From: Pseudobdellovibrionaceae bacterium
GTDB lineage: Bacteria > Bdellovibrionota > Bdellovibrionia > Bdellovibrionales > UBA1609
Length of the DNA: 59,858 nucleotides
Direction of reading: 5' to 3'
Assembly: GCA_030591685.1 (NCBI GenBank)
Contig: JAUVAX010000013.1
Location: 1 to 59,858, forward strand
Part shown: one piece after another, positions 1-59,858 of the stretch
Position numbering within the stretch: position 1 is the first letter of the stretch
Layout: every line of letters begins with the position of its first letter
The notes under the pieces: model-generated
What the model saw: only the letters and a program-made list of their open reading frames with translations
Databases searched by the model: none
Told to the model about the DNA's origin: nothing
Translations under genes and position numbers: made by a program

Positions 1-863
1 TCAACGACTGTACACAAGTTATAAGTGACCCAGACCATACCAACGCTAAAGGTGATTTTAACTAAAAACAGTAAAATAATAAGGGCTCGGCCCTCAATAC
101 TTAAAGGCTCGATACATAAAAACCAAAACCCTGTAGCGGCAATGAGCCCAACGGGGTGCTCAAAAGCAATGAGCATGTGATGCTTGAGAGAGTCGCTAGA
201 CCTGCTTGTTAAGCGCTTAAAGCTGCGCACAATAAACTCTACGATGGCCTTTAAGACAAAGCCAAGGAGCAGACTGGCAAAAATACCGAGCCATTGCCAG
301 TTAGATAAGCCAATGGACTTATTTAAGGCCCAGTGAGGTAAATACCTTTTCCAAAGAGCGGGTTTGTAAAGAGCCCCGTTGCCGCTGCCTTTTAAGTAAG
401 GCTTTTGTTGGACCCCTTCATAAAAGTCTTTAGCTCGAGCAACAGTCTCGGGGGAGATTTTATAAGGCGCATTCGGAGAGGTGCCCTTGGTGTCAACAAG
501 ACTAACGACAAGCTCAGTACCCTTGAGGCGCCAGTATTCTTCTTTGGGGTTATTGGGTATTTTATCGTAATCAATAACTATTACCCGATCAATAAACTCC
601 TTTAAGAAAACAGCACTTTCTTTGCCCACTTCGGTTCGTACAATTGAGGAGAGACGGGATAAATTTAAACACCTGATGGCGTCGTGAATTCGGCTTTGCA
701 GCCCTGAATTTTTTGTCTCAACACCCTTTCGGTAATCCTGCATAGCAGAGAGAAAAGACCTCATGGTTGCCCGAGGGTTGTCGAGTTTTACCTCAGTAAA
801 AGGCGCATTGGCGAGCGTAGTCACAGAAAGCAAACATAGAGCTATTGAGATTAAAAGTTTCAT
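1..863 (-). CDS. MscS-family mechanosensitive channel, partial (N-terminal part)
   Basis: The first 287 codons of a minus-strand gene that runs off the window edge at base 1, so there is no stop in view. It starts at ATG 863 with GGAG a few bases upstream. Residues 1-19 look like a signal peptide ending ALA-like before NAPF. The periplasmic part has the pattern often seen before MscS channel domains: PRATMRSFLSAM, CLNLS, FIDRVIVID and IPNNP. After about residue 185 hydrophobic segments begin (LGIFASLLLGFVLKAIVEFI and later ones). The beta domain that would prove the MscS assignment lies outside the window. The start overlaps the upstream gene's stop by 4 bp (ATGA), so the two are probably co-translated. 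Confidence 0.6.
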   Translation of the reverse strand, partial: MKLLISIALCLLSVTTLANAPFTEVKLDNPRATMRSFLSAMQDYRKGVETKNSGLQSRIHDAIRCLNLSRLSSIVRTEVGKESAVFLKEFIDRVIVIDYDKIPNNPKEEYWRLKGTELVVSLVDTKGTSPNAPYKISPETVARAKDFYEGVQQKPYLKGSGNGALYKPALWKRYLPHWALNKSIGLSNWQWLGIFASLLLGFVLKAIVEFIVRSFKRLTSRSSDSLKHHMLIAFEHPVGLIAATGFWFLCIEPLSIEGRALIILLFLVKITFSVGMVWVTYNLCTVV

Positions 864-1570
864 TGTGGTCTCCTGCCGTTATAATAAACAGCCTCTATTA
901 TATGGTAATTATTGGGGTGTAATTCCCATAAAAAATAGACCTTTTTTTTGACAAAGTCAAAATCATCATGTGTTAAGTGGTCCACAAACTCTATTTTTTG
1001 AGTTTTTGAGTATAAAACAAGATCATTTTTTAATAAATCAAATGAATTATAGGTTTTATTTAACGTTGAGTTTAGTTTAAATGTTGATTTGAACGAGTAG
1101 ATGTCGTGATAACTTATAAATTCAAAACCTTTAATTAAGTTTAAAAAATTGACCTTCCAAGAGTTATAGAGTCTCTCGCTTTTAAAAAGACACCTCATTT
1201 GGCCATAGATATTTGAAAGTAAAATTATATGAGAGGGTTTAAATTGATTTAATATTTGAAAATTTGAAGATTGGTCGTTTACAAGGCAGTCCCTTGAGTG
1301 CCATTTTATATTAATAGGTGAGTGTCGACTATTAAAAATAATTTTAGCTAACAGGTCTGGATCGAAGGCCTCTATTTTGTTAAGTTTTGTAATAAATTTT
1401 TGAGGCAGGCAATAGCCTCCACTGGGTCCAATGAGTACTAACTTATTAGAGTCTGTTGAAAGGCCATTAATAAATCGAGAGAGGCTTGATTTAAAGGGGT
1501 TCCATAAATGATTTCGATGCTTTAGGGCTAAGTAGTGATATAAAACTCCACCAGTTAAATTACGTATCAA
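860..1570 (-). CDS. Hypothetical protein, possible methyltransferase-like fold
   Basis: A 236-residue protein I do not recognise. It has no signal peptide or clear membrane segment. Residues 43-52 (KLVLIGPSGG) followed by an acidic EAFDPD about 20 residues later look like the nucleotide-binding start of a Rossmann fold such as a class I SAM-dependent methyltransferase. I see no further motif, so this is weak. Its TGA overlaps the ATG of the downstream channel gene (ATGA), implying translational coupling. It is notably AT-rich compared with its neighbours. Confidence 0.6.
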   Translation of the reverse strand: MIRNLTGGVLYHYLALKHRNHLWNPFKSSLSRFINGLSTDSNKLVLIGPSGGYCLPQKFITKLNKIEAFDPDLLAKIIFNSRHSPINIKWHSRDCLVNDQSSNFQILNQFKPSHIILLSNIYGQMRCLFKSERLYNSWKVNFLNLIKGFEFISYHDIYSFKSTFKLNSTLNKTYNSFDLLKNDLVLYSKTQKIEFVDHLTHDDFDFVKKKVYFLWELHPNNYHIIEAVYYNGRRPQ

Positions 1571-1774
1571 AGGCCCTCGCTAGCATAAAGGGGCTGATGG
1601 TCTAGTTGTGTACGGCTCATACGTTTAATCTTACTATATAAGATTAACTGTAACCTAAACTTTTAAGCGTTTAAGACTCGACTATGGTTTAGATTAAGAG
1701 TGTTCAATTTAAAAACATTAAGAGTCTTTAGCCAGAGGGCCGAAGTATTATTTGAATTTAAAGGGGAAAAATTA

Positions 1775-3787
1775 ATGAGATGGTTCGAGAGTTATACAAA
1801 AGCGTCATTAAAGGTAAAGATCTCTGCAATGACTGCGACAATGTTATTAGTATATACGTTGGTGTCGGTGATGTACGTGTCAAACCTCTATACAAGGCAA
1901 AAAGATTCAACGGCAAAAAGTGTCGAGAGCTATGCGCTGAATACATCTTCAGGGATTGGTCAGGAATTTAAAGGGCTTTATTGGGGTGCACAGAACATTG
2001 CTTTAAATAGAATATTTGAAGATAAAACTAATGTTGCTGATATTGAGGGCTTTTTAAGTGCAATGGTAGAGCAGAAATCCTCTTACGAGCTCATTGTTTT
2101 TATTGATGCTAATGGTAAATTTGTAGCTTCAAACAGTAATAGCTATGAAGGGACAAAAGTTAACAGGGAAGTGTTAAGGGCTAAAAACTTTTCTACACTG
2201 GCTTGGTTTAATAGAGCTTTAAAAGAAGAATATACTGACGAAGAAGATTTAGGCCTTATGGGGACCTATGTTGAGGACTTTCATAGAGACTCTCTAGTCT
2301 CTGAAGTCATGGGTAAGGAGTCTTATCTGTCAGGGTTTTCAGCAGCTGTTAAAAATAAAAGTGGACAAATCATAGGGGTGCTGAGTGTCAGGACTAATAT
2401 GGACTGGGTTAAAGAGAGATTTGAAGATCTATACACCTCTATGTCTAAAGAGGGGATTTTCAAGACAGAGGCCTATTTTGTGAATAAAAAAGGTAAGTCG
2501 ATGTTTCATCATAGTCCATACGAAAAGCTAAACACCGGTTTTTTAACAACAGATCTTTTAGCAATGGGTGTTGGTGGAGTTAAAGAGGCTGTTGTAGATG
2601 CAAACTCGGGCTTTGGCTCAGGCATAAAGGCCTTTGTAGATAAAGCGCCATCGTTTGTTGGGTATACGAACCTTTCGTTTGATACAATGAGCATGTTGGG
2701 CTGGGGGATTGTAGTTAACGTTGAGGAGAATCAACTAATAGGTGCTCTTTCAAATCAAGTCGGTATCTTTTATGCTCTTGTTGTTTTAATGTGTGGAGCG
2801 TTTTTACTAACGGCCTTAAAACTAACAACAAGGGAGTCAGACAAGCTAGTTCTCACAACTGAAGCCTTGAAGGCGCGATCTAACTCATCAGTCATTACGA
2901 GTGGAAACTTAAATAAAGTATCTTCAGAGTTATCAGATGCTGCTCGGTTACAGCAAGAGGCGGTACAAGAAACAATGGCCGCCCTTGATCAAATGATGTC
3001 CATGCTCTCTAATACAAATAAATATGTTGAAGAGTCACTCTCTGCAGCTGACGGAGTGAATAAGAGGACTCAAGAGGGTAATAAAATTATGATTAAAATG
3101 GAAGACTCTATGCAGTCGATCCAAAATTCAAATGCAGATTTGGAGAAAATATCTAAAATCATCCAAACCATTTCTGAAAAAACAAATGTAATTAATGAAA
3201 TTGTGTTTAACACGAAGCTTTTAGCATTTAACGCATCCATTGAGGCGGCAAGGGCAGGAGTTCATGGTAAAGGGTTTGCCGTTGTTGCCGAAGAGGTTGG
3301 TGGATTGGCCCAGTTATCAGGAGAAGCCGCTCAGGAGATTGATAACCTTATTAAAGAGTCAAAATCTCAGGTGACCTTAGTGGTGAGTGATATAAGAGAG
3401 CGAATCACACAAGGGGACAAGGTTGCAGGAAGTGCTCAGGAGAAATTTCAAGAAATTTCAGTGGGCTTAGGTCAAATGACTCAAAAGGTACGTGATATTT
3501 TAGGTGCAACAGCTGAGCAGGAGTCTGGAATTAAAAAAGTGAATGAGGCCATGAGAAATATTGATGACCTTACTCATAGGAACCTAGCTTTAGCACATGA
3601 CTCAGATTCACTGTCAAAATCTGTTAATGAAGAAGCCTTTAAACTTGAAGCTATCATGGAGCAAGTAAGAAAACTTCTCTTAGGATCAAGCGGCCTCGAA
3701 AATTTAGCCCGAAAAGCTATGGGTAAAAATGATCAAATGCGGCCGAGGAAAACTAATCGCAAGAAAACCTTTCCAAGGGCATCGTGA
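1775..3787 (+). CDS. Methyl-accepting chemotaxis protein with periplasmic Cache-like sensor
   Basis: A chemoreceptor of 670 residues that would sense a periplasmic ligand and control a CheA kinase. ATG 1775 is chosen because AAGGGG lies just upstream; the frame is open back to a GTG at 1700 without comparable support. Transmembrane helix 1 spans about 17-37. A roughly 290-residue periplasmic region with Cache-like spacing follows, then helix 2 at about 329-349. There is no recognisable HAMP domain after helix 2. The signalling hairpin is clear at about 470-520 (LLAFNASIEAARAG, GKGFAVVAEEV, LAQLSGEAAQEI). Only 3 bp separate its stop from the FHA gene downstream, so the two should form one operon. 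Confidence 0.93.
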   Translation: MRWFESYTKASLKVKISAMTATMLLVYTLVSVMYVSNLYTRQKDSTAKSVESYALNTSSGIGQEFKGLYWGAQNIALNRIFEDKTNVADIEGFLSAMVEQKSSYELIVFIDANGKFVASNSNSYEGTKVNREVLRAKNFSTLAWFNRALKEEYTDEEDLGLMGTYVEDFHRDSLVSEVMGKESYLSGFSAAVKNKSGQIIGVLSVRTNMDWVKERFEDLYTSMSKEGIFKTEAYFVNKKGKSMFHHSPYEKLNTGFLTTDLLAMGVGGVKEAVVDANSGFGSGIKAFVDKAPSFVGYTNLSFDTMSMLGWGIVVNVEENQLIGALSNQVGIFYALVVLMCGAFLLTALKLTTRESDKLVLTTEALKARSNSSVITSGNLNKVSSELSDAARLQQEAVQETMAALDQMMSMLSNTNKYVEESLSAADGVNKRTQEGNKIMIKMEDSMQSIQNSNADLEKISKIIQTISEKTNVINEIVFNTKLLAFNASIEAARAGVHGKGFAVVAEEVGGLAQLSGEAAQEIDNLIKESKSQVTLVVSDIRERITQGDKVAGSAQEKFQEISVGLGQMTQKVRDILGATAEQESGIKKVNEAMRNIDDLTHRNLALAHDSDSLSKSVNEEAFKLEAIMEQVRKLLLGSSGLENLARKAMGKNDQMRPRKTNRKKTFPRAS

Positions 3788-3790
3788 TCA

Positions 3791-4996
3791 GTGAAGTATA
3801 GAGTAAAGTTTGTATCTCCAATAGAGGAAGTAGTGAAAGAGGTTGATAAGACCTCTTTCTCTGTTGGTAGGGGGCAGGCTTCTGATTTAGTGTTTTTGCA
3901 CCATGAGTTGAGTCGAAAACATTTTTCAATAGATGTTCGAGATAATAAAATATTTATTACTGACCTGCAGTCCTCAAACGGTACTTTTATAAAATCTAAG
4001 CAAATAGAGCCAGGAGTACCAACAGAGCTGCAAGAGGGAGACTCAATAGGTTTTGGTGGACCTATTGATTTTTATTTTGAAGTTTCTATTTTAGAGTTAA
4101 AATCGGGAATTAAGGACTCAAGCACCGAGACGCAGGCCGAACCCCGTGTTTCAGCCACAACGAGTCAAAACTCTGAGGAGGCAGCATCAGAGCCTGAAGT
4201 TGAAATCAAGGCCCCAGATGCCCCAGAGGAAAGCATAAGGTCACACGTTTTGTCGAACGCACCGGAACAATGTGGCCCTCAAGTTAATTTGAATGATGAA
4301 AAAAATGATATCGTACTCCAGGAAGTTCAAGAAAGAATAGAAAAAGCGAAGTACGAACTATCAACAGTTATTGAAGCAAAATCAAAACTTGAGGTTGAGG
4401 GCCTGAGCCTTGAAGAAAATTTGAATTTGGAAAATGATAAGTTAGGTTTGGTCAAAAAGAACCTCTCAGAGCAACTAAAAGAACAGGACGAAATAAAGGC
4501 AAGACTGCATGGTCTGCGCGACGAGGAGCAAGGTCTCTCTCGTGAGGTGGCAGCTTTAAGAAAGCAAAAAATAAATATATCTGAAGAGCTTAAGCAACTG
4601 TCCATAGATCAAACGGAGAGCAAAAAAATTGAAGAGGGAATGTTGGCCGAGATTAACTCTTTAAAGAGCATCAGAGGCTCTATCCAAAATGAAATTGATG
4701 ATGCTCATGCCGAACAAGGCACAATAGAGATGGAAATTAAAAATTTGAAAAGCCAGGCATCAATAAGTAAATTGCCATTAAACACTGAAGCCAACGAGTC
4801 TCCGTTGCAGGAGGCGAGTACGGCGCCACACATAAATCCCACGCCAGTGAATAATGATGAGTATCTTGTTTCAGAGGAGTTAGAGTATAAATTGTCGAAA
4901 TTGGCAAAAGTCGAAGAGTCTATAGAGGACATGTTAAGACTTTTAGAGGTGCTTGAACAAGAAATTAACGATCAAGAGAGACGAAAAGCCTCATAA
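3791..4996 (+). CDS. FHA-domain protein with long coiled coil
   Basis: A 401-residue cytoplasmic protein starting at GTG 3791, 3 bp after the chemoreceptor stop. Residues 1-92 form an FHA domain, with the phosphopeptide-binding signatures VGRG (about 25-28), SRKHFSI (about 42-48) and SSNGTFI (about 61-67). FHA domains bind phosphothreonine. A Glu/Pro/Ser-rich linker runs to about 175. A long coiled coil from about 180 to 325 and a shorter one near the C-terminus suggest a dimeric scaffold. Coupling to the chemoreceptor suggests a role in organising a receptor array or linking it to Ser/Thr kinase signalling. That role is inferred; no kinase gene is in the window. Confidence 0.88.
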   Translation: MKYRVKFVSPIEEVVKEVDKTSFSVGRGQASDLVFLHHELSRKHFSIDVRDNKIFITDLQSSNGTFIKSKQIEPGVPTELQEGDSIGFGGPIDFYFEVSILELKSGIKDSSTETQAEPRVSATTSQNSEEAASEPEVEIKAPDAPEESIRSHVLSNAPEQCGPQVNLNDEKNDIVLQEVQERIEKAKYELSTVIEAKSKLEVEGLSLEENLNLENDKLGLVKKNLSEQLKEQDEIKARLHGLRDEEQGLSREVAALRKQKINISEELKQLSIDQTESKKIEEGMLAEINSLKSIRGSIQNEIDDAHAEQGTIEMEIKNLKSQASISKLPLNTEANESPLQEASTAPHINPTPVNNDEYLVSEELEYKLSKLAKVEESIEDMLRLLEVLEQEINDQERRKAS

Positions 4997-5018
4997 CTGG
5001 GGCCCCCGGGATAAATTT

Positions 5019-5555
5019 TTACCTATTTGTAAGTTGGCTACGATCGAGCATTTGAGCATCTGACTTGGTGGTGTCAATTTTTAGGATCACGTTTCGAGCT
5101 TTCTCAACGCCTTGGGCTCTAATTCGAAGAGGCAACTGAACAACAGCAATGGGCAGCAGAAGATCAAGTTGAAATGACCCGTCAAGACTGTTTTTAATTA
5201 AAAACTTACCAGCAAACTGTTCATTTACTTTTAAAAAAGCCTTTCTGGTTTTATAAAATTTTACTCGGCTACCGCTGTAAATCACTGGGAATTTCTTTTT
5301 TGTGATACTAATAACAGCTTGCTTGTCGACATACCCTTTTATTCGTACTACTTTTTTATGATTGTTTTTACTGGGCACAGTCTCAGGAGCATACCATTCA
5401 ATTACAAATTCTTCTTCCTCTTCAGGAGCACTTGATGGTCCGGCGGCTTTATGCTCGTGAGGAATAACATGGGCAATGAGTTTGCTATGTGCGTAGGTGA
5501 GTGGTGCACTTAATAGAGATAATATCATGAGAAGTCTTAAATGGTTATTTTTCAT
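5019..5555 (-). CDS. Secreted hypothetical protein
   Basis: A 178-residue protein with a clear signal peptide (residues 1-22, ending LTYA-HS), so it is exported to the periplasm or beyond. The mature part has an acidic PEEEEEFVIEW stretch and beta-rich segments (VVRIKGYVDKQAVI; FQLDLLLPIAVVQLPLRI) that could form an immunoglobulin-like or repeat fold. I recognise no family. It is convergent with the FHA gene. Its start lies 18 bp from a perfect long inverted repeat. Confidence 0.7.
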   Translation of the reverse strand: MKNNHLRLLMILSLLSAPLTYAHSKLIAHVIPHEHKAAGPSSAPEEEEEFVIEWYAPETVPSKNNHKKVVRIKGYVDKQAVISITKKKFPVIYSGSRVKFYKTRKAFLKVNEQFAGKFLIKNSLDGSFQLDLLLPIAVVQLPLRIRAQGVEKARNVILKIDTTKSDAQMLDRSQLTNR

Positions 5556-5573
5556 AAGTACCTGACCAACGTT

Positions 5574-5617
5574 GAGTTAAGTTAATTGAACCTTTATTTA
5601 TTATATTAACTTAACTC
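5574..5617. repeat. Perfect 13-bp inverted repeat in a divergent intergenic region
   Basis: GAGTTAAGTTAAT at 5574-5586 is matched exactly in reverse complement at 5605-5617, with an 18-bp AT-rich spacer. It sits just upstream of the start at 5555 (minus strand) and about 195 bp before the plus-strand gene at 5812. It could be a two-site operator or a stem-loop in the leader of the minus-strand transcript. No T-tract follows in either direction, which argues against a standard terminator. Confidence 0.6.
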
Positions 5618-5811
5618 TGTAAAATTAAAAGCAACTATTGTAATTGCAGTGTAAAATAACTTTTATCTAGACGTTAGCAGTGTGATTTAATACAGTGGTT
5701 AAACTGTTGTATAAATTTATTACAAGAGGTGTAACGAGGTTTTTTGTGAACCAAAGATGATAAAGGTTAAAGGCGGCATAGTGCCTAAAAAATAAAGGAG
5801 ATTTATCTATA

Positions 5812-6714
5812 ATGGATCCACTACTTGAAACCTATTTAAAAAAAGCAGAACGTTACTTGGGTCAGATATCCATTAGTGATCGAGTCGTAATCCTTTCTGA
5901 AATAAGGAGCCAAATTATAGGGTCTCAGAGCGAAACTCCGGAGTTGAGCCTTAAGAGCGTGTTGCTATCATTAGGGACCCCTGAGGCTTTAGCAAAACGA
6001 TGTTTGTTCGAGAGGGGGCTTAAGCCCGGCAAGCCTGTAGGAAGGCTTACTTTAAAGCGGGTTGCTATTTTTGTTGTAGGGTTTTTTGCTATTTTATTTA
6101 TGGCTATATCTATTTTAATTTCGAAAGTGACCCCTCTAATTTCAATAGATAATGAGAAGGAGAGGGTTTACTTACTTGGAGGCCTTATTGATATTGCTGC
6201 GGGGCCAGATAGTTTTAACATTGACCCTCAAGGGGCTGTGCTTGCGATATCTAAGCAGGTGGGCTCGGGCGCTGTTGATGTTGAGGGGCGAACAATACAG
6301 GTGCTTTTTACAAGTGCGAATATTAAAATGAGCCCTTCTAGGGATAATATGTTTAGATGGAGGTGTGAGTTTAGCACTAACGGGGTTCTCCCTCCTATGC
6401 AGGGTAGGGTTGAAAATAATGCTTACCTTATGGACTGGTCCGAGTTTAAAAACATGACCTGTAAAATTGAAGTTCCCGAAAGTAAAATTGCACTAAAGGG
6501 GGTTAGTGGAAATTTAAGAATAAGCAGTCCTCAAGAAGAAATATCTATTCATTTAAAAAATGGTCATATCAAAATAGCTCCGGACCCAGAAAAAAACTAC
6601 ATTTATAACCTAAGTATGGGAAGGGGGTTTGTTGATAAATTCACATCTTCAAAAGAGTCATCAGTTATAGAGATAAGTGTAACAATGGAAAACGGAACTA
6701 TTCTTAGGGACTAA
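5812..6714 (+). CDS. HAAS-domain membrane protein with adhesin-like C-terminal beta region
   Basis: A 300-residue single-pass membrane protein with a good AAAGGAG ribosome site. Residues 1-75 form a helical bundle typical of the HAAS/DUF1700 signalling domain (LETYLKKAERYL, ILSEIRSQI, SLGTPEALAKR). One transmembrane helix spans about 84-104. The C-terminal 190 residues are beta-rich and hydrophilic, resembling the DUF4097-type parallel beta-helix often found behind HAAS domains. In Gram-positives such domains accompany PadR-type regulators; no such regulator lies beside this gene. The C-terminal part is predicted to be periplasmic. Confidence 0.75.
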   Translation: MDPLLETYLKKAERYLGQISISDRVVILSEIRSQIIGSQSETPELSLKSVLLSLGTPEALAKRCLFERGLKPGKPVGRLTLKRVAIFVVGFFAILFMAISILISKVTPLISIDNEKERVYLLGGLIDIAAGPDSFNIDPQGAVLAISKQVGSGAVDVEGRTIQVLFTSANIKMSPSRDNMFRWRCEFSTNGVLPPMQGRVENNAYLMDWSEFKNMTCKIEVPESKIALKGVSGNLRISSPQEEISIHLKNGHIKIAPDPEKNYIYNLSMGRGFVDKFTSSKESSVIEISVTMENGTILRD

Positions 6715-6721
6715 ATAAAAA

Positions 6722-7462
6722 CTAACGAAAGAGTCCCTGACAAAGCAAAAAGTTGTTTTTTTGAACAATAATTTTAATTTTTTTGACAAATTGATCTAGA
6801 GACTCCCAGTTACTATTAAAAGTGCTCTTGAAATCGTTTGATATTCCGCTGCGAGTAGCTTGTGCTCTTGCCTGGGTACGGTTGTAGGATTTTTTAATTA
6901 CGTGTAATGTAAATAGTCCAACAAAAAGAGTCGAAAAATCTAGCCCGTGAGTGTACCCCAAATATATAGTGGGTATTAAAAGTAGTGTCCCCCCGAGATA
7001 TTTGCTTATGAAAAACGAAGTTCGCTGCGCTTTCAAGCTCTGTGAAATTACTTTTTCTATGGATGATTCATATGTGAACTGGTCAGTCCTTTGAGCTTTT
7101 TCAATCTCTTGAGAAAGCCAGTTAAGCTCATTGAGTGAGATTTGGTTGTTTGCTACATCCGTGCGGTTTTTGAGATTTACTATTTTTTTTAAAAGCTCCT
7201 CAGTGAGCTCGTCCTTAGAGCGGTGACTGAACATTAGTAGTCCGTAACTGTCGGAGATTAATTTTTGCCTTAAGCCGTATTCATTCCAGTCTAACAAATT
7301 AAAACTTTGCTCAATAACGGCAATTGTTTGAGTGGTGACTATTCGTTGCTCTTGATCTGAGCTCAATAGAGGGGCTGGTATGCTTGTTACCGAGAACAAT
7401 AAAGCTAGGCTCAGTAAAGCTACGCGCTGTAGTAGGTTTGGCATGATTCGAGAGCTTTTCAT
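6722..7462 (-). CDS. Hypothetical membrane protein
   Basis: A 246-residue protein with an N-terminal signal peptide or anchor (about residues 11-30, rich in Leu and Ala). A helical soluble region follows to about 145, then a hydrophobic hairpin at about 150-195 (GGTLLLIPTIYLGY and FVGLFTLHVI). The C-terminal tail is hydrophilic with a short basic end. No family is recognised. It is convergent with the HAAS gene, 7 bp away, and divergent from the DUF4214 lipoprotein, with which it shares a promoter region of about 165 bp. Confidence 0.65.
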   Translation of the reverse strand: MKSSRIMPNLLQRVALLSLALLFSVTSIPAPLLSSDQEQRIVTTQTIAVIEQSFNLLDWNEYGLRQKLISDSYGLLMFSHRSKDELTEELLKKIVNLKNRTDVANNQISLNELNWLSQEIEKAQRTDQFTYESSIEKVISQSLKAQRTSFFISKYLGGTLLLIPTIYLGYTHGLDFSTLFVGLFTLHVIKKSYNRTQARAQATRSGISNDFKSTFNSNWESLDQFVKKIKIIVQKNNFLLCQGLFR

Positions 7463-7628
7463 GATACTTTTTTATGCAACAATTGGGCCGAGCTAATGAA
7501 AGTGTACAATTATTAGACGCCCCCTTAAGCTCTCATACAGTAATAAGCCTGTACTCAAAAGTGCAAGGAGCACGCGGGGTATGATCGTTGCAAAAGATAC
7601 AGTATCACGCTCTCCGGGGGGACTAATT

Positions 7629-8567
7629 GTGAATAAATGGACAAGTATAAATAGTAATACTTTCAAGCTAGCATTTCTGCTCTTGTTAGCTATAGGCTTA
7701 GTGAGTTGCTCAAAAGGGGTTGATAAGTCCCTGATTGCGAAGAAATCAGTGGACCCTATCGGCGGCGAGACGACTGGCGGTGGCGAAACTACTGGTGGTG
7801 GCGAAACTACTGGTGGTGGCGAAACTACTGGTGGTGGCGAAACTACTGGTGGCAATGAGCCAGCACCTGCATTTACTTATACTTGTTCTAACAGTGTAAA
7901 CGGCTTACTTAATTCAAGTGCTTTTGATAATAGTGATAGTAATCGATTAAAGGCTTATTACATGATGTTTTTTGGACGATTTGCACTTTCTGAGGGCTTT
8001 AATTGGTGGCTCACTGATGGGGGCGGTCCGGGTCCTTTTGCAAACAACATTTATGGGCAAGCTAATAATCTCCTTAATGGCGAGGCATACGTTTTGGAGC
8101 CAGGAAGAGCAACAATGGACTTTTACTCAACCCTCTCCGGCGTGACATACATAAGCAATATATATCGGTATAACTGGGGGACGGAGCCCGATAGCGGTGG
8201 TCTCGATTATTGGCCGCAGTTTTTGACTAGTGCAGATAGTTCACAGAATTTAGAAATAATCCCAACTATGTATAATTCATTTTTGGCCTATAGTTGTTCA
8301 GAAAGTAACTCTTCTGAGTTAAACAAAACGCTGAGTATCAGGTATTTAACATACAAATACTCCATGCAATTATCTGATGACATACTAGGGACTGGTACCT
8401 TCTATGCCGGTAATAGCGATCGTTTGAGAGAACTCTACAGGGGTTTTGTTGCAACGATGAAAGATTCTTTACCTGCAGCAGCCAACTTTACTGAACTAGA
8501 GCAAATAGCTTTTGATATTTATCAGCAAAAAAGAAATGAAATCAATAATGACTGTAATTGTTTATAA
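7629..8567 (+). CDS. Lipoprotein with GGETTG repeats and DUF4214-like domain
   Basis: A 312-residue lipoprotein. I prefer GTG 7629, preceded by GGGGGGA, over the in-frame ATG 7581, because it gives a compact lipoprotein signal ending LVSC with the acylated Cys at residue 27. After a short linker come five GGETTG repeats (residues 45-74) that probably act as a flexible spacer. The C-terminal domain contains YMMFFGR and YRYNWGTEPDSGGLDYW, the signature of DUF4214, a domain often linked to S-layer or surface proteins. This suggests a surface-exposed protein tethered by its lipid anchor. The ligand is unknown. Confidence 0.75.
   Translation: MNKWTSINSNTFKLAFLLLLAIGLVSCSKGVDKSLIAKKSVDPIGGETTGGGETTGGGETTGGGETTGGGETTGGNEPAPAFTYTCSNSVNGLLNSSAFDNSDSNRLKAYYMMFFGRFALSEGFNWWLTDGGGPGPFANNIYGQANNLLNGEAYVLEPGRATMDFYSTLSGVTYISNIYRYNWGTEPDSGGLDYWPQFLTSADSSQNLEIIPTMYNSFLAYSCSESNSSELNKTLSIRYLTYKYSMQLSDDILGTGTFYAGNSDRLRELYRGFVATMKDSLPAAANFTELEQIAFDIYQQKRNEINNDCNCL
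7761..7850 (+). repeat. Five tandem 18-bp units in the lipoprotein gene
   Basis: Five back-to-back copies of an 18-bp unit (GGTGGCGAAACTACTGGT; the first copy diverged at four positions, the rest identical) encode (GGETTG)x5. Copy-number change by slippage would alter linker length by six residues without breaking the frame. Read in antisense the repeat gives a Pro/Val/Ser repeat ORF, which is not real. Confidence 0.95.
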
Positions 8568-8578
8568 GTGCTTATCAG

Positions 8579-8602
8579 CAGAGGCTCGTTGAAGAGCCTC
8601 TG
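8579..8602 (+). terminator. Stem-loop after the lipoprotein gene
   Basis: A perfect 9-bp stem CAGAGGCTC / GAGCCTCTG with a 6-base loop lies 12 bp after the lipoprotein stop. No T-run follows, so termination would be weak or Rho-assisted; it may instead protect the 3' end. Confidence 0.5.
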
Positions 8603-8669
8603 TGCAGTGATTGAGCATGGTGGATAAAAGACCTTTAGAGCAGACTGATTTTCACTAAAAGTGGAAAAA

Positions 8670-8745
8670 TGGATGGGGTAGCAGGACTCGAACCTGCGAA
8701 TGCATGAATCAAAATCATGTGGCTTACCAACTTGCCGATACCCCA
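8670..8745 (-). tRNA. tRNA-Gln (anticodon TTG)
   Basis: Read on the minus strand, the acceptor stem TGGGGTA (8745-8739) pairs with TACCCCA (8680-8674) over 7 bp. The anticodon arm CATGA-TTTTGAT-TCATG presents TTG, which reads CAA (Gln). The T arm GCAGGTTCGAACCTGC is canonical. A genomic CCA is encoded at 8672-8670 after an unusual T discriminator base; tRNA-Gln usually has a purine there. A plausible promoter lies just upstream. Confidence 0.95.
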
Positions 8746-8764
8746 ACAGTTTAGCTAAGCCTTA

Positions 8765-8793
8765 TATTTAGGTAAACTTAGGGGATAAATCAA
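8765..8793 (-). promoter_or_regulatory. Candidate sigma-70 promoter for tRNA-Gln
   Basis: On the minus strand, TTGATT (8793-8788) and TAAATA (8770-8765) are separated by 17 bp and lie about 20 bp before the mature tRNA 5' end. Spacing and position fit a housekeeping promoter in the spoVG-tRNA gap. Confidence 0.5.
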
Positions 8794-8836
8794 GTTTGAT
8801 CTTTAATAAATGAAAGTATTTAATGGCTTGCGTCGC

Positions 8837-9133
8837 TTAGCGCTCTTCTCGTTTAAGGTCATCCAGTGACTGCCCCATGGACTTAACCTGCGACTCAAAC
8901 TCCTCAAAAATGGCATCTTCCATTTGCTCCCGGGTCTCTTGGTTTAGAGGGTGGGCAATGTCTTTAAACTGGCCGTCTTTGCGCTTTTTACTGGGCATGG
9001 CTACAAATAAACCAGCATGACCTTTAATGATTTTTAAGTCCCTGACCACAAAACAGTCGTCAAGTGTGATGGTAACATAGGCTTTTAATCGCTCCTCATT
9101 TACGGGGAACACTTTTACTTCTGTGACCTTCAT
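8837..9133 (-). CDS. spoVG: SpoVG-family nucleic-acid-binding regulator
   Basis: A 98-residue protein that matches SpoVG along its whole length: MKVTEVKVFPV, AYVTITLDDCFVVRDLKII, FVAMPSKKRKDG and an acidic amphipathic C-terminal helix. SpoVG proteins bind DNA and RNA and act as global regulators in Gram-positive bacteria and spirochaetes, where the acronym refers to sporulation. Homologues also occur in some non-sporulating lineages, including Bdellovibrio-like bacteria. An AGGAGG ribosome site precedes ATG 9133. The gene stands alone, with tRNA-Gln downstream and overlapping palindromes upstream. The role in this organism is unknown. Confidence 0.93.
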   Translation of the reverse strand: MKVTEVKVFPVNEERLKAYVTITLDDCFVVRDLKIIKGHAGLFVAMPSKKRKDGQFKDIAHPLNQETREQMEDAIFEEFESQVKSMGQSLDDLKREER

Positions 9134-9190
9134 GATGCCTCCTGGATGCTGCCTGGTTATTGCTCAACTCTATATACTGCGTAACGGCAT

Positions 9191-9220
9191 TTAAGACCAT
9201 GGTCTTAAGACTTTTGTCTT
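9191..9220. promoter_or_regulatory. Overlapping palindromes upstream of spoVG
   Basis: An exact 18-bp palindrome TTAAGACCATGGTCTTAA (9191-9208) overlaps a second inverted repeat, TTAAGAC-TTTT-GTCTTAG (9204-9220), sharing the TTAAGAC half-site. They lie about 60-90 bp upstream of the spoVG start and look like adjacent binding sites for a dimeric regulator. No T-tract suitable for a terminator is present. Confidence 0.5.
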
Positions 9221-9382
9221 AGGAATGATAAGTAAAGGCAAAAACACAGCAGACTCTGCTCAGGCCTCTCAATTTTAGACATTTTTTCTTTTTTGAGTCA
9301 TCAAAAGAGTCTCACTTTTAAAAGGTAAGGCTAAAGCGATCACGTTGTCTGCGTCTTAATGAGATAAGCTCTTAGAGCGCTC

Positions 9383-10789
9383 CTAGGTCATCACCTGGAG
9401 GAGCAAAACGCGGTTGCCACGAAGAACCCTAATGAGGTTAAAACCATCCTTTTTAAGGCTCCTGAGCACTTGGCGAGCCTTTGCGGTCTTCATTCGGTTT
9501 ATATCAAGTATAATGTCCCCAGGGATTAATCCTGACTTTTCAGCCGCAGAGCCCGGAGTGACCTCAATAACCACAGGCCTGGGAGCTCTTAGCCGAGGGA
9601 GGTTCCAAGTTTTTGCCAAGGCCCTGTTGTAGTTAATAACTTTAAACCCAATGTTAAAGGGGGCCTTTTGGCCTTTGTATGATTTTTTCTTTTTTCTCTG
9701 GGCGAGTTTATCATCAGGGTGAACTAGAATTTTAATTTTTAAACCCTTAACTTTTCCGTTACGGTTGATTTTAAAAGCATAGGTTTTGTTAAGGTCTGCA
9801 TCGCTAATATATTGAGATAAATTATGAGCGTTAGAGACCTTCTTGCCATCGAATTCTAAAAACACATCGTACGGCTTTATGCCGGCCGTTTCAGCGGGGC
9901 TGCTTTCGATGATTTGAGTGACCAAGGCTCCGCTCGTTGATTTTAGTTTTAAGCTATGAGCCATTTGGGGTGAAATGTTTGAAAGGCTGACCCCCGCATA
10001 GCCTCGTTTTACGTGACCTGATTTTTCTAAAATAGTTAAAATCTTTTTAACATCATCAATGGGTATGGCAAAGCCGATCCCTTGAGCCCTGGCATCAATG
10101 GCGGTGTTCACCCCAACAACCTCTCCGTGTACGTTAACGAGTGGGCCCCCGGAGTTACCAGGGTTAATGCTCGCATCCGTTTGAAGAAAGGAAAATTTAT
10201 TAAGTTCATTAATATTACGCCCACGCGCCGAGAGTATCCCCTTCGTCATTGTATGGCCATGGCCATAAGGGTTGCCAAACGCGGCCAACCACTCTCCGAC
10301 CTCTAAAGACTTAGACTCTCCCAGCTTGGCTACTGGTAAATCTACTTTAGTTTCAATTTTAATTAAAGCTATGTCGGTGCGTTTGTCTTTGCCAATCACT
10401 TTGGCATCGTAGAGTTTTTCATCATTTTCAGACAACTGTACTTTGATGATGTCTGCGCCATCAATCACGTGATTATTAGTAAGGATGAGCCCGTCTTTTC
10501 TAATAATAAAACCCGTCCCCAGAGAATGAGCCTGAGGGGCTTGTTGTTGGTTAAAAACCTGTGGCCCGAAAAACTGTTTTAAAAATTGAGCGTAGGGGTC
10601 GTTGCGCAGGCCCTTACGAAACTTTGGTATTTGAGAGGTGTTGATATTAACTACCGTAGGGTTTATTAATTTAGCGAGCTCAACAAATAAGTCTGAGGGG
10701 AGGGGCTCGCCCTTACTCACTTCAGGTAATTTTGCAAAGCTAGTGCTAAAGAAAAGTACGCAAATAAAAAGTGGCGCTAGGATTTTCAC
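9383..10789 (-). CDS. htrA: HtrA/DegP-family periplasmic serine protease
   Basis: A 468-residue periplasmic quality-control protease/chaperone. A signal peptide covers residues 1-19. The trypsin-like domain has the complete triad: His107 in TNNHVID, Asp139 in KRTDIAL and Ser213 in INPGNSGGPL. Two PDZ domains follow, at about 260-350 (RGYAGVSLSNI, ASPAETAGIKPYD-like) and about 380-465 (VIEVTPGSAAEKSGLIPGD). The length and two-PDZ layout match DegP/DegQ. It is followed by a gap of about 250 bp before spoVG, so it ends its own transcript. The small DUF1844 gene and an HtpX-like gene lie just upstream on the same strand (24 bp to the former), forming a likely stress-related operon. Confidence 0.96.
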   Translation of the reverse strand: MKILAPLFICVLFFSTSFAKLPEVSKGEPLPSDLFVELAKLINPTVVNINTSQIPKFRKGLRNDPYAQFLKQFFGPQVFNQQQAPQAHSLGTGFIIRKDGLILTNNHVIDGADIIKVQLSENDEKLYDAKVIGKDKRTDIALIKIETKVDLPVAKLGESKSLEVGEWLAAFGNPYGHGHTMTKGILSARGRNINELNKFSFLQTDASINPGNSGGPLVNVHGEVVGVNTAIDARAQGIGFAIPIDDVKKILTILEKSGHVKRGYAGVSLSNISPQMAHSLKLKSTSGALVTQIIESSPAETAGIKPYDVFLEFDGKKVSNAHNLSQYISDADLNKTYAFKINRNGKVKGLKIKILVHPDDKLAQRKKKKSYKGQKAPFNIGFKVINYNRALAKTWNLPRLRAPRPVVIEVTPGSAAEKSGLIPGDIILDINRMKTAKARQVLRSLKKDGFNLIRVLRGNRVLLLQVMT

Positions 10790-10813
10790 GATGGGTTGTA
10801 GCTCCTTTAATGC

Positions 10814-11074
10814 TTAGCTCTTATTGACTTCAACAAAACGCATTTGTAGGTCACTGATGATGGATTTTAAAAATTGATCCTCCTCATCACTGAGGTTGTT
10901 TTGGGTTTTATCTTGGAGTAGCACAAGTAGGTCAATATTAAACCGAGCCATTTTAAGGTCCTTTTCGGACTTATTAGTGTTGGGGTCAGGGGCTAAGCCT
11001 AGAGACATCATTGCTGAGGAGCCTATAGAAAGGGCAAGTGTCGAAAAGCTGGCCTCTAAATTTTGTTCATTCAT
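10814..11074 (-). CDS. DUF1844 family protein
   Basis: An 86-residue protein with the DUF1844 pattern: FSTLALSIGSSAMMSLGLAP, then PNTNKSEKDLKMARFNIDLL, LLQDKTQNNLSDEE and a helical end. The family is widespread in delta-like proteobacteria and related phyla and has no known function. It is 12 bp from the HtpX-like gene upstream and 24 bp from htrA downstream on the same strand, so a common transcript is likely. Confidence 0.88.
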   Translation of the reverse strand: MNEQNLEASFSTLALSIGSSAMMSLGLAPDPNTNKSEKDLKMARFNIDLLVLLQDKTQNNLSDEEDQFLKSIISDLQMRFVEVNKS

Positions 11075-11086
11075 GAGTCGTCTCCT

Positions 11087-11926
11087 TTACAGTGGGTAAT
11101 AACCAATTAAATTTTTGAGCCTCTCTTTAATGCCTGGTTGGAGGTTAAAGTAACCAGTCCAGGTTTTACCCGTCAAGGGGCTGACTATAAATAGGTGTGC
11201 AGATGGTGCCGCAAAGTTTTGCGGTCTTGTTTTTTGGTATGAAGTCAGTTTCCAAAGAGCACTGGCTAAATTTTGCGAGCTCCCGCAGAGCTTTGCAGCC
11301 TCTTTGTCGACATTTAAGATACTTTGCCGGTTAATACATAAGTGCACAATCAGAGAGGCTAGTGGAGCCATCGCCCAGGCTAAAACTTGCCCTTTTTTTT
11401 GAAACTCCCATTTAGGGCCTAACGTTAAGGCAATAAGTCGGTCGGCCTGCTGGGGGAGAAACATCACGCCCTGAGCTAAAGAGCTTGCTATGGTAAAAGC
11501 CAGTGTATCATGGTTTTTAAGTGTGATAATTTGGTAAGCCACAATGGCTTTGAGTTCATTGAGGGTTAACTTTTCTACAGCGCCAGTGCTAATAAATAAC
11601 TGTCCGGACTTCCAGTTTCGACCCGTTGCCAAGGCCTGTGGGGTTAAGCAATCAAACAAGTAAATTTCGGGGCAGTGAATCCGAGCCTTTTTAGAGAGCT
11701 CTTGGGTGATTGAAATTAACCCCCAACTATCTTGCCCCTCAATAAGATGGCCATGATACTGGTTTACAAAATAAAAATCAGAGTAAAAATAAGAAATAGT
11801 ATTTACGCATAACGCAATGGCAAAGCCCCATAGAAGGCCCTCTCGTCCGCCAATAAAGTGCCCGGAGATGATCAATATCAACGAAAGAACACTTAAAAAT
11901 AGCCATGCGCGAGTACTGTTTTGCAT
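11087..11926 (-). CDS. M48/HtpX-like membrane protein lacking the zinc site (pseudoprotease)
   Basis: A 279-residue protein laid out like HtpX. Two N-terminal transmembrane helices span about 8-22 and 29-50. The substrate-groove-like text CPEIYLFDCLTPQALATGRN and LFISTGAVEKLTLNELKAIV are typical of M48 proteases. The HExxH zinc motif expected next (HELSH in HtpX) reads YQIIT at 131-135, so both His ligands and the catalytic Glu are gone. The third ligand (Glu in REYEAD) is replaced in SILNVD at 202-207. A later hydrophobic segment is kept (about 183-199). It is probably a catalytically dead paralogue, perhaps a chaperone or adaptor for the HtrA downstream. Frame and length are intact. Confidence 0.8.
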   Translation of the reverse strand: MQNSTRAWLFLSVLSLILIISGHFIGGREGLLWGFAIALCVNTISYFYSDFYFVNQYHGHLIEGQDSWGLISITQELSKKARIHCPEIYLFDCLTPQALATGRNWKSGQLFISTGAVEKLTLNELKAIVAYQIITLKNHDTLAFTIASSLAQGVMFLPQQADRLIALTLGPKWEFQKKGQVLAWAMAPLASLIVHLCINRQSILNVDKEAAKLCGSSQNLASALWKLTSYQKTRPQNFAAPSAHLFIVSPLTGKTWTGYFNLQPGIKERLKNLIGYYPL

Positions 11927-12078
11927 AAATGCTACTGTACACAGAAATGCTCAGATGATGAACTTAAAGCTTTGTAAACAGAGCCGATTCATAACGAGCC
12001 GTGCCAACAGTGTGAATGTATATTGCAAGCCGTCTAAGGGTTGTAGGAGAATAATCACCTTACAGGAGGTTCAATTTA

Positions 12079-13068
12079 GTGGAAATCGACATACTAGCGC
12101 TCAACGAGGCTATTAAACAAGAAAGTCAATTTGTAGAGAAAACTTTAAAAGAAGTTTCCAAGGTTATTGTGGGACAACAAGAAATGTTAGAGGGCATTTT
12201 AATGGGCCTTTTAACAGGGGGGCATGTATTGCTTGAAGGCGTACCAGGGCTTGCGAAAACGCTCACTATATCGTCAATTTCAAAAGCCATTTCGTTAGAT
12301 TTTCAAAGGATACAGTTTACCCCAGACTTACTCCCAACAGACCTCATTGGTACGCTCGTGTTTAACCCTAAGAGTGGTGAGTTCACCCCTAAAAAAGGAC
12401 CCATATTTACAAATATAGTTTTGGCCGATGAGATCAACAGGGCCCCGGCAAAAGTGCAAAGTGCTCTGCTTGAGGCTATGGCTGAAAAGCAAGTCACTAT
12501 TAGTGATACAAGCTACAAGCTAGATTCTCCGTTTTTAGTTTTAGCCACACAAAACCCATTAGAGCAAGAGGGCACTTACCCGCTACCGGAGGCTCAAATG
12601 GATCGTTTTATGTTTAAAATACAAGTGACCTATCCGAATAAAAAAGAAGAGCTAGAAATTTTAGAAAAAATGTCTACCAATGATTCACCAACGATAAGCC
12701 CCGTGATTTCTAAAGAAGAGCTCATGCGCGCCTCTCAGCGAGTGGACCAAATATATGTAGACGATAAAATAAAGCAGTATATTGTAGAGCTAGTTATGGC
12801 CACTCGTGAACCCGACGACTACGGACTTTCTCACATGAGCAATTTGATTTCAGTAGGTGTTTCACCGCGGGCCTCGATAAGTTTAACAAGAGCTTCAAAA
12901 GCTCATGCATTTATTCGAGGTCGGGGCTATGTTACGGCTGAGGACGTAAAGGCCATCGCTTATCATGTTCTTTGCCACAGGGTTATTTTAACATACGAAG
13001 CCGAGGCCGAGGATGTGAGCAAAGAGGATGTGATAAAAGAAGTATTAAATCAAATTGAGGTGCCTTAA
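12079..13068 (+). CDS. moxR: MoxR-family AAA+ ATPase
   Basis: A 329-residue MoxR ATPase, a chaperone-like AAA+ protein that remodels von Willebrand factor A (VWA) proteins. It starts at GTG 12079 after AGGAGGT. Walker A is GVPGLAKT (54-61), Walker B is VLADEIN (114-120), sensor 1 lies in LVLATQNPLEQEGTYPLPEAQ and the arginine-finger region MDRFMF follows; the lid domain ends near 329. It is the first gene of an operon running without a break to 21811, the classic moxR-bat arrangement. It is divergent from the HtpX-like gene across a gap of about 150 bp that should hold both promoters. Confidence 0.96.
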   Translation: MEIDILALNEAIKQESQFVEKTLKEVSKVIVGQQEMLEGILMGLLTGGHVLLEGVPGLAKTLTISSISKAISLDFQRIQFTPDLLPTDLIGTLVFNPKSGEFTPKKGPIFTNIVLADEINRAPAKVQSALLEAMAEKQVTISDTSYKLDSPFLVLATQNPLEQEGTYPLPEAQMDRFMFKIQVTYPNKKEELEILEKMSTNDSPTISPVISKEELMRASQRVDQIYVDDKIKQYIVELVMATREPDDYGLSHMSNLISVGVSPRASISLTRASKAHAFIRGRGYVTAEDVKAIAYHVLCHRVILTYEAEAEDVSKEDVIKEVLNQIEVP

Positions 13069-13071
13069 GCC

Positions 13072-13947
13072 TTGGGCATCCCTAACGAGATTTTAAAAAA
13101 AGTAAAGTTACTAGAAATATCGACGCGTAAACTAGTTAATAATATGTTTACCGGCGAGTATCACTCAGCCTTTAAAGGCCAAGGCATGACCTTTAGTGAG
13201 TTTCGTGAGTACGTGCCCGGGGATGATGTGAGAACAATTTCATGGCCCGTAACAGCACGAACGGGTAAAACATTTATAAAAAAATTCGATGAAGAGCGTG
13301 AAATGACAGTCATGCTTGTTGTAGACGTCAGTGCCTCGTCAGACTTTGGAAGTCAAAAATATTTTAAAGGCGAAGTTTTTAACCATTTAGCTGCACTGTT
13401 AAGTTTTACGGCTTCCAAAAACAATGACCCCGTCGGGTTAATACTGTTTTCAGATCAAGTGGAGCACTACGTGCCCCCCAAAAAAGGCCGAGGGCATATA
13501 CATAGAATTTTACGTGACTTGTATTATTTTAAACCCCAATCAAGAAAAACAAATATTAAAGTTGTGATTGACCACTTGCTCGCCGTTTTAAAAAAGAAGG
13601 CCCATATTTTTTTGTTCAGCGATTTTTATGATCAAAATTACGAAAAATCTCTTAAACTTATTGGGCGCAAGCACGACACTGTCGCAGTTGTGATCAATGA
13701 CCCTGCAGAACTTGAAATGCCCAATATTGGTGTTGTTGATTTTTACGACCCAGAGCTTGAAGAGGTACTTACCGTTGATACATCATCTAAAGTGTTTAGA
13801 AAAGATTATAAACTTAAAGTACTAGAGGCTGCGGGCCAGAGAGATGGGGTTTTAAAACGATCAAAAGTGGACCGAATTGACATTGTTGTGGGCGAAGATT
13901 TTACAGGGCCCCTAATTAAATTTTTTAAACAAAGAAACTTACGGTAA
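13072..13947 (+). CDS. DUF58 protein (VWA-like, MoxR partner)
   Basis: A 291-residue cytoplasmic protein with the DUF58 signature SEFREYVPGDDVRTISWPV (about 43-61), followed by a VWA-like fold whose MIDAS is VVDVSASSDFG. It starts at TTG 13072, 3 bp after the moxR stop, with GAGGTG as ribosome site. DUF58 proteins accompany MoxR ATPases and are thought to be their client or adaptor. This one lacks the N-terminal membrane helices of longer family members, which is usual for bat operons. Confidence 0.93.
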   Translation: MGIPNEILKKVKLLEISTRKLVNNMFTGEYHSAFKGQGMTFSEFREYVPGDDVRTISWPVTARTGKTFIKKFDEEREMTVMLVVDVSASSDFGSQKYFKGEVFNHLAALLSFTASKNNDPVGLILFSDQVEHYVPPKKGRGHIHRILRDLYYFKPQSRKTNIKVVIDHLLAVLKKKAHIFLFSDFYDQNYEKSLKLIGRKHDTVAVVINDPAELEMPNIGVVDFYDPELEEVLTVDTSSKVFRKDYKLKVLEAAGQRDGVLKRSKVDRIDIVVGEDFTGPLIKFFKQRNLR

Positions 13948-14865
13948 ATGGCTAAAGAAGCAAAAAAAAATAAAGACCCTGTTTGGTCATGTACAGCTCA
14001 AACTATTGATAAGGATCAAAAGCCCTTAAACGTTGGTGATAAATACGGTTTGATTTGTAAAGGTGATTTTATAGATGGGCTAGAGTCGCCATTAAAGCTA
14101 GAGTTTAAGGACTCAAAAAATCAATACTCTATACATATCCTAAATCTCAATCAGTTGACGGGGGGTCGTGTTGATTTCGTCGCTACATCCTATAAGCCGG
14201 GTAAAAAACAGGGGCAAATCTTTTTTTTCACTGATAAAATGGGTAAAAAAATTCAAGTTAATGGAGTGGATTTAGAGGTAGCTACAGTTATTGAGCAAAA
14301 ACAAGGGCAGCCAGCACCCAAACCTTTTGGCCCGAAGGGTCCTTATGAGTTAGCAATGCCCTGGTGGTACTATTTGTTTTTCATAGTGATGATAGTAGTG
14401 ATTTTGTCATTACTGAGTAATAAAACTTATAGAATATTTCAAAGAAAAAAACTCAAAGAGAATTTATCAAAATTTAAAACCGCCATTGGTGCCTATAATC
14501 AGTTTAACAAAGAGTGGCGAACCCATGTTAAGTCTTTTTCAATATCTACGCCTGAGAAGTTCTCAAAAGCTAACGCCGATGAGTTTGTTGAAAAGCTAAG
14601 GGTCTCCTTTTCTATGTACATCGTTCGTGAGTTTAAAATACCAGCTATGGAGTGGAGTGTGAAAAACACCCTCAAAGATTTAAAAAAATATCATTTTAGT
14701 ATTTACGTTAAGCACGTCTCCGGCATTATGCGTTTAACAACTGAGTTTGAAAAGGCCTCAGGCTCAGCTAATGTAAATTATCATGACTGTGAGCAGATCT
14801 CGTTTATGACGAGGGATTTAATACAAAAAATCCATCAATCTTATGTACAAGGGAGGGGCAAATGA
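13948..14865 (+). CDS. Bat-operon membrane protein of unknown function
   Basis: A 305-residue protein whose ATG directly follows the DUF58 stop and whose own stop overlaps batA. Residues 1-135 are beta-rich without a signal peptide, one transmembrane helix spans about 143-160 (YLFFIVMIVVILSLL), and a basic helical C-terminal half follows. Its position between the DUF58 gene and batA is where many bat operons encode a BatD-like or DUF4381 protein with one membrane helix and a cytosolic helical tail. It resembles that class in layout, though I see no diagnostic motif. It may anchor the MoxR/DUF58 pair to the BatA/BatB complex. Confidence 0.75.
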   Translation: MAKEAKKNKDPVWSCTAQTIDKDQKPLNVGDKYGLICKGDFIDGLESPLKLEFKDSKNQYSIHILNLNQLTGGRVDFVATSYKPGKKQGQIFFFTDKMGKKIQVNGVDLEVATVIEQKQGQPAPKPFGPKGPYELAMPWWYYLFFIVMIVVILSLLSNKTYRIFQRKKLKENLSKFKTAIGAYNQFNKEWRTHVKSFSISTPEKFSKANADEFVEKLRVSFSMYIVREFKIPAMEWSVKNTLKDLKKYHFSIYVKHVSGIMRLTTEFEKASGSANVNYHDCEQISFMTRDLIQKIHQSYVQGRGK

Positions 14866-15866
14866 TGTGGCACTCCCCTTGGGCCTTTACTTTTTTAGCC
14901 TTAATAGTGGCGGCCGTACTTTATGTATTTTTACGTTATAATAAACTAACATCTTATTTTCAGTTTAGTAGTTTAGAGCAGATAAAAAAAATTAATCCAG
15001 GTCTTAGAGCACATCTAGTTAAACTACCTTTAATTTTAAAGTCATTAGCTCTTGTGTTTGCTGTTATAGCTTTGGCTCGGCCCCAGGAGGCCGACACACA
15101 AATAAAAAGAAATGTAGAGGGTATTGATATTGTTGTTGCTCTAGATATATCAGACTCCATGCTTATTGAAGACATGAAGCCCCAAAACCGCCTTCAGGCC
15201 TCAAAACAAACTATAAAAAACTTTATACAAAAACGGTTTTCAGACCGAATCGGTCTGGTTGTTTTTGCAGGGGAGTCCTACACACGTGTCCCTATGACGT
15301 TAGATTACCCAATACTCTTAAATAACCTAGCCTCTGTTACGACCACTCAAAATATAAAAATGGGTACGGCTATAGGGGTAGCCCTGGCAACAGCAGTGGC
15401 TCGACTTAAAGACTCTCAGGCTAAAAGCAAAGTGGTTATATTTTTAACTGACGGTGAGAACAACAGTGGCACCATAGACCCACATACGGCCATTGATATT
15501 GCAAAAACATATGACGTTAAAATATACTCTATTGGCATGGGTAAAGACGGAGAAACAAGACTCCCTGTTTATGTAAAAGACAGTTTTAATCGAGTTCGTA
15601 AAACCTACAAACCTTTTTTTAGCAAAGTGAATGAAGAGCTCTTAGGGCAAATGGCTCAAGAGACAGAAGGTAAGTTTTATAGAGCCAATACTACAAACGC
15701 ACTTGTATCTGTTTTTGAAGACATAAACGAGCTTGAGAAATCTAAAATTGAAAGCACCGAGTTTACGAACTACATTGAGCATTTTCATGTATGGCTTTTA
15801 TGGGCTGTGGGGTTATATTTGATGGCGTTTTTATTAGGTCATAGTGTTTTGAGAAAGGGGCCCTGA
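14862..15866 (+). CDS. batA: BatA-like membrane VWA protein
   Basis: A 334-residue inner-membrane protein with an N-terminal helix pair (about 7-24 and 54-72), the ALARPQ motif common to Bat proteins, a VWA domain with an intact MIDAS (DISDS at 95-99, plus conserved Thr and LTDGENNSG) and a C-terminal helix. VWA/MIDAS domains bind a metal and a partner protein. Its ATG overlaps the previous stop by 4 bp (ATGA). BatA and BatB together form the membrane-anchored core of the aerotolerance/envelope-stress operon. The substrate of the complex is unknown in any bacterium I can name with certainty. Confidence 0.92.
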   Translation: MMWHSPWAFTFLALIVAAVLYVFLRYNKLTSYFQFSSLEQIKKINPGLRAHLVKLPLILKSLALVFAVIALARPQEADTQIKRNVEGIDIVVALDISDSMLIEDMKPQNRLQASKQTIKNFIQKRFSDRIGLVVFAGESYTRVPMTLDYPILLNNLASVTTTQNIKMGTAIGVALATAVARLKDSQAKSKVVIFLTDGENNSGTIDPHTAIDIAKTYDVKIYSIGMGKDGETRLPVYVKDSFNRVRKTYKPFFSKVNEELLGQMAQETEGKFYRANTTNALVSVFEDINELEKSKIESTEFTNYIEHFHVWLLWAVGLYLMAFLLGHSVLRKGP

Positions 15867-15869
15867 AAA

Positions 15870-16925
15870 ATGTTTAGATTTGAAAACCCTACTGTGCTTC
15901 AGTTTTTATGGATCATCCCCATAGTGTTTATATTATTTATTGTTTTTCAAAAACAGCAATTAGCCCGGTTAAAGAAAGCCTTTGAGAGTAAACTATTAAA
16001 ATACATGATGGCCTCGGTTTCAGTAAAAAAAAGAGGGGCTAAGGTAACTCTACAGGCACTATGTTTAATACTTATGATTTTAGCTTTAGCTCGGCCACAG
16101 TCAGGGCAGGGAGAGAAACAGGTTCGGTCTGAGGGTGTGGAACTTGTGTTTATGTTTGACGTGTCGTCGTCTATGCTTGCCGAAGATGTTAAGCCCAGTC
16201 GTTTAGAGTTAGCTAAAAAAGAAATCTCTAGGTTTATAGACATGAGCTTGGGCCACCGAGTGGGGCTTATTGCTTTTGCCGGCAATGCTGTATTGCTTTC
16301 CCCCGTGACTCAAGATCGAGGGGCATTAAAAATGTACATTGAGTCTTTATCAACGGACGTGGTTTCAACCCAGGGGACAGTGTTTAAAAAACCTCTGTCC
16401 ATGGCCGCAGAAGCCTTTAAAAGGGGTGGGGCTGAAAGCAGCCCCGATACGTCTGTGACGAGGGTTGTTGTGATTGTGTCTGATGGTGAGGACAATGAAC
16501 CAGGGGCTATTGAGGAGGCTCATAAGTTAGTCTCTCAAGGCATTCGTATTTTTACGTTGGGCTTTGGGTCTGAAAAGGGCGCGCCCATACCCATTAAAAA
16601 TCAACGTCATGAAACTGTGGGATATAAAAAAGATAAAGCTGGCAAAACAATCATGACTAAGACTAAGGGGACTGTGTTAAAAAAACTAGCTCAAGCCGGA
16701 AAGGGCAGTTTTTATCATGTAAGCTTTGGCGGCTCGGTTATAAATTACCTTCTTGAAGACCTTGATAAGCTTGAGAAAAGTACATTTGATGCTACTAAAA
16801 TTTCAAATTACGATGAGCACTTTCAGTGGCCCTTGTTTTTTGCAATTTTAGTGGGTTTAATAGAGTTGGTGTTGGGTGAGCGAAAATCGCCCTCTCGGAT
16901 ATGGAGAGGTCGGTTTACGGCTTAG
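15870..16925 (+). CDS. batB: BatB-like membrane VWA protein
   Basis: A 351-residue paralogue of the preceding gene with the same architecture: N-terminal helices at about 11-26 and 58-74, ALARPQSG, a VWA domain with MIDAS DVSSS (97-101) and SDGEDNEPGA, and a C-terminal helix (PLFFAILVGLIELVLG). It begins 3 bp after batA. The tandem batA-batB pair is the usual arrangement. ATG 15870 is supported by the upstream GGGGCCC-containing end of batA and by homology of the N-terminus. Confidence 0.92.
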   Translation: MFRFENPTVLQFLWIIPIVFILFIVFQKQQLARLKKAFESKLLKYMMASVSVKKRGAKVTLQALCLILMILALARPQSGQGEKQVRSEGVELVFMFDVSSSMLAEDVKPSRLELAKKEISRFIDMSLGHRVGLIAFAGNAVLLSPVTQDRGALKMYIESLSTDVVSTQGTVFKKPLSMAAEAFKRGGAESSPDTSVTRVVVIVSDGEDNEPGAIEEAHKLVSQGIRIFTLGFGSEKGAPIPIKNQRHETVGYKKDKAGKTIMTKTKGTVLKKLAQAGKGSFYHVSFGGSVINYLLEDLDKLEKSTFDATKISNYDEHFQWPLFFAILVGLIELVLGERKSPSRIWRGRFTA

Positions 16926-16935
16926 AGGTGTTTTG

Positions 16936-17688
16936 ATGTGCATTAAAAAGGCATTAATATTAGCGAGCCTGTTTGTGGTACTTCCTCAAAGGGGCTTTGC
17001 CATTGAGCTTGATTCAATTCGTGAAAACACTAAGGGAGTAGAAAGCCTAGTGTTGGCCCTAGAGAGGCTGGAGCAGTTTCAAAAAGAGGCTCAAAAGCAG
17101 GCCCCTAAAGGAGCCCCTCCACCAGAGGTAAAGTTAGACCCCGAAGAGTTAACTCCAGCATTAAATCACTTTATAAAGGCTCTCGGTGTGCAGCCGCAGA
17201 ATAAAGTGATTCGATTTAATTTAGCCCTGATTTTACAATTGCAAGGTCATCTTAAAAAGGCTTTAATTGAGTACGAACTGTTGCAAAAAGGAGCTGTTGA
17301 TCAATTTAAATTTAACGTTGTTTTTAATAAAGCCATTATATATACAAAGTTGAATGACTTTAAAAAAGCTCTAGAGAACTATCAGGTGGCTTTAGAGGTT
17401 GAACCAGACTCTCAAGAGGTCAAAACCAATATCGAGCTGCTTTGGCAAAACTCTAAGGGCTCGGGTGGCGAAGACGAAGATAAATCAAAAGACGATAAAA
17501 GCGGTAAAGATAAAAAAGAAGACACACCCGGTAAAGAAACTAAACCACAAAAAAAGAAAAAGCCAAAAGACTTATCAAAGAGTGAGATTAAAAAAATATT
17601 AAATGAGTTAAAAAATCAAGAGAAAAAAATTAGAGCCAAAGAAATAAATGAAAAATTAAAGGAGAGCCCTCGTGAAAAAGACTGGTAA
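16936..17688 (+). CDS. batC: BatC-like periplasmic TPR protein
   Basis: A 250-residue exported protein with a signal peptide at about 1-22 (IKKALILASLFVV, ending GFA). I take ATG 16936, with AGAGGTG upstream, rather than the in-frame ATG 16876 inside batB, because it gives a clean signal peptide. Two to three TPR units follow (ALNHFIKALGVQPQNKVI; FKKALENYQVALEVEPDSQ), then a Lys/Asp/Glu-rich low-complexity tail from about 180. TPR proteins of this position are thought to bridge BatA/B to BatD or to peptidoglycan enzymes. It overlaps batD by 17 bp. Confidence 0.85.
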   Translation: MCIKKALILASLFVVLPQRGFAIELDSIRENTKGVESLVLALERLEQFQKEAQKQAPKGAPPPEVKLDPEELTPALNHFIKALGVQPQNKVIRFNLALILQLQGHLKKALIEYELLQKGAVDQFKFNVVFNKAIIYTKLNDFKKALENYQVALEVEPDSQEVKTNIELLWQNSKGSGGEDEDKSKDDKSGKDKKEDTPGKETKPQKKKKPKDLSKSEIKKILNELKNQEKKIRAKEINEKLKESPREKDW

Positions 17689-19573
17689 AATCGTTCTTCT
17701 GCTCTTAGTGCAGGTTTTGCTTTTGTTACCTGTTCATGCGGCACAGGTCGACGTGCAGGCTACAGTAGATAGAAACACAATGTACTCGGGCGATACATTT
17801 ACTTTGTCGGTTGTTGTTTCGTCTGAGGGGTCAGCTAACATGCGTGAGCCGCGGTTACCGACTTTAAAGAGTTTTGACGTTCTTAATGCGTGGCCAGAGA
17901 CACAAATTAAATCACAATTTATAAATGGAAAGTTTACAACATCAAGAGTAAAGAGGTTTAACTATATGTTGGCACCAAAATCTCATGGTGCTCTAAGCTT
18001 GGGCGCTGTTTCAGTTGATGTGAATGGTCAAATATATAAAACAAAACCCATTTCAATTACGGTCAAAAAGGGCTCATCCCCAAAGGGTAATACAGCTCGG
18101 ACTAAACAACGACGGCAACGGTTTAAGGACCCTTTTTCAAACATGGAAGAGGAGGCCGTGGATGTTTTCAATCAACTATTAAGACGTCAGAGGCCTCTGC
18201 GTGGTCAACGAGAAATGAATATCAACCCAAATGAAGTCTACTTTGTAGATACAAAGGTAGATAAAAAGAAAGTCTATGTTGGCGAACAAGTCACCGTAAG
18301 TTGGTATATATATACTCGGTATGATTTAACGAATATTCAAAACATTAAATATCCAGATTTAAAGGGGTTTTGGAAAGAGGACATAGAGATTGCCACAAAT
18401 TTATCGTTCTCAAATGAGGTTATAAATGGGGTTATGTATAAAAAAGCTCTTTTGGCTTCGTATGCTCTGTTCCCTGTTAAAAAGGGCTCGTCCACGATTG
18501 ATGTTTATAAAATAAAGTGCCGATTTAGAATGCCGGGGCTTTTAGGTTTTAGGCAAACAGATTATGTGGTCAAGGGGAGTCCGAGTATAAATATTAAAGT
18601 GCTTCCGCTGCCTTCAGGCCAACCAAAAGACTTCACAGGTGCTGTCGGGGACTTTAGGCTGAAGTCTTCTATAGAGGGACTGCAGGTTAATGCCGACGAG
18701 CCGGTAAACTTTAAAGTTCAGTTTTCGGGCCGTGGTAACGCAAAAAGAATAGACTTGCCTGAGTTGGATTTGCCAAAGTCTGTTGATATTTTTGACACAA
18801 AAGATTCATCAAAGTTTAATAAAAACGGGACGAGTTTTAAAAACTATGAAATTTTATTAGTACCCAGAGTTCCGGGTGAATTAATACTAAAGCCAATGAG
18901 TTTTAGTTTCTTTAACCCCCGCACACGCAAATACTATTCGCAAAAGACTAAAGAGTTTAAATTAAAAGTGAGTGAAAGTAAAAATAAGCAAATGTTACCT
19001 CAAAGTCGCGTGGTCACAACGCCAGGAGAAGCGGAGCTTAAGGCCAACAACGGCCCGCCGCCCATTCATATGTCTTGGAGTTCACAGGCGGGTTTAAGCC
19101 CTAAGCTTAAGTTTAAGTTTTGGATTTTTGCGCTAATAATGTCTTTTGCTTATCTGGCTTGGCGTTACATGATTGAATTTCAAGTATTAAACACAACTCA
19201 GGGTATAGATGTAGAGTTAAAAAGGCGAATTGGAACTTTAAATGACTACGCTTCAAAAGACCAATGGAGAAAGGTGGGTATTGAGGGTAGTAATTTAATT
19301 TATTTCTTATTAGGGGAGCTTTCAGGAGCCGGTGGGGCCAACCGTCAGGCTGATAAATTGTTAGAGATGGCCCCCCCCAGCGTGCGCAGAGGTGCAGGAG
19401 AGGGGATTTTAAATCAGTTAAAAACTTTTGAAGAGGTCGCATTTGCCCCCCTTGAGGTTGTTGGGGCAAAGAAAGATAAAAAGAGTTTGCGAATCATGAT
19501 TAAGAGTTTAGATAAAATTTGTAAATCGGCTGTAAAGCTGTCAAAAAATGACACTCATTTGGGCGGAGAATAG
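17672..19573 (+). CDS. batD: BatD (oxygen-tolerance) protein
   Basis: A 633-residue protein with a signal peptide (about 1-23, ending VHA), repeated beta-sandwich units characteristic of BatD (VQATVDRNTMYSGDTFTLSV near the start; YVGEQVTVSWYIYTR; LKSSIEGLQVNADEPVNF), and one transmembrane helix at about 485-502 followed by a cytoplasmic helical tail. BatD is a large periplasmic scaffold anchored in the inner membrane. It starts at GTG 17672, within the end of batC, so translation is coupled. Its TAG stop abuts the next gene's GTG with no spacer. Confidence 0.9.
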   Translation: MKKTGKIVLLLLVQVLLLLPVHAAQVDVQATVDRNTMYSGDTFTLSVVVSSEGSANMREPRLPTLKSFDVLNAWPETQIKSQFINGKFTTSRVKRFNYMLAPKSHGALSLGAVSVDVNGQIYKTKPISITVKKGSSPKGNTARTKQRRQRFKDPFSNMEEEAVDVFNQLLRRQRPLRGQREMNINPNEVYFVDTKVDKKKVYVGEQVTVSWYIYTRYDLTNIQNIKYPDLKGFWKEDIEIATNLSFSNEVINGVMYKKALLASYALFPVKKGSSTIDVYKIKCRFRMPGLLGFRQTDYVVKGSPSINIKVLPLPSGQPKDFTGAVGDFRLKSSIEGLQVNADEPVNFKVQFSGRGNAKRIDLPELDLPKSVDIFDTKDSSKFNKNGTSFKNYEILLVPRVPGELILKPMSFSFFNPRTRKYYSQKTKEFKLKVSESKNKQMLPQSRVVTTPGEAELKANNGPPPIHMSWSSQAGLSPKLKFKFWIFALIMSFAYLAWRYMIEFQVLNTTQGIDVELKRRIGTLNDYASKDQWRKVGIEGSNLIYFLLGELSGAGGANRQADKLLEMAPPSVRRGAGEGILNQLKTFEEVAFAPLEVVGAKKDKKSLRIMIKSLDKICKSAVKLSKNDTHLGGE

Positions 19574-21811
19574 GTGAAAACAGTTTTTATTTTTAGCTTA
19601 CTTATAAGCCTTGGTGCTTGGGCTCAAATGCAGCCTTTAAATGAAGAGTTCAAAGCGACTTCAAGTACAAAGTATTATAGCTTCTCTAAAGGTGAAAAGG
19701 GACCCGCTCAGAGAACCTATCGGCGATTGTATGAGATTAAAAAAAGTTTTTATAGTAAAGATGGACTTAAATGCATAAGGCTCACTAATAAATACAGAAA
19801 AAACTATAAAACAATTTCAAACCAGTTGCTTAACCAGCAGCTGCAATGTGCATTGATTTTAGATACATCAATTAAATCAAACAGAGGTCGTTTAAAAAAA
19901 ATTGTGAACAGGGCTCAAAATCAACTATTAAAGTTTGGCGGCCAAAGGGTTAAGTCGGAAATTTTAGAGAACTATGTGAAGTTGGCTTTAGTTGTTTTTG
20001 AAAACTCTATACGGGATGATCGCCCAGCGGGCTGGGGTTATTTTGAGAATCTGCAAGCTTACTTGAGTGTAATGACTAAGGAGCAAAAATACTTTTTTTA
20101 TAAAACAGCAGGGGAGCTGGCTTTTATTCAACAAAAAGTGGGCCCAGCAAAAATATTTTTTCAAAGAAGCTTAGAGTATAAAGATTCAAATGAATTAAAA
20201 GATAAATTAAGAGCACTCGACCCTCGTTTGTTTCTAAATGAACCCTCTGAAAAAGAAAATCAAAAAGATGAGGTGTTGCTTGCAGCAGCTTCTGATGCTG
20301 AAAAAGAGCTTGTCACAAGACTTAGACGCACATTACAGGCTCATGAGTTAGTGCTGGCCATTGACGATGGCGTCCAGATTATAAGTCAATTTCCGTCCAG
20401 CTTTTATGCCCAGTGGGCTGAAAAAGAGATGCTTCGTATTTACTTTAATTTGACCTCTAAATCTGCGGGGAAATATGCCCTTGTGAAATTTAAAATCCGC
20501 AAGTTGTTGCATGATTTAGATGGGCCACGGCTTTTAAGTTGGGCTAAAAAGTTTTTTTATAGAGGATACTATGCAGATAGCTACTGGTTTGCCAGTCAGG
20601 CAGCCCTTAAACTAGAGGGGCAAGTGGCACTTGTCGAGGCTAATAAAGTTGCGGCACGTTCGCTTCACTATATTGGAAAGTACACAAAGGCCGCCGAATA
20701 TTATCAAAAAATTTACGAAATGTCGACGGGAACAAAAGGGGCTGTTGAGGCTTTGTTTCGTTGGGGGCTGATCCGTTACCGCCAAAAGGAATACTCTAAG
20801 GCCTCCTCCTTGTTTGAGCGTTTATTGGCCCTATCAGAGCACTATGGTTATGAAGTCAAAAGTTTATATTGGCTGTGGAGGTCTCGTCAAAATTTAGAAA
20901 ACTCCAATGCCGTTGAACCTGCAAAAAAACTTTATACTAAATACCCACTCACTTACTACGGTATTAGGGCCTATGCTGAAAACAACGGGGGGCTTTTGAA
21001 TTGGGTCATAAAGGAGCCTATGTCGTTTAGCCTGACGTTAAACTTTACTCAATATGAGAGAGAGGCTTATGAAAATTACAAATTATTTGTTAAAAGTGGC
21101 TGGTACCTTGAGGCTGAAAATGAGTTGAGTTTATTGCCTCAGCCAAAAACGGCGCAGCAAAATGTATTTATGGCTAACTTGTGGGTAGGGTCGCATAATA
21201 TTAAAAAGGGTATTGAGTTAACATCCTCTACATTAAGTAATGACTTAAATTTTATTCGAAAAAACATAGTTCAAAACATATTTCCGCGTGTTCACAAAAC
21301 TTCAGTTGATAAGTGGGCCACAAAAAATAAAATAAGCCCTTATTTGGTTTATGCCCTTTTAAGGCAAGAGAGTGCTTTTGATGCCAGAGCAGTGAGCCCA
21401 TCTAATGCCGTAGGTTTAATGCAGTTGGTTTCAGGCACTGCTGAGGAAGTAAGAAAGGATTTAAGTGTTAAAAAGTTTACGTTCCCTGAGAGCTTATTTG
21501 AGCCGGATTTAAATATTCGATTCGGCTCTTTTTATTTAAAAAAAATGATTCGAGCGAATCAAGGGTATATCCCTTTGGCTTTGGCTTCGTATAATGCTGG
21601 GATCGGCCGTCTCTATAGGTGGATGACAGCAAGAAAAGACCTTGTAAACTTAAGGATGACCACTTCGTCGTCCCCTGAGAGTGAAATATGGATTGATGAA
21701 ATGCCTTGGTCCGAAACTCGTCTTTACGTAAAATTTGTTATGAGAAACATGTTGATATACAAGTTGCTCGACCAAAGTCGTGTAGAGCTAACGGATCCAC
21801 TTTGGAATTAA
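19574..21811 (+). CDS. slt: Soluble lytic murein transglycosylase (Slt-type)
   Basis: A 745-residue periplasmic enzyme that cleaves the MurNAc-GlcNAc bond of peptidoglycan, forming 1,6-anhydro ends. A signal peptide covers about 1-17. A long helical-repeat region (about 60-560) would make the doughnut-shaped superhelix of Slt70. The C-terminal GEWL-like domain has the catalytic Glu599 in LLRQESAFDARAVSPSNA, then GLMQLV and LASYNAGIGR. It starts at GTG 19574 directly after the batD stop, so it belongs to the bat operon, which is not the standard neighbourhood. A 128-bp gap follows before mltD. Confidence 0.94.
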   Translation: MKTVFIFSLLISLGAWAQMQPLNEEFKATSSTKYYSFSKGEKGPAQRTYRRLYEIKKSFYSKDGLKCIRLTNKYRKNYKTISNQLLNQQLQCALILDTSIKSNRGRLKKIVNRAQNQLLKFGGQRVKSEILENYVKLALVVFENSIRDDRPAGWGYFENLQAYLSVMTKEQKYFFYKTAGELAFIQQKVGPAKIFFQRSLEYKDSNELKDKLRALDPRLFLNEPSEKENQKDEVLLAAASDAEKELVTRLRRTLQAHELVLAIDDGVQIISQFPSSFYAQWAEKEMLRIYFNLTSKSAGKYALVKFKIRKLLHDLDGPRLLSWAKKFFYRGYYADSYWFASQAALKLEGQVALVEANKVAARSLHYIGKYTKAAEYYQKIYEMSTGTKGAVEALFRWGLIRYRQKEYSKASSLFERLLALSEHYGYEVKSLYWLWRSRQNLENSNAVEPAKKLYTKYPLTYYGIRAYAENNGGLLNWVIKEPMSFSLTLNFTQYEREAYENYKLFVKSGWYLEAENELSLLPQPKTAQQNVFMANLWVGSHNIKKGIELTSSTLSNDLNFIRKNIVQNIFPRVHKTSVDKWATKNKISPYLVYALLRQESAFDARAVSPSNAVGLMQLVSGTAEEVRKDLSVKKFTFPESLFEPDLNIRFGSFYLKKMIRANQGYIPLALASYNAGIGRLYRWMTARKDLVNLRMTTSSSPESEIWIDEMPWSETRLYVKFVMRNMLIYKLLDQSRVELTDPLWN

Positions 21812-21939
21812 GCATTGCAACACAAAATATTGATTAAATAATGAACAAAAGGTGAGTTTTTTTAATGTAAATTTGCTACAAGACTCTGGGTTTTGTAGAC
21901 TATAGTTAGTATATTGTTTAAAAAACGAAAAGTAGGCTT

Positions 21940-23811
21940 ATGTATCGTACGTTATTAGTGTTGTTTTTTTTAATTCTCTCGGGCTGTGCTTCTTTAAATA
22001 AGAGTGACTCGGTGGTTACAACAACGGTTGTGAGCTCCAAAAAAACTGAAGCGAACCTTGAACCTCGTTATATTGGGGATTCATTAACAGAGTTTGACCT
22101 TGTACTTATTAACAAACTAGAGCCGGTCCCTAAAAAAGGGTATGCCGCCATTGAAAAGTGGTTAAATTACTTTCAGGGGCGCGGTAAAAAACACATGCAG
22201 CGGTATTTACAGCGCTCTACTCGCTACATCCCATTAATGAAACAAATTTTAAGACAAGAGGGGCTCCCTGAGGACCTTGTTTATATTTCATTAATTGAGT
22301 CGGGGTTTAACCCGAAGGCTTATTCATATGCTGCTGCGGTGGGGTATTGGCAATTCATTCGCCCAACAGGTCGGCAGTATAAACTTAAAATTTCTACTTT
22401 TGTAGATGAAAGGCGTGACCCGGTGGCCTCAACTCGGGCTGCCGCGAACTACTTTAAAGCACTGTATAACATGTTTGATAGTTGGTACCTCTCAATGGCC
22501 TCTTATAATTCGGGTGAGTCTCGGGTCAAGAGATCTCTAAGACGGTATAGAGCGACAACTTTTTGGGACATCGCTCGAAAACGGCGACTCCCCGCTGAAA
22601 CTCGTAACTATGTCCCTAAGTTTATAGCCGCAAAATTAATTGCTACAAACCCCTCTCGGTTTGGGTTTAAAAACTTGGAGTACCATGAACAGTTAAGTTT
22701 CGACAGTGTTCAGGTGAGCAAGCCAATTAGCATAAAAAAGTTGGCAAAAAAAATGGGCATACCTGTTGATGAAATCAAAAGGTTGAACCCTGCGCTGAGG
22801 TCTAACTACTTACCTGTTTATCTAGGCACTAAGACAGCTGTTCGGGTGCCAAAGGGGTACGGTATTTCTGCGGCGGGCTTTTTGGACGAGGCCATCTCTA
22901 AACCACCCAAATACATTGCTGGTGCGGGTTTAATTTATAGAATTAGAAGGGGAGATAGCCTTTACAAAATAGCCCGTAAGTATGGGACGACGATTACGCG
23001 GTTAAGACACGAAAATGGGCTGCGGCGGCGATCGATTTTACGAATTGGTAAAAAAATAAGAATTCCAGAACGTCGTATTCGTACAAAGCGTCGAGGTCGT
23101 AGGTATGTGGCTCAAAACCATAAAGGCAAGAAATACAGAGTTCGCAAGGGAGACAGCCTTTATGTGATTGCTCGTCGATTTGGTACGACTATTTCGAAGT
23201 TGCGATTTTTAAATGGAATGAGGCGACGGTCTGTTTTAAAAATTGGTCGGTTAATTCAGCTTCCAGCAAAAAGCTATAAAGTGACAAGAAATAAGAGTAC
23301 GAGCTCATCGGTAACACCTTGGGGGCATTACAGAGTTAGAAGTGGGGACAGTTTATACACAATCGCCCGAAAATTTAAAACAACCATTGCTAAGTTAAGA
23401 AGGTTAAATAACTTAGGCCGTAGATCTATGATTAAACCGGGGCTATTATTAGTTGTTTCTGAGAAGACCTCGCCTGTGGGGCCTAAAATGATCTCTCAAA
23501 GGGGTTCAAAGGGTGATAACCTGTACTCGGTTATCCGAGTGAGGCGGGGGCAAAATTTAAGTTATTTAGCTCAGAGGTATAAAACTTCTATCTCTGATTT
23601 AAAGAAAATAAATAACTTAAAGACCTCAGGCCTAAGAGTGGGGCAAACCCTTAGGGTTCCAAAGCGCAAGTTTCATGTGGTTCAGCCCGGAGAGACTCTG
23701 ATTCATATTGCTAAAAGGTATGAAGTGAGTTTGCCGCGGCTTAAAAGGGCGAACCTTATAAAGAATTCCTCAAGAATAATGGCAGGGCGGCAAATTTATA
23801 TCCCTAAGTAA
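21940..23811 (+). CDS. mltD: MltD-like membrane-bound lytic transglycosylase with LysM repeats
   Basis: A 623-residue lipoprotein with its lipobox ILSGC ending at residue 17. The transglycosylase domain has the catalytic Glu120 in YISLIESGFNPKAYSYAAA and AVGYWQFIRPTGRQY, followed by SMASYNSGE. A degenerate LysM-like unit (about 250-305) and five clear LysM peptidoglycan-binding repeats follow at about 331-377, 397-443, 463-507, 531-575 and 577-623 (YRIRRGDSLYKIARKYGTT and relatives). E. coli MltD has two, so this one is extended. The LysM linkers are very Arg/Lys-rich. It probably acts with the Slt upstream in wall remodelling. Confidence 0.95.
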   Translation: MYRTLLVLFFLILSGCASLNKSDSVVTTTVVSSKKTEANLEPRYIGDSLTEFDLVLINKLEPVPKKGYAAIEKWLNYFQGRGKKHMQRYLQRSTRYIPLMKQILRQEGLPEDLVYISLIESGFNPKAYSYAAAVGYWQFIRPTGRQYKLKISTFVDERRDPVASTRAAANYFKALYNMFDSWYLSMASYNSGESRVKRSLRRYRATTFWDIARKRRLPAETRNYVPKFIAAKLIATNPSRFGFKNLEYHEQLSFDSVQVSKPISIKKLAKKMGIPVDEIKRLNPALRSNYLPVYLGTKTAVRVPKGYGISAAGFLDEAISKPPKYIAGAGLIYRIRRGDSLYKIARKYGTTITRLRHENGLRRRSILRIGKKIRIPERRIRTKRRGRRYVAQNHKGKKYRVRKGDSLYVIARRFGTTISKLRFLNGMRRRSVLKIGRLIQLPAKSYKVTRNKSTSSSVTPWGHYRVRSGDSLYTIARKFKTTIAKLRRLNNLGRRSMIKPGLLLVVSEKTSPVGPKMISQRGSKGDNLYSVIRVRRGQNLSYLAQRYKTSISDLKKINNLKTSGLRVGQTLRVPKRKFHVVQPGETLIHIAKRYEVSLPRLKRANLIKNSSRIMAGRQIYIPK

Positions 23812-23844
23812 ATTTATAGTTAAAAGCTGTAGTAAGTTTAAATC

Positions 23845-23873
23845 AAAAAAAAAGACCGTAAGTTTCCTTACGG
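23845..23873 (-). terminator. Strong intrinsic terminator reading leftward
   Basis: On the minus strand the 7-bp stem CCGTAAG / CTTACGG (23873-23867 with 23862-23856, 4-base loop) is followed by about eight to nine T residues (A-run 23845-23853 on the plus strand). It would end transcripts coming from the right; the nearest minus-strand gene ends at 24274, 400 bp away. The hairpin alone could also help end mltD transcription. Confidence 0.75.
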
Positions 23874-24273
23874 CCCCGCTTAAGTGAGTTGAGGTTTTGA
23901 AACCTCAAAAATACCAATCCTTTGGTAGGCTGTACCTTATAACTCCAGCTACTTCGGAGGAGGATCCAGGTTTAAATCCTTTGGTAAATACATGCTTGCA
24001 CCCCCCCTGTTTTTTTTACTTCTCTACTCTCAGAAAAAACCTTAAATACCACTTATATAAATATACCGCAAAGCGTCGAGCATGTGAAGACTAAGGTCTG
24101 CTTTGGGCCACATCGGGACATTCAATATGGGAATTTTAAGAGGCTCACTTTGAAGCTCTTGATACTAGGCATATGTAATCGAGGAGAGGTTGTTATTAAA
24201 ATTGAATAGACTCAAATGTATTGTCATTTTTTAAATGAACAATCGTTGAGGCGTTGAATTGGCCGGGAGCTTA
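23874..24273. other. 400-bp intergenic region, possible minus-strand small RNA
   Basis: No convincing protein gene. The stretch holds a perfect palindrome GAGGTTTTGAAACCTC (23891-23906), two copies of AATCCTTTGGTA (23917-23928 and 23975-23986) and GC-rich stem-forming segments. With the strong minus-strand terminator at its left end, it could be the 3' UTR of the barrel gene at 24274 or an independent small RNA. The 65-codon plus-strand frame at 23897-24094 has no protein-like features. Confidence 0.4.
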
Positions 24274-25038
24274 TCAAAAATATTTTCGGTAGCTCACTTC
24301 AAGAGCGAATTCTTTTTGATGGTCAAAGGAGGCTGGGGTAGCCGATTCGTTGACCATAATATTATACCCGACAGACGTAATGAGGTCTCCGTAGTCAGTT
24401 CGCCATGAGGGGTAAACTTTTAAATCAATCCAGTGGGTTCCATTTGTAGCGTTACGATCATTGGATAAAATTTTGTAACTAACACTGTAGGCCCATAAAA
24501 AGCTCTGTAGCTCTTTTTCATAAAAGTAAGCGAGGTTAATGATGTCTCCAAGCTGAGTAAGGGGGCTTATTTGATTATTTGTGGTGTAGTCGAGCCGGAC
24601 CCCTCCGCCATAGCTCATTTCATACCCCAAAGTAAGGCCATAGGATGCGGCCCCGTACTGAACGCCTCCGGAGCCTCCCTCGGTATTAAGGCTTAAATTA
24701 AGCCCCCCGTTAAGGCCATTATCTTTGGAGCCCTTTACGTAGATGTTAGGCCGCTCAAGGCCGCTGAGGGACCCACCAAGGTCAACGTAGGCAACTCGTG
24801 CACCTACAGAGAGTGACTTAGTGAACCCTTTCTCGTAGTTAAAAAGGAGGCGCGTAGCGTTTTGATCTACAGAGGGGCCTATTTTGGGGGTTATATTTAA
24901 AGAGCTATATTTAAGCCCTCCCTCCAGTAATGTTTGGCCCTCTCCGGCTTGGATGAACTGCTCCGTATGATGAGCATGGGCTGTCTTAAGCCCCGCTGTC
25001 ATAGATAGGATAATAAAACAAACCGCACTTAATCTCAT
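24274..25038 (-). CDS. Outer-membrane beta-barrel protein, hypothetical
   Basis: A 254-residue protein with a signal peptide (about 1-22, ending AHA). The rest alternates polar and hydrophobic residues in strand-length segments (SVGARVAYVDLGG, GLTLGYEMSYGGGVRLDY, FALEVSYRKYF). It ends with an aromatic Phe as outer-membrane barrels usually do for BAM recognition. About ten to twelve strands fit the length. No specific family or substrate can be named. It is monocistronic, with a gap of about 235 bp to mrp on one side and the possible small-RNA region on the other. Confidence 0.72.
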   Translation of the reverse strand: MRLSAVCFIILSMTAGLKTAHAHHTEQFIQAGEGQTLLEGGLKYSSLNITPKIGPSVDQNATRLLFNYEKGFTKSLSVGARVAYVDLGGSLSGLERPNIYVKGSKDNGLNGGLNLSLNTEGGSGGVQYGAASYGLTLGYEMSYGGGVRLDYTTNNQISPLTQLGDIINLAYFYEKELQSFLWAYSVSYKILSNDRNATNGTHWIDLKVYPSWRTDYGDLITSVGYNIMVNESATPASFDHQKEFALEVSYRKYF

Positions 25039-25273
25039 TGAGAGCCCCTTTTAAAAACACCATTCACACTGACTTAAAGCATTCTACCCCGTTAATATTT
25101 AACGAGTGAAGAGAAATAAACTTTAATGAGATTAAAAGCCTGTTTTTTTTTAGCCCTCGCGTTTAAAGTTACAGATTTTTTAGTTGAAATATTGGTAAGT
25201 TTTAAAAGGGCCGGGCAAAAGCCTGCAGGACACTTTTATGTCGTTTGAAAAGCGACTAAAAACTAATTAAGCC

Positions 25274-26062
25274 TTAAAAGTGAGAGCAAACCTTTTCGGC
25301 CAGTCCGGTAAAAGCTTTAGCTTCGAGGCCTTCGGGGTTGGACTCAACAATTGGGATCCCAGCCTCTGAGCAGAGTCCTACGGCGGGGTTAAAGGGGATT
25401 TCAATCATTTTTAAAATTTTTTGATCCACTAAAAATTTATCTAAGTCTCCCTTTGGGAAAAGCTGCAAGGGCTCCGCGGCCCCGGGGGGGGTAAAACTAG
25501 ACATGTTTTCAACAACACCGAGTAAGGGGACGTTAATTTGATTAAACATATCCATTGCTTTTTTAGCATCAACTAAAGAAATATTTTGAGGGGTGGTGAC
25601 AATGATGGCCCCACTTACAGGTACTTTTTGGGCAATGGTTAGGGGCACGTCTCCTGTGCCAGGGGGTAAATCAATAATCAAGTAATCGAGCTCGCCCCAT
25701 TTAACATCTCTTAAAAATTGATCCAAGGCTTTAAAGATCATAGGTCCGCGCCACACAACGCTAGAGCCTTCTTCAACTAAAAACCCTAAGCTCATAAGTT
25801 TTATCCCAAGACGAACAAGAGGTATAATTTTTTTTTCTTCATCAACTTGTGGGTGCTGATTAATGGCTCCCATCATTCTTGGTAAGCTGGGTCCGTAAAT
25901 ATCAGCATCAAGAAGGCCTACTTTGAGGCCTTTTTGCTTTAAAGCACAAGCCAGGTTTACTGAGGTGGTGCTTTTGCCGACTCCACCCTTGCCTGAGCCA
26001 ACAACAATAATTTGTTTAATGCCTTCAATAGGGGCTTGAGATAAAAAAGGGTTTTGTGACAT
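25274..26062 (-). CDS. mrp: Mrp/ApbC-family P-loop ATPase (Fe-S cluster carrier)
   Basis: A 262-residue cytoplasmic ATPase of the Mrp/NBP35 group, which bind and deliver Fe-S clusters. The deviant Walker A GKGGVGKSTTSVNLA lies near 24-38, and LLDADIYGPSLPRMMG and DYLIIDLPPGTGD are Mrp signatures. The C-terminal CxxC of many Mrp proteins is not obvious here; ENMSSF replaces the usual ENMS-xFxCPxC, so cluster binding may differ. The N-terminal DUF59 domain of longer Mrp proteins is absent. It is a single gene. The Fe-S genes iscS and an iscA homologue lie 18 kb away. Confidence 0.9.
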   Translation of the reverse strand: MSQNPFLSQAPIEGIKQIIVVGSGKGGVGKSTTSVNLACALKQKGLKVGLLDADIYGPSLPRMMGAINQHPQVDEEKKIIPLVRLGIKLMSLGFLVEEGSSVVWRGPMIFKALDQFLRDVKWGELDYLIIDLPPGTGDVPLTIAQKVPVSGAIIVTTPQNISLVDAKKAMDMFNQINVPLLGVVENMSSFTPPGAAEPLQLFPKGDLDKFLVDQKILKMIEIPFNPAVGLCSEAGIPIVESNPEGLEAKAFTGLAEKVCSHF

Positions 26063-26292
26063 AGGATAAGGCCTTTTTTTGCAGTGAGTATGTGGTCAAG
26101 CCGAGTCATAGCATAAATTAAAGGGTGTTTTCAAGCCTCACAGGCGGTTTCTTTTAACATTGTACTCTGTGCTGGAGCCCATTTTTTTACGTCTCAGGCT
26201 GCAGGTTAGGGCTTGATTCGATAGTTTATGCTCCTTGAGTTTAAATAGGGTCCATGTAACAATCCCACTTTGAGGGTAACAAAAGGAACACA

Positions 26293-26646
26293 TTGCTAAA
26301 TTATCTTAGTCAACATGTGAGCTATGTATATATTGGTGTTGCAGGCGCGTTACTAATATTTTTCTTTATGGGTAAGAAACAAAAGAGCCAAGGAAAAACA
26401 GATGACTCCTCTGGAGCCTATGATGACTACCTGAGTGATGCGGGGCCAGTGGAGCGTTCATCTAATAAAGCACTTTATTTTAACTTTAGCGGCCATATGT
26501 GGGATGCTTTTGAGGTTTTAGGGGTTACCCCTGAATCCACTGAACTTGAGTTAGAGCGCGCTTATGATGAGGCTCTTGATAGTTTAGAGGGGACCTCTCG
26601 TGAGTTTATAGACTTAGCTTATAGGGTTATTCGAGAAAAGCGCTGA
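26293..26646 (+). CDS. Small membrane protein with J-domain-like C-terminus
   Basis: A 117-residue protein starting at TTG 26293 after AAAGG. One transmembrane helix spans about 11-26 (YIGVAGALLIFFFMG), then a hydrophilic linker, then about 50 residues (MWDAFEVLGVTPESTELELE, RAYDEALDSLE, EFIDLAYRVI) shaped like the first helices of a DnaJ J-domain. The HPD tripeptide needed to stimulate DnaK is missing, so it is J-like only. It lies upstream of glyQS with a gap of about 130 bp. Function unknown. Confidence 0.7.
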   Translation: MLNYLSQHVSYVYIGVAGALLIFFFMGKKQKSQGKTDDSSGAYDDYLSDAGPVERSSNKALYFNFSGHMWDAFEVLGVTPESTELELERAYDEALDSLEGTSREFIDLAYRVIREKR

Positions 26647-26779
26647 GTCAAAGTTGAGTGGAGATAAGCCTCATATGCTCGAGCTTTGAGCATGGTGGCG
26701 GATCTTTGAAGAGTTGCAAAAAAAACAGCAAAATGATATTTATTTGAGGCTAAAAAAACATATTTTCTAGGGGCTTTAA

Positions 26780-28123
26780 ATGGAAGAAAAAAATCTCGCC
26801 GATCTGCAAACTCTTGTTTCTTTATGTAAGCGACGTGGTTTTATTTATCAGAGCTCAGAGATATACGGTGGCCTTAACTCTTGTTGGGACTATGGCCCTT
26901 TGGGGGCTCAGTTTAAAATGAATGTCAAACAAGCCTGGTGGAAGGCTATGACTCGAAGGCCTGACGTGGTGGGGTTAGATGCGGCTATACTTATGCATCC
27001 CACAGTGTGGAAGGCCTCGGGACATGTCGATGGGTTTTCGGACCCGCTTGTGGACTGTTTGGATTGTAAAAATCGTTTTCGTGAAGATACGGCTGAGAAA
27101 AATAAAGAGTCAAAAACCATATGCCCAAAGTGTGGTTCATTAAACTTGACGGAGCCCAGAAATTTTAACCTCATGTTTGAGACCAATATGGGGGCCGTTA
27201 AAGATGAGTCTTCAGTGGTGTACCTGCGGCCTGAAACAGCTCAAGGTATTTTTGTGAACTTTTTAAACGTACAAACTTCGATGCGTAAAAAAATCCCCTT
27301 TGGGATTGCTCAAATTGGTAAGTCTTTTAGAAACGAAATTACACCGGGTAATTTTACCTTTAGAACCAGAGAATTTGAGCAAATGGAGATGCAATACTTC
27401 ATTAAGCCCGGTACAGACGAAGAGAGCTTTGAAAAGTGGAAGTCTATAAGGTGGGATTTTTATAAAAACATTGGTTTAAGGCTCGATAAGTTGAGATACA
27501 AAGAGCACGGTCTGGGTGAAATAGCTCACTATGCAAAGGCGGCCTTTGATGTAGAGTATGAGTTCCCCATAGGTTGGCAAGAGTTAGAGGGGATCCATAA
27601 TCGAACAAATTTTGATTTAACTCAGCATCAAGAATTTTCAAATAAAAAACTAGAGTACTTTGATGAGGCCGCTAAAGAAAAGTACCTCCCCTATGTTATA
27701 GAAACGGCCGTAGGGTGTGATAGGCTTTGCTTGGCGCTACTTTGTGATTCGTACCGTGAAGAAGTAACAACCCTTGATAATGGCAAGGTGGACACCCGAG
27801 TTGTTTTAAAACTGCAGCCGCAATTTGCCCCTAATAAGGTGGCGATTTTACCGTTGTCTAAAAAAGCACCCTTACAAGAGCTGGCGGGTCAGGTTTTTGA
27901 AACACTGATTAAAGATTTAGAGGTGGAGTACGACGAGGCCGGAAGTATAGGCAAGAGGTATCGCCGCCAAGACGAAATAGGGACCCCATTTTGTATAACA
28001 ATTGATTTTGATAGTCTCGAAGACAAAGCGGTGACTATTAGGCACAGGGATACCATGAAGCAGGAGCGAATCCCGCTAGAAAAAATTGAAATGTATGTAA
28101 AACAGCAATTAGAATCTTTTTAA
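26780..28123 (+). CDS. glyQS: Glycyl-tRNA synthetase (alpha2 type)
   Basis: A 447-residue class II synthetase that charges tRNA-Gly. It belongs to the single-chain dimeric form (GlyQS), not the alpha-beta type of E. coli. Visible signatures are [21 protein letters not shown] at the start, a CxxC...CxxC zinc-like insert (CLDC and CPKC, about 94-118), motif 2 [21 protein letters not shown] and motif 3 near [10 protein letters not shown]. The anticodon-binding domain is at the end ([11 protein letters not shown]). An ATG with a nearby GGGG gives a fair start. Length fits the family. Confidence 0.96.
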
Positions 28124-28174
28124 GATTTAATAGGTATGGGGTCGTTTTTTTAATAAGCCCTAAGGGAGACATAA

Positions 28175-30874
28175 ATGAAAAAGGTCACTCAAAAATATAG
28201 TTTACCCAAAAAGAGTGTTTACTTTTTTTCGGCAAATGAGACAGACGGCCATGCTGGACTTAAAAATATTTTAGGAGGCAAGGGGGCTAACCTGGCCGAG
28301 ATGACGTCGTTAAAACTACCGGTCCCCCCAGGGTTTACGATTTCAACAGAAGTGTGTGATGTGTTTTATAAAAACTCTGAAGTTTTACCAGAGCCTATTA
28401 AAGCAGATATCCTCATGTCTTTAAAAAAAATCGAGAGCTTATTAGGTAAAAAATTTGGAGCAGATAAAAACCCTCTTTTTGTAAGTATACGCTCAGGTGC
28501 GCGCGTGAGTATGCCAGGGATGATGGACACAGTCTTAAACCTAGGGCTCAATGAAAAAACACTACAGGGTTTAATAGAAGAGTCCGGTAACGAACGTTTT
28601 GCATGGGATTCGTACCGGCGATTTATGCAAATGTACTCCAATGTGGTTATGGGTATGAACACCTCGTTTTTAGATATTATTTTAGAGGACCTCAAAGACG
28701 AAAAAGGGTACGAGCAAGATAATGATTTAAGCGTTGAGGATTTAAAAAACTTAACAAAAAAATATAAATCAGAAATTTTACAATCAACAAGCAAAGTCTT
28801 CCCTGAGGACCCCATGGAGCAACTATGGGGAGCTATAAACGCTGTGTTTAAATCGTGGAACACCTCTCGGGCGGTCACTTATCGACAGCTTAACTCTATT
28901 TCCAGTCAGTGGGGCACCGCAGTTAACGTACAGTCCATGGTATTCGGTAATAAGGGCAATGATTGTGCCACGGGGGTGGCATTTACAAGAAACCCGTCAA
29001 ATGGTGAAAAGCATTTTTATGGTGAGTTTTTATTAAACGCTCAGGGTGAAGATGTGGTTGCTGGGATCAGAACACCACAGCCGATCACTAAGTCCGAGGC
29101 GGCGAAAATGGGTCAGGTCTCCCTTGAAGAGTCTATGCCGGGACCCTTTAAACAACTTGTTGAAGTGTATAAAAAATTAGAGGCTCACTACAAAGACATG
29201 CAGGATATAGAGTTTACGATTGAAAAAGAAAAACTATGGATGTTACAAACCAGAACGGGCAAGCGAACAGCAAAGGCGGCGTTAAAAATTGCCTGTGACA
29301 TGTTGGATGAGGGCCTCATCGATGAAGACGAAGCCTTATTAAGAATCGAGCCTCAATCGTTGGATCAACTTTTACACCCCTGTTTAGACCCAAAGGCCGA
29401 AAGAACATTACTCACTAAAGGTTTGCCCGCAAGCCCTGGGGCGGCCATGGGTAAAATAGTATTTTCAAGTGAAGATGCTGTTCGGTTAGAGTCAGATAAT
29501 GTTAAAACAATTTTGGTAAGAGTTGAAACATCTCCGGAGGACATTGAGGGGATGGTTTCAAGTGAGGGGATACTCACCACTCGGGGAGGCATGACTTCAC
29601 ATGCGGCTGTTGTGGCGCGAGGAATGGGTAAAAGCTGTGTGGCCGGGTGTGATGAGGCCGATGTAGATTACTCAAAAAAACAAATGCGCATCAAGGGCTA
29701 TGTGCTTAATGAGGGCGATATTATTACCTTAGATGGTTCGACGGGTGAAGTTTTTCTAGGTGAAGTAAAAACTATTAAAGCCAGCCTAGATGATAACTTT
29801 TCTAGGATTATGCTGTTAGCTGACAAAGCGCGAACACTGAAGGTGCGAGCTAACTCAGACACTCCACATGATGCCGAAGTGGCCAGAAACTTTGGCGCTG
29901 AGGGGATAGGTTTATGCCGTACTGAGCATATGTTTTTCGGTGCAGACCGAATTGATGTTATGCGAGAAATGATAATGTCTGACAGCGAAGAAGAGCGCAA
30001 CGAGGCTTTAGACAGACTCCAACCTATGCAAAAGCAAGATTTTTTAGGTCTATTCACGGCGATGAAGGGGCTGCCGGTGACCATTCGCCTTTTAGACCCC
30101 CCTTTGCATGAATTTTTACCCCATACAGAGCAAGAGGCCATAGATTTATCAAAAAGACTTTCTTGGAACTTGGAGAGTTTAAAACTTAAAGTAAAGTCCC
30201 TTCATGAGTTTAACCCCATGTTGGGGCATAGAGGGTGTCGTTTGGCCATTACCCACCCTGAAATATATAAAATGCAGGCCCTGGCTATTGCAGAGGCCGC
30301 AGTTGAACTTATAAAACAAGGCGACCCCTTGGTGCCAGAAATTATGATCCCTTTGGTGGCGGTGGACGAAGAGTTGAGAGTTTTAAAGCAAGTCGTTGTG
30401 GGGGCTGTTGAGTCGGTGCAGGCCTCGACAGGTGTAAAGTTTGATTATTTAGTGGGGACTATGATTGAGCTCCCTCGTGCAGCACTCACTGCTGATAAGA
30501 TTGCAGTGCATGCTGATTTTTTTAGTTTTGGTACAAATGATTTAACCCAAACAACTCTTGGGGTTTCGAGAGATGATTCTGCCAGGTTTTTAAGCACATA
30601 TGTGGCTGAGGGGATCTTTTCAGAGGACCCTTTTCAAAGTATTGATCAAAATGGCGTGGGGCACCTAGTCAAAACTGCAGTTGAACTTGGACGAAAGGCT
30701 AAGAGCAATATTAAACTTGGTATTTGTGGTGAGCACGGTGGGGATCCAAAAAGTATAGAGTTTTTTCATCTTGCCGGTTTAGATTACATTAGTTGTTCAC
30801 CTTATAGAGTACCCATTGCCAGGCTGGCAGCAGCGCAGGCCAGTGTACGACAGCGGAAGGAACGAGAACATTGA
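28175..30874 (+). CDS. ppdK: Pyruvate, phosphate dikinase
   Basis: An 899-residue enzyme that interconverts pyruvate, ATP and Pi with phosphoenolpyruvate, AMP and PPi. The N-terminal ATP-grasp region shows GGKGANLAEMTSL and PVPPGFTIST. The swivelling domain carries the phosphorylated His476 in GGMTSHAAVVARGMGKSC. The C-terminal TIM barrel has GAEGIGLCRTEHMFF, MIELPRAALTAD, FFSFGTNDLTQ and the active-site LGICGEHGGDP. Full family length. It follows glyQS by 51 bp with its own GGGAGA site, and its TGA overlaps the smc start codon. Confidence 0.97.
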   Translation: MKKVTQKYSLPKKSVYFFSANETDGHAGLKNILGGKGANLAEMTSLKLPVPPGFTISTEVCDVFYKNSEVLPEPIKADILMSLKKIESLLGKKFGADKNPLFVSIRSGARVSMPGMMDTVLNLGLNEKTLQGLIEESGNERFAWDSYRRFMQMYSNVVMGMNTSFLDIILEDLKDEKGYEQDNDLSVEDLKNLTKKYKSEILQSTSKVFPEDPMEQLWGAINAVFKSWNTSRAVTYRQLNSISSQWGTAVNVQSMVFGNKGNDCATGVAFTRNPSNGEKHFYGEFLLNAQGEDVVAGIRTPQPITKSEAAKMGQVSLEESMPGPFKQLVEVYKKLEAHYKDMQDIEFTIEKEKLWMLQTRTGKRTAKAALKIACDMLDEGLIDEDEALLRIEPQSLDQLLHPCLDPKAERTLLTKGLPASPGAAMGKIVFSSEDAVRLESDNVKTILVRVETSPEDIEGMVSSEGILTTRGGMTSHAAVVARGMGKSCVAGCDEADVDYSKKQMRIKGYVLNEGDIITLDGSTGEVFLGEVKTIKASLDDNFSRIMLLADKARTLKVRANSDTPHDAEVARNFGAEGIGLCRTEHMFFGADRIDVMREMIMSDSEEERNEALDRLQPMQKQDFLGLFTAMKGLPVTIRLLDPPLHEFLPHTEQEAIDLSKRLSWNLESLKLKVKSLHEFNPMLGHRGCRLAITHPEIYKMQALAIAEAAVELIKQGDPLVPEIMIPLVAVDEELRVLKQVVVGAVESVQASTGVKFDYLVGTMIELPRAALTADKIAVHADFFSFGTNDLTQTTLGVSRDDSARFLSTYVAEGIFSEDPFQSIDQNGVGHLVKTAVELGRKAKSNIKLGICGEHGGDPKSIEFFHLAGLDYISCSPYRVPIARLAAAQASVRQRKEREH

Positions 30875-33800
30875 GAATTAAAAAATTAGAGCTCTTTGGT
30901 TTTAAGTCATTTAAAGACAGAACAGTCATCGAATTTGACCCCGGGATGACCGGCATAGTTGGTCCTAACGGCTGTGGTAAATCTAATATAGTAGATGCCC
31001 TTGTTTGGGTCATGGGGGAGATGAGCGCTAAGCATCTGCGTGGGACCTCGATGTCAGATGTTATATTTGCAGGGGCCGAAGGGTTTGCCCCTATGGGTAT
31101 GGCAGAGGTCTCTTTGGTTTTAGAAAACGATGGAGGCCCCTTTCCGGCCAAGTACCATAAACACTCAGAGGTGATGATCACAAGACGGCTCCACCGCACA
31201 GGTGAGTCGGAGTACTTGATAAATAAAGAGTCCTGTCGTCTGAGAGATATTCAAGAAATATTTATGGACACAGGGGCTGGAGCAAAAGGCTTTTCTATTA
31301 TTGAGCAAGGGGCTATTGGTAAAATCATCACAGCTAAGCCTAAGGACCGCCGGTCTTTAATTGAAGAGGCCGCTGGAATTACTAAATTTAAAGTGAGAAA
31401 ACGTGAGTCTCAAAGAAAGCTGCAGTCAACAGATCAAAACCTGGTTCGTTTGCAAGATATTATAGGTGAGCAAAAGCGACAACTGGGGAGCTTAGAGAGG
31501 CAAGCGCAAAGGGCAGAGAGATATCGTAAATTAAAAACTCAAATTCAAGAAAAAGACATGTTCGTGTCGTCAAAAAGTTATTTAGAGCTTTCTGATAAAA
31601 TTTCTGAGGCTCAAAAAATATATGATGTGGCGAGCGAAAGTGAAGTGGGCACAACGAGTGACATTGGTCAGCTTGAAAGCTCTTTAGAACAGTTAAAACT
31701 ACACGTGATTGAAAAAGAAAAACATGTTGAAGAGATGCAAACCAAAAACGAAAGTGAGCAAGTAAAAGTTCAAGAAATAGAGTTTGAGCTTAGAGAACTT
31801 CGTTTTGAAATAGAGCAGGCTCGTAGAGATAAAGAAAAAACAGGAACAATCCTAGAGCAATACCAAGTGCGAAAAATAGCTTTAGATAATGATAAAGCAC
31901 AGATTGAGGGAAAGCTCCTTACGGTAAAAGACGTTGCCGATAAGCTGACTCAGGATTACGAAGAAAAAAATGATTTCTTTAACAACATCAACGAGCGTGC
32001 CGCACAGGCGGACATAGAACTGACTGAAAAAAGAAAAGAGCTCTTAACCATCACGCAGGCAGAAAGCCATTTAGAGGCTCAGATATCATCAAAAGAAACT
32101 GTTTTAGAAGAGCTAAGGTCTCGCTTTGAGCAATCCGGAGAAGTGCTTTTAGAGCTGAAACAAAAAAACGTAGAGTTTGAAGAGCATAGAAACAAAGTAT
32201 TTAGAAAACTTGAGGGCCAAAAGCAAATGCAGTTAGGCTGCATGAATGACGTTGAAGTTTATGTAGAAAATTTAGCCATTTTAGAAGCTTCAAAGGCTGT
32301 GAAAGATGAGGAAGTTGAGAGATTCAAAGAAAAACTCGGAGAAGTCTCGGGTAAACTTTATGGCCTTGAAAATTTACGTTCAAATTTTGAAGGATTTGAC
32401 CAGGGAGTAAAAAGCATTATGCTCTGGCAGCGAGAAAAGCAAGAGCAACATGCTGATGGACGGGTCAGCTTTCAGCCGGTATCAGATGTTGTTGAGGTCC
32501 CTCAAAAATTTGAACATGCTATGGAGGCCGCTTTAGGTACAAAACTTCAGCTTCTTCTTTCAGACAGCGGTGAGGAGAGCCTCACAGCTGTGGACTACCT
32601 TAAAGAAAAAAACCTAGGTCGCTCCAGTTTTTTTGCAAAGGATTTTTCTGGCATAAGCTCCTCGCCCTCTGATAACGAAGCGCTGAAAGCTCAAAGCGGG
32701 GTAGAATCTTTGCTCGTTGACGTAGTAAAGGCCCCTGTTGAGTACCAAAAACAAGTGACATGGTTTTTAAAAGATATAGTTGTTGTAGACAACATAAGAA
32801 CAGCGCTAAGAATGCGCTCTCAGTATGCAGACCGTACATTTGTAACCTTAGAGGGCGACACTCTGTCGCCTGAAGGGGTTTTAACCGGCGGAGCTGGAGA
32901 GAGTGCTCAAAGTGGTGTTTTGAAAAGAAAAAGAGAAATCAAAGAGTTTTCACAAAAAAGAGAAGAGTGGGCTGGTAAGTTGTCTTTAGCGCAAGCCTCA
33001 TTAGAAAAACTAAAGGGTCAAATAAAATCTTTAAGAGCCGATTTAGAGCTGGCAAAAAAGAAAAACTCAGAGCAAGAAATTTTAGTTGTAGAGCTAACAA
33101 AAGATTTAGAGCGATCTGAAAATGAACTTTCAAACGCCATGACGGCCGTTGATAAACAAAACAAAGAACTGGAAGGTTTAGAGACACAGGTTGTGGCCGC
33201 AGAGGAAAACATAGCTGAGCTAAAAAATCACCTCATAGAGCTTAAAGAGCAAAAGTTTGATGTGGTGACTCGGGTGGATCAACTGACCGAGGACTTGCGT
33301 TTAGCTCGAGATGGAGTTGATGAGCTTCAGCAAAATGTGACTCAGTTAAAGGTAGAGAGCGCCTCTAAAAACCAAGAGCTAGAGGGGCTTTATTCGCAAC
33401 TAGAGATGTTAAATCGCTCTCTTTTAGTGGTGGATTCTGAGTTAGGTAATATGTCCGATGAGTCTTTAAAAAGTGACGAGTCACTATCTTCAAACTCATG
33501 TCTTGTAGAGCAAAAGCAAGTAGAGCTTGAAGGGCGTATTCAGGGCACTCAGGAGAGTCAAAAAGTACTTTCTTTAGCTACTGATGAGTACGAACGCACT
33601 TACGAGCAAACCAGAGAGGTTGAAGAAAAAGTGACCTCTCAACAACGGGCCCTGAATGAACACAAATCTAGGATTAATGAATCGCAGTTAAAGCTTGAAC
33701 AGCTAAAAATGAAAGAGCAGTATTTATTTGAACAAATCAGAGAGCGTTATATGTTAGACCTTTCTGAGGTGGCTCATCAGTATGCAGACAACGAGGGAGA

Positions 33801-34470
33801 AGTGAGCCTCATAGAGGTAGAGCTTGAGGAGCTTAAGAGAAAAATCTCTAAGGTCGGTGAGGTTAACTTATCTGCTATTAGTGAATATGATGAGCTTTCT
33901 GAGAGATATCAATTTTTATCACAACAGCTCTCTGACCTTAACGAAGCCAAAGACCAACTTCGCAAGGTGATTGATAGAATTAACAGGATTTGCTCACGAC
34001 GATTTAAAGAAACCTTTGAGCTTGTTAACGAGCGTTTTCAAAAAGTATTCCCTGTTCTTTTTGGTGGTGGTGAAGCGCGACTTATACTTGTTGAAGATGA
34101 AGAAAAGGGTGAAATGGGGATTGATATTGTGGCCAAACCCCCAGGTAAAAAGCCTCAGACGGTTGGGCTTCTAAGTGGCGGCGAAAAGGCTTTAACGGCT
34201 GTGTCATTGATTTTTTCTATATTTTTAGTGAAACCTTCACCATTTTGCCTGTTAGATGAGGTTGATGCCCCTCTTGATGATGCTAATGTGATTCGTTTTA
34301 ACGACTTAGTTAGAGAGATGGCAAAGAGGTCTCAAATTATTGTGGTCACCCATAATAAGCACACAATGAAGGTGAATAATAAACTATACGGAGTCACTCA
34401 AGAGGATAAGGGCGTTAGCCGTATGGTGAGTGTCGACATTGAAAAAGCTAGAGAAGTGGCTAGAGTTTAA
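30871..34470 (+). CDS. smc: Chromosome segregation ATPase SMC
   Basis: A 1199-residue condensin subunit. It has an N-terminal head with Walker A GPNGCGKS (31-38), two long coiled coils (about 170-500 and 670-1020), a hinge around 515-660 (VSDVVEVPQKFEHAMEAALG) and a C-terminal head with signature LSGGEKALTA and Walker B PFCLLDEVDAPLDDAN. Length and order match bacterial SMC. It starts at TTG 30871 overlapping the ppdK stop (TTGA), so its translation appears coupled to that metabolic gene. ScpA/ScpB are not in the window. An intrinsic terminator follows. Confidence 0.97.
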   Translation: MRIKKLELFGFKSFKDRTVIEFDPGMTGIVGPNGCGKSNIVDALVWVMGEMSAKHLRGTSMSDVIFAGAEGFAPMGMAEVSLVLENDGGPFPAKYHKHSEVMITRRLHRTGESEYLINKESCRLRDIQEIFMDTGAGAKGFSIIEQGAIGKIITAKPKDRRSLIEEAAGITKFKVRKRESQRKLQSTDQNLVRLQDIIGEQKRQLGSLERQAQRAERYRKLKTQIQEKDMFVSSKSYLELSDKISEAQKIYDVASESEVGTTSDIGQLESSLEQLKLHVIEKEKHVEEMQTKNESEQVKVQEIEFELRELRFEIEQARRDKEKTGTILEQYQVRKIALDNDKAQIEGKLLTVKDVADKLTQDYEEKNDFFNNINERAAQADIELTEKRKELLTITQAESHLEAQISSKETVLEELRSRFEQSGEVLLELKQKNVEFEEHRNKVFRKLEGQKQMQLGCMNDVEVYVENLAILEASKAVKDEEVERFKEKLGEVSGKLYGLENLRSNFEGFDQGVKSIMLWQREKQEQHADGRVSFQPVSDVVEVPQKFEHAMEAALGTKLQLLLSDSGEESLTAVDYLKEKNLGRSSFFAKDFSGISSSPSDNEALKAQSGVESLLVDVVKAPVEYQKQVTWFLKDIVVVDNIRTALRMRSQYADRTFVTLEGDTLSPEGVLTGGAGESAQSGVLKRKREIKEFSQKREEWAGKLSLAQASLEKLKGQIKSLRADLELAKKKNSEQEILVVELTKDLERSENELSNAMTAVDKQNKELEGLETQVVAAEENIAELKNHLIELKEQKFDVVTRVDQLTEDLRLARDGVDELQQNVTQLKVESASKNQELEGLYSQLEMLNRSLLVVDSELGNMSDESLKSDESLSSNSCLVEQKQVELEGRIQGTQESQKVLSLATDEYERTYEQTREVEEKVTSQQRALNEHKSRINESQLKLEQLKMKEQYLFEQIRERYMLDLSEVAHQYADNEGEVSLIEVELEELKRKISKVGEVNLSAISEYDELSERYQFLSQQLSDLNEAKDQLRKVIDRINRICSRRFKETFELVNERFQKVFPVLFGGGEARLILVEDEEKGEMGIDIVAKPPGKKPQTVGLLSGGEKALTAVSLIFSIFLVKPSPFCLLDEVDAPLDDANVIRFNDLVREMAKRSQIIVVTHNKHTMKVNNKLYGVTQEDKGVSRMVSVDIEKAREVARV

Positions 34471-34496
34471 TATTACTAGATATTTTTTATGTAATG

Positions 34497-34526
34497 AGCC
34501 TTTTTCTTTTGAGAAGGGCTTTTTTT
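34497..34526 (+). terminator. Intrinsic terminator of smc
   Basis: A 10-bp stem AGCCTTTTTC / GAGAAGGGCT (two G-T pairs) with a TTTT loop is followed by TTTTTT. It begins 27 bp after the smc stop, so the small membrane gene and ftsY need their own promoter or read-through. Confidence 0.88.
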
Positions 34527-34590
34527 ATAGTAAGCCATTAATATTGAGGTTTTTAACTGTAAATCAAAAAAGCCTTTTAAGGGTGACTTA

Positions 34591-34746
34591 ATGAGTGAGT
34601 TCTATGAGTGGATTTTATATGTTGTAGTTTTTTTTATTGGTATTTTTGCGACATTGGCCTACTGGGTAGCAAGATATTATTTTAAAACTGACGATGAAGA
34701 GGCGCAATTAAAATGGACCTCAAAGAAAGAGAAAAAAAATAAGTAG
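34591..34746 (+). CDS. 51-residue single-pass membrane protein
   Basis: A short frame between smc and ftsY: ATG 34591, stop TAG 34744-34746. The protein opens MSEFYEWILYVVVFFIGIFA, continues the hydrophobic segment to about residue 27, then has a charged cytoplasmic-type tail ending KKEKKNK. A weak AAGGGTG site sits 5 bp before the ATG. Hydrophobicity, the positive-inside tail and placement directly after the smc terminator make it a credible gene. No family recognised. Confidence 0.6.
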   Translation: MSEFYEWILYVVVFFIGIFATLAYWVARYYFKTDDEEAQLKWTSKKEKKNK

Positions 34747-34818
34747 AGCCCTTACTTTTTTAAAAAAAAGTTTGAGAGGGACCTAATAGAAAATAAAATT
34801 TAAAAAACAGAGGTATAA

Positions 34819-36027
34819 GTGTTGGACTGGTTGGATCTTGAAATTTTAGAAAAATCATCGATGTGGATGATTTCAGTGGCTGTATTGCTTACAGTATTAT
34901 TTTTTTATGTTCGAAAGGTATTTTTACTTAGCGATAAGGAACCAGAAATCCCTCAGGGTGAACTTGAGGATTCAAAAGAGGACGTTGAAGAAGAGCCTCT
35001 TGATGAAGAGCCTCTTGATGAAGAGCCTCTTGAGTTGTCGTCATCCGCGGCCCCAGGTGACAGTAAAGAAAATTATGTTGAACAGCGGCCTGTTAGTTCA
35101 GTTAATCTTAAAGAGGCTCTTTCTAATACGCGATCAAATTTATTTGGACGAATAAAAAATGTGTTTTCATCTTCAAGTGGAAACTCTGATGAGGACTTAG
35201 AGGCTTTAGAGGAGGTTCTTTATACAAGCGACCTTGGAGCTAGTACGGTGCAAAAGCTAATGGAGGGTATGACTGAAAAACTAAACTCTCAAGAACAAAA
35301 AGATTTTGAAAAAGTACGATTAGCTTTAAAACATGAGATGCTTGAAATATTTGCACACATGAGCGTCGAGGAGGGGCTTGAAGAACCAAGGCTCTTTGCC
35401 CCTATAGAAGCCGAAAAAAAACCACTCGTGTGGATGATCGTGGGTGTTAACGGGGCTGGCAAGACAACAACTATTGGCAAGCTCTCTCATAAGGCTTCAA
35501 GTCAGGGGCAAAAAGTAATGGTTGTGGCCGGTGATACATTTAGGGCTGCCGCTGGTGACCAATTGCAGGTATGGGCTGAGAGGGCGCAAGTGGATATATT
35601 TTCGCCAGATGGTGTTTCAGACCCTAGTGCTGTGGTTTATGATGGCTATCAAAAAGCAAAGGCTCAAGGCTATGATCTTGTCATTGTTGATACCGCCGGA
35701 CGGTTACACACCCAGGATAACCTTATGGAGGAGCTCAAAAAAATGAAGCGTGTTTTACAAAAACTAAACCCTGAGGCTCCTCATGAGGTTTTAATTGTTT
35801 TAGACTCAAACTCAGGTCAAAACGCACTCATGCAGGCTGAAAAATTTAATGAGGCTTTAGGGCTTACAGGCGCTATTCTCACAAAGCTTGATGGGTCCGC
35901 TAAGGGTGGAGTCGCCGTAGGTTTGGCCAGTCAGTATAAGTTGCCCATCAAAGTTATAGGGGTTGGCGAGGGAGTTGCGGACTTGAGACCTTTTAACTCT
36001 ATTGAGTTTGTCGACTCGATTCTATAA
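34819..36027 (+). CDS. ftsY: Signal recognition particle receptor FtsY
   Basis: A 402-residue GTPase that receives SRP-ribosome complexes at the inner membrane. It starts at GTG 34819 (AGAGG upstream). Unlike E. coli FtsY it has a true N-terminal transmembrane helix (about 16-33), then an acidic linker with three EEPLD/E repeats, then the N and G domains. The G motifs are GVNGAGKTTTIGKL (about 209-222), GDTFRAAAGDQL, VDTAGRL and TKLDGSAKGG. Ffh is not in the window. Confidence 0.96.
   Translation: MLDWLDLEILEKSSMWMISVAVLLTVLFFYVRKVFLLSDKEPEIPQGELEDSKEDVEEEPLDEEPLDEEPLELSSSAAPGDSKENYVEQRPVSSVNLKEALSNTRSNLFGRIKNVFSSSSGNSDEDLEALEEVLYTSDLGASTVQKLMEGMTEKLNSQEQKDFEKVRLALKHEMLEIFAHMSVEEGLEEPRLFAPIEAEKKPLVWMIVGVNGAGKTTTIGKLSHKASSQGQKVMVVAGDTFRAAAGDQLQVWAERAQVDIFSPDGVSDPSAVVYDGYQKAKAQGYDLVIVDTAGRLHTQDNLMEELKKMKRVLQKLNPEAPHEVLIVLDSNSGQNALMQAEKFNEALGLTGAILTKLDGSAKGGVAVGLASQYKLPIKVIGVGEGVADLRPFNSIEFVDSIL
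34990..35034 (+). repeat. Three tandem 15-bp units in ftsY
   Basis: GAAGAGCCTCTTGAT is repeated three times (last base differs in copy 3), encoding EEPLD-EEPLD-EEPLE in the acidic linker of FtsY. Unit number can change without breaking the frame. Confidence 0.9.
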
Positions 36028-36032
36028 ATGAA

Positions 36033-36054
36033 TCAACCTGGCAGGGGTTGGTTT
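36033..36054 (+). terminator. Weak stem-loop after ftsY
   Basis: CAACC / GGTTG (about 5 bp, 7-base loop) followed by GTTTT lies just behind the ftsY stop. It is short, so I regard it only as a possible terminator. Confidence 0.35.
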
Positions 36055-36283
36055 TAATGAGAGCCCTCAAGGGCGCTTGAAATCAGTATGTAAAAATTAA
36101 TTTACTTTATAGTTAGATTTTGACTATAAAACAATAAAAATGAGTTAAATTGTTGATGTCGTTTTATTTTAAAGATGTCGGACAAAAGGCTGGCATTAGG
36201 GGTTGTTATTATTGCCTGAGGCGAGCTAATATTGACTGTCGTCGAGTCACGAACGTGTTAATTTTTACCGATAAGTCTTTGAT

Positions 36284-37894
36284 ATGTATGAAATTCATTC
36301 TTCTTTTATTTATACCTTAGGTGGTATTTCATTATTTATGTTTGGTATGAGCTTTGCCAGTGAAAACCTGCAAAAGCTTATGGCCAACCGTATGCGCGAT
36401 TTAATGTCTAAATTATCTAATCGCCCTTTTTATGGGGTGATTGTGGGCATGGCCTTAACGTTTATGATTCAGAGTTCAGGAGCTGTGACTTCGATGCTTG
36501 TGGGGCTTGGGTCATCGGGGGTGATCACGCTCCGGCAGGTAATGAGCGTTATTTTGGGGACAGCGATAGGCACGACATTTACCGTACAACTATTGAGTTT
36601 AAATATTGTTCAGTATGGGATGGCTATATTTTCGTTTAGTTTTGTGGTGTATTTTTTAAGTAAAAAAAGGGGTGTTAAGCAAACCATGGCTGTCGTTATG
36701 GGTTTTGGTATGATTTTTTGGGGCTTAGAGTTGATTTCAACAGGAACGATGGTGCTAAAAAATATTGATTACTTTAAAAGTGCCTTAGAAATTTTAAATG
36801 AAAACCCTTTATACTCTATTTTATTAACAGCATTTTTTACGGCCATTGTGCATAGCTCGGCAGTAACAATAGGTTTTGCGATGAGTTTGGCCTCAACAGG
36901 CATGATAGACCTATCAACAGCTATTTACTGGGTTTATGGGGCTAACATTGGGACCACCGCCACAGCACTTTTAGCGGCCACGGGCGGTAATTATGTAGGT
37001 CGGCAGGTGGCATGGGCCCATTTCTTTTACAAGGTGATAAGCGTTTTAATCTTTTATGTATTTACGGACTTATTTGCTCAACTCATGTCTACGGGCTTAA
37101 TCGCTCGCGATATTGCGAACTCTCACACTGTATTTAACGTTGCGGCGGCTATAATATTTTTACCGTTTGTAAAGTGGGGGTCTATAGCGATTGAAAAGCT
37201 ATTTCCGGCCTCCTCTTCAGAGAAGGAGTTTGGTGTTAAGTTTCTAGATCGAGGTGTTTTTGACTCTTCGTCAGTAGCGTTAGCAAATGTAGAGCGCGAA
37301 CTACTGAGGATGGGTGATATTGTTGCCCTAATGGTTAAGGATTCTATTGATTTATTTAAGGACGAGGACCTTGATTTAATTGAAAGCATCAAAGAACGAG
37401 ATACAAAGGTGGATATTTTAAATAAAGAAATAAATCTTTATTTAGCAGACCTAATTGACCATAGTGATGCTGGCGATACAAAGCGCATGTTAAGGATTAT
37501 GACTTTTGCCTCAGACTTAGAAAGTGCTGCGGATGTTATAGATAACAGTATACTGGAGCTCTCAAAGAAAAAGCATTTTTTAAAAGTAGAGTTTTCAAAA
37601 TCAGGTTGGGAGGAAATGCATACTTTGCATGCTGAGGTCTCACGCCTTATCCCCATGGCTTTAAGTTGCTTTCAGTTACAAAACAAAGAGTTGGCTGAAA
37701 AAATAATTGAGAGCAAAAGAAACATAAGAGTTCTAGAAAAGCGCTTTAAAGAATCGCATATGCGGCGCTTGGTGGCGGGTAAAAAAGCATCAATTAATAC
37801 AAGCTCTATACACCTAGATGCGTTAAACGATTACCGCAGAATTGCAGGGCTTGTGAGTAATTATATTTACCATGTCAGAAAGACGGGACGTTAG
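36284..37894 (+). CDS. Na+/phosphate cotransporter family protein with PhoU-like domain
   Basis: A 536-residue inner-membrane protein. The first 310 residues hold eight or so hydrophobic helices with the inverted QSSG/HSSA repeats of the family (TFMIQSSGAVTSMLVGLGSS and AIVHSSAVTIGFAMSLAS), GTAIGTT and GANIGTTATA. The C-terminal 200 residues are helical like PhoU (MRIMTFASDLESAADVIDN). Bacterial members import phosphate with sodium, or may regulate it. It starts at ATG 36284 with no strong ribosome site. It is transcribed alone, with a hairpin behind it. Confidence 0.92.
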   Translation: MYEIHSSFIYTLGGISLFMFGMSFASENLQKLMANRMRDLMSKLSNRPFYGVIVGMALTFMIQSSGAVTSMLVGLGSSGVITLRQVMSVILGTAIGTTFTVQLLSLNIVQYGMAIFSFSFVVYFLSKKRGVKQTMAVVMGFGMIFWGLELISTGTMVLKNIDYFKSALEILNENPLYSILLTAFFTAIVHSSAVTIGFAMSLASTGMIDLSTAIYWVYGANIGTTATALLAATGGNYVGRQVAWAHFFYKVISVLIFYVFTDLFAQLMSTGLIARDIANSHTVFNVAAAIIFLPFVKWGSIAIEKLFPASSSEKEFGVKFLDRGVFDSSSVALANVERELLRMGDIVALMVKDSIDLFKDEDLDLIESIKERDTKVDILNKEINLYLADLIDHSDAGDTKRMLRIMTFASDLESAADVIDNSILELSKKKHFLKVEFSKSGWEEMHTLHAEVSRLIPMALSCFQLQNKELAEKIIESKRNIRVLEKRFKESHMRRLVAGKKASINTSSIHLDALNDYRRIAGLVSNYIYHVRKTGR

Positions 37895-37897
37895 ACT

Positions 37898-37919
37898 GCC
37901 TTATTTATAAGCATAAGGC
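37898..37919 (+). terminator. Stem-loop after the Na/Pi cotransporter gene
   Basis: GCCTTAT (37898-37904) pairs exactly with ATAAGGC (37913-37919) around an 8-base loop, 3 bp after the stop. No T-run follows, so termination would be weak. Confidence 0.4.
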
Positions 37920-37976
37920 GGTGCAGAACAAAATATTTAACAGATAATACAACTCATAAATAACTCACTATATCAA

Positions 37977-38100
37977 GACCCCCTTATGTATAGTTGGGGT
38001 CAAAGAGCATGCTTAGGCCTTTAAAGGGCAATACTTGGGTGTTAAATGGTAGCGCAGGTCAGTGTTGCGCGGCAGCAAGAGGTTTACGAAGGGCCTTAAG
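37977..38100 (+). other. Structured intergenic region upstream of zapA, possible small RNA
   Basis: This 124-bp stretch is rich in complementary segments: GACCCC/GGGGTC around a 13-base loop (37977-38001), CCTTTAAAGG (38018-38027), GCGCA/TGCGC (38052-38070), and CTTAGGCCTT (38012-38021), which can pair with AAGGGCCTTAAG (38089-38100). The long-range pairing around an apical hairpin is reminiscent of 6S RNA. zapA and the 5-formyl-THF ligase gene just downstream are the classical neighbours of the 6S RNA gene. The match is by shape and context only. Confidence 0.3.
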
Positions 38101-38129
38101 TTGACGGTGTAAGTAACTTATAATATTAA
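38101..38129 (+). promoter_or_regulatory. Candidate sigma-70 promoter for zapA
   Basis: TTGACG at 38101-38106 and TATTAA at 38124-38129 are 17 bp apart and about 50 bp before the zapA start. The AT-rich leader that follows fits. Confidence 0.45.
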
Positions 38130-38179
38130 TATAAACAGTATAGTTATGTAAAATTTGAGTCATTATAAGAGTAGTTGAT

Positions 38180-38497
38180 ATGGTTATAGAAGATGAAAAG
38201 AAGGTTTATGAAGTAAAAATAGCGGGGCGTAGTGTTCGATTAAGATCCTCACACGGTGAGGACTTAGTGATGGAGTTAGCGGATTTTGTTTCTAAAAACA
38301 TTGAACAATCTAAAAAAATAAACCCGAATGCTTCGTTTCAGAACGTATTATTTTTAGCCTGCCTTCATTTATCCGAAGAGTTGGCACTGACTAAAAAAGA
38401 AGTACGCACCCAACTTTCTGATATTAAATCTGAAGCCCTTCAACTACTCACTGATATAGAGGCCTCGCCTTTAAATCAAAACACATTAGATCTTTAA
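38180..38497 (+). CDS. zapA: Cell division protein ZapA
   Basis: A 105-residue protein matching ZapA: an N-terminal beta segment (VYEVKIAGRSVRLRSSHGED), the VSKNIEQSKKINP region, the helix NVLFLACLHLSEELALTKKE and a C-terminal coiled coil. ZapA dimers and tetramers bundle FtsZ filaments at the division ring. It heads a run of same-strand genes (zapA, 5-formyl-THF ligase, rny, tyrS, ferredoxin, GNAT) with small gaps, likely one operon. Start ATG 38180 lacks a strong Shine-Dalgarno. Confidence 0.92.
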   Translation: MVIEDEKKVYEVKIAGRSVRLRSSHGEDLVMELADFVSKNIEQSKKINPNASFQNVLFLACLHLSEELALTKKEVRTQLSDIKSEALQLLTDIEASPLNQNTLDL

Positions 38498-38544
38498 AAA
38501 TCGTTTTTGATTTTAAAAGATCTAAGTAAATTAAGTGAGTTTTT

Positions 38545-39111
38545 GTGGAAGAAGTAGTAGTAAAAAAACAACATATTAGAAGCCATTATTTAGAGCAAAG
38601 AAGGCTTTTTGCTCTAAATAAAGAGACAAAGACGACAGCTGAGTCTGAGCTTTTAAAGTTCTTATTAAAAGTAATCACTAAAGATATGAGTACGATAGCC
38701 ATTTATAACTCTTATGGTTCAGAAGTGTGCGTGCAAGCGCTTGTCGAGAATTTAAGTGATAAGACGTGGGTTTACCCCCGTGTTGAGGGCGAGAGTTTGG
38801 CCTTTTACAAAAGCCCTGAGGGTGAGTTTGAGAAAAGCTCACTGGGCGTTGATGAGCCTCTTTTAGATGAAACCCAAAAAGTAGAGCTTGATTCTGTAGA
38901 TGCTGTCTTGATCCCAGGAGTGGCTTTTGACCATTTGGGGCTAAGGCTTGGCACAGGCAAGGGTTTTTATGACCGGGCTTTGCGGCAATATAAGGGCCTA
39001 AAAATTGGTGTGGCTTTTTCAGCTCAGCTCAGCCAAGAGGCCTTACCGTCTGAAGGGCATGATATTAAAGTTGAATATTTAGTTACCGAAAATTTTATTT
39101 TAAAAGTTTAA
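38545..39111 (+). CDS. ygfA: 5-formyltetrahydrofolate cyclo-ligase
   Basis: A 188-residue enzyme that converts 5-formyl-THF to 5,10-methenyl-THF using ATP. Signatures are KKQHIRSHYLEQR near the N-terminus, VYPRVEG, and the C-terminal PGVAFDHLGLRLGTGKGFYDR that holds the ATP/folate site. Length is normal. It starts at GTG 38545. The zapA-ygfA neighbourhood is conserved across many proteobacteria. A 20-bp gap leads to rny. Confidence 0.94.
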   Translation: MEEVVVKKQHIRSHYLEQRRLFALNKETKTTAESELLKFLLKVITKDMSTIAIYNSYGSEVCVQALVENLSDKTWVYPRVEGESLAFYKSPEGEFEKSSLGVDEPLLDETQKVELDSVDAVLIPGVAFDHLGLRLGTGKGFYDRALRQYKGLKIGVAFSAQLSQEALPSEGHDIKVEYLVTENFILKV

Positions 39112-39131
39112 TTGAAAATAGGAGTTAAAAA

Positions 39132-40718
39132 ATGATGAATCCAACAACACTTGCCATGGTATTTTTAGGTGTGGCCTCTGGGTTTGGCGCTTGTTTTGTT
39201 ATTTTAATGATGTATAAAAAATCACAAGATAAGCGAAGAAAAGACGAGGCGACAAAAGAAGCAGACAGGATTGTTCAACGAGCAAAGTCCCAAGCTTCGA
39301 AAGTAGACAGAGACTCTAAAAAGAAGGCTAAAGACTTTGAAACAAGAGCACGTAGAAATGCTGAGGCCGATATACGTAAACAAAAACAGGGAGTTCAAAA
39401 CACAGAAAATCAATTAAAAGAAAAACTGGATCGTTTGGACCGAGAGTATAAAAATAAAAATCAAAAACTTGAAGATGAGTTTAAAAATATCGATGAGCAA
39501 AAACAAACTCTTGCTATTGCTGAAACAAGAATCAAAGGCCTCGAAAAGGGGGCTGAAGAAAAAACTAAAGACTTGACTCGAAAAATTGAAAACATCTCAG
39601 GCTTAACCACTGAACAGGCCGAAAAAGAACTTAAAGAAAGTCTATTAGAGATTGCTGAGCGAGAAATCCATGATCAACTTATGGAAATAGAAAAAAAGGG
39701 TAAAGAAGAGGCTGAGAGTAAGGCCAAGCGAATTTTAGCTCAAGCGGTAGCTAGATATGCGAGTGAAGTTTCAACAGAACGTACAGTGACGACTATTGCC
39801 ATTTCAGGCGAAGAGATGAAGGGTAAAATTATAGGTCGTGAGGGCCGTAATATTAGAGCTCTAGAGTCTTGTTGCGGAGTGGACGTTGTTATTGATGAGT
39901 CGCCAGATTCGGTGATTATTTCTAGTTTTGACCCCGTAAGAAGAAGTGTTGCTCGGCGAAGTATAGAGCGTTTAATTGAAGATGGGCGAGTACACCCGGC
40001 CCGAATTGAAGAAGTAACAGAAAAAATCAAACAAGAAATGGTCACAGAATTTGTAGAAGAGGGCGAAAAGGCTTGTGTTGATTTAGGAGTTTTAGGGGTT
40101 AAACCTGCTGTTCAAAGTTTAATAGGTCAGTTGAAATACCGAGCCACAGAGACTCAAAACATTTATCAACATAGTTTAGAGGTGGGTTTTATTTCAGGGC
40201 TCATTGCTGGAGAAATTGGTTATGATGTCCCTCTCGCTCGGCGAGCAGGGTTGCTGCATGATATAGGTCGCTCTATTGACCATACTGTTATTGGCAGTCA
40301 TGCAAAAGTGGGTGCCGAATTTGCCAGAAAGCATGGCGAATCAAAAGAGGTGGTGAATGCCATTTTAGCCCATGAGGGAGAAAAAGAAGCCGACAGCGTA
40401 TTGTCACAAATTGTGCAGGCGGCGAATAGTCTATCTAAGGCGCGCCCAGGCGCCAGGCGTGCTCAAATGGAAAACTTCATACGTAGACTAGAGGACATAG
40501 AGAGTGTTGCAAACAGCTTTGATGGTGTAGATAGAACCTTTGCCATACAGGCGGGTAAAGAGGTTCGTGTGATGGTAGATAGTTCTAAGGTCACTGATGA
40601 ACAGGCCTCGATGTTGAGCCGTGACATTGCTAGAAAAATTGAGCGTGAGCTCAACTACCCAGGACAAGTAAAAGTAGCCGTAATACGTGAAACTCGAATT
40701 GTAGAGCACGCAAGGTAA
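39132..40718 (+). CDS. rny: Ribonuclease Y
   Basis: A 528-residue membrane-anchored endoribonuclease that starts mRNA decay. It has an N-terminal helix (about 8-28, [19 protein letters not shown]-type), a charged coiled coil (about 35-200), a KH domain ([19 protein letters not shown], about 233-251) and an HD domain ([11 protein letters not shown], about 374-384; HEGEKEADS). AGGAG precedes ATG 39132 (a second ATG follows at once). Full length for the family. Its presence instead of, or besides, RNase E is typical for this lineage. Confidence 0.97.
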
Positions 40719-40725
40719 GAGCGAA

Positions 40726-41946
40726 TTGATGACAAACCCTCAAGAGCAACTAAGGCAATTAAAAAAGGGTGTTGAGGATTTAATTTCTGAGAAAGAACTT
40801 TTATCTCGCCTTGAAAAAAGCCATAAAGAAAACAAGCCCTTAAGGGTAAAACTCGGATTTGACCCTTCAAGGCCAGATATTCACCTGGGTCATACGGTTG
40901 TGTTAAATAAGTTAAAACAGTTTCAGGATTTTGGTCATCAGGTCGTGTTTTTAATTGGCGACTTTACAGCGCAAATTGGAGACCCTACGGGTAAAAACGA
41001 AACAAGACCGGCCTTAACAAGGGCTGAGGTTTCAGAAAACGCAAAAACCTATGCCCAGCAAGTGTTTAAAATATTAGACGAGTCAAAAACAGAAATCCGC
41101 TACAACTCTGAGTGGATGGATAAAATGACTCCACAGGATATTGTTCATTTAACAAGCCAATACACGGTGGCTAGAATGTTAGAGCGAGATGATTTTAAAA
41201 AGCGTTATGCCGCTCAGCAGTCAATTTGTGTGCATGAGTTTTTATACCCTCTCGTTCAAGGTTACGATAGCGTTGCCTTAGATGCCGATGTTGAACTGGG
41301 AGGGACGGACCAAAGGTTTAACTTACTAGTGGGTAGAGATTTACAAAAGTCTTATGGTAAAAAACAACAGTGCGTGATGACACTTCCCCTTTTAGAGGGG
41401 CTTGATGGTGTTAAGAAGATGTCAAAAAGTTATGACAACTATATTGGTGTAGATGATACCCCTAGAGAGATGTTTGGTAAAACAATGAAGGTCTCTGACG
41501 AGTTAATGATCAGGTACTATGAACTACTCACGGATAAATCAGTCGAGGACCTTCAGAAAATGAAGAGTGATTTAGCTTCTGGAGTGCTGCACCCTAGGCA
41601 AGCTAAGGTCCGTTTAGCTCAGTTTTTTATCACTCGATTTCACGGTGAAAAGCAGGCTAAAGAGGCTGAAGAAGAGTTTAATCGAATTTTTGTAGATAAA
41701 GGTGTGCCTGATGACATGCCTGAATTTGAATGCCCCCCTGTTGATGAATATTGGGTTTGTAAGTTGTTAACAGATGCAGGGTTAACAGCCTCTAACTCTG
41801 AGGCTCGAAGAATGGTACAGTCAAACGCCGTTGAGATAAGGGGTGAGAAGGTTAAAGACCCAATGATAAAACTTAAACTTAAGCTTGGAGATGAGTTTGT
41901 CGCCAAGGTGGGTAAAAAGAAATTTGCTAAAATTAAAGTAAAGTAG
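40726..41946 (+). CDS. tyrS: Tyrosyl-tRNA synthetase
   Basis: A 406-residue class I synthetase. The HIGH-type motif is HLGH in [15 protein letters not shown] (about 46-60), the tyrosine-binding region is in [23 protein letters not shown] is present ([11 protein letters not shown]) and a C-terminal S4 RNA-binding domain lies at about 340-406 ([16 protein letters not shown]). It has the layout of the TyrZ-type subgroup, with a [16 protein letters not shown]-terminus. It starts 7 bp after rny. Confidence 0.96.
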
Positions 41947-41953
41947 GTAGAGA

Positions 41954-42730
41954 ATGAAAGTACGATTTTTACCAAAAGATATTGAAGTTGAAATTAAGCC
42001 CAATCAGTCGGTCCTTGAAGTGGCCCAAGAAAATGATATTTTCATTAAATCAGTCTGTAATGGAGTCCCCAACTGTGCTGAGTGCAGAATTAGTGTCGTA
42101 GAGGGGGATCACAATGTCCTGCCCCCTTCTGGTAAAGAGTTACAGCTTATAGGCACAGCTCACTTTCTTGACCAAAGGCGTTTGTCTTGTCAGTTAAAGT
42201 GCTTTGGTGACATTGTTGTCGACCTGGGTGAGCAAGTTGAGAAAGAAGCTGCAGAAGGGTCTAAGCGCCGAATGAAGTTGGGAGTGACTAAAGAGGCTGA
42301 ACTTTCACATGCTAAAGCAGGTAATTTAATTGATCAAGATCAAGAATTGATAAAACAAGTAGATGAAGAAGTGGGCGATAGAGTTGTGGATACCGAAGGG
42401 GCTCCGAATAGAAAACGTAATGAGGACTCCTCTAGAAACAAAGAGCATAATCGCAAAAAATCTAATCGTAACAGGCCCGGAAGGGGCAAACCCCAGGGTG
42501 CAGGGAGGCCAAGACGAGCCTCTTCTCAGGGGGAGGGGGGCGACTCCTCAGGCCGAACGGAGGGGCGAAACTCTGACTCTCATCCCGGTTCAGGTAAAGA
42601 GACTTCAGGTAGTGAGCCCTCGAACAAAAATAGAAACCGAAATAGAAACCGAAACCGATCGAGAAACAGGCCAAAGGGCGAAAATTCAGGCTCTCAAGAA
42701 AGGTCAAAAAATACTCGAGAGGACAGTTAA
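41954..42730 (+). CDS. 2Fe-2S ferredoxin with long Asn/Arg/Gly-rich tail
   Basis: A 258-residue protein. Residues 1-95 form a plant-type 2Fe-2S ferredoxin domain with the expected cysteines C35, C41, C44 and C79 (KSVCNGVPNCAECRISV, RRLSCQLKCFGD). From about 100 a hydrophilic linker leads to a 110-residue low-complexity tail rich in Asn, Arg, Lys, Gly and Ser, including a run of NR dipeptides encoded by repeated AATAGAAACCGA units (about 42630-42670). Such tails are typical of RNA-binding proteins, not of ferredoxins. It starts 7 bp after tyrS and shares an operon with rny and tyrS. Confidence 0.9.
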   Translation: MKVRFLPKDIEVEIKPNQSVLEVAQENDIFIKSVCNGVPNCAECRISVVEGDHNVLPPSGKELQLIGTAHFLDQRRLSCQLKCFGDIVVDLGEQVEKEAAEGSKRRMKLGVTKEAELSHAKAGNLIDQDQELIKQVDEEVGDRVVDTEGAPNRKRNEDSSRNKEHNRKKSNRNRPGRGKPQGAGRPRRASSQGEGGDSSGRTEGRNSDSHPGSGKETSGSEPSNKNRNRNRNRNRSRNRPKGENSGSQERSKNTREDS

Positions 42731-42731
42731 C

Positions 42732-43229
42732 GTGAAAGCAGATGTTCATAAAATGACGTCCGAGGATATCCCGGGTTTTTATAAAATTTTATGTCAAATT
42801 ATAAAAGAAAAAATCCTTTTAATGCGATCTAAAGACCCTGTGTTTTCAGGGGTTGAGAACTTTGTAAAAGATTGTATTAGAAAAAACACAAGCCAGTTTG
42901 TTGCAAAAGTAGATGGAGAAATTGTTGGTTGGTGTGATATTGTACCTCAGCCTCGTGAAGAGCAATGTCATATTGGCAAGCTTGGTGTTGGTATTTTGCC
43001 TGAATTTAGAAAAATGGGGATAGGTAATATATTAATAAATAAATCACTTGAGCACGCCCAAAAGATGGGTATAGAAGTTGTTTTTGTAGAAACTCTTGAA
43101 CAAAACATATCAGCCATAGAGCTTTTTAAAAAATATGAATTTAAGGTTGTAGGCATCAAGGAAAAGTTTAGAAAGACCGAGCACGGTTTTGATAATATTA
43201 TTATGCTCTTACGTGTACTGCAGCACTAA
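42732..43229 (+). CDS. GNAT-family N-acetyltransferase
   Basis: A 165-residue acetyltransferase of the GNAT superfamily. The acetyl-CoA loop lies in VGILPEFRKMGIGNILINKS, and the C-terminal part has VETLEQNISAIELFKKYEF. I start it at GTG 42732, one base after the ferredoxin stop, with GAGAGGAC upstream. The open frame extends 123 codons further upstream but there overlaps the ferredoxin tail in another frame and is compositionally biased, so I regard that part as not translated. The substrate (protein N-terminus, tRNA or small molecule) is not evident. Confidence 0.88.
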   Translation: MKADVHKMTSEDIPGFYKILCQIIKEKILLMRSKDPVFSGVENFVKDCIRKNTSQFVAKVDGEIVGWCDIVPQPREEQCHIGKLGVGILPEFRKMGIGNILINKSLEHAQKMGIEVVFVETLEQNISAIELFKKYEFKVVGIKEKFRKTEHGFDNIIMLLRVLQH

Positions 43230-43475
43230 ATAGTATTTTAAAAGCATAAAAAACTTTGAAACATATAAAAAAGTACTCAGACCTAACGACTTTTAATGGT
43301 AATCAGTCGTGGGAAAAATAGAACTTAGATTTTAACTTACAGATAGTGTAAGTATTAACGGCTGGCTAAAAAGAAAGCTGTACAATCAAGTTTGAACAGT
43401 CGCACTTTAAAGCTCATTTCAGTTAGAAATTTTTTTTAGACTAGCCATACATTAATATTGTATTTGATGAATTCA

Positions 43476-43802
43476 TTAAACAGCAAAAGAGGAGCCGCAG
43501 CTACATTTTTTTACAGCATTAGGGTTGTTGAAAACAAACCCGGCACCGTTAAGCCCACCTTCGTAATCAAGGGTCATGCCTAAAACGTAGAGCATGCTTT
43601 TAGTGTCGATGACGACTTTTGTATTGTGGTATTCAAAAATTTTATCTTCTTGGCCCGTTTTAGTGTCAAAATCGAGCTTATAAGAAAACCCGGAACAACC
43701 ACCCGTTTCTACGCGAACTCGTAATAATGAGTCGTTTGGCATTTCGTCTTCAGTCTTTAGGGTCTGTATTTTTTTGGCCGCAGCCTCAGTAATTTGAATC
43801 AT
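43476..43802 (-). CDS. A-type Fe-S carrier protein (IscA/ErpA-like)
   Basis: A 108-residue HesB/IscA-family protein with the three conserved cysteines C36 (TGGCSGFSY), C100 and C102 (KKCSCGSSF). A-type carriers pass Fe-S clusters from the scaffold to apo-enzymes. The length and GxAGxF-like GLNGAGFVF before the CSCG end fit ErpA as well as IscA, so I leave the symbol open. It lies 76 bp downstream of iscS on the same strand; no IscU scaffold is between them. The 246 bp to the GNAT gene hold nothing I can identify. Confidence 0.93.
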   Translation of the reverse strand: MIQITEAAAKKIQTLKTEDEMPNDSLLRVRVETGGCSGFSYKLDFDTKTGQEDKIFEYHNTKVVIDTKSMLYVLGMTLDYEGGLNGAGFVFNNPNAVKKCSCGSSFAV

Positions 43803-43878
43803 TAGATACCTCTATATCAATACTACAATTATAGCAAATAAAGCTTAATATTTATACATGTTTTTAACATGAAACTAA

Positions 43879-45069
43879 CTAGTAAGATGCTGAAATGTCA
43901 GCTTTTTTTAAGAGACCTTTTAGTTTTTGAATAACAGTGTTTATTTCGTCCTCTGTTGTAAAGCGCCCCAGGCCTAATCGTATAGTAGACCGGGCCAGTT
44001 GATCACTCAGGCCAATGGCTTTTAAAACATAACTGGGCGCTGTAGAGTCTGAAGAACAGGCGGAGTTAGAGCTAAAAGCAATCCCTGATAAATCACAAGC
44101 AAACTGTCCAGGCTGTATATCAGAAAAGGTTAAGCTGATGTTATTACATAGCCGACTTGTGGGGTGGCCATTTAGCTTTATAGAAGGTGATAAAGGTAAA
44201 ATAGCATTAAGGAGTGTCTCCCTTAACTTTTTAATATGTGCCCGGTCCTCTTGTTTTTGGGTCATGGCTATTTCAAGTGCGGCCCCTAGGCCAACAATTC
44301 CAGGTACATTGAGGGTGCCGGGGCGAAGACCAGCCTCTTGTGAACCGCCGTGTTGCAGCGGGGTTAAATTAACTTCAGGGTTTTTACCTCTAACATAAAG
44401 TGCCCCAACTCCCTTGGGCCCATAGATTTTATGAGCAGAAATGCTGAGTAGGTCTATGCCCATGCTGTCCACGTCGATGTCTATTTTACCACAGGCTTGT
44501 GCGGCATCGGTGTGAAAGAGAATATTGTGTTTTTTAGAAAGAGCACCAATTTCATGGATTGGGTTAATAGTGCCAATTTCATTGTTTGCAAAAATAATAC
44601 TAATGAGCTTTGTATTACTTTTAATAGCATTTTTAATGGACTCTACAGAGCAGATGCCGTGCTCATCGACCGGTAAGTAGGTCACTTCAACGCCCCAATT
44701 TTCAAGGTAACTTAAGACTTCATGGACGCATTTATGCTCAACAGAGGTTGTTATCACGTGGGGCTTTTGTTTTGAGCCGGTTGAGGGGCAAAGGACTTTA
44801 TAACAAACCCCCTTGAGGGCCATGTTGTTGCTTTCAGTCGCACCACTTGTAAAGTAAATATCTTCGGGTCTTGCTGAAATAGATGAGGCGACATGTTTTC
44901 GGGCTTGGCTAACAGCAGCACTGGCCTCCCAACCATAGGAGTGCGAGGAGCTGGAGGCATTACCAAACTTTTCACAAAAATACGGCTCCATGATTTTTTG
45001 TACTTTTGGATCCGTAGGGGTTGTGGCGTTATAGTCTAAATATATGGGTTGTGAGGCACCTTTTTTCAT
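43879..45069 (-). CDS. iscS: Cysteine desulfurase (IscS/NifS type)
   Basis: A 396-residue PLP enzyme that takes sulfur from cysteine for Fe-S clusters and thiolation. Lys214 in SISAHKIYGPKG binds PLP, and Cys338 in SSNSACSSDSTAPS on the mobile loop carries the persulfide. N-terminal YLDYNATTPTDP and SGATESNNMALKG are also standard. The long loop form suggests group I (IscS/NifS). ATG 45069 has only a moderate ribosome site. It is divergent from the acyl-CoA dehydrogenase gene, with a 245-bp gap that should hold both promoters. Confidence 0.95.
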   Translation of the reverse strand: MKKGASQPIYLDYNATTPTDPKVQKIMEPYFCEKFGNASSSSHSYGWEASAAVSQARKHVASSISARPEDIYFTSGATESNNMALKGVCYKVLCPSTGSKQKPHVITTSVEHKCVHEVLSYLENWGVEVTYLPVDEHGICSVESIKNAIKSNTKLISIIFANNEIGTINPIHEIGALSKKHNILFHTDAAQACGKIDIDVDSMGIDLLSISAHKIYGPKGVGALYVRGKNPEVNLTPLQHGGSQEAGLRPGTLNVPGIVGLGAALEIAMTQKQEDRAHIKKLRETLLNAILPLSPSIKLNGHPTSRLCNNISLTFSDIQPGQFACDLSGIAFSSNSACSSDSTAPSYVLKAIGLSDQLARSTIRLGLGRFTTEDEINTVIQKLKGLLKKADISASY

Positions 45070-45314
45070 CGACTAGGACTATAATGTTGTTGGTGGGCCG
45101 AGTCGATGAAAAAACTACTTTTTTTAAAACCTAACCTTGGGCTCCGTAGCCCTTAAATTATCACCAGTGAGTGGGTCATTGAGTCACCACAAGTGTGCTT
45201 AAAAAATGTCATATTTACTAGGAGGGGGCGATAAAGTTACTTGGTGCGTTCAAACTAGTCCTGGCTTGCGAATTATGCTTAAATAGCCACTTATATTCAA
45301 GCGAGGCTTACTGA

Positions 45315-46511
45315 GTGGACTATAGAACATTAGACTTATTTAATCCCACAGAAGAGCATAAAATGCTCAGACAGATGGTGAGGGACTTTGTAGTGGCCGA
45401 GGTAGAGCCTCAGGCACTCGAATACGACAGGAAAGAGCAATTCAACAAGACTTTATTTAGAAAACTAGGCGAGCTCGGTTTACTAGGCATTACTGTGGAT
45501 GAACAGTACGGTGGTTCTGGGATGGACGCCACAGCGGCGTGCATTGTACATGAAGAACTCTCGGCCTCTGACCCGGGGTTTGCGCTGGCCTATTTGGCTC
45601 ACTCAATGTTGTGTGTAAATAGTTTATCGGTGAACGGTAGTGAAGAGCAAAAAAGAAAGTACCTGCCTAACCTTTGCACGGGAGAGTTTATTGGGTGCAT
45701 GGCCTTAAGTGAGCCACATGTGGGGACCGATGTTTTTGGAATGAAAACCACTGCTGAAAAACAAAGCGATCTGTATAATATTAACGGTCAGAAGATGTGG
45801 ATCACTAATGGTGTCATTGATGAGGCCGGTACACCGGCAGATTTAGTTTGGGTGTATGCCGTTACTGGTAAAAATGAGCAGGGCAGATCCCTGTTATCCA
45901 CATTTATTGTGGATAAATCCCATGCTGGATATAGCGTTGGTCAAAAGATCAAGGACAAGGCCGGTATGCGTGGATCTAATACTGCAGAGTTGGTTTTTAA
46001 AGACTGTAAGGTCTCAAAAGAGCAAATGATAGGCAAGGAGGGTGATTCGGTTCACCATTTAATGCAGGGCCTAGAGATTGAGCGATTAACTTTGGCTGCG
46101 ATGAGCATAGGTATTGCTCGGCGAAGTTTACAGGTTATGACAAAATACGCTCAAGAAAGAGAGTCTTTTGGACGATCGATTAATAAATTTGGGCAAATCC
46201 AAAAATATATAGCAGAGAGTTATGCTCAATACATGTCGGCTAAAACTTATGTTTATGATGTTTCTCGAAAAATAAATATTTTAAAAACAGGCCAACGCTT
46301 AGACACTGACGGGGCTAAATTACTCGCTACCACTATGGGTAAAACTGTAGCTGACAATGCCATACAGGTTTTGGGGGGGTACGGCTATGTGGGGGAATAT
46401 GTAGTTGAAAGACTCTGGAGAGATGCTAAGCTTTTAGAAATAGGTGGGGGTACCATAGAGTCTCACCAAAAAAACATTACTAAAGATTTAAGACCAGAGC
46501 ATATTATTTAA
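45315..46511 (+). CDS. Acyl-CoA dehydrogenase, isovaleryl-CoA dehydrogenase-like
   Basis: A 398-residue flavoenzyme that oxidises acyl-CoA to enoyl-CoA and passes electrons to ETF. It has the FAD-binding CMALSEPHVGTDVFGMKTTA and MWITNG, helix G LEIERLTLAAM and RESFGRSINKFGQIQ. The C-terminal position that holds the catalytic Glu in medium-chain enzymes is Gly (EIGGGTIESH). Instead Glu256 on helix G fits the catalytic base of isovaleryl-CoA dehydrogenase. This suggests a branched-chain substrate. It starts at GTG 45315. The small PilZ gene follows 14 bp later. Confidence 0.92.
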   Translation: MDYRTLDLFNPTEEHKMLRQMVRDFVVAEVEPQALEYDRKEQFNKTLFRKLGELGLLGITVDEQYGGSGMDATAACIVHEELSASDPGFALAYLAHSMLCVNSLSVNGSEEQKRKYLPNLCTGEFIGCMALSEPHVGTDVFGMKTTAEKQSDLYNINGQKMWITNGVIDEAGTPADLVWVYAVTGKNEQGRSLLSTFIVDKSHAGYSVGQKIKDKAGMRGSNTAELVFKDCKVSKEQMIGKEGDSVHHLMQGLEIERLTLAAMSIGIARRSLQVMTKYAQERESFGRSINKFGQIQKYIAESYAQYMSAKTYVYDVSRKINILKTGQRLDTDGAKLLATTMGKTVADNAIQVLGGYGYVGEYVVERLWRDAKLLEIGGGTIESHQKNITKDLRPEHII

Positions 46512-46525
46512 ATAAGGAGATGGTT

Positions 46526-46987
46526 ATGTCTATAGGTGACGACAATTTGTTTGATGAACTTAAAAGAACACTCGACCTAGAGGACAGTGATTTAGACACA
46601 GAGTCAGAAAAAGAGGACGAAGAAGTCGTTTTAGATTTTAGTAATTTAAATGTATCCACTAAGCTTTTAGAAAGGCGTGGGAACGACCGTTATAATTACA
46701 ATGACCCCGTGATTTTGAGTGATGAATTTTCAAAAAATCACTTTAAATTTAATGCAATGAATATTAGCCGTAACGGCATATGCTTAATGGCCACTAGAGG
46801 AAAGTTTTTTCTAATGTCCAAGCACAAGATTACACTTGTTGATGAGAACGATGAAACTATTGGCACTTTTTCTGGTAAAATTGTACGCTTAATAAACGAT
46901 AAAGAAACGAACTACCAAATACTGGGTATTTCAATAACCGAAAGGTCCCCAGAGGCCGCTGCCTTTATCAAATCAATGCTCAAGTAA
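46526..46987 (+). CDS. PilZ-domain protein (probable c-di-GMP receptor)
   Basis: A 153-residue protein; I start at ATG 46526 because AAGGAG at 46514-46519 is 6 bp away, whereas the in-frame ATG 46520 abuts it. An acidic 40-residue N-terminus precedes the PilZ domain with the c-di-GMP-binding pair RRGNDR (about 50-55) and NISRNGI (about 80-86, the D/NxSxxG motif), followed by beta strands. Proteins of this kind bind cyclic di-GMP and control motility or surface behaviour. Co-directional and close to the acyl-CoA dehydrogenase gene; convergent with arfB. Confidence 0.87.
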   Translation: MSIGDDNLFDELKRTLDLEDSDLDTESEKEDEEVVLDFSNLNVSTKLLERRGNDRYNYNDPVILSDEFSKNHFKFNAMNISRNGICLMATRGKFFLMSKHKITLVDENDETIGTFSGKIVRLINDKETNYQILGISITERSPEAAAFIKSMLK

Positions 46988-47009
46988 GTCGTATTTTGTA
47001 CGTAGTCCC

Positions 47010-47408
47010 TTAGACCTTTTGACGAGATTTTTTTTTGTCACTATGGGCTTTTTTTTGTTGAAGTCGCTTTTCGACAGAGGATTTAGTAGGCCTTGTTGGC
47101 CTTCTTTTTTTAGGAGGGCGCAAGACCGAGTTCACCATTTTGTGGAGTTTCTCTGTGCAGTCGGTAGTGTTTCTGGCCTGTGAGCGAAAGCGCTGACTTG
47201 TGATCTGTAGAGTGCCGTCTAATTGAATTCTAGAAGTAAATTTATGAATAAAACGCTCTTTAACCGCTTTTGATAGAGACGTTGATTTATTAACGTCCCA
47301 AATTAATGAGACCTTAGTGTTTGTTTTATTGACCTTTTGCCCGCCAGGGCCAGATGATTTAGAGTAAAAAAAGTGCAGTTCGCTGATGGGGATTTTTATT
47401 TCACTCAA
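47010..47408 (-). CDS. arfB: Alternative ribosome-rescue factor ArfB
   Basis: A 132-residue protein of the class I release factor-like group. The catalytic GGQ (22-24) lies in SGPGGQKVNKTNTKVSL, and a Lys/Arg-rich C-terminal tail (from about 95) ends DKKKSRQ, as needed for mRNA-channel binding. It hydrolyses peptidyl-tRNA on stalled ribosomes. No codon-recognition domain is present, which separates it from RF1/RF2. Length fits (about 140 usual). It lies 22 bp from the convergent PilZ gene. Confidence 0.93.
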   Translation of the reverse strand: MSEIKIPISELHFFYSKSSGPGGQKVNKTNTKVSLIWDVNKSTSLSKAVKERFIHKFTSRIQLDGTLQITSQRFRSQARNTTDCTEKLHKMVNSVLRPPKKRRPTRPTKSSVEKRLQQKKAHSDKKKSRQKV

Positions 47409-47439
47409 AATTTACCCCACTTATGTTTAATAAAAAATA

Positions 47440-48225
47440 CTATATAATTTCGCCATCTTTGACGGTTTGTTTAGGAAGTATTACCGTGTGGGGTTTTACA
47501 AGAGCCTTCTCCCCAATGGTCACCCCACCCATTATACTAGCTTTCAGGCCAATATTGGCGCCTTTTTTTATGACAACAGGGGATATAATTAAAACCCCCT
47601 TTTGACCATAGTGTGCAAAAATATGTGCCGAGCCACCGATGGTGACATAGTCCTCTAAAGTAATCAGTGCTGGGTCTGAAATGTTCGTTGTATTAATCAC
47701 AACACCCTTGCCGATTTTCATACCCATCATTCTGTAAAAAAGGATGTTTAAAGGCGTGGGTGTAACAAACTCTAGAAAGGAGTAGCGTACAATATACGTG
47801 AGTGCATTATGAACGTACCAAGGTATGGCGGGGAGTGAAAACCAAATCCCCCTCCAAGGTTTCACCCTGAAGGGCATTAAAAAATTCATAGTTGGAGCTA
47901 TAAAAATTAAACTCACTCCAAATAAAAAATAACCCATAGAGAGTGAAAGACCAAGGGCTACATAATGAAAGACCTCGGGCCAAGCACTTGTAAAAGAGTT
48001 AACTGTAGTGAATAAGTAAATGCCAGGGACGGTGGCAAGCCCTAAAGAAAAGGTACAAATAAGAATAACAGGGGATAAAAGTATCCCAAAAGAAAGAGTT
48101 CTAAAGCGCCTTAAAAAAGTTTCAATAAGGCCGTATAAGCCAGGGATGTCAGAAGTGATTCGTTCACGGTTAAATTTTTTATTTGATTTTTGAGTTTCAA
48201 GGTCATCCACTTTCTTAAGTGCCAC
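47440..48225 (-). CDS. Hexapeptide-repeat acyltransferase with membrane segment
   Basis: A 261-residue protein. About residues 35-135 contain three hydrophobic helices (LLSPVILICTFSLGLATVPG; VALGLSLSMGYFLFGVSLIF; a third nearby). The C-terminal 110 residues form a left-handed beta-helix with hexapeptide units (MKIGKGVVINTTNI, LITLEDYVTIGGSAHIF, VVIKKGANIGLKASIMGGVT). This fold transfers acyl groups, and the combination resembles the acetyltransferase part of large NRPS-like and colanic-acid-type proteins. The acceptor is unknown. It sits with a glycosyltransferase and speE, so envelope polysaccharide or lipid modification is plausible. Confidence 0.8.
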   Translation of the reverse strand: MALKKVDDLETQKSNKKFNRERITSDIPGLYGLIETFLRRFRTLSFGILLSPVILICTFSLGLATVPGIYLFTTVNSFTSAWPEVFHYVALGLSLSMGYFLFGVSLIFIAPTMNFLMPFRVKPWRGIWFSLPAIPWYVHNALTYIVRYSFLEFVTPTPLNILFYRMMGMKIGKGVVINTTNISDPALITLEDYVTIGGSAHIFAHYGQKGVLIISPVVIKKGANIGLKASIMGGVTIGEKALVKPHTVILPKQTVKDGEII

Positions 48226-48335
48226 GGCAGGCTCCTTTTTACTGTTAGTACTTAATTATAATATATTTTTAAGCTGAGGTCATAACACGTAAAGCCCTAA
48301 GTCTAGGACTTACCAGAGTATAAAAGTAAGGGGGC

Positions 48336-49163
48336 TTAAGTTGAGTAGTGATTTAGAAGGTTCTTGGCCCATAGGAGCCGCTCAGGGTTGTGATATTTCT
48401 CATACCCAAGTGAAAGGATTTTGAGTTTGATTACGATCTCTGATTTAGCTTGAGTGCATCGTTGGTTTTTTAGCGACTTATTTTGGATTAGTTTATGTAG
48501 AGCTTGGACCCTCCAGTAATCAAGGTCTCTCAGGTTTGAAAGTTGGTCAATGGCTCCGGCATGTTTTTTTATAAGTGGCTTATTAACAAGCCCGACATTT
48601 TCTAAAATGCAAACTCTCAGCCAGAGTTCGTAATCTTCGCAAGCCGGGTAACTTTCGTCAAATCCGTTTAGAGATTTTAAAAATTGTGTATTAATGAGTA
48701 CGGTAGAGGGGCCAATAACACACCTTTGAGTCGCTCGTAAAAAGAGATCCCCTGAATTTTTTAAATATTTTTTGTGAACAGGGACAGGGGTGTTATTTCT
48801 AAACCAGAGTTCTTCAGTGTGTATGACTTTAATTTGGGGGTGATCTTTAGAAAACATAATTTGCTCTTCAAGTTTAGTAGGCAGCCATTCATCGTCAGAG
48901 TCCAAAAAGGCCACCCATTTTTTATTTGAAATTTGAAGGCCCAGGTTTCGGGCCGTACTTACACCGGCATTTTTTTGATATAAAACTTTAAAAGAGCAGG
49001 GGAATGCACTTTGAGAGAGCCATTCAAAGGTGCCATCTGTAGAGCCGTCATCAACTATGATCAGTTCATAATTTTTATAAGTCTGTGATAGGACTGAGTT
49101 TATGGCGCGCTCTAATAGAGATCGCCTTTGAAAACTAGGTATAATTATTGAAACCATAGGCAA
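48336..49163 (-). CDS. Family 2 glycosyltransferase
   Basis: A 275-residue GT-A enzyme with SIIIPSFQRRSLLERAINSV, the nucleotide-binding IIVDDGSTDGTFEW and the metal-binding DSDDEWLP (DxD-like, about 95-102), then LNGFDESYPACEDYELWLR as the acceptor-side signature. It adds a sugar to an unknown acceptor, most likely in surface polysaccharide synthesis. It has no membrane helix. The gap to the acyltransferase gene is 110 bp and to speE 46 bp. Confidence 0.92.
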   Translation of the reverse strand: MPMVSIIIPSFQRRSLLERAINSVLSQTYKNYELIIVDDGSTDGTFEWLSQSAFPCSFKVLYQKNAGVSTARNLGLQISNKKWVAFLDSDDEWLPTKLEEQIMFSKDHPQIKVIHTEELWFRNNTPVPVHKKYLKNSGDLFLRATQRCVIGPSTVLINTQFLKSLNGFDESYPACEDYELWLRVCILENVGLVNKPLIKKHAGAIDQLSNLRDLDYWRVQALHKLIQNKSLKNQRCTQAKSEIVIKLKILSLGYEKYHNPERLLWAKNLLNHYST

Positions 49164-49209
49164 AATACCATGTACAACAGGGCGTACTTTTTTAAGGGTA
49201 GGGTTTAGC

Positions 49210-50100
49210 TTATTTTGTTAAAAGCCCCTCTAAATTTTTTTTCATAAACTCAGGCATGGCAAAAGCCGCTCTGTGGGTTTCTATATTATAATACCCAAAG
49301 CTCAGTTCAGACTCACTGACCCGGGCTTCGTTAAAGTCATTTATTGGGTGAAGCCCCTTTGATGCAAAAGAAAAGGACCAAAGCCCTCCGGGATAGGTGA
49401 GGTTATGAAAATTATAAAAGGTCGCAAAAGAGAACTGGCTTTTAAGAATATTTAATAAAGATCGTTGTGCAGCGACTTCATAAAATGGTGACTCCCCTTG
49501 AGAAACAACGATCCCATTTTCAGTTAATAGTTGACTTAATTCACCGTAAAACTCTTTACTAAAAAGGGGCTGAGCGGGCCCGATGGGGTCTGTTGAGTCA
49601 ACTAATATAACATCAAATTTTTGCTCCTGGTTGTCAGAAACCCACTTTACAGCATCGGCTATGATGAGTGTTAATTTGGGGTGATTAAAAACACAGGCTG
49701 TTTTTTGTATGTGTTTTTTACAGGCATCTACGACAACATTATCAATTTCAACCATGACACACTCTTCGACATTTTGGTGTCTTAATACCTCACGCGCAGT
49801 CCCTCCATCGCCGCCGCCAATGACTAAAACCCTCTTAGGGTTAGGGTGAACAAACAAGGGCACATGGGCAATCATATCGTGGTAAATAAACTCATCTCGC
49901 TCAGACACCATGGCAAGGCCATCATTAAATAGCATCTTGCCGTGTCCGTAAGTTTCGATCACATCTACAGTTTGAAAATCACTTTTTTTAGAAAAAAGAG
50001 ACTCTTTTATGCGATACCTCATGCCGTAGAAGCCTCTGAGTTTTTCTTCAAACCAAGTTTCATTGGATTTATCGAGGGGGAGTTCGTAATTTTTGCTCAC
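49210..50100 (-). CDS. speE: Spermidine synthase
   Basis: A 296-residue aminopropyltransferase that makes spermidine from putrescine and decarboxylated AdoMet. The AdoMet fold shows VLVIGGGDGGTAREVLRH and VEIDNVVVD, and the catalytic/polyamine loop is DVILVDSTDPIGPAQPLF. I start at GTG 50100: AAGGAA lies 7 bp upstream and MSKNYELPLDK fits the family start. The frame is open up to 50208 but that part overlaps the AdoMet decarboxylase gene in another frame. The gap to that gene is 10 bp, so the two pathway genes form an operon. Confidence 0.95.
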   Translation of the reverse strand: MSKNYELPLDKSNETWFEEKLRGFYGMRYRIKESLFSKKSDFQTVDVIETYGHGKMLFNDGLAMVSERDEFIYHDMIAHVPLFVHPNPKRVLVIGGGDGGTAREVLRHQNVEECVMVEIDNVVVDACKKHIQKTACVFNHPKLTLIIADAVKWVSDNQEQKFDVILVDSTDPIGPAQPLFSKEFYGELSQLLTENGIVVSQGESPFYEVAAQRSLLNILKSQFSFATFYNFHNLTYPGGLWSFSFASKGLHPINDFNEARVSESELSFGYYNIETHRAAFAMPEFMKKNLEGLLTK

Positions 50101-50110
50101 TGTAGTTTCC

Positions 50111-51064
50111 TTATAATTGTTTAGCTGTTTTTGAATTTTTAATATTGAGAGATCTAAGGGCCTCACCGTTTGACTGCTTAAAGTGGCAATGGTTGACGGT
50201 GTAGCCACAGCTTAAATTGACCTTTGTGGCCTCTTTTAAGTCAAAGCCTGGGACATCTATAAACTCTTGAGCGCAGGCTCTAAAAATAACAACATCAAAA
50301 GATTTTGGTTTAAAAATATCTACTATTTTTTTAAGTACTGGGGAGTAGTTTTGATCAATTTTTGTGTTGGTCTCAAAGCTTACATAAGAGCTGCTGTCTT
50401 GAGGGGTTACGTGCACTGTATAGTAGTCACGGCCCTTAACAGCATTTAACGAGTACCCACAGGGGTCAAAAACATGATCATCAATAATAAACCCAGGTAA
50501 AACTTCACTAAACTCTAAGGCCTTTTGTATTTGCTGAGTTGAGCACAGGGGTTGATTAAAAATTTTTCGGGCCTCGCCCTGTAAACCATACATTAGTATT
50601 TCTAAAGTCACATCTTCAGGAGGAGGGGAGTAGGGTTTATTGGAGTGAAACAGATAAAGGTGGTGAGCCTCTTCTTCACCAAAACAATAGGTGTCGCCAG
50701 AGATATAGGTCTCTAATAATTTTACATCGTCGAAAAAATGAGTTTTTTGTTTTTCGGGGAAGTACTCGTTTTTTCGCTCATAGGTTAAAAACTCAACGGA
50801 GTCTTTGCCTAACTGATCTAAGCAGTGAGCCACGGCTGATGCCAAAGTGGTCTCACCACAGGTGATCATAGTGAATCGATGATCCCAGACAAATAAACTC
50901 GACTCAGATAACAAATATAAATCACATTGCGAGGATGAAATTTTTGATAGTATTTGCGCCTTCGAAGCTTTAACAACGCCAGCCCAAAACTCTGGCCCCA
51001 GGCTTCGCAAATTTACACCTGAGACAACGACTTCTACTTTTTTCTCTGAACCTTCAAAATTCAA
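50111..51064 (-). CDS. speD: S-adenosylmethionine decarboxylase, eukaryotic (AMD1-like) type
   Basis: A 317-residue pyruvoyl enzyme making decarboxylated AdoMet, the aminopropyl donor for SpeE. It matches the eukaryotic proenzyme and not bacterial SpeD. Numbered from TTG 51064, NFEGSEK carries E4 and E7 (human E8, E11). LLSESSLFV contains the self-cleavage site E54-S55 (human E67-S68), and C69 in TCGETT matches human C82. DPCGYSLNA and VHVTPQ hold the Ser and His needed for processing, and SYVSFETN follows. TTG 51064 (AAAGGAAG upstream) gives the homologous N-terminus. An in-frame TTG 51148 would add 28 hydrophobic residues. A bacterial protein of this class is rare. Confidence 0.9.
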   Translation of the reverse strand: MNFEGSEKKVEVVVSGVNLRSLGPEFWAGVVKASKAQILSKISSSQCDLYLLSESSLFVWDHRFTMITCGETTLASAVAHCLDQLGKDSVEFLTYERKNEYFPEKQKTHFFDDVKLLETYISGDTYCFGEEEAHHLYLFHSNKPYSPPPEDVTLEILMYGLQGEARKIFNQPLCSTQQIQKALEFSEVLPGFIIDDHVFDPCGYSLNAVKGRDYYTVHVTPQDSSSYVSFETNTKIDQNYSPVLKKIVDIFKPKSFDVVIFRACAQEFIDVPGFDLKEATKVNLSCGYTVNHCHFKQSNGEALRSLNIKNSKTAKQL

Positions 51065-51358
51065 TGTTGGAACTTCCTTTAAAAAATGTACTCCAAATTT
51101 TTGAGTCACCTGAATGGTCTTGCTAGCTAAAAAAACAAGAAAAATCAACCACTTCCTGAGTTCAGGTGAGGTTTTTTAACGACCTACATGGAGACTCTGT
51201 AGGAGGGCACATGGGTCCGAGGGCCTGTAAATTTCAAAGCACTGGGTCAAAATAGGATTTCTCGATTTAAGTGATATAACAGGCTAAAGGTCTAGATTTA
51301 ATTAACATTTTAGAGAATATAACCGAAATACTCATAGTAATGAAAGTTGGATTTAGAT

Positions 51359-51820
51359 ATGCGCGTGTTTAAAAGGTTAGCTGTTATTGTATCTACTTTA
51401 GCAATAACATCATTTGCATCAAACCAGGCCAATCGTGAGCAAGTGCTTACGAGTGAGAGTGAGGCCTTCCATAAGCTCGGCATGAAACTTTATCAGCAGG
51501 GCTGCGGCACAGAGGTGCATTTAGGGGTCGTTACGGACCCCGCAAAGTGCTTAGCAGCAATAGTACAGCTCACCGAGGCTACCATTTTAAACCCCACCCT
51601 TGTGAGTGCCAACCTTAAGCTCTCAAAGCTTTATTACTATCAGCCTTCGCAGTTGGGCTGGGGGCTACGCTCTAAAAATAAATTAAATCGATTTAAACTA
51701 ATTAGTTATAGATATGCCATAAATGCTTTAGAGTATGCGCCTAATAATGAAGAGGCCCAAAGCATGCTAGAGCTTCATAAAACTCGTCGCCCAGCCCAGG
51801 TGCAGACGATTAAAAAATAA
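51359..51820 (+). CDS. Secreted hypothetical protein, TPR-like
   Basis: A 153-residue protein with a signal peptide at about 1-20 (RLAVIVSTLAITSFA). The remainder is helical, with repeated ILNPTLVSANLKLSKLYYY and YAINALEYAPNNEEAQSML, which look like divergent TPR units. Two cysteines (GCGTE and AKC) could pair in the periplasm. I start at ATG 51359 rather than the in-frame TTG 51347. No family recognised. Confidence 0.65.
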   Translation: MRVFKRLAVIVSTLAITSFASNQANREQVLTSESEAFHKLGMKLYQQGCGTEVHLGVVTDPAKCLAAIVQLTEATILNPTLVSANLKLSKLYYYQPSQLGWGLRSKNKLNRFKLISYRYAINALEYAPNNEEAQSMLELHKTRRPAQVQTIKK

Positions 51821-51935
51821 AAGCACAACTCACCTAAGTCCTATAGATAAATGTCTAACTTAATGAATTAAAATTGTATATCTATGCTTATTTTGACAAA
51901 ATTTTATGTATTAAACATCGCTGAGGAGCATATAT

Positions 51936-52718
51936 ATGAAAGCATTAGGGGTACTTACTTTATTCGTCATTTTATCCTTGAACGTGCAGGCCCAAGATTT
52001 AGGGTTTGACGCTCTTTCTCAAGCTGAGGTCGATGCTATTACAAAGGATTTTTCAGCTATGTTTATGCATACCTCTGTGGGGCCCGCATCGAGTTTAGGT
52101 GAGGTTTTTGGTGTAGAACTAGGGCTCTATGCAGGGCTTGTTAAAACCCCTAATATCGAGACTCTTACGACGGGTACTGATGCTATAGATCAGCTCCCTC
52201 ATTTAGGCCTACTATTTGGGATGTCCTTCCCCATGGGGATTTCTGGTGAGTTAAACTACCTCCCTTCATTTGATCAAAGTGGGACTAAGTTTAGCCTTAC
52301 AAGCTTAGGGGGTAAATGGACACTGCCCGATGATATGAACCCCTTACCAATGACTTTTGCAGTGAGAGCTTTTTATACAAAACTAAACATCGAGTTTTCG
52401 GCGCCTACAGCAGGTGGTACGGCAGCCTTTAAATTTGATAATAGCATAACAGGGTTGCAGGCTCTTATTTCTCAGAAGTTTGCTATCTTTGAACCCTATT
52501 TTGGTTTAGGCTATGTCTCTGGTAGCTTAGGGTTAGATGTGACAGGGTCCAGCACGGTACTTCCGTTTACAGTGACTCAATCGGCCTCTTCTAGCCCCTC
52601 GGCGATTCAATATTTTTTAGGGGCCGAGATGGAAGTGTTGTTTTTTGCAGTAGGTTTAGAGTTCAACCATACCTTTGACTCAGACCGTATCACTCTAAAA
52701 TCAACATTTAGGTTTTAA
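51936..52718 (+). CDS. Outer-membrane beta-barrel protein, DUF6588-like
   Basis: A 260-residue protein with signal peptide 1-19 (ending VQA). The mature N-terminus has MHTSVGPASSLGEVFGVELG, a pattern I associate with the DUF6588 group of outer-membrane proteins, and then alternating strands (PFYF-like repeats, FEPYFGLGYVSGSLGLDV) ending TLKSTFRF with a terminal Phe. It should sit in the outer membrane as a small barrel; the transported molecule, if any, is unknown. RBS GAGGAG stands 10 bp before ATG 51936. Single gene. Confidence 0.78.
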   Translation: MKALGVLTLFVILSLNVQAQDLGFDALSQAEVDAITKDFSAMFMHTSVGPASSLGEVFGVELGLYAGLVKTPNIETLTTGTDAIDQLPHLGLLFGMSFPMGISGELNYLPSFDQSGTKFSLTSLGGKWTLPDDMNPLPMTFAVRAFYTKLNIEFSAPTAGGTAAFKFDNSITGLQALISQKFAIFEPYFGLGYVSGSLGLDVTGSSTVLPFTVTQSASSSPSAIQYFLGAEMEVLFFAVGLEFNHTFDSDRITLKSTFRF

Positions 52719-52920
52719 GAAATTTTAAATGTTAATATAATTGAACCCTTCTTGATCAATGCTTTATGGGCTCAGAGCAATAGGCCTATGTTGAGAACAT
52801 AGGTTTGTCGCACAAAAAAGCCTTTTTTTTGTGTGTGAAAATAAATTTTTTAGATAAGACTTAAGAAGAACAAAAGAGCTTTTTACTATTCATGGATAGA
52901 TCTTGCGACTTTAAATGGAT

Positions 52921-53403
52921 TCACTGCTTACTTTTTTTTAACGAAGACAGCTGTCTGTGTTGCGATTGGGATTTAATAAGTTGAGCTAAAAATCGGGGTT
53001 CTCCATGGATTCGTGCAAAATCAAAACTACTGTACCCTGTTTCATTTTTTATAGCCGGATCGGCATTATGAGTAAGTAGGAGTTCTATGATCTCCTCATG
53101 CCCGTTGAGTGCTGCTCCCATTAGGGCTGTGTCTTTGTTGTGGTCTTGTGAATTGGGATCCATGCCGAGCTTGAGGTACTTTTTAACAGTAGATAGGTCA
53201 CCACTTTCAGCAGAATAAACAAAATTGGCAACATGTAAAAGAGTAAAAGTCGTTTTTTTATCGGGAAGCTCGCCTGTTGTGGTGACAAATGTAATCGACC
53301 CCTCTTCAGGTTGCCTCTCGACTAAGTGATAGGCGCTAAAAGTCAGGGCAACGGTAAAAAAAGTTAAAATTAGCATAAATTTGATTTGACGGTTTGATTT
53401 CAT
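52921..53403 (-). CDS. Ankyrin-repeat protein with N-terminal membrane anchor
   Basis: A 160-residue protein with one N-terminal hydrophobic segment (about 8-25, KFMLILTFFTVALTFSA), so either anchored or exported. Two full and one partial ankyrin repeats follow at about 55-145: SAESGDLSTVKKYLKLGMDP, NKDTALMGAALNGHEEIIEL and GYSSFDFARIHGE. Ankyrin repeats mediate protein-protein contacts. Partner unknown. Nearest genes are a convergent barrel gene and the divergent lemA remnant. Confidence 0.82.
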   Translation of the reverse strand: MKSNRQIKFMLILTFFTVALTFSAYHLVERQPEEGSITFVTTTGELPDKKTTFTLLHVANFVYSAESGDLSTVKKYLKLGMDPNSQDHNKDTALMGAALNGHEEIIELLLTHNADPAIKNETGYSSFDFARIHGEPRFLAQLIKSQSQHRQLSSLKKSKQ

Positions 53404-53748
53404 AATTACGAGCTCACCTGTTCATTAAATTAAGTATGTTATGTAGATATATCGGCTTAAGTCTTGCTGGACTAAAATATGAAACCATCTAAAAACAGCT
53501 CAATAGTGGTGTCTTAAAATGAGATATCTATGAGCTTAGATTTCTTGTTATACATATAACTAGGGGCTCAAAAGGTAATTAGAAATGGACAGGATTGGTT
53601 ATCAAGTGGAGCGCATATTTAATGCTACTCTCGCCATTAGGGTGTTCTCATTTGAATTGTCCGTGGCATGTGATTGGCTAGATTGAGACACCTTCTTGCT
53701 ATTAGCAATATAATCCTCTAACCTTTCATACAGAGTGGAGAAGAAAAA
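53404..53748. other. 345-bp intergenic region with a palindromic promoter site
   Basis: No gene of credible length. AT-rich, with small frames only (the longest, near 53585, gives about 32 residues without any ribosome site). Its right end holds the palindrome and TATAAT listed separately. Confidence 0.6.
53696..53714 (+). promoter_or_regulatory. Candidate promoter with overlapping palindrome, lemA
   Basis: The exact palindrome TTGCTATTAGCAA (53696-53708) is directly followed by a consensus TATAAT (53709-53714), about 35 bp before the lemA start. A protein bound to the palindrome would block the -35/spacer. No consensus -35 is visible at 17 bp. Confidence 0.4.
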
Positions 53749-54519
53749 ATGAGCAAGACCTTTTATAAAATCACAATGATATTAAGTTTTATTTTCATGT
53801 TTTTTTTAGTGATGTCATTTTTTGGTTCTCTAATGCCTAAAAACATAATGAAGCCAGAGGTTGGCAATATGTCGAAATTTTTTAGTCTACCGCTTTTTTC
53901 TTTCGTTTTTTTATCGTTAGCCAGCTACTGTCTGAAAAAAATTAGTGATGGAGCCAGTAAAACACCCACCTCTATAATCGCTGTGGTTAGTGTTTTTATG
54001 TTCTTTGGCTCGATTGTTTCTGAGTTTGGTCAAACTTATAACTACTTTGTGCAAACTAATGAGGAACTCAATAAGTCTGTAGATGACATCTCTCTACTTT
54101 ATCAAAAGAAAGCGAACTTGGTTGGCAATGTAGGGGATACCAAAAAATCATACACTAAATATGAAAGAGACATCATTGATAGGATTTTGCAGTCCAGAAA
54201 ACATCTTTTAAAGGCTACTGCAATTCACGATAAAATAGCTTCTATAGAAAAGCTAGATAAAGTGATGAATCAAAGCCTTATAAATATTGAAAATTACCCT
54301 AACCTAAAAGCTTAAAAACTATCTGTAGAGATGACATCCACCTATAAGGCATCTGAAAATGAAATAACATCAGCCAAGCTTAGGTATAACAGAAAAATTG
54401 CTGCGTACAATAAGCGTGTAAAATCCTTTCCTTATGTCCTTATGTCCTTATGTCCTTATGTCCTTGTGGCCAGATCATTGGGTGTCACAGAGAGGCCTTA
54501 TTTCTCGAAGGGAAATTAA
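53749..54519 (+). pseudogene. lemA: LemA-family protein gene interrupted by an in-frame stop
   Basis: Two open stretches in the same frame, 53749-54315 and 54316-54519, read together as one LemA protein of about 255 residues. The first part has three hydrophobic segments (about 7-28, 44-63, 73-92), two more than usual LemA, then the LemA helices ISLLYQKKANLVGNVGDTKK and INIENYPNLKA. Right after LKA comes TAA (54313-54315). The C-terminal LemA text resumes with no gap: SENEITSAKLRYNRKIAAYN and SLGVTERPYFS. A TCA (Ser) to TAA change would explain it. Between VKSFPYVL and VARSLG an 8-residue insertion comes from an 8-bp repeat. It may be a pseudogene or truncated N-terminal product. Confidence 0.85.
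54430..54461 (+). repeat. Four tandem copies of CCTTATGT in lemA
   Basis: Four exact 8-bp units are followed by a diverged fifth (CCTTGTGG). One unit plus the diverged copy would restore the family sequence FPYVLVARSLG; three extra units add 24 bp and eight residues, still in frame. Gain or loss of one unit would shift the frame. Confidence 0.95.
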
Positions 54520-54671
54520 CCGATCCCTGGTCGCAAATAGGCCTCTGAGGCCTTTAGAAGTAGAGAATTATTACAAAGCTTCACCCTAAAGGGGTGTTGT
54601 GGTGAAGGGGTATGTACTTGATCGCACATTAATGATAGCTTTCGGGGGCGCAAAAAAAAAGGAGCCATGGT

Positions 54672-54875
54672 TTGGAAACAAGACTCGTAAATTTAGAAAC
54701 TAAATTATCTTTTCAAGAAGAGACTATATCACAGCTCAATGAGGTTGTTATCACTCAACAACGAACAATTGATGAATTATCGTATAAAATTGAAAAGCTA
54801 AGTAAGACGATAAATACTCTTAGAGATTCAGGGGTGATTGATATAAGCCTTGAGACCCCACCACCTCATTACTAG
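54672..54875 (+). CDS. slyX: SlyX-family protein
   Basis: A 67-residue coiled-coil protein with the SlyX pattern LVNLETKLSFQEETISQLN, VITQQRTIDELSYKIEKL and a Pro/His-rich end TPPPHY. SlyX was named after lysis studies in enterobacteria, but its function is not established. It starts at TTG 54672: AAGGAG lies 8 bp upstream. The nearer ATG 54667 is out of frame and ends at once. It stands alone, 150 bp after the lemA remnant. Confidence 0.88.
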   Translation: METRLVNLETKLSFQEETISQLNEVVITQQRTIDELSYKIEKLSKTINTLRDSGVIDISLETPPPHY

Positions 54876-54977
54876 TTTAAGTAAATAATATAAAGCCGGT
54901 ACAAAGACGTTGAGTTAGCTGTACCGAGTACTCATGCCGCCACTAGAAACATTAATTAATGATCAGAACTACAAAGT

Positions 54978-55095
54978 ATTGCGTAATTCTTGTTATATTC
55001 AAAAAAATTATAGAAATTATGAACGACGGTTATTAAAAAACCATTATTTTTTAAATCGCGGCAGTTTTGACTCAATTCTCTCAGCATTACGCAAT
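54978..55095. repeat. 10-bp inverted repeats bounding an AT-rich segment
   Basis: ATTGCGTAAT (54978-54987) and its exact reverse complement ATTACGCAAT (55086-55095) flank 98 bp of AT-rich sequence. Each copy is itself nearly palindromic, so they may be two operator sites of one regulator. They lie 70-190 bp before the gene at 55166. No other gene is visible between 54876 and 55165; a CGGTACA/TGTACCG stem (54897-54926) follows slyX. Confidence 0.5.
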
Positions 55096-55165
55096 GTCCC
55101 TTGTTGATATTGGTTCGACATGCTCCTGTTAAGTAAAAATATTTTGTCATAGGAGGTTAGGTAAT

Positions 55166-55609
55166 ATGAAATATTTTATCATGATGATTATGTTTTTTTC
55201 ACTCGCAGTACAAGCAGCTAATAATTGTAAAGTTGTTGGTTTTCCATTTAATCCAGACAACTATGAAGATGAGGTTTGGCTAACTACTGCCTTGCTTCTA
55301 AGTGAAATGAAAACCGATAGTGTGCGAAATTATTTAGAATCCAAGGGGTTTGAGGTTCAGTCAATGATGCAAAGTGAGCCTATTAATGCTGATCTGGGAG
55401 TTGATTATCATAAAGAAAGCTGCCGGCCCTACAAAGGAAACTTGAAATGTGAAGTAACAGCTCGAATTTTCCAATGGAACGATCTAGCGATCGGAAAAGT
55501 TATTTGGGAAAAAACTGGTAGAAGTAAATGTACTAATATCACTACAGTTGAGAAATGTTCTAGTCATGCTTTTGCCGAAGCCGTTTCTTCTCTTCCTGAT
55601 TGTGGTTAA
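55166..55609 (+). CDS. Secreted hypothetical protein with paired cysteines
   Basis: A 147-residue protein with signal peptide 1-17 (IMMIMFFSLAVQA). The mature part has six cysteines (NNC, SC, LKC, SKC, EKC, DC), consistent with disulfides in the periplasm or outside. Its start has a strong AGGAGG site (55151-55156). Codon use is more AT-rich than that of the core genes, and I recognise no family. An intrinsic terminator ends the unit. Confidence 0.7.
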   Translation: MKYFIMMIMFFSLAVQAANNCKVVGFPFNPDNYEDEVWLTTALLLSEMKTDSVRNYLESKGFEVQSMMQSEPINADLGVDYHKESCRPYKGNLKCEVTARIFQWNDLAIGKVIWEKTGRSKCTNITTVEKCSSHAFAEAVSSLPDCG

Positions 55610-55676
55610 GATTTAGTACTTATAACACTAGGTTTTCGACCAGCCCAAGAATGAAAAAACGTTGAATTTTTATATA

Positions 55677-55710
55677 AAAAGCAAGAGCCAAAACCAGCCC
55701 TTGCTTTTTT
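55677..55710 (+). terminator. Intrinsic terminator, works both ways
   Basis: AAAAGCAAG pairs with CTTGCTTTT around a 14-base loop and is followed by further T (TTTTTT at 55705-55710). On the opposite strand the upstream A residues give a T-tract too, so it can serve both converging units. Confidence 0.8.
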
Positions 55711-55759
55711 GTGTCCGGCTTAAAAGTCATTTCTTATCGAGCAAAAAAAACAAATTTTT

Positions 55760-56002
55760 TTAGAATCTCACAACTGGAACAGGGAGTGGTGGAATACTGC
55801 CCTCTTCATCGACTTCAGTTGATTTTGGCTCTAGAGGTTCAATCAATTCAGTGTTAATTTCATTATCAAGATTTCTTTCAACCCCTTTGGTTTTCTCTTC
55901 CTCCCACTGTCTTATCTCTAGGGCAACGCTGCCTTGGCTACAATTGGACAGTTCTGCTATTTTTCTATAGGTTAAGGCTTTAGAACGAAGACGACGAATC
56001 AC
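55760..56002 (-). CDS. Small helix-turn-helix protein
   Basis: An 80-residue protein whose first 35 residues (RSKALTYRKIAELSNCSQGS) read as a helix-turn-helix of the recombinase/transposase type: helix, turn around ELSNCSQ, recognition helix. The second half is acidic and Pro-rich without structure. It starts at GTG 56002, 7 bp after the oxygenase stop, so it is probably co-transcribed. The C-terminus carries no catalytic domain. It could be a regulator or a remnant of a longer protein. Confidence 0.55.
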   Translation of the reverse strand: MIRRLRSKALTYRKIAELSNCSQGSVALEIRQWEEEKTKGVERNLDNEINTELIEPLEPKSTEVDEEGSIPPLPVPVVRF

Positions 56003-56009
56003 TTATCTC

Positions 56010-56912
56010 TTAAGACTCAAAAATAAGTGGCAGAGTGATTTTATAAGCAGTGTCGTTTTTAGGGTAACTCAGTTGTTCAAACCCGAGTTTGATTTTGTTT
56101 TCGATAACGAGGTCTTCAGGGGTGTAGTTTCGACTGACTAAGTTATTGGTTTTAATTTTAATGCCACTCAGTTCTCCTGAGGGCAGAAGCTCTAAGCTAA
56201 AAACAATGACCCCTGTGATATCGGGGAGGGGTTCAAGGGGGGCTAAGATAGACCCTAAGGACTCATCTAAAAAGGCCTCTATTTTTTTGTTATCTTTAAA
56301 ACCTAAAACAATGGGCTTTGGATTTGTAAACCAACCGTGGATAACGAGGCGTGATTTTTTTGGGTCCCGACTGCCCTTAACCTCTTCAACGCCGTGTGGG
56401 AGTCTGGGGTCAAAAATGGTGAGCTGGTTAAATTTTGGCGGTATGAGCTCAATGAGGTCATTTTTCTCCATGCCTCGTGAAGAGTCAAAGTTTCTCCAGT
56501 ACTCAAGCACCTGGGGTTTTAGTATTTTTGTTTCGCCCCCGGTAAACTGTCTGTTGTCCCAGTCGGTCAGTGAGTAAACAAAGGCCCATGGGCCGTGGGG
56601 GACATCGGCATGCCACTGTTGGTAACAGCCATCAACATAGTAGCTTAGCCAAGGGGGAGAAACATCAAAGCAACCCAAGTTTTCACGCCCCCAGTTTGTG
56701 AGGTGCTCATGAAATTTTGTATATATATCCTCAGGAAAATAATGGTAGGCCGGTGTGCGCATAAGGCTGTACTGACCCTCAACATTCCAGTAATCCCAAA
56801 CAAAGCGGTCTTCAGTGGCCTGAAGTGGGTCATTAAAACATTTATCAAAGTGGGCGCGTAGGTCGCCTGCATGTTCAAAAAAATGCTCTTTTTTTTCAAA
56901 ATAGGTACTCAT
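56010..56912 (-). CDS. 2OG-Fe(II) oxygenase with TonB/AgmX-like C-terminal domain
   Basis: A 300-residue cytoplasmic protein (no signal peptide). Residues about 80-215 form a 2-oxoglutarate/Fe(II) oxygenase: the HxD of the metal site in QQWHADVPHG, a distal His in DPRLPHGVEEVKG, and the 2OG-binding Arg in SRLVIHGWF. This class hydroxylates proteins or small molecules. The C-terminal 70 residues (GVIVFSLELLPSGELSGIKI, then ITLPLIFES) look like the beta-alpha-beta fold at the end of TonB/AgmX proteins. That fusion is unusual and unexplained. The linked HTH gene follows 7 bp downstream. Confidence 0.85.
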   Translation of the reverse strand: MSTYFEKKEHFFEHAGDLRAHFDKCFNDPLQATEDRFVWDYWNVEGQYSLMRTPAYHYFPEDIYTKFHEHLTNWGRENLGCFDVSPPWLSYYVDGCYQQWHADVPHGPWAFVYSLTDWDNRQFTGGETKILKPQVLEYWRNFDSSRGMEKNDLIELIPPKFNQLTIFDPRLPHGVEEVKGSRDPKKSRLVIHGWFTNPKPIVLGFKDNKKIEAFLDESLGSILAPLEPLPDITGVIVFSLELLPSGELSGIKIKTNNLVSRNYTPEDLVIENKIKLGFEQLSYPKNDTAYKITLPLIFES

Positions 56913-56965
56913 AAAAGGCCTTTATAAAAAATTATTTTATAAGTATTTACATAATTTATTAAATT

Positions 56966-57823
56966 GTGCCAGTATTAGTTATGGAACCTCAGCTAACACC
57001 GTTGAATTACCGATCTTTTGTAAAAAAAATATATTTTTACACCCTTATTTTGTTATTTATCTCTGAGCTCATAGTAATTCGATTAAATATTTTTGAAATT
57101 ATTGAAGGCACTTTGATAGAGGGCCTTTTTAAACTCCTAGTGGTCTCAGGAGTGATCGTTTCGATTTATTTTAGAATATGGTTTTTTATTCGCCCCCGTG
57201 TGAACTCTCAGTACTTTATTAAAGATGATGGGGTTTTAATATGTTTTAAAAAAAATAAAAAGCTATTGTTGCTGGATCAAATTAGTGAGGTTCAGTTAAC
57301 TCGACTGCCGCCGCGTTTGGGGGGTGGTTTTTGGGTGCGTCTTGTGACGGGGCAAAAGTTTACTTTTTCAACACTCTTAACCGGTTCTGATCAAATATTT
57401 AAAAAAATATACGACTCTAAGCCAGAGTTAATCCCCCTAGTTAAATACGAACGCTACATGAGTTCAGTAAAGTGGTTGCCACTGTCGTGGGCTCGATTGC
57501 AGTTAAAAATACAAAATTGGCGTATATGGGGTAGTCAGTTGATTTTAGCACCCCTATTGATGAGCCTTGTATTTAAGGGGACCTATGAAAACAGCCATAT
57601 TTTGACCCTCCTAACAGTTAGTTTTGCACTGTGTCTCATTTTGATCCTATTTATTGGTCTGCTTGAGCATCATATTTTTATTTTCTTAGCTGAAAAAAAA
57701 CAACTCTCTACCCTGAACAGCTCTATTGAAAGAGGGCTTCAGTGGGGGGCCATAGGCCTGTTTGTAGTCTTTTTTATACTTATCTCTCTAGGGGGAAAGG
57801 TAATTGAAAGTTACTTTCATTAA
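56966..57823 (+). CDS. Hypothetical multi-pass membrane protein
   Basis: A 285-residue integral membrane protein with an N-terminal helix pair (about 19-40 and 52-74), a soluble beta-rich middle section (about 85-170, KLLLLDQISEVQLTRLPPRL, PH-like in texture) and three further helices (about 188-208, 216-240, 262-282). No family recognised. The start is uncertain: GTG 56966 or ATG 56981, neither with a good ribosome site. It is divergent from the oxygenase and 65 bp from the heme genes on the same strand. Confidence 0.65.
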   Translation: MPVLVMEPQLTPLNYRSFVKKIYFYTLILLFISELIVIRLNIFEIIEGTLIEGLFKLLVVSGVIVSIYFRIWFFIRPRVNSQYFIKDDGVLICFKKNKKLLLLDQISEVQLTRLPPRLGGGFWVRLVTGQKFTFSTLLTGSDQIFKKIYDSKPELIPLVKYERYMSSVKWLPLSWARLQLKIQNWRIWGSQLILAPLLMSLVFKGTYENSHILTLLTVSFALCLILILFIGLLEHHIFIFLAEKKQLSTLNSSIERGLQWGAIGLFVVFFILISLGGKVIESYFH

Positions 57824-57854
57824 GGCCTGTTCGCTTATAAATTCATTTATAAGC

Positions 57855-57874
57855 TGTGACATTGCTATGACACA
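57855..57874. promoter_or_regulatory. Imperfect palindrome upstream of hemA
   Basis: TGTGACAT-TGCT-ATGACACA is an inverted repeat with one mismatch (7 of 8 per arm). It is 33 bp before the preferred hemA start and resembles a dimeric-regulator site such as those of the CRP/FNR group in spacing only. Confidence 0.4.
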
Positions 57875-57906
57875 AAGAGCGGCCGATTTTGTTAATATTA
57901 ACTTAT

Positions 57907-58737
57907 ATGGTTTCTTCGTTAGTAGTAGTGCATAAAAAAGGTGATCTGTCGGCATTTGGCCCGTCTTGGTATGAGTGGAAAACCTGTCTTCGACATATTT
58001 TAATTGGTCACAGTCAGTTGCTTGAAAGCGATCGGCTTCAGCTTAAGGGTTGTGATATTTATAAAGATATTGATGCCCTTAGATTTTTAATGGAGGTGGC
58101 GAGTGGTCTTCACTCTCCCATGGTTGCGGAGACAGAGGTTTTTGGTCAGTACCGCAAGTTTATTAACTCAATACCATATACCGATTGCCAGTGGGGAGTT
58201 TGGCTTAAAAACTCTTTAGAGCAAATAAGACTACATGTAAAACGAATTCGTTTTGAACACCTTGTTGGTGTGGGTAGCCAGTCCTATGGTAGCCTTGTTC
58301 GGCGTAAATCAAAAGGCCATTCAAGTGTGAACTTTGTTGGGTCGGGGGCATTGGTGCAAGAAATTTTACCTTGGCTGGCGAAGCACAAGGGCCCAATCAA
58401 TATTTACTGTCGAGACCCTAAAAAAGCTAAGCTTCAGTTGTCAGACTTTAACTTTATTAATATCAAGTGTTTAAAAAGTCTCCCTGACGGGGAGGGGGCT
58501 CTTATTGTATGTGCCCCCCTAAAGTCCTCAGAGCTGGCTGAGGGCTCACATATGGGGCCCTTTAAGAGCATCATTGATCTTCGGGGTGAGTCTCGAAAAG
58601 ACCCCCTTCAAACAGATATTAAGGTGGAGTCTTTAGACGAACTCTTTGAAGAAATTCAAAAAAATAAAGACAGCTCTAGCGTAAAAATTTTAAACGCTCA
58701 AAGTCACATTGCTGCTCTTATACCCTCTTACCTGTAA
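57907..58737 (+). CDS. hemA: Glutamyl-tRNA reductase, short form
   Basis: A 276-residue homologue of GluTR, which makes glutamate-1-semialdehyde from glutamyl-tRNA and NADPH as the first step of tetrapyrrole synthesis. LMEVASGLHSPMVAETEVFG matches the family's RVASGLDS-GE block. Cys27 (WKTCLRHIL) is in the place of the active-site Cys, and SVNFVGSGALVQE is a reduced NADPH-fold loop. Compared with about 420 residues it lacks half of the N-terminal region before the Cys and the C-terminal dimerisation helix, so it may be weakly active. I use ATG 57907; TTG 57889 is in frame. hemC follows 161 bp later. Confidence 0.8.
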   Translation: MVSSLVVVHKKGDLSAFGPSWYEWKTCLRHILIGHSQLLESDRLQLKGCDIYKDIDALRFLMEVASGLHSPMVAETEVFGQYRKFINSIPYTDCQWGVWLKNSLEQIRLHVKRIRFEHLVGVGSQSYGSLVRRKSKGHSSVNFVGSGALVQEILPWLAKHKGPINIYCRDPKKAKLQLSDFNFINIKCLKSLPDGEGALIVCAPLKSSELAEGSHMGPFKSIIDLRGESRKDPLQTDIKVESLDELFEEIQKNKDSSSVKILNAQSHIAALIPSYL

Positions 58738-58839
58738 TATTGAATTTATTTTACAATGCTAAACTGAAGGCCCACTTGTCGCTCAGCCAACAGTAGAGAA
58801 TTTTTATATTTTTGATGTAAATGGAGCATTAAATCGCCC

Positions 58840-58867
58840 TTGAGATAATGACTCTGATATATATACG
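58840..58867 (+). promoter_or_regulatory. Candidate promoter for hemC
   Basis: TTGAGA (58840-58845) and TATACG (58862-58867) are spaced by 16 bp, about 30 bp before the hemC start. Weak but properly placed. Confidence 0.35.
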
Positions 58868-58898
58868 TACTAAGATGCAGCCATATGAGAAAGTCATC

Positions 58899-59858
58899 AT
58901 GAAAATCAAAATAGCAGCCCGGCAAAGTGAACTAGCGCGATTACAAGCCTACTTAGTTGGTGCTGAAATACAAAAAGTGAACTCCGATATTCAGGTTGAA
59001 TATATGTTCTCAGCATCAGCTGGAGATAAGGATCAAGACTCTTTATTAAGCTCATTTGGTGATAAGGGGGCCTTTACTCAAGATTTTTATCAAGGGTTAG
59101 TAGAGGGTGATCATGATGTAGTTGTTCATTCATGGAAAGACCTCCCCACAGAAGACCGCAATCAGACCAAAGTCATCGCCACCTTAGCCCGGGCTGATGT
59201 TCATGACGTGGCCTTGTTTAAAAAAAGTGTTAATAAAAATCAACCCCAAAAAATTAAAGTATTAACCTCTTCACCAAGAAGGGTTTATAATTTAAAAGAT
59301 TTTTTTCTAAACTACCTGCCCTTTCAAGTTAATGATGTGGAGTTTGAACCTGTAAGGGGTAATATATCTACTCGTATAAAAAAGCTACTAAGCCATGATG
59401 AGGCCCATGTGCTAATTGTGGCCAAGGCTGCTATTGATCGACTCATGTCAGCCCCTCAACAAGAGTTTCAACCGGTTCAAAAAGAAATCAAATCGTACTT
59501 AAAAGAGTGTGATTTTATGGTTTTACCTCTAAGTTTAAACCCAGCTGCTGCCGCGCAAGGGGCCTTTGCTGTTGAAATTAATGAGAACAGAGGTGACTTG
59601 CTAGAGATATTTTCAAAAGTAAACTCGGCCAAAGATTTTAATGACGTTTTACAAGAAAGAGAAATACTTAAGTCTCATGGTGGGGGCTGCCATCAAAAAA
59701 TAGGGATTTCTATTTTATCAAAACATTATGGGCAAGTTCAGTTTTTAAAAGGATTTACAGATGAGGGACAGGTTTTAGATAAAAAACAAATTATAAACCG
59801 CACTCAAGGGTTACCGGAAAGGCCAATATCAATAACTCAAGCGTGGCCCCTAAGCCGA
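58899..59858 (+). CDS. hemC: Porphobilinogen deaminase, partial (3' end cut)
   Basis: The first 320 codons of hydroxymethylbilane synthase, which joins four porphobilinogen units. The DPM-cofactor Cys264 lies in SHGGGCHQKIGIS. Domain 1-2 signatures are ARQSELARLQA, VVVHSWKDLPTE, TSSPRR, VRGNISTRIKKL and LNPAAAAQGAFAVE. It already slightly exceeds the usual 310 residues when the window ends without a stop, so it either ends just beyond or continues as a fused domain such as HemD. ATG 58899 is preceded by only a weak GAGAAAG. Confidence 0.95.
   Translation, partial: MKIKIAARQSELARLQAYLVGAEIQKVNSDIQVEYMFSASAGDKDQDSLLSSFGDKGAFTQDFYQGLVEGDHDVVVHSWKDLPTEDRNQTKVIATLARADVHDVALFKKSVNKNQPQKIKVLTSSPRRVYNLKDFFLNYLPFQVNDVEFEPVRGNISTRIKKLLSHDEAHVLIVAKAAIDRLMSAPQQEFQPVQKEIKSYLKECDFMVLPLSLNPAAAAQGAFAVEINENRGDLLEIFSKVNSAKDFNDVLQEREILKSHGGGCHQKIGISILSKHYGQVQFLKGFTDEGQVLDKKQIINRTQGLPERPISITQAWPLSR

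Follow-up and report, generated by a model that had tools for sequence, protein, structure and literature searches.

How does a bacterium come to carry, beside its spermidine synthase gene, an AdoMet decarboxylase (AdoMetDC) of the class 2 or "eukaryotic" type, and could the gene have been gained from a eukaryote? The locus that raises this question lies in a 59,858-nucleotide stretch of DNA, referred to below as the window, which belongs to contig JAUVAX010000013.1 of a Pseudobdellovibrionaceae genome (GCA_030591685.1) that is 100% complete and distributed over 98 contigs. Positions 50111-51064 form one open frame of 317 codons on the minus strand, and the plus-strand reading of the same interval contains many stops; the original prediction, which had been made from the sequence alone, gave the right position in plus-strand numbering, but the gene itself, amd, is on the minus strand. 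Its linkage to speE across a 10-bp gap, which had also been predicted, was confirmed, with the GTG of speE at 50100 (Table 1). Several relatives of amd likewise start just before the FEGxEK motif, often with TTG. RNA gene detection in the window yielded a single tRNA-Gln (TTG) at 8670-8745 and nothing else.

Table 1. Features of the amd-speE locus, in window coordinates.
Feature	Position	Strand	Basis
amd, class 2 AdoMetDC proenzyme, 317 aa	50111..51064	-	PF01536 match, AlphaFold model, Foldseek
amd start codon, TTG	51064-51062	-	sequence
amd stop codon, TAA	50113-50111	-	sequence
Ribosome-binding-site-like AAAGGAAG, 8 nt upstream of the amd TTG	51073..51080	-	sequence
E54-S55 codons, predicted self-cleavage site (human E67-S68)	50900..50905	-	alignment with human AMD1
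C69 codon (human C82, catalytic cysteine), 14 residues past S55	50858..50860	-	alignment
S205 to H218 codons (human S229, H243)	50411..50452	-	alignment
speE, spermidine synthase, GTG start at 50100	49210..50100	-	NCBIfam matches
Ribosome-binding-site-like AAGGAAA of speE, sharing bases with the amd stop codon	50106..50112	-	sequence

To assign the enzyme class, the amd protein was compared with domain families, solved structures and a predicted fold. Its only Pfam match was SAM_decarbox (PF01536), at 236 bits and an E-value of 7.3e-70 over profile positions 3-334 of 343, passing the curated cut-off of 22.2 bits tenfold, and the class 1 SpeD family PF02675 gave no match. These scores exclude a chance match to PF01536, which was matched in none of the 14 control genomes. 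Against NCBIfam TIGR00535 the protein scored 173.6 bits (E 5e-51), under the curated equivalog cut-off of 233.15, which is a naming threshold and not a mechanistic feature. In a sequence search of the Protein Data Bank, the closest solved structures were human AMD1 (E 3e-36) and the T. brucei and potato AdoMetDCs; far from being the best matches, class 1 SpeD proteins were absent from them altogether. An AlphaFold model built from 41 bacterial class 2 sequences (mean pLDDT 92.3) contains the two-domain fused fold in one chain and was aligned end to end by Foldseek with the human AMD1 proenzyme (TM 0.86, rmsd 2.3, 320 columns). The PF01536 and AMD1 matches, the fold and the residues described below all back the earlier assignment to class 2 and not to class 1 SpeD, and the gene encodes a full-length class 2 ("eukaryotic-type") AdoMet decarboxylase proenzyme, whose function is well supported by homology.

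The residue-level comparison was based on an alignment of 69 bacterial and four eukaryotic sequences. Window residues F3, E4, E7, E54 and S55 correspond to human F7, E8, E11, E67 and S68, and C69, F199, S205, H218 and E231 to human C82, F223, S229, H243 and E256; every one of these positions, including the E54-S55 pair, is invariant across all 69 bacterial sequences. The roles of the aligned catalytic residues are established for the human AMD1 family, and S229 and H243 are required for self-processing of the human enzyme. The motifs that had first drawn attention to the protein (an acidic pair, an ESS site, a cysteine 14 residues further on, and GYS and VHVTP segments) therefore hold up, as E4/E7, E54-S55, C69, S205 and H218. 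All four residues of the human putrescine site, E15, D174, E178 and E256, are kept as E11, D151, E155 and E231, and human K80, near that site, is replaced by I67, as it is by isoleucine in T. brucei; putrescine stimulation is not common to all class 2 enzymes. Human F111 is T94 in the window, and the substrate-site residue E247 is Q222, both E and Q being found across bacteria at this position. A three-residue insertion after human Q123 is present in all four eukaryotic sequences and, at that length, in none of the 69 bacterial ones, the window included; one Desulfobacterota sequence has two extra residues there. In summary, the window protein shares with human AMD1 (PDB 1msv, 1jl0) the two-domain fold, the ESS site, the catalytic residues and the proenzyme length, but differs from it in being about 32% identical, in lacking the insertion, in the K80 to I and E247 to Q replacements, and in the position of its gene beside speE.

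The genomic setting agrees with a place in spermidine synthesis. No class 1 SpeD was found in the window genome by a search that was positive in 8 of 14 controls. The genome encodes two ORFs of the Orn/Arg-type decarboxylase family (399 aa and 641 aa), which could be the sources of putrescine. The speE product scored 340.8 bits against NCBIfam NF002010 (cut-off 260) and 297.7 bits against TIGR00417 speE (cut-off 249.6), and its closest solved structures are the Thermotoga and Bacillus SpeE, so that no eukaryotic origin is suggested for the operon partner. By homology, the proenzyme would cut itself between E54 and S55, S55 would become the pyruvoyl cofactor on the alpha chain, and the resulting enzyme would decarboxylate AdoMet; SpeE would take the decarboxylated product to convert putrescine into spermidine, the class 2 enzyme presumably substituting for the usual class 1 SpeD in this lineage. 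Self-cleavage, catalytic activity and co-transcription of amd with speE are the parts of this scheme that we infer.

Other roles for the protein can be imagined, among them an activity outside spermidine synthesis, like that proposed for AdoMetDC genes beside MFS-SpdSyn fusions. A locus in the window's own order lends this idea some substance: a divergent 266-aa class 2 relative (L052:1487-2287) adjoins a membrane protein of 671 aa that has a domain similar to spermidine synthase (2268-4283), a pairing reminiscent of the MFS-SpdSyn arrangement for which a role outside polyamine synthesis has been proposed. The neighbour of amd, however, is an ordinary speE above the NCBIfam cut-offs, as is the case at nearly all Bdellovibrionota loci, and we consider such a role very improbable. 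Slightly less probable still is a neofunctionalised enzyme with ornithine or arginine as its substrate, a change documented for some class 1 SpeD homologues; although neofunctionalisation is widespread in class 1 (PMC10407285), amd is paired with speE in a genome without any other AdoMetDC, its class 2 catalytic residues are kept, and separate Orn/Arg-type decarboxylases are present.

The distribution of class 2 AdoMetDC was then considered at increasing phylogenetic distance from the window. It is present in 40 of the 47 genomes of the window's family, and within the order it also occurs in families f2, f4, f5 and f6, with a divergent form in f10; the f10 protein (L051:1955-2875) lacks the FEGxEK motif and has no adjoining speE. 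Across Bdellovibrionota, 87 of 353 genomes were above the cut-off, family f12 forming a second large block and f22 contributing one genome. Two further genome matches (L049 and L050, E about 5e-4) were rejected as false positives, being located in ABC transporter genes. In a wide scan with one genome for each GTDB species, class 2 relatives were encoded on at least 339 bacterial contigs, the best 80 of which were read, ranked by a likeness to human AMD1 that favours eukaryote-like bacterial proteins. The enzyme is found in at least eight phyla: Desulfobacterota, Spirochaetota, Myxococcota, Bdellovibrionota, Planctomycetota, Acidobacteriota, Elusimicrobiota and Pseudomonadota. The bacterial records are mostly metagenome bins, but several carriers are named isolates or have complete chromosomes (Desulfonema magnum, Marinomonas phaeophyticola, Pokkaliibacter plantistimulans and Endozoicomonas sp.), and bin contamination is therefore not the explanation. 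Outside Bdellovibrionota the distribution is patchy: genomes above the cut-off numbered 4 of 246 in Planctomycetota, 1 of 247 in Spirochaetota and 4 of 237 in Acidobacteriota, while Desulfobacterota had class 2 in 2 of 297 genomes but in 30 of 194 within the order of one Desulfobacterales carrier, each phylum or order count taking in the genome on which it was centred. Two IMG/VR scans gave no class 2 enzyme in viruses, where PMC9992855 did not find it either.

A further acidobacterial protein of 407 aa, 86% identical in three genomes (L183:661-1884, L184:1375-2598 and L185:713-1936), matches class 2 in its C-terminal half only, just below the cut-off (PF01536, E 3e-4), and its N-terminal half contains EESH...NTCGDSL, reminiscent of class 1b. 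The protein may have branched off deeply from class 2 or may stand between class 1b and class 2; its predicted structure, with a pLDDT of 36, was too poor to discriminate between these readings.

The pairing of amd with speE extends well beyond the window. Counting only non-redundant loci that no contig end interrupts, the two genes are adjacent in 108 of 137 cases (63 of 67 for Bdellovibrionota), and the same order recurs in Desulfobacterota, Spirochaetota, Elusimicrobiota, Acidobacteriota and Planctomycetota, at least six phyla in total. Among 20 class 2 genomes drawn from eight phyla, 19 had no class 1, and the ORF apparently behind the single class 1 match (L154) has no canonical SESH site. 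Family f1 has class 2 and no class 1 apart from one cross-match below the cut-off; family f8, of the window's class, has class 1 in most genomes, mostly as ORFs of ~430 aa, and no class 2. The only ORF of this sister family that was read (L170:1483-2766) is a class 1b SpeD-SpeE fusion, in which the same pathway step is joined to speE as in the window, but through a class 1b enzyme and within one ORF. Within one order, this pair of spermidine steps is thus coupled in two distinct fashions.

To place the gene, three unrooted trees were inferred under LG+C20 models from 93, 72 and 73 sequences, and they agreed with one another. Eukaryotes were represented by human, yeast, Arabidopsis and T. brucei, with potato in the first tree only (five in all); the yeast and Arabidopsis sequences and the terminal portions of the human one are provisional, the checks covering human residues 5-285, which were compared with solved chains, and Arabidopsis, which matches the potato chain at 65%. 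The eukaryotes form one clan in all three trees (SH-aLRT 82; 98/82; 96/83), and this clan joins Desulfobacterota, Spirochaetota and one planctomycete, away from the window (91; 100/94; 98/95). The nearest relatives of the window protein are two members of its own family (L014 and L001), and it lies inside a 27-sequence set of families f1 and f12 (96/91) that includes three Oceanospirillales and one Myxococcota. The bacterial part of the tree departs in places from taxonomy, with Elusimicrobiota, Myxococcota, Acidobacteriota and Oceanospirillales falling among or beside Bdellovibrionota, and some transfer between bacteria is therefore needed. In three Oceanospirillales isolates (L141, L143 and L144), whose genomes are without class 1 SpeD, the class 2 protein groups with Bdellovibrionota family f12 and no speE adjoins its gene; an apparent transfer from Bdellovibrionota is suggested by these sequences.

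Horizontal gain from a eukaryote had been one of the two origins put forward in the original prediction. The family is indeed the eukaryotic one, with human, trypanosome and plant enzymes as its closest solved relatives. However, the best bacterial match of the window protein is 56% identical and the best-scoring eukaryotic match about 32%, most members of the window's family have class 2 and it also occurs in a second family, the eukaryotic insertion is lacking, the linked speE is bacterial-type, and the gene is nested in a broad Bdellovibrionota clade, the very placement that the prediction had itself set against a foreign origin. Such a gain by the window genome or its close relatives is, in our judgement, scarcely credible. 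The other proposed origin, an ancient bacterial reservoir, is supported by the broad bacterial clade, the conserved amd-speE order and the at least 339 contigs. The gene would have come via bacteria, as part of an old amd-speE operon that, to judge by these relationships, was handed down within Bdellovibrionota and passed at times between bacterial phyla. It is highly probable, taking role and origin together, that amd encodes a functional class 2 AdoMetDC in spermidine synthesis that was acquired via bacteria and is no recent eukaryotic gene.

Whichever way it went, a single and very ancient crossing from one domain to the other is required, and the evidence on its direction concerns the deep origin of class 2 only. 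Human AMD1 lies about equally near to Desulfobacterales proteins (184 bits, 35% identity) and to Arabidopsis (176 bits, 38%). Minimal ancestor deviation (MAD) rooting placed the root between the two bacterial clans with the eukaryotes nested on one side (0.233) and disfavoured a root on the eukaryotic branch (0.262, rank 11 of 142), and thus leans towards passage from bacteria to eukaryotes. Class 1b SpeD provides a second line of evidence. A single chain of this enzyme (Thermotoga maritima, 1tlu, 1vr7) corresponds to one half of the class 2 fold (Foldseek E 2e-5) and has a faint sequence likeness to the C-terminal half of the bacterial class 2 family, but it differs from the window enzyme in its length of about 120 aa, its SESH cleavage motif and its Pfam family, PF02675. 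Some bacterial class 2 C-terminal halves matched the class 1b profile in a constant register, the best of them from Desulfobacterota and Spirochaetota (top 18.3 bits), against 5.4 bits for the best of five eukaryotes and 0 bits at most for reversed controls; the window protein itself gave next to nothing. When group alignments were compared by hhalign with class 1b, the E-values were 1.8e-4 and 9.8e-5 for bacterial groups versus 0.015 for the eukaryotic one. These results fit bacterial class 2 being nearer to a class 1b ancestor, but slower evolution or the larger bacterial sample could give the same pattern, the eukaryotic sample being tiny. A C-terminal-half tree with class 1b as outgroup was discarded as saturated (a branch of ~10 changes per column, with the human sequence jumping into Desulfobacterota), and the profile comparison of the N- and C-terminal halves of class 2 gave no usable signal, so that rooting the two halves against each other was abandoned.

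At a little short of an even chance, class 2 may be a bacterial invention: it would have arisen next to speE in some lineage resembling Desulfobacterota or Bdellovibrionota and been taken up by the last common ancestor of eukaryotes. Invention in eukaryotes, with a single ancient passage to a bacterium and later spread together with speE, is rated equally likely and is compatible with the rest of our explanation; it draws on the published phylogeny as given in PMC10407285 (ref. 46), on the patchiness of class 2 outside Bdellovibrionota, and on the compatibility of the unrooted tree with a eukaryotic-branch root, whose MAD value is not far removed from the best, while the preferred MAD root and the bacterial C-terminal halves that are more class 1b-like than the five eukaryotic ones speak against it.

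Bacterial class 2 enzymes are reportedly limited phylogenetically and functional enzymatically. According to the account in PMC10407285, class 2 AdoMetDC, the same enzyme class as that of the window, occurs in some bacteria, which obtained it from a eukaryote (Li et al. 2019, Biochem J 476:2579); with such enzymes already published, this locus is less of a surprise than had been assumed from the expectation that a bacterial AdoMetDC is normally class 1. The same article treats class 2 as a eukaryotic invention with a bacterial SpeD fusion as its proposed ancestor, and describes degraded SpeD fusions in Desulfobacterales, the order with the bacterial proteins most like human AMD1 among the matches listed. 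As far as that account goes, bacterial class 2 AdoMetDC was already known, and what the present analysis adds is its breadth (at least 339 contigs in at least eight phyla), the conserved linkage to speE and the near-exclusion of class 1.

For the organism, a Bdellovibrionales-type bacterium, the window gene completes spermidine synthesis with an AdoMetDC of the eukaryotic form. For the family, an old amd-speE operon in at least six phyla, and the enzyme in at least eight, reopen the question of which domain invented class 2, and the spread of class 2, its linkage to speE, its near-exclusion of class 1 and the position of the eukaryotes beside Desulfobacterota offer a testable handle on the origin of the essential eukaryotic AdoMetDC. 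If the bacterial invention is true, it would reverse the published view, in which eukaryotes invented the enzyme and a few bacteria received it.
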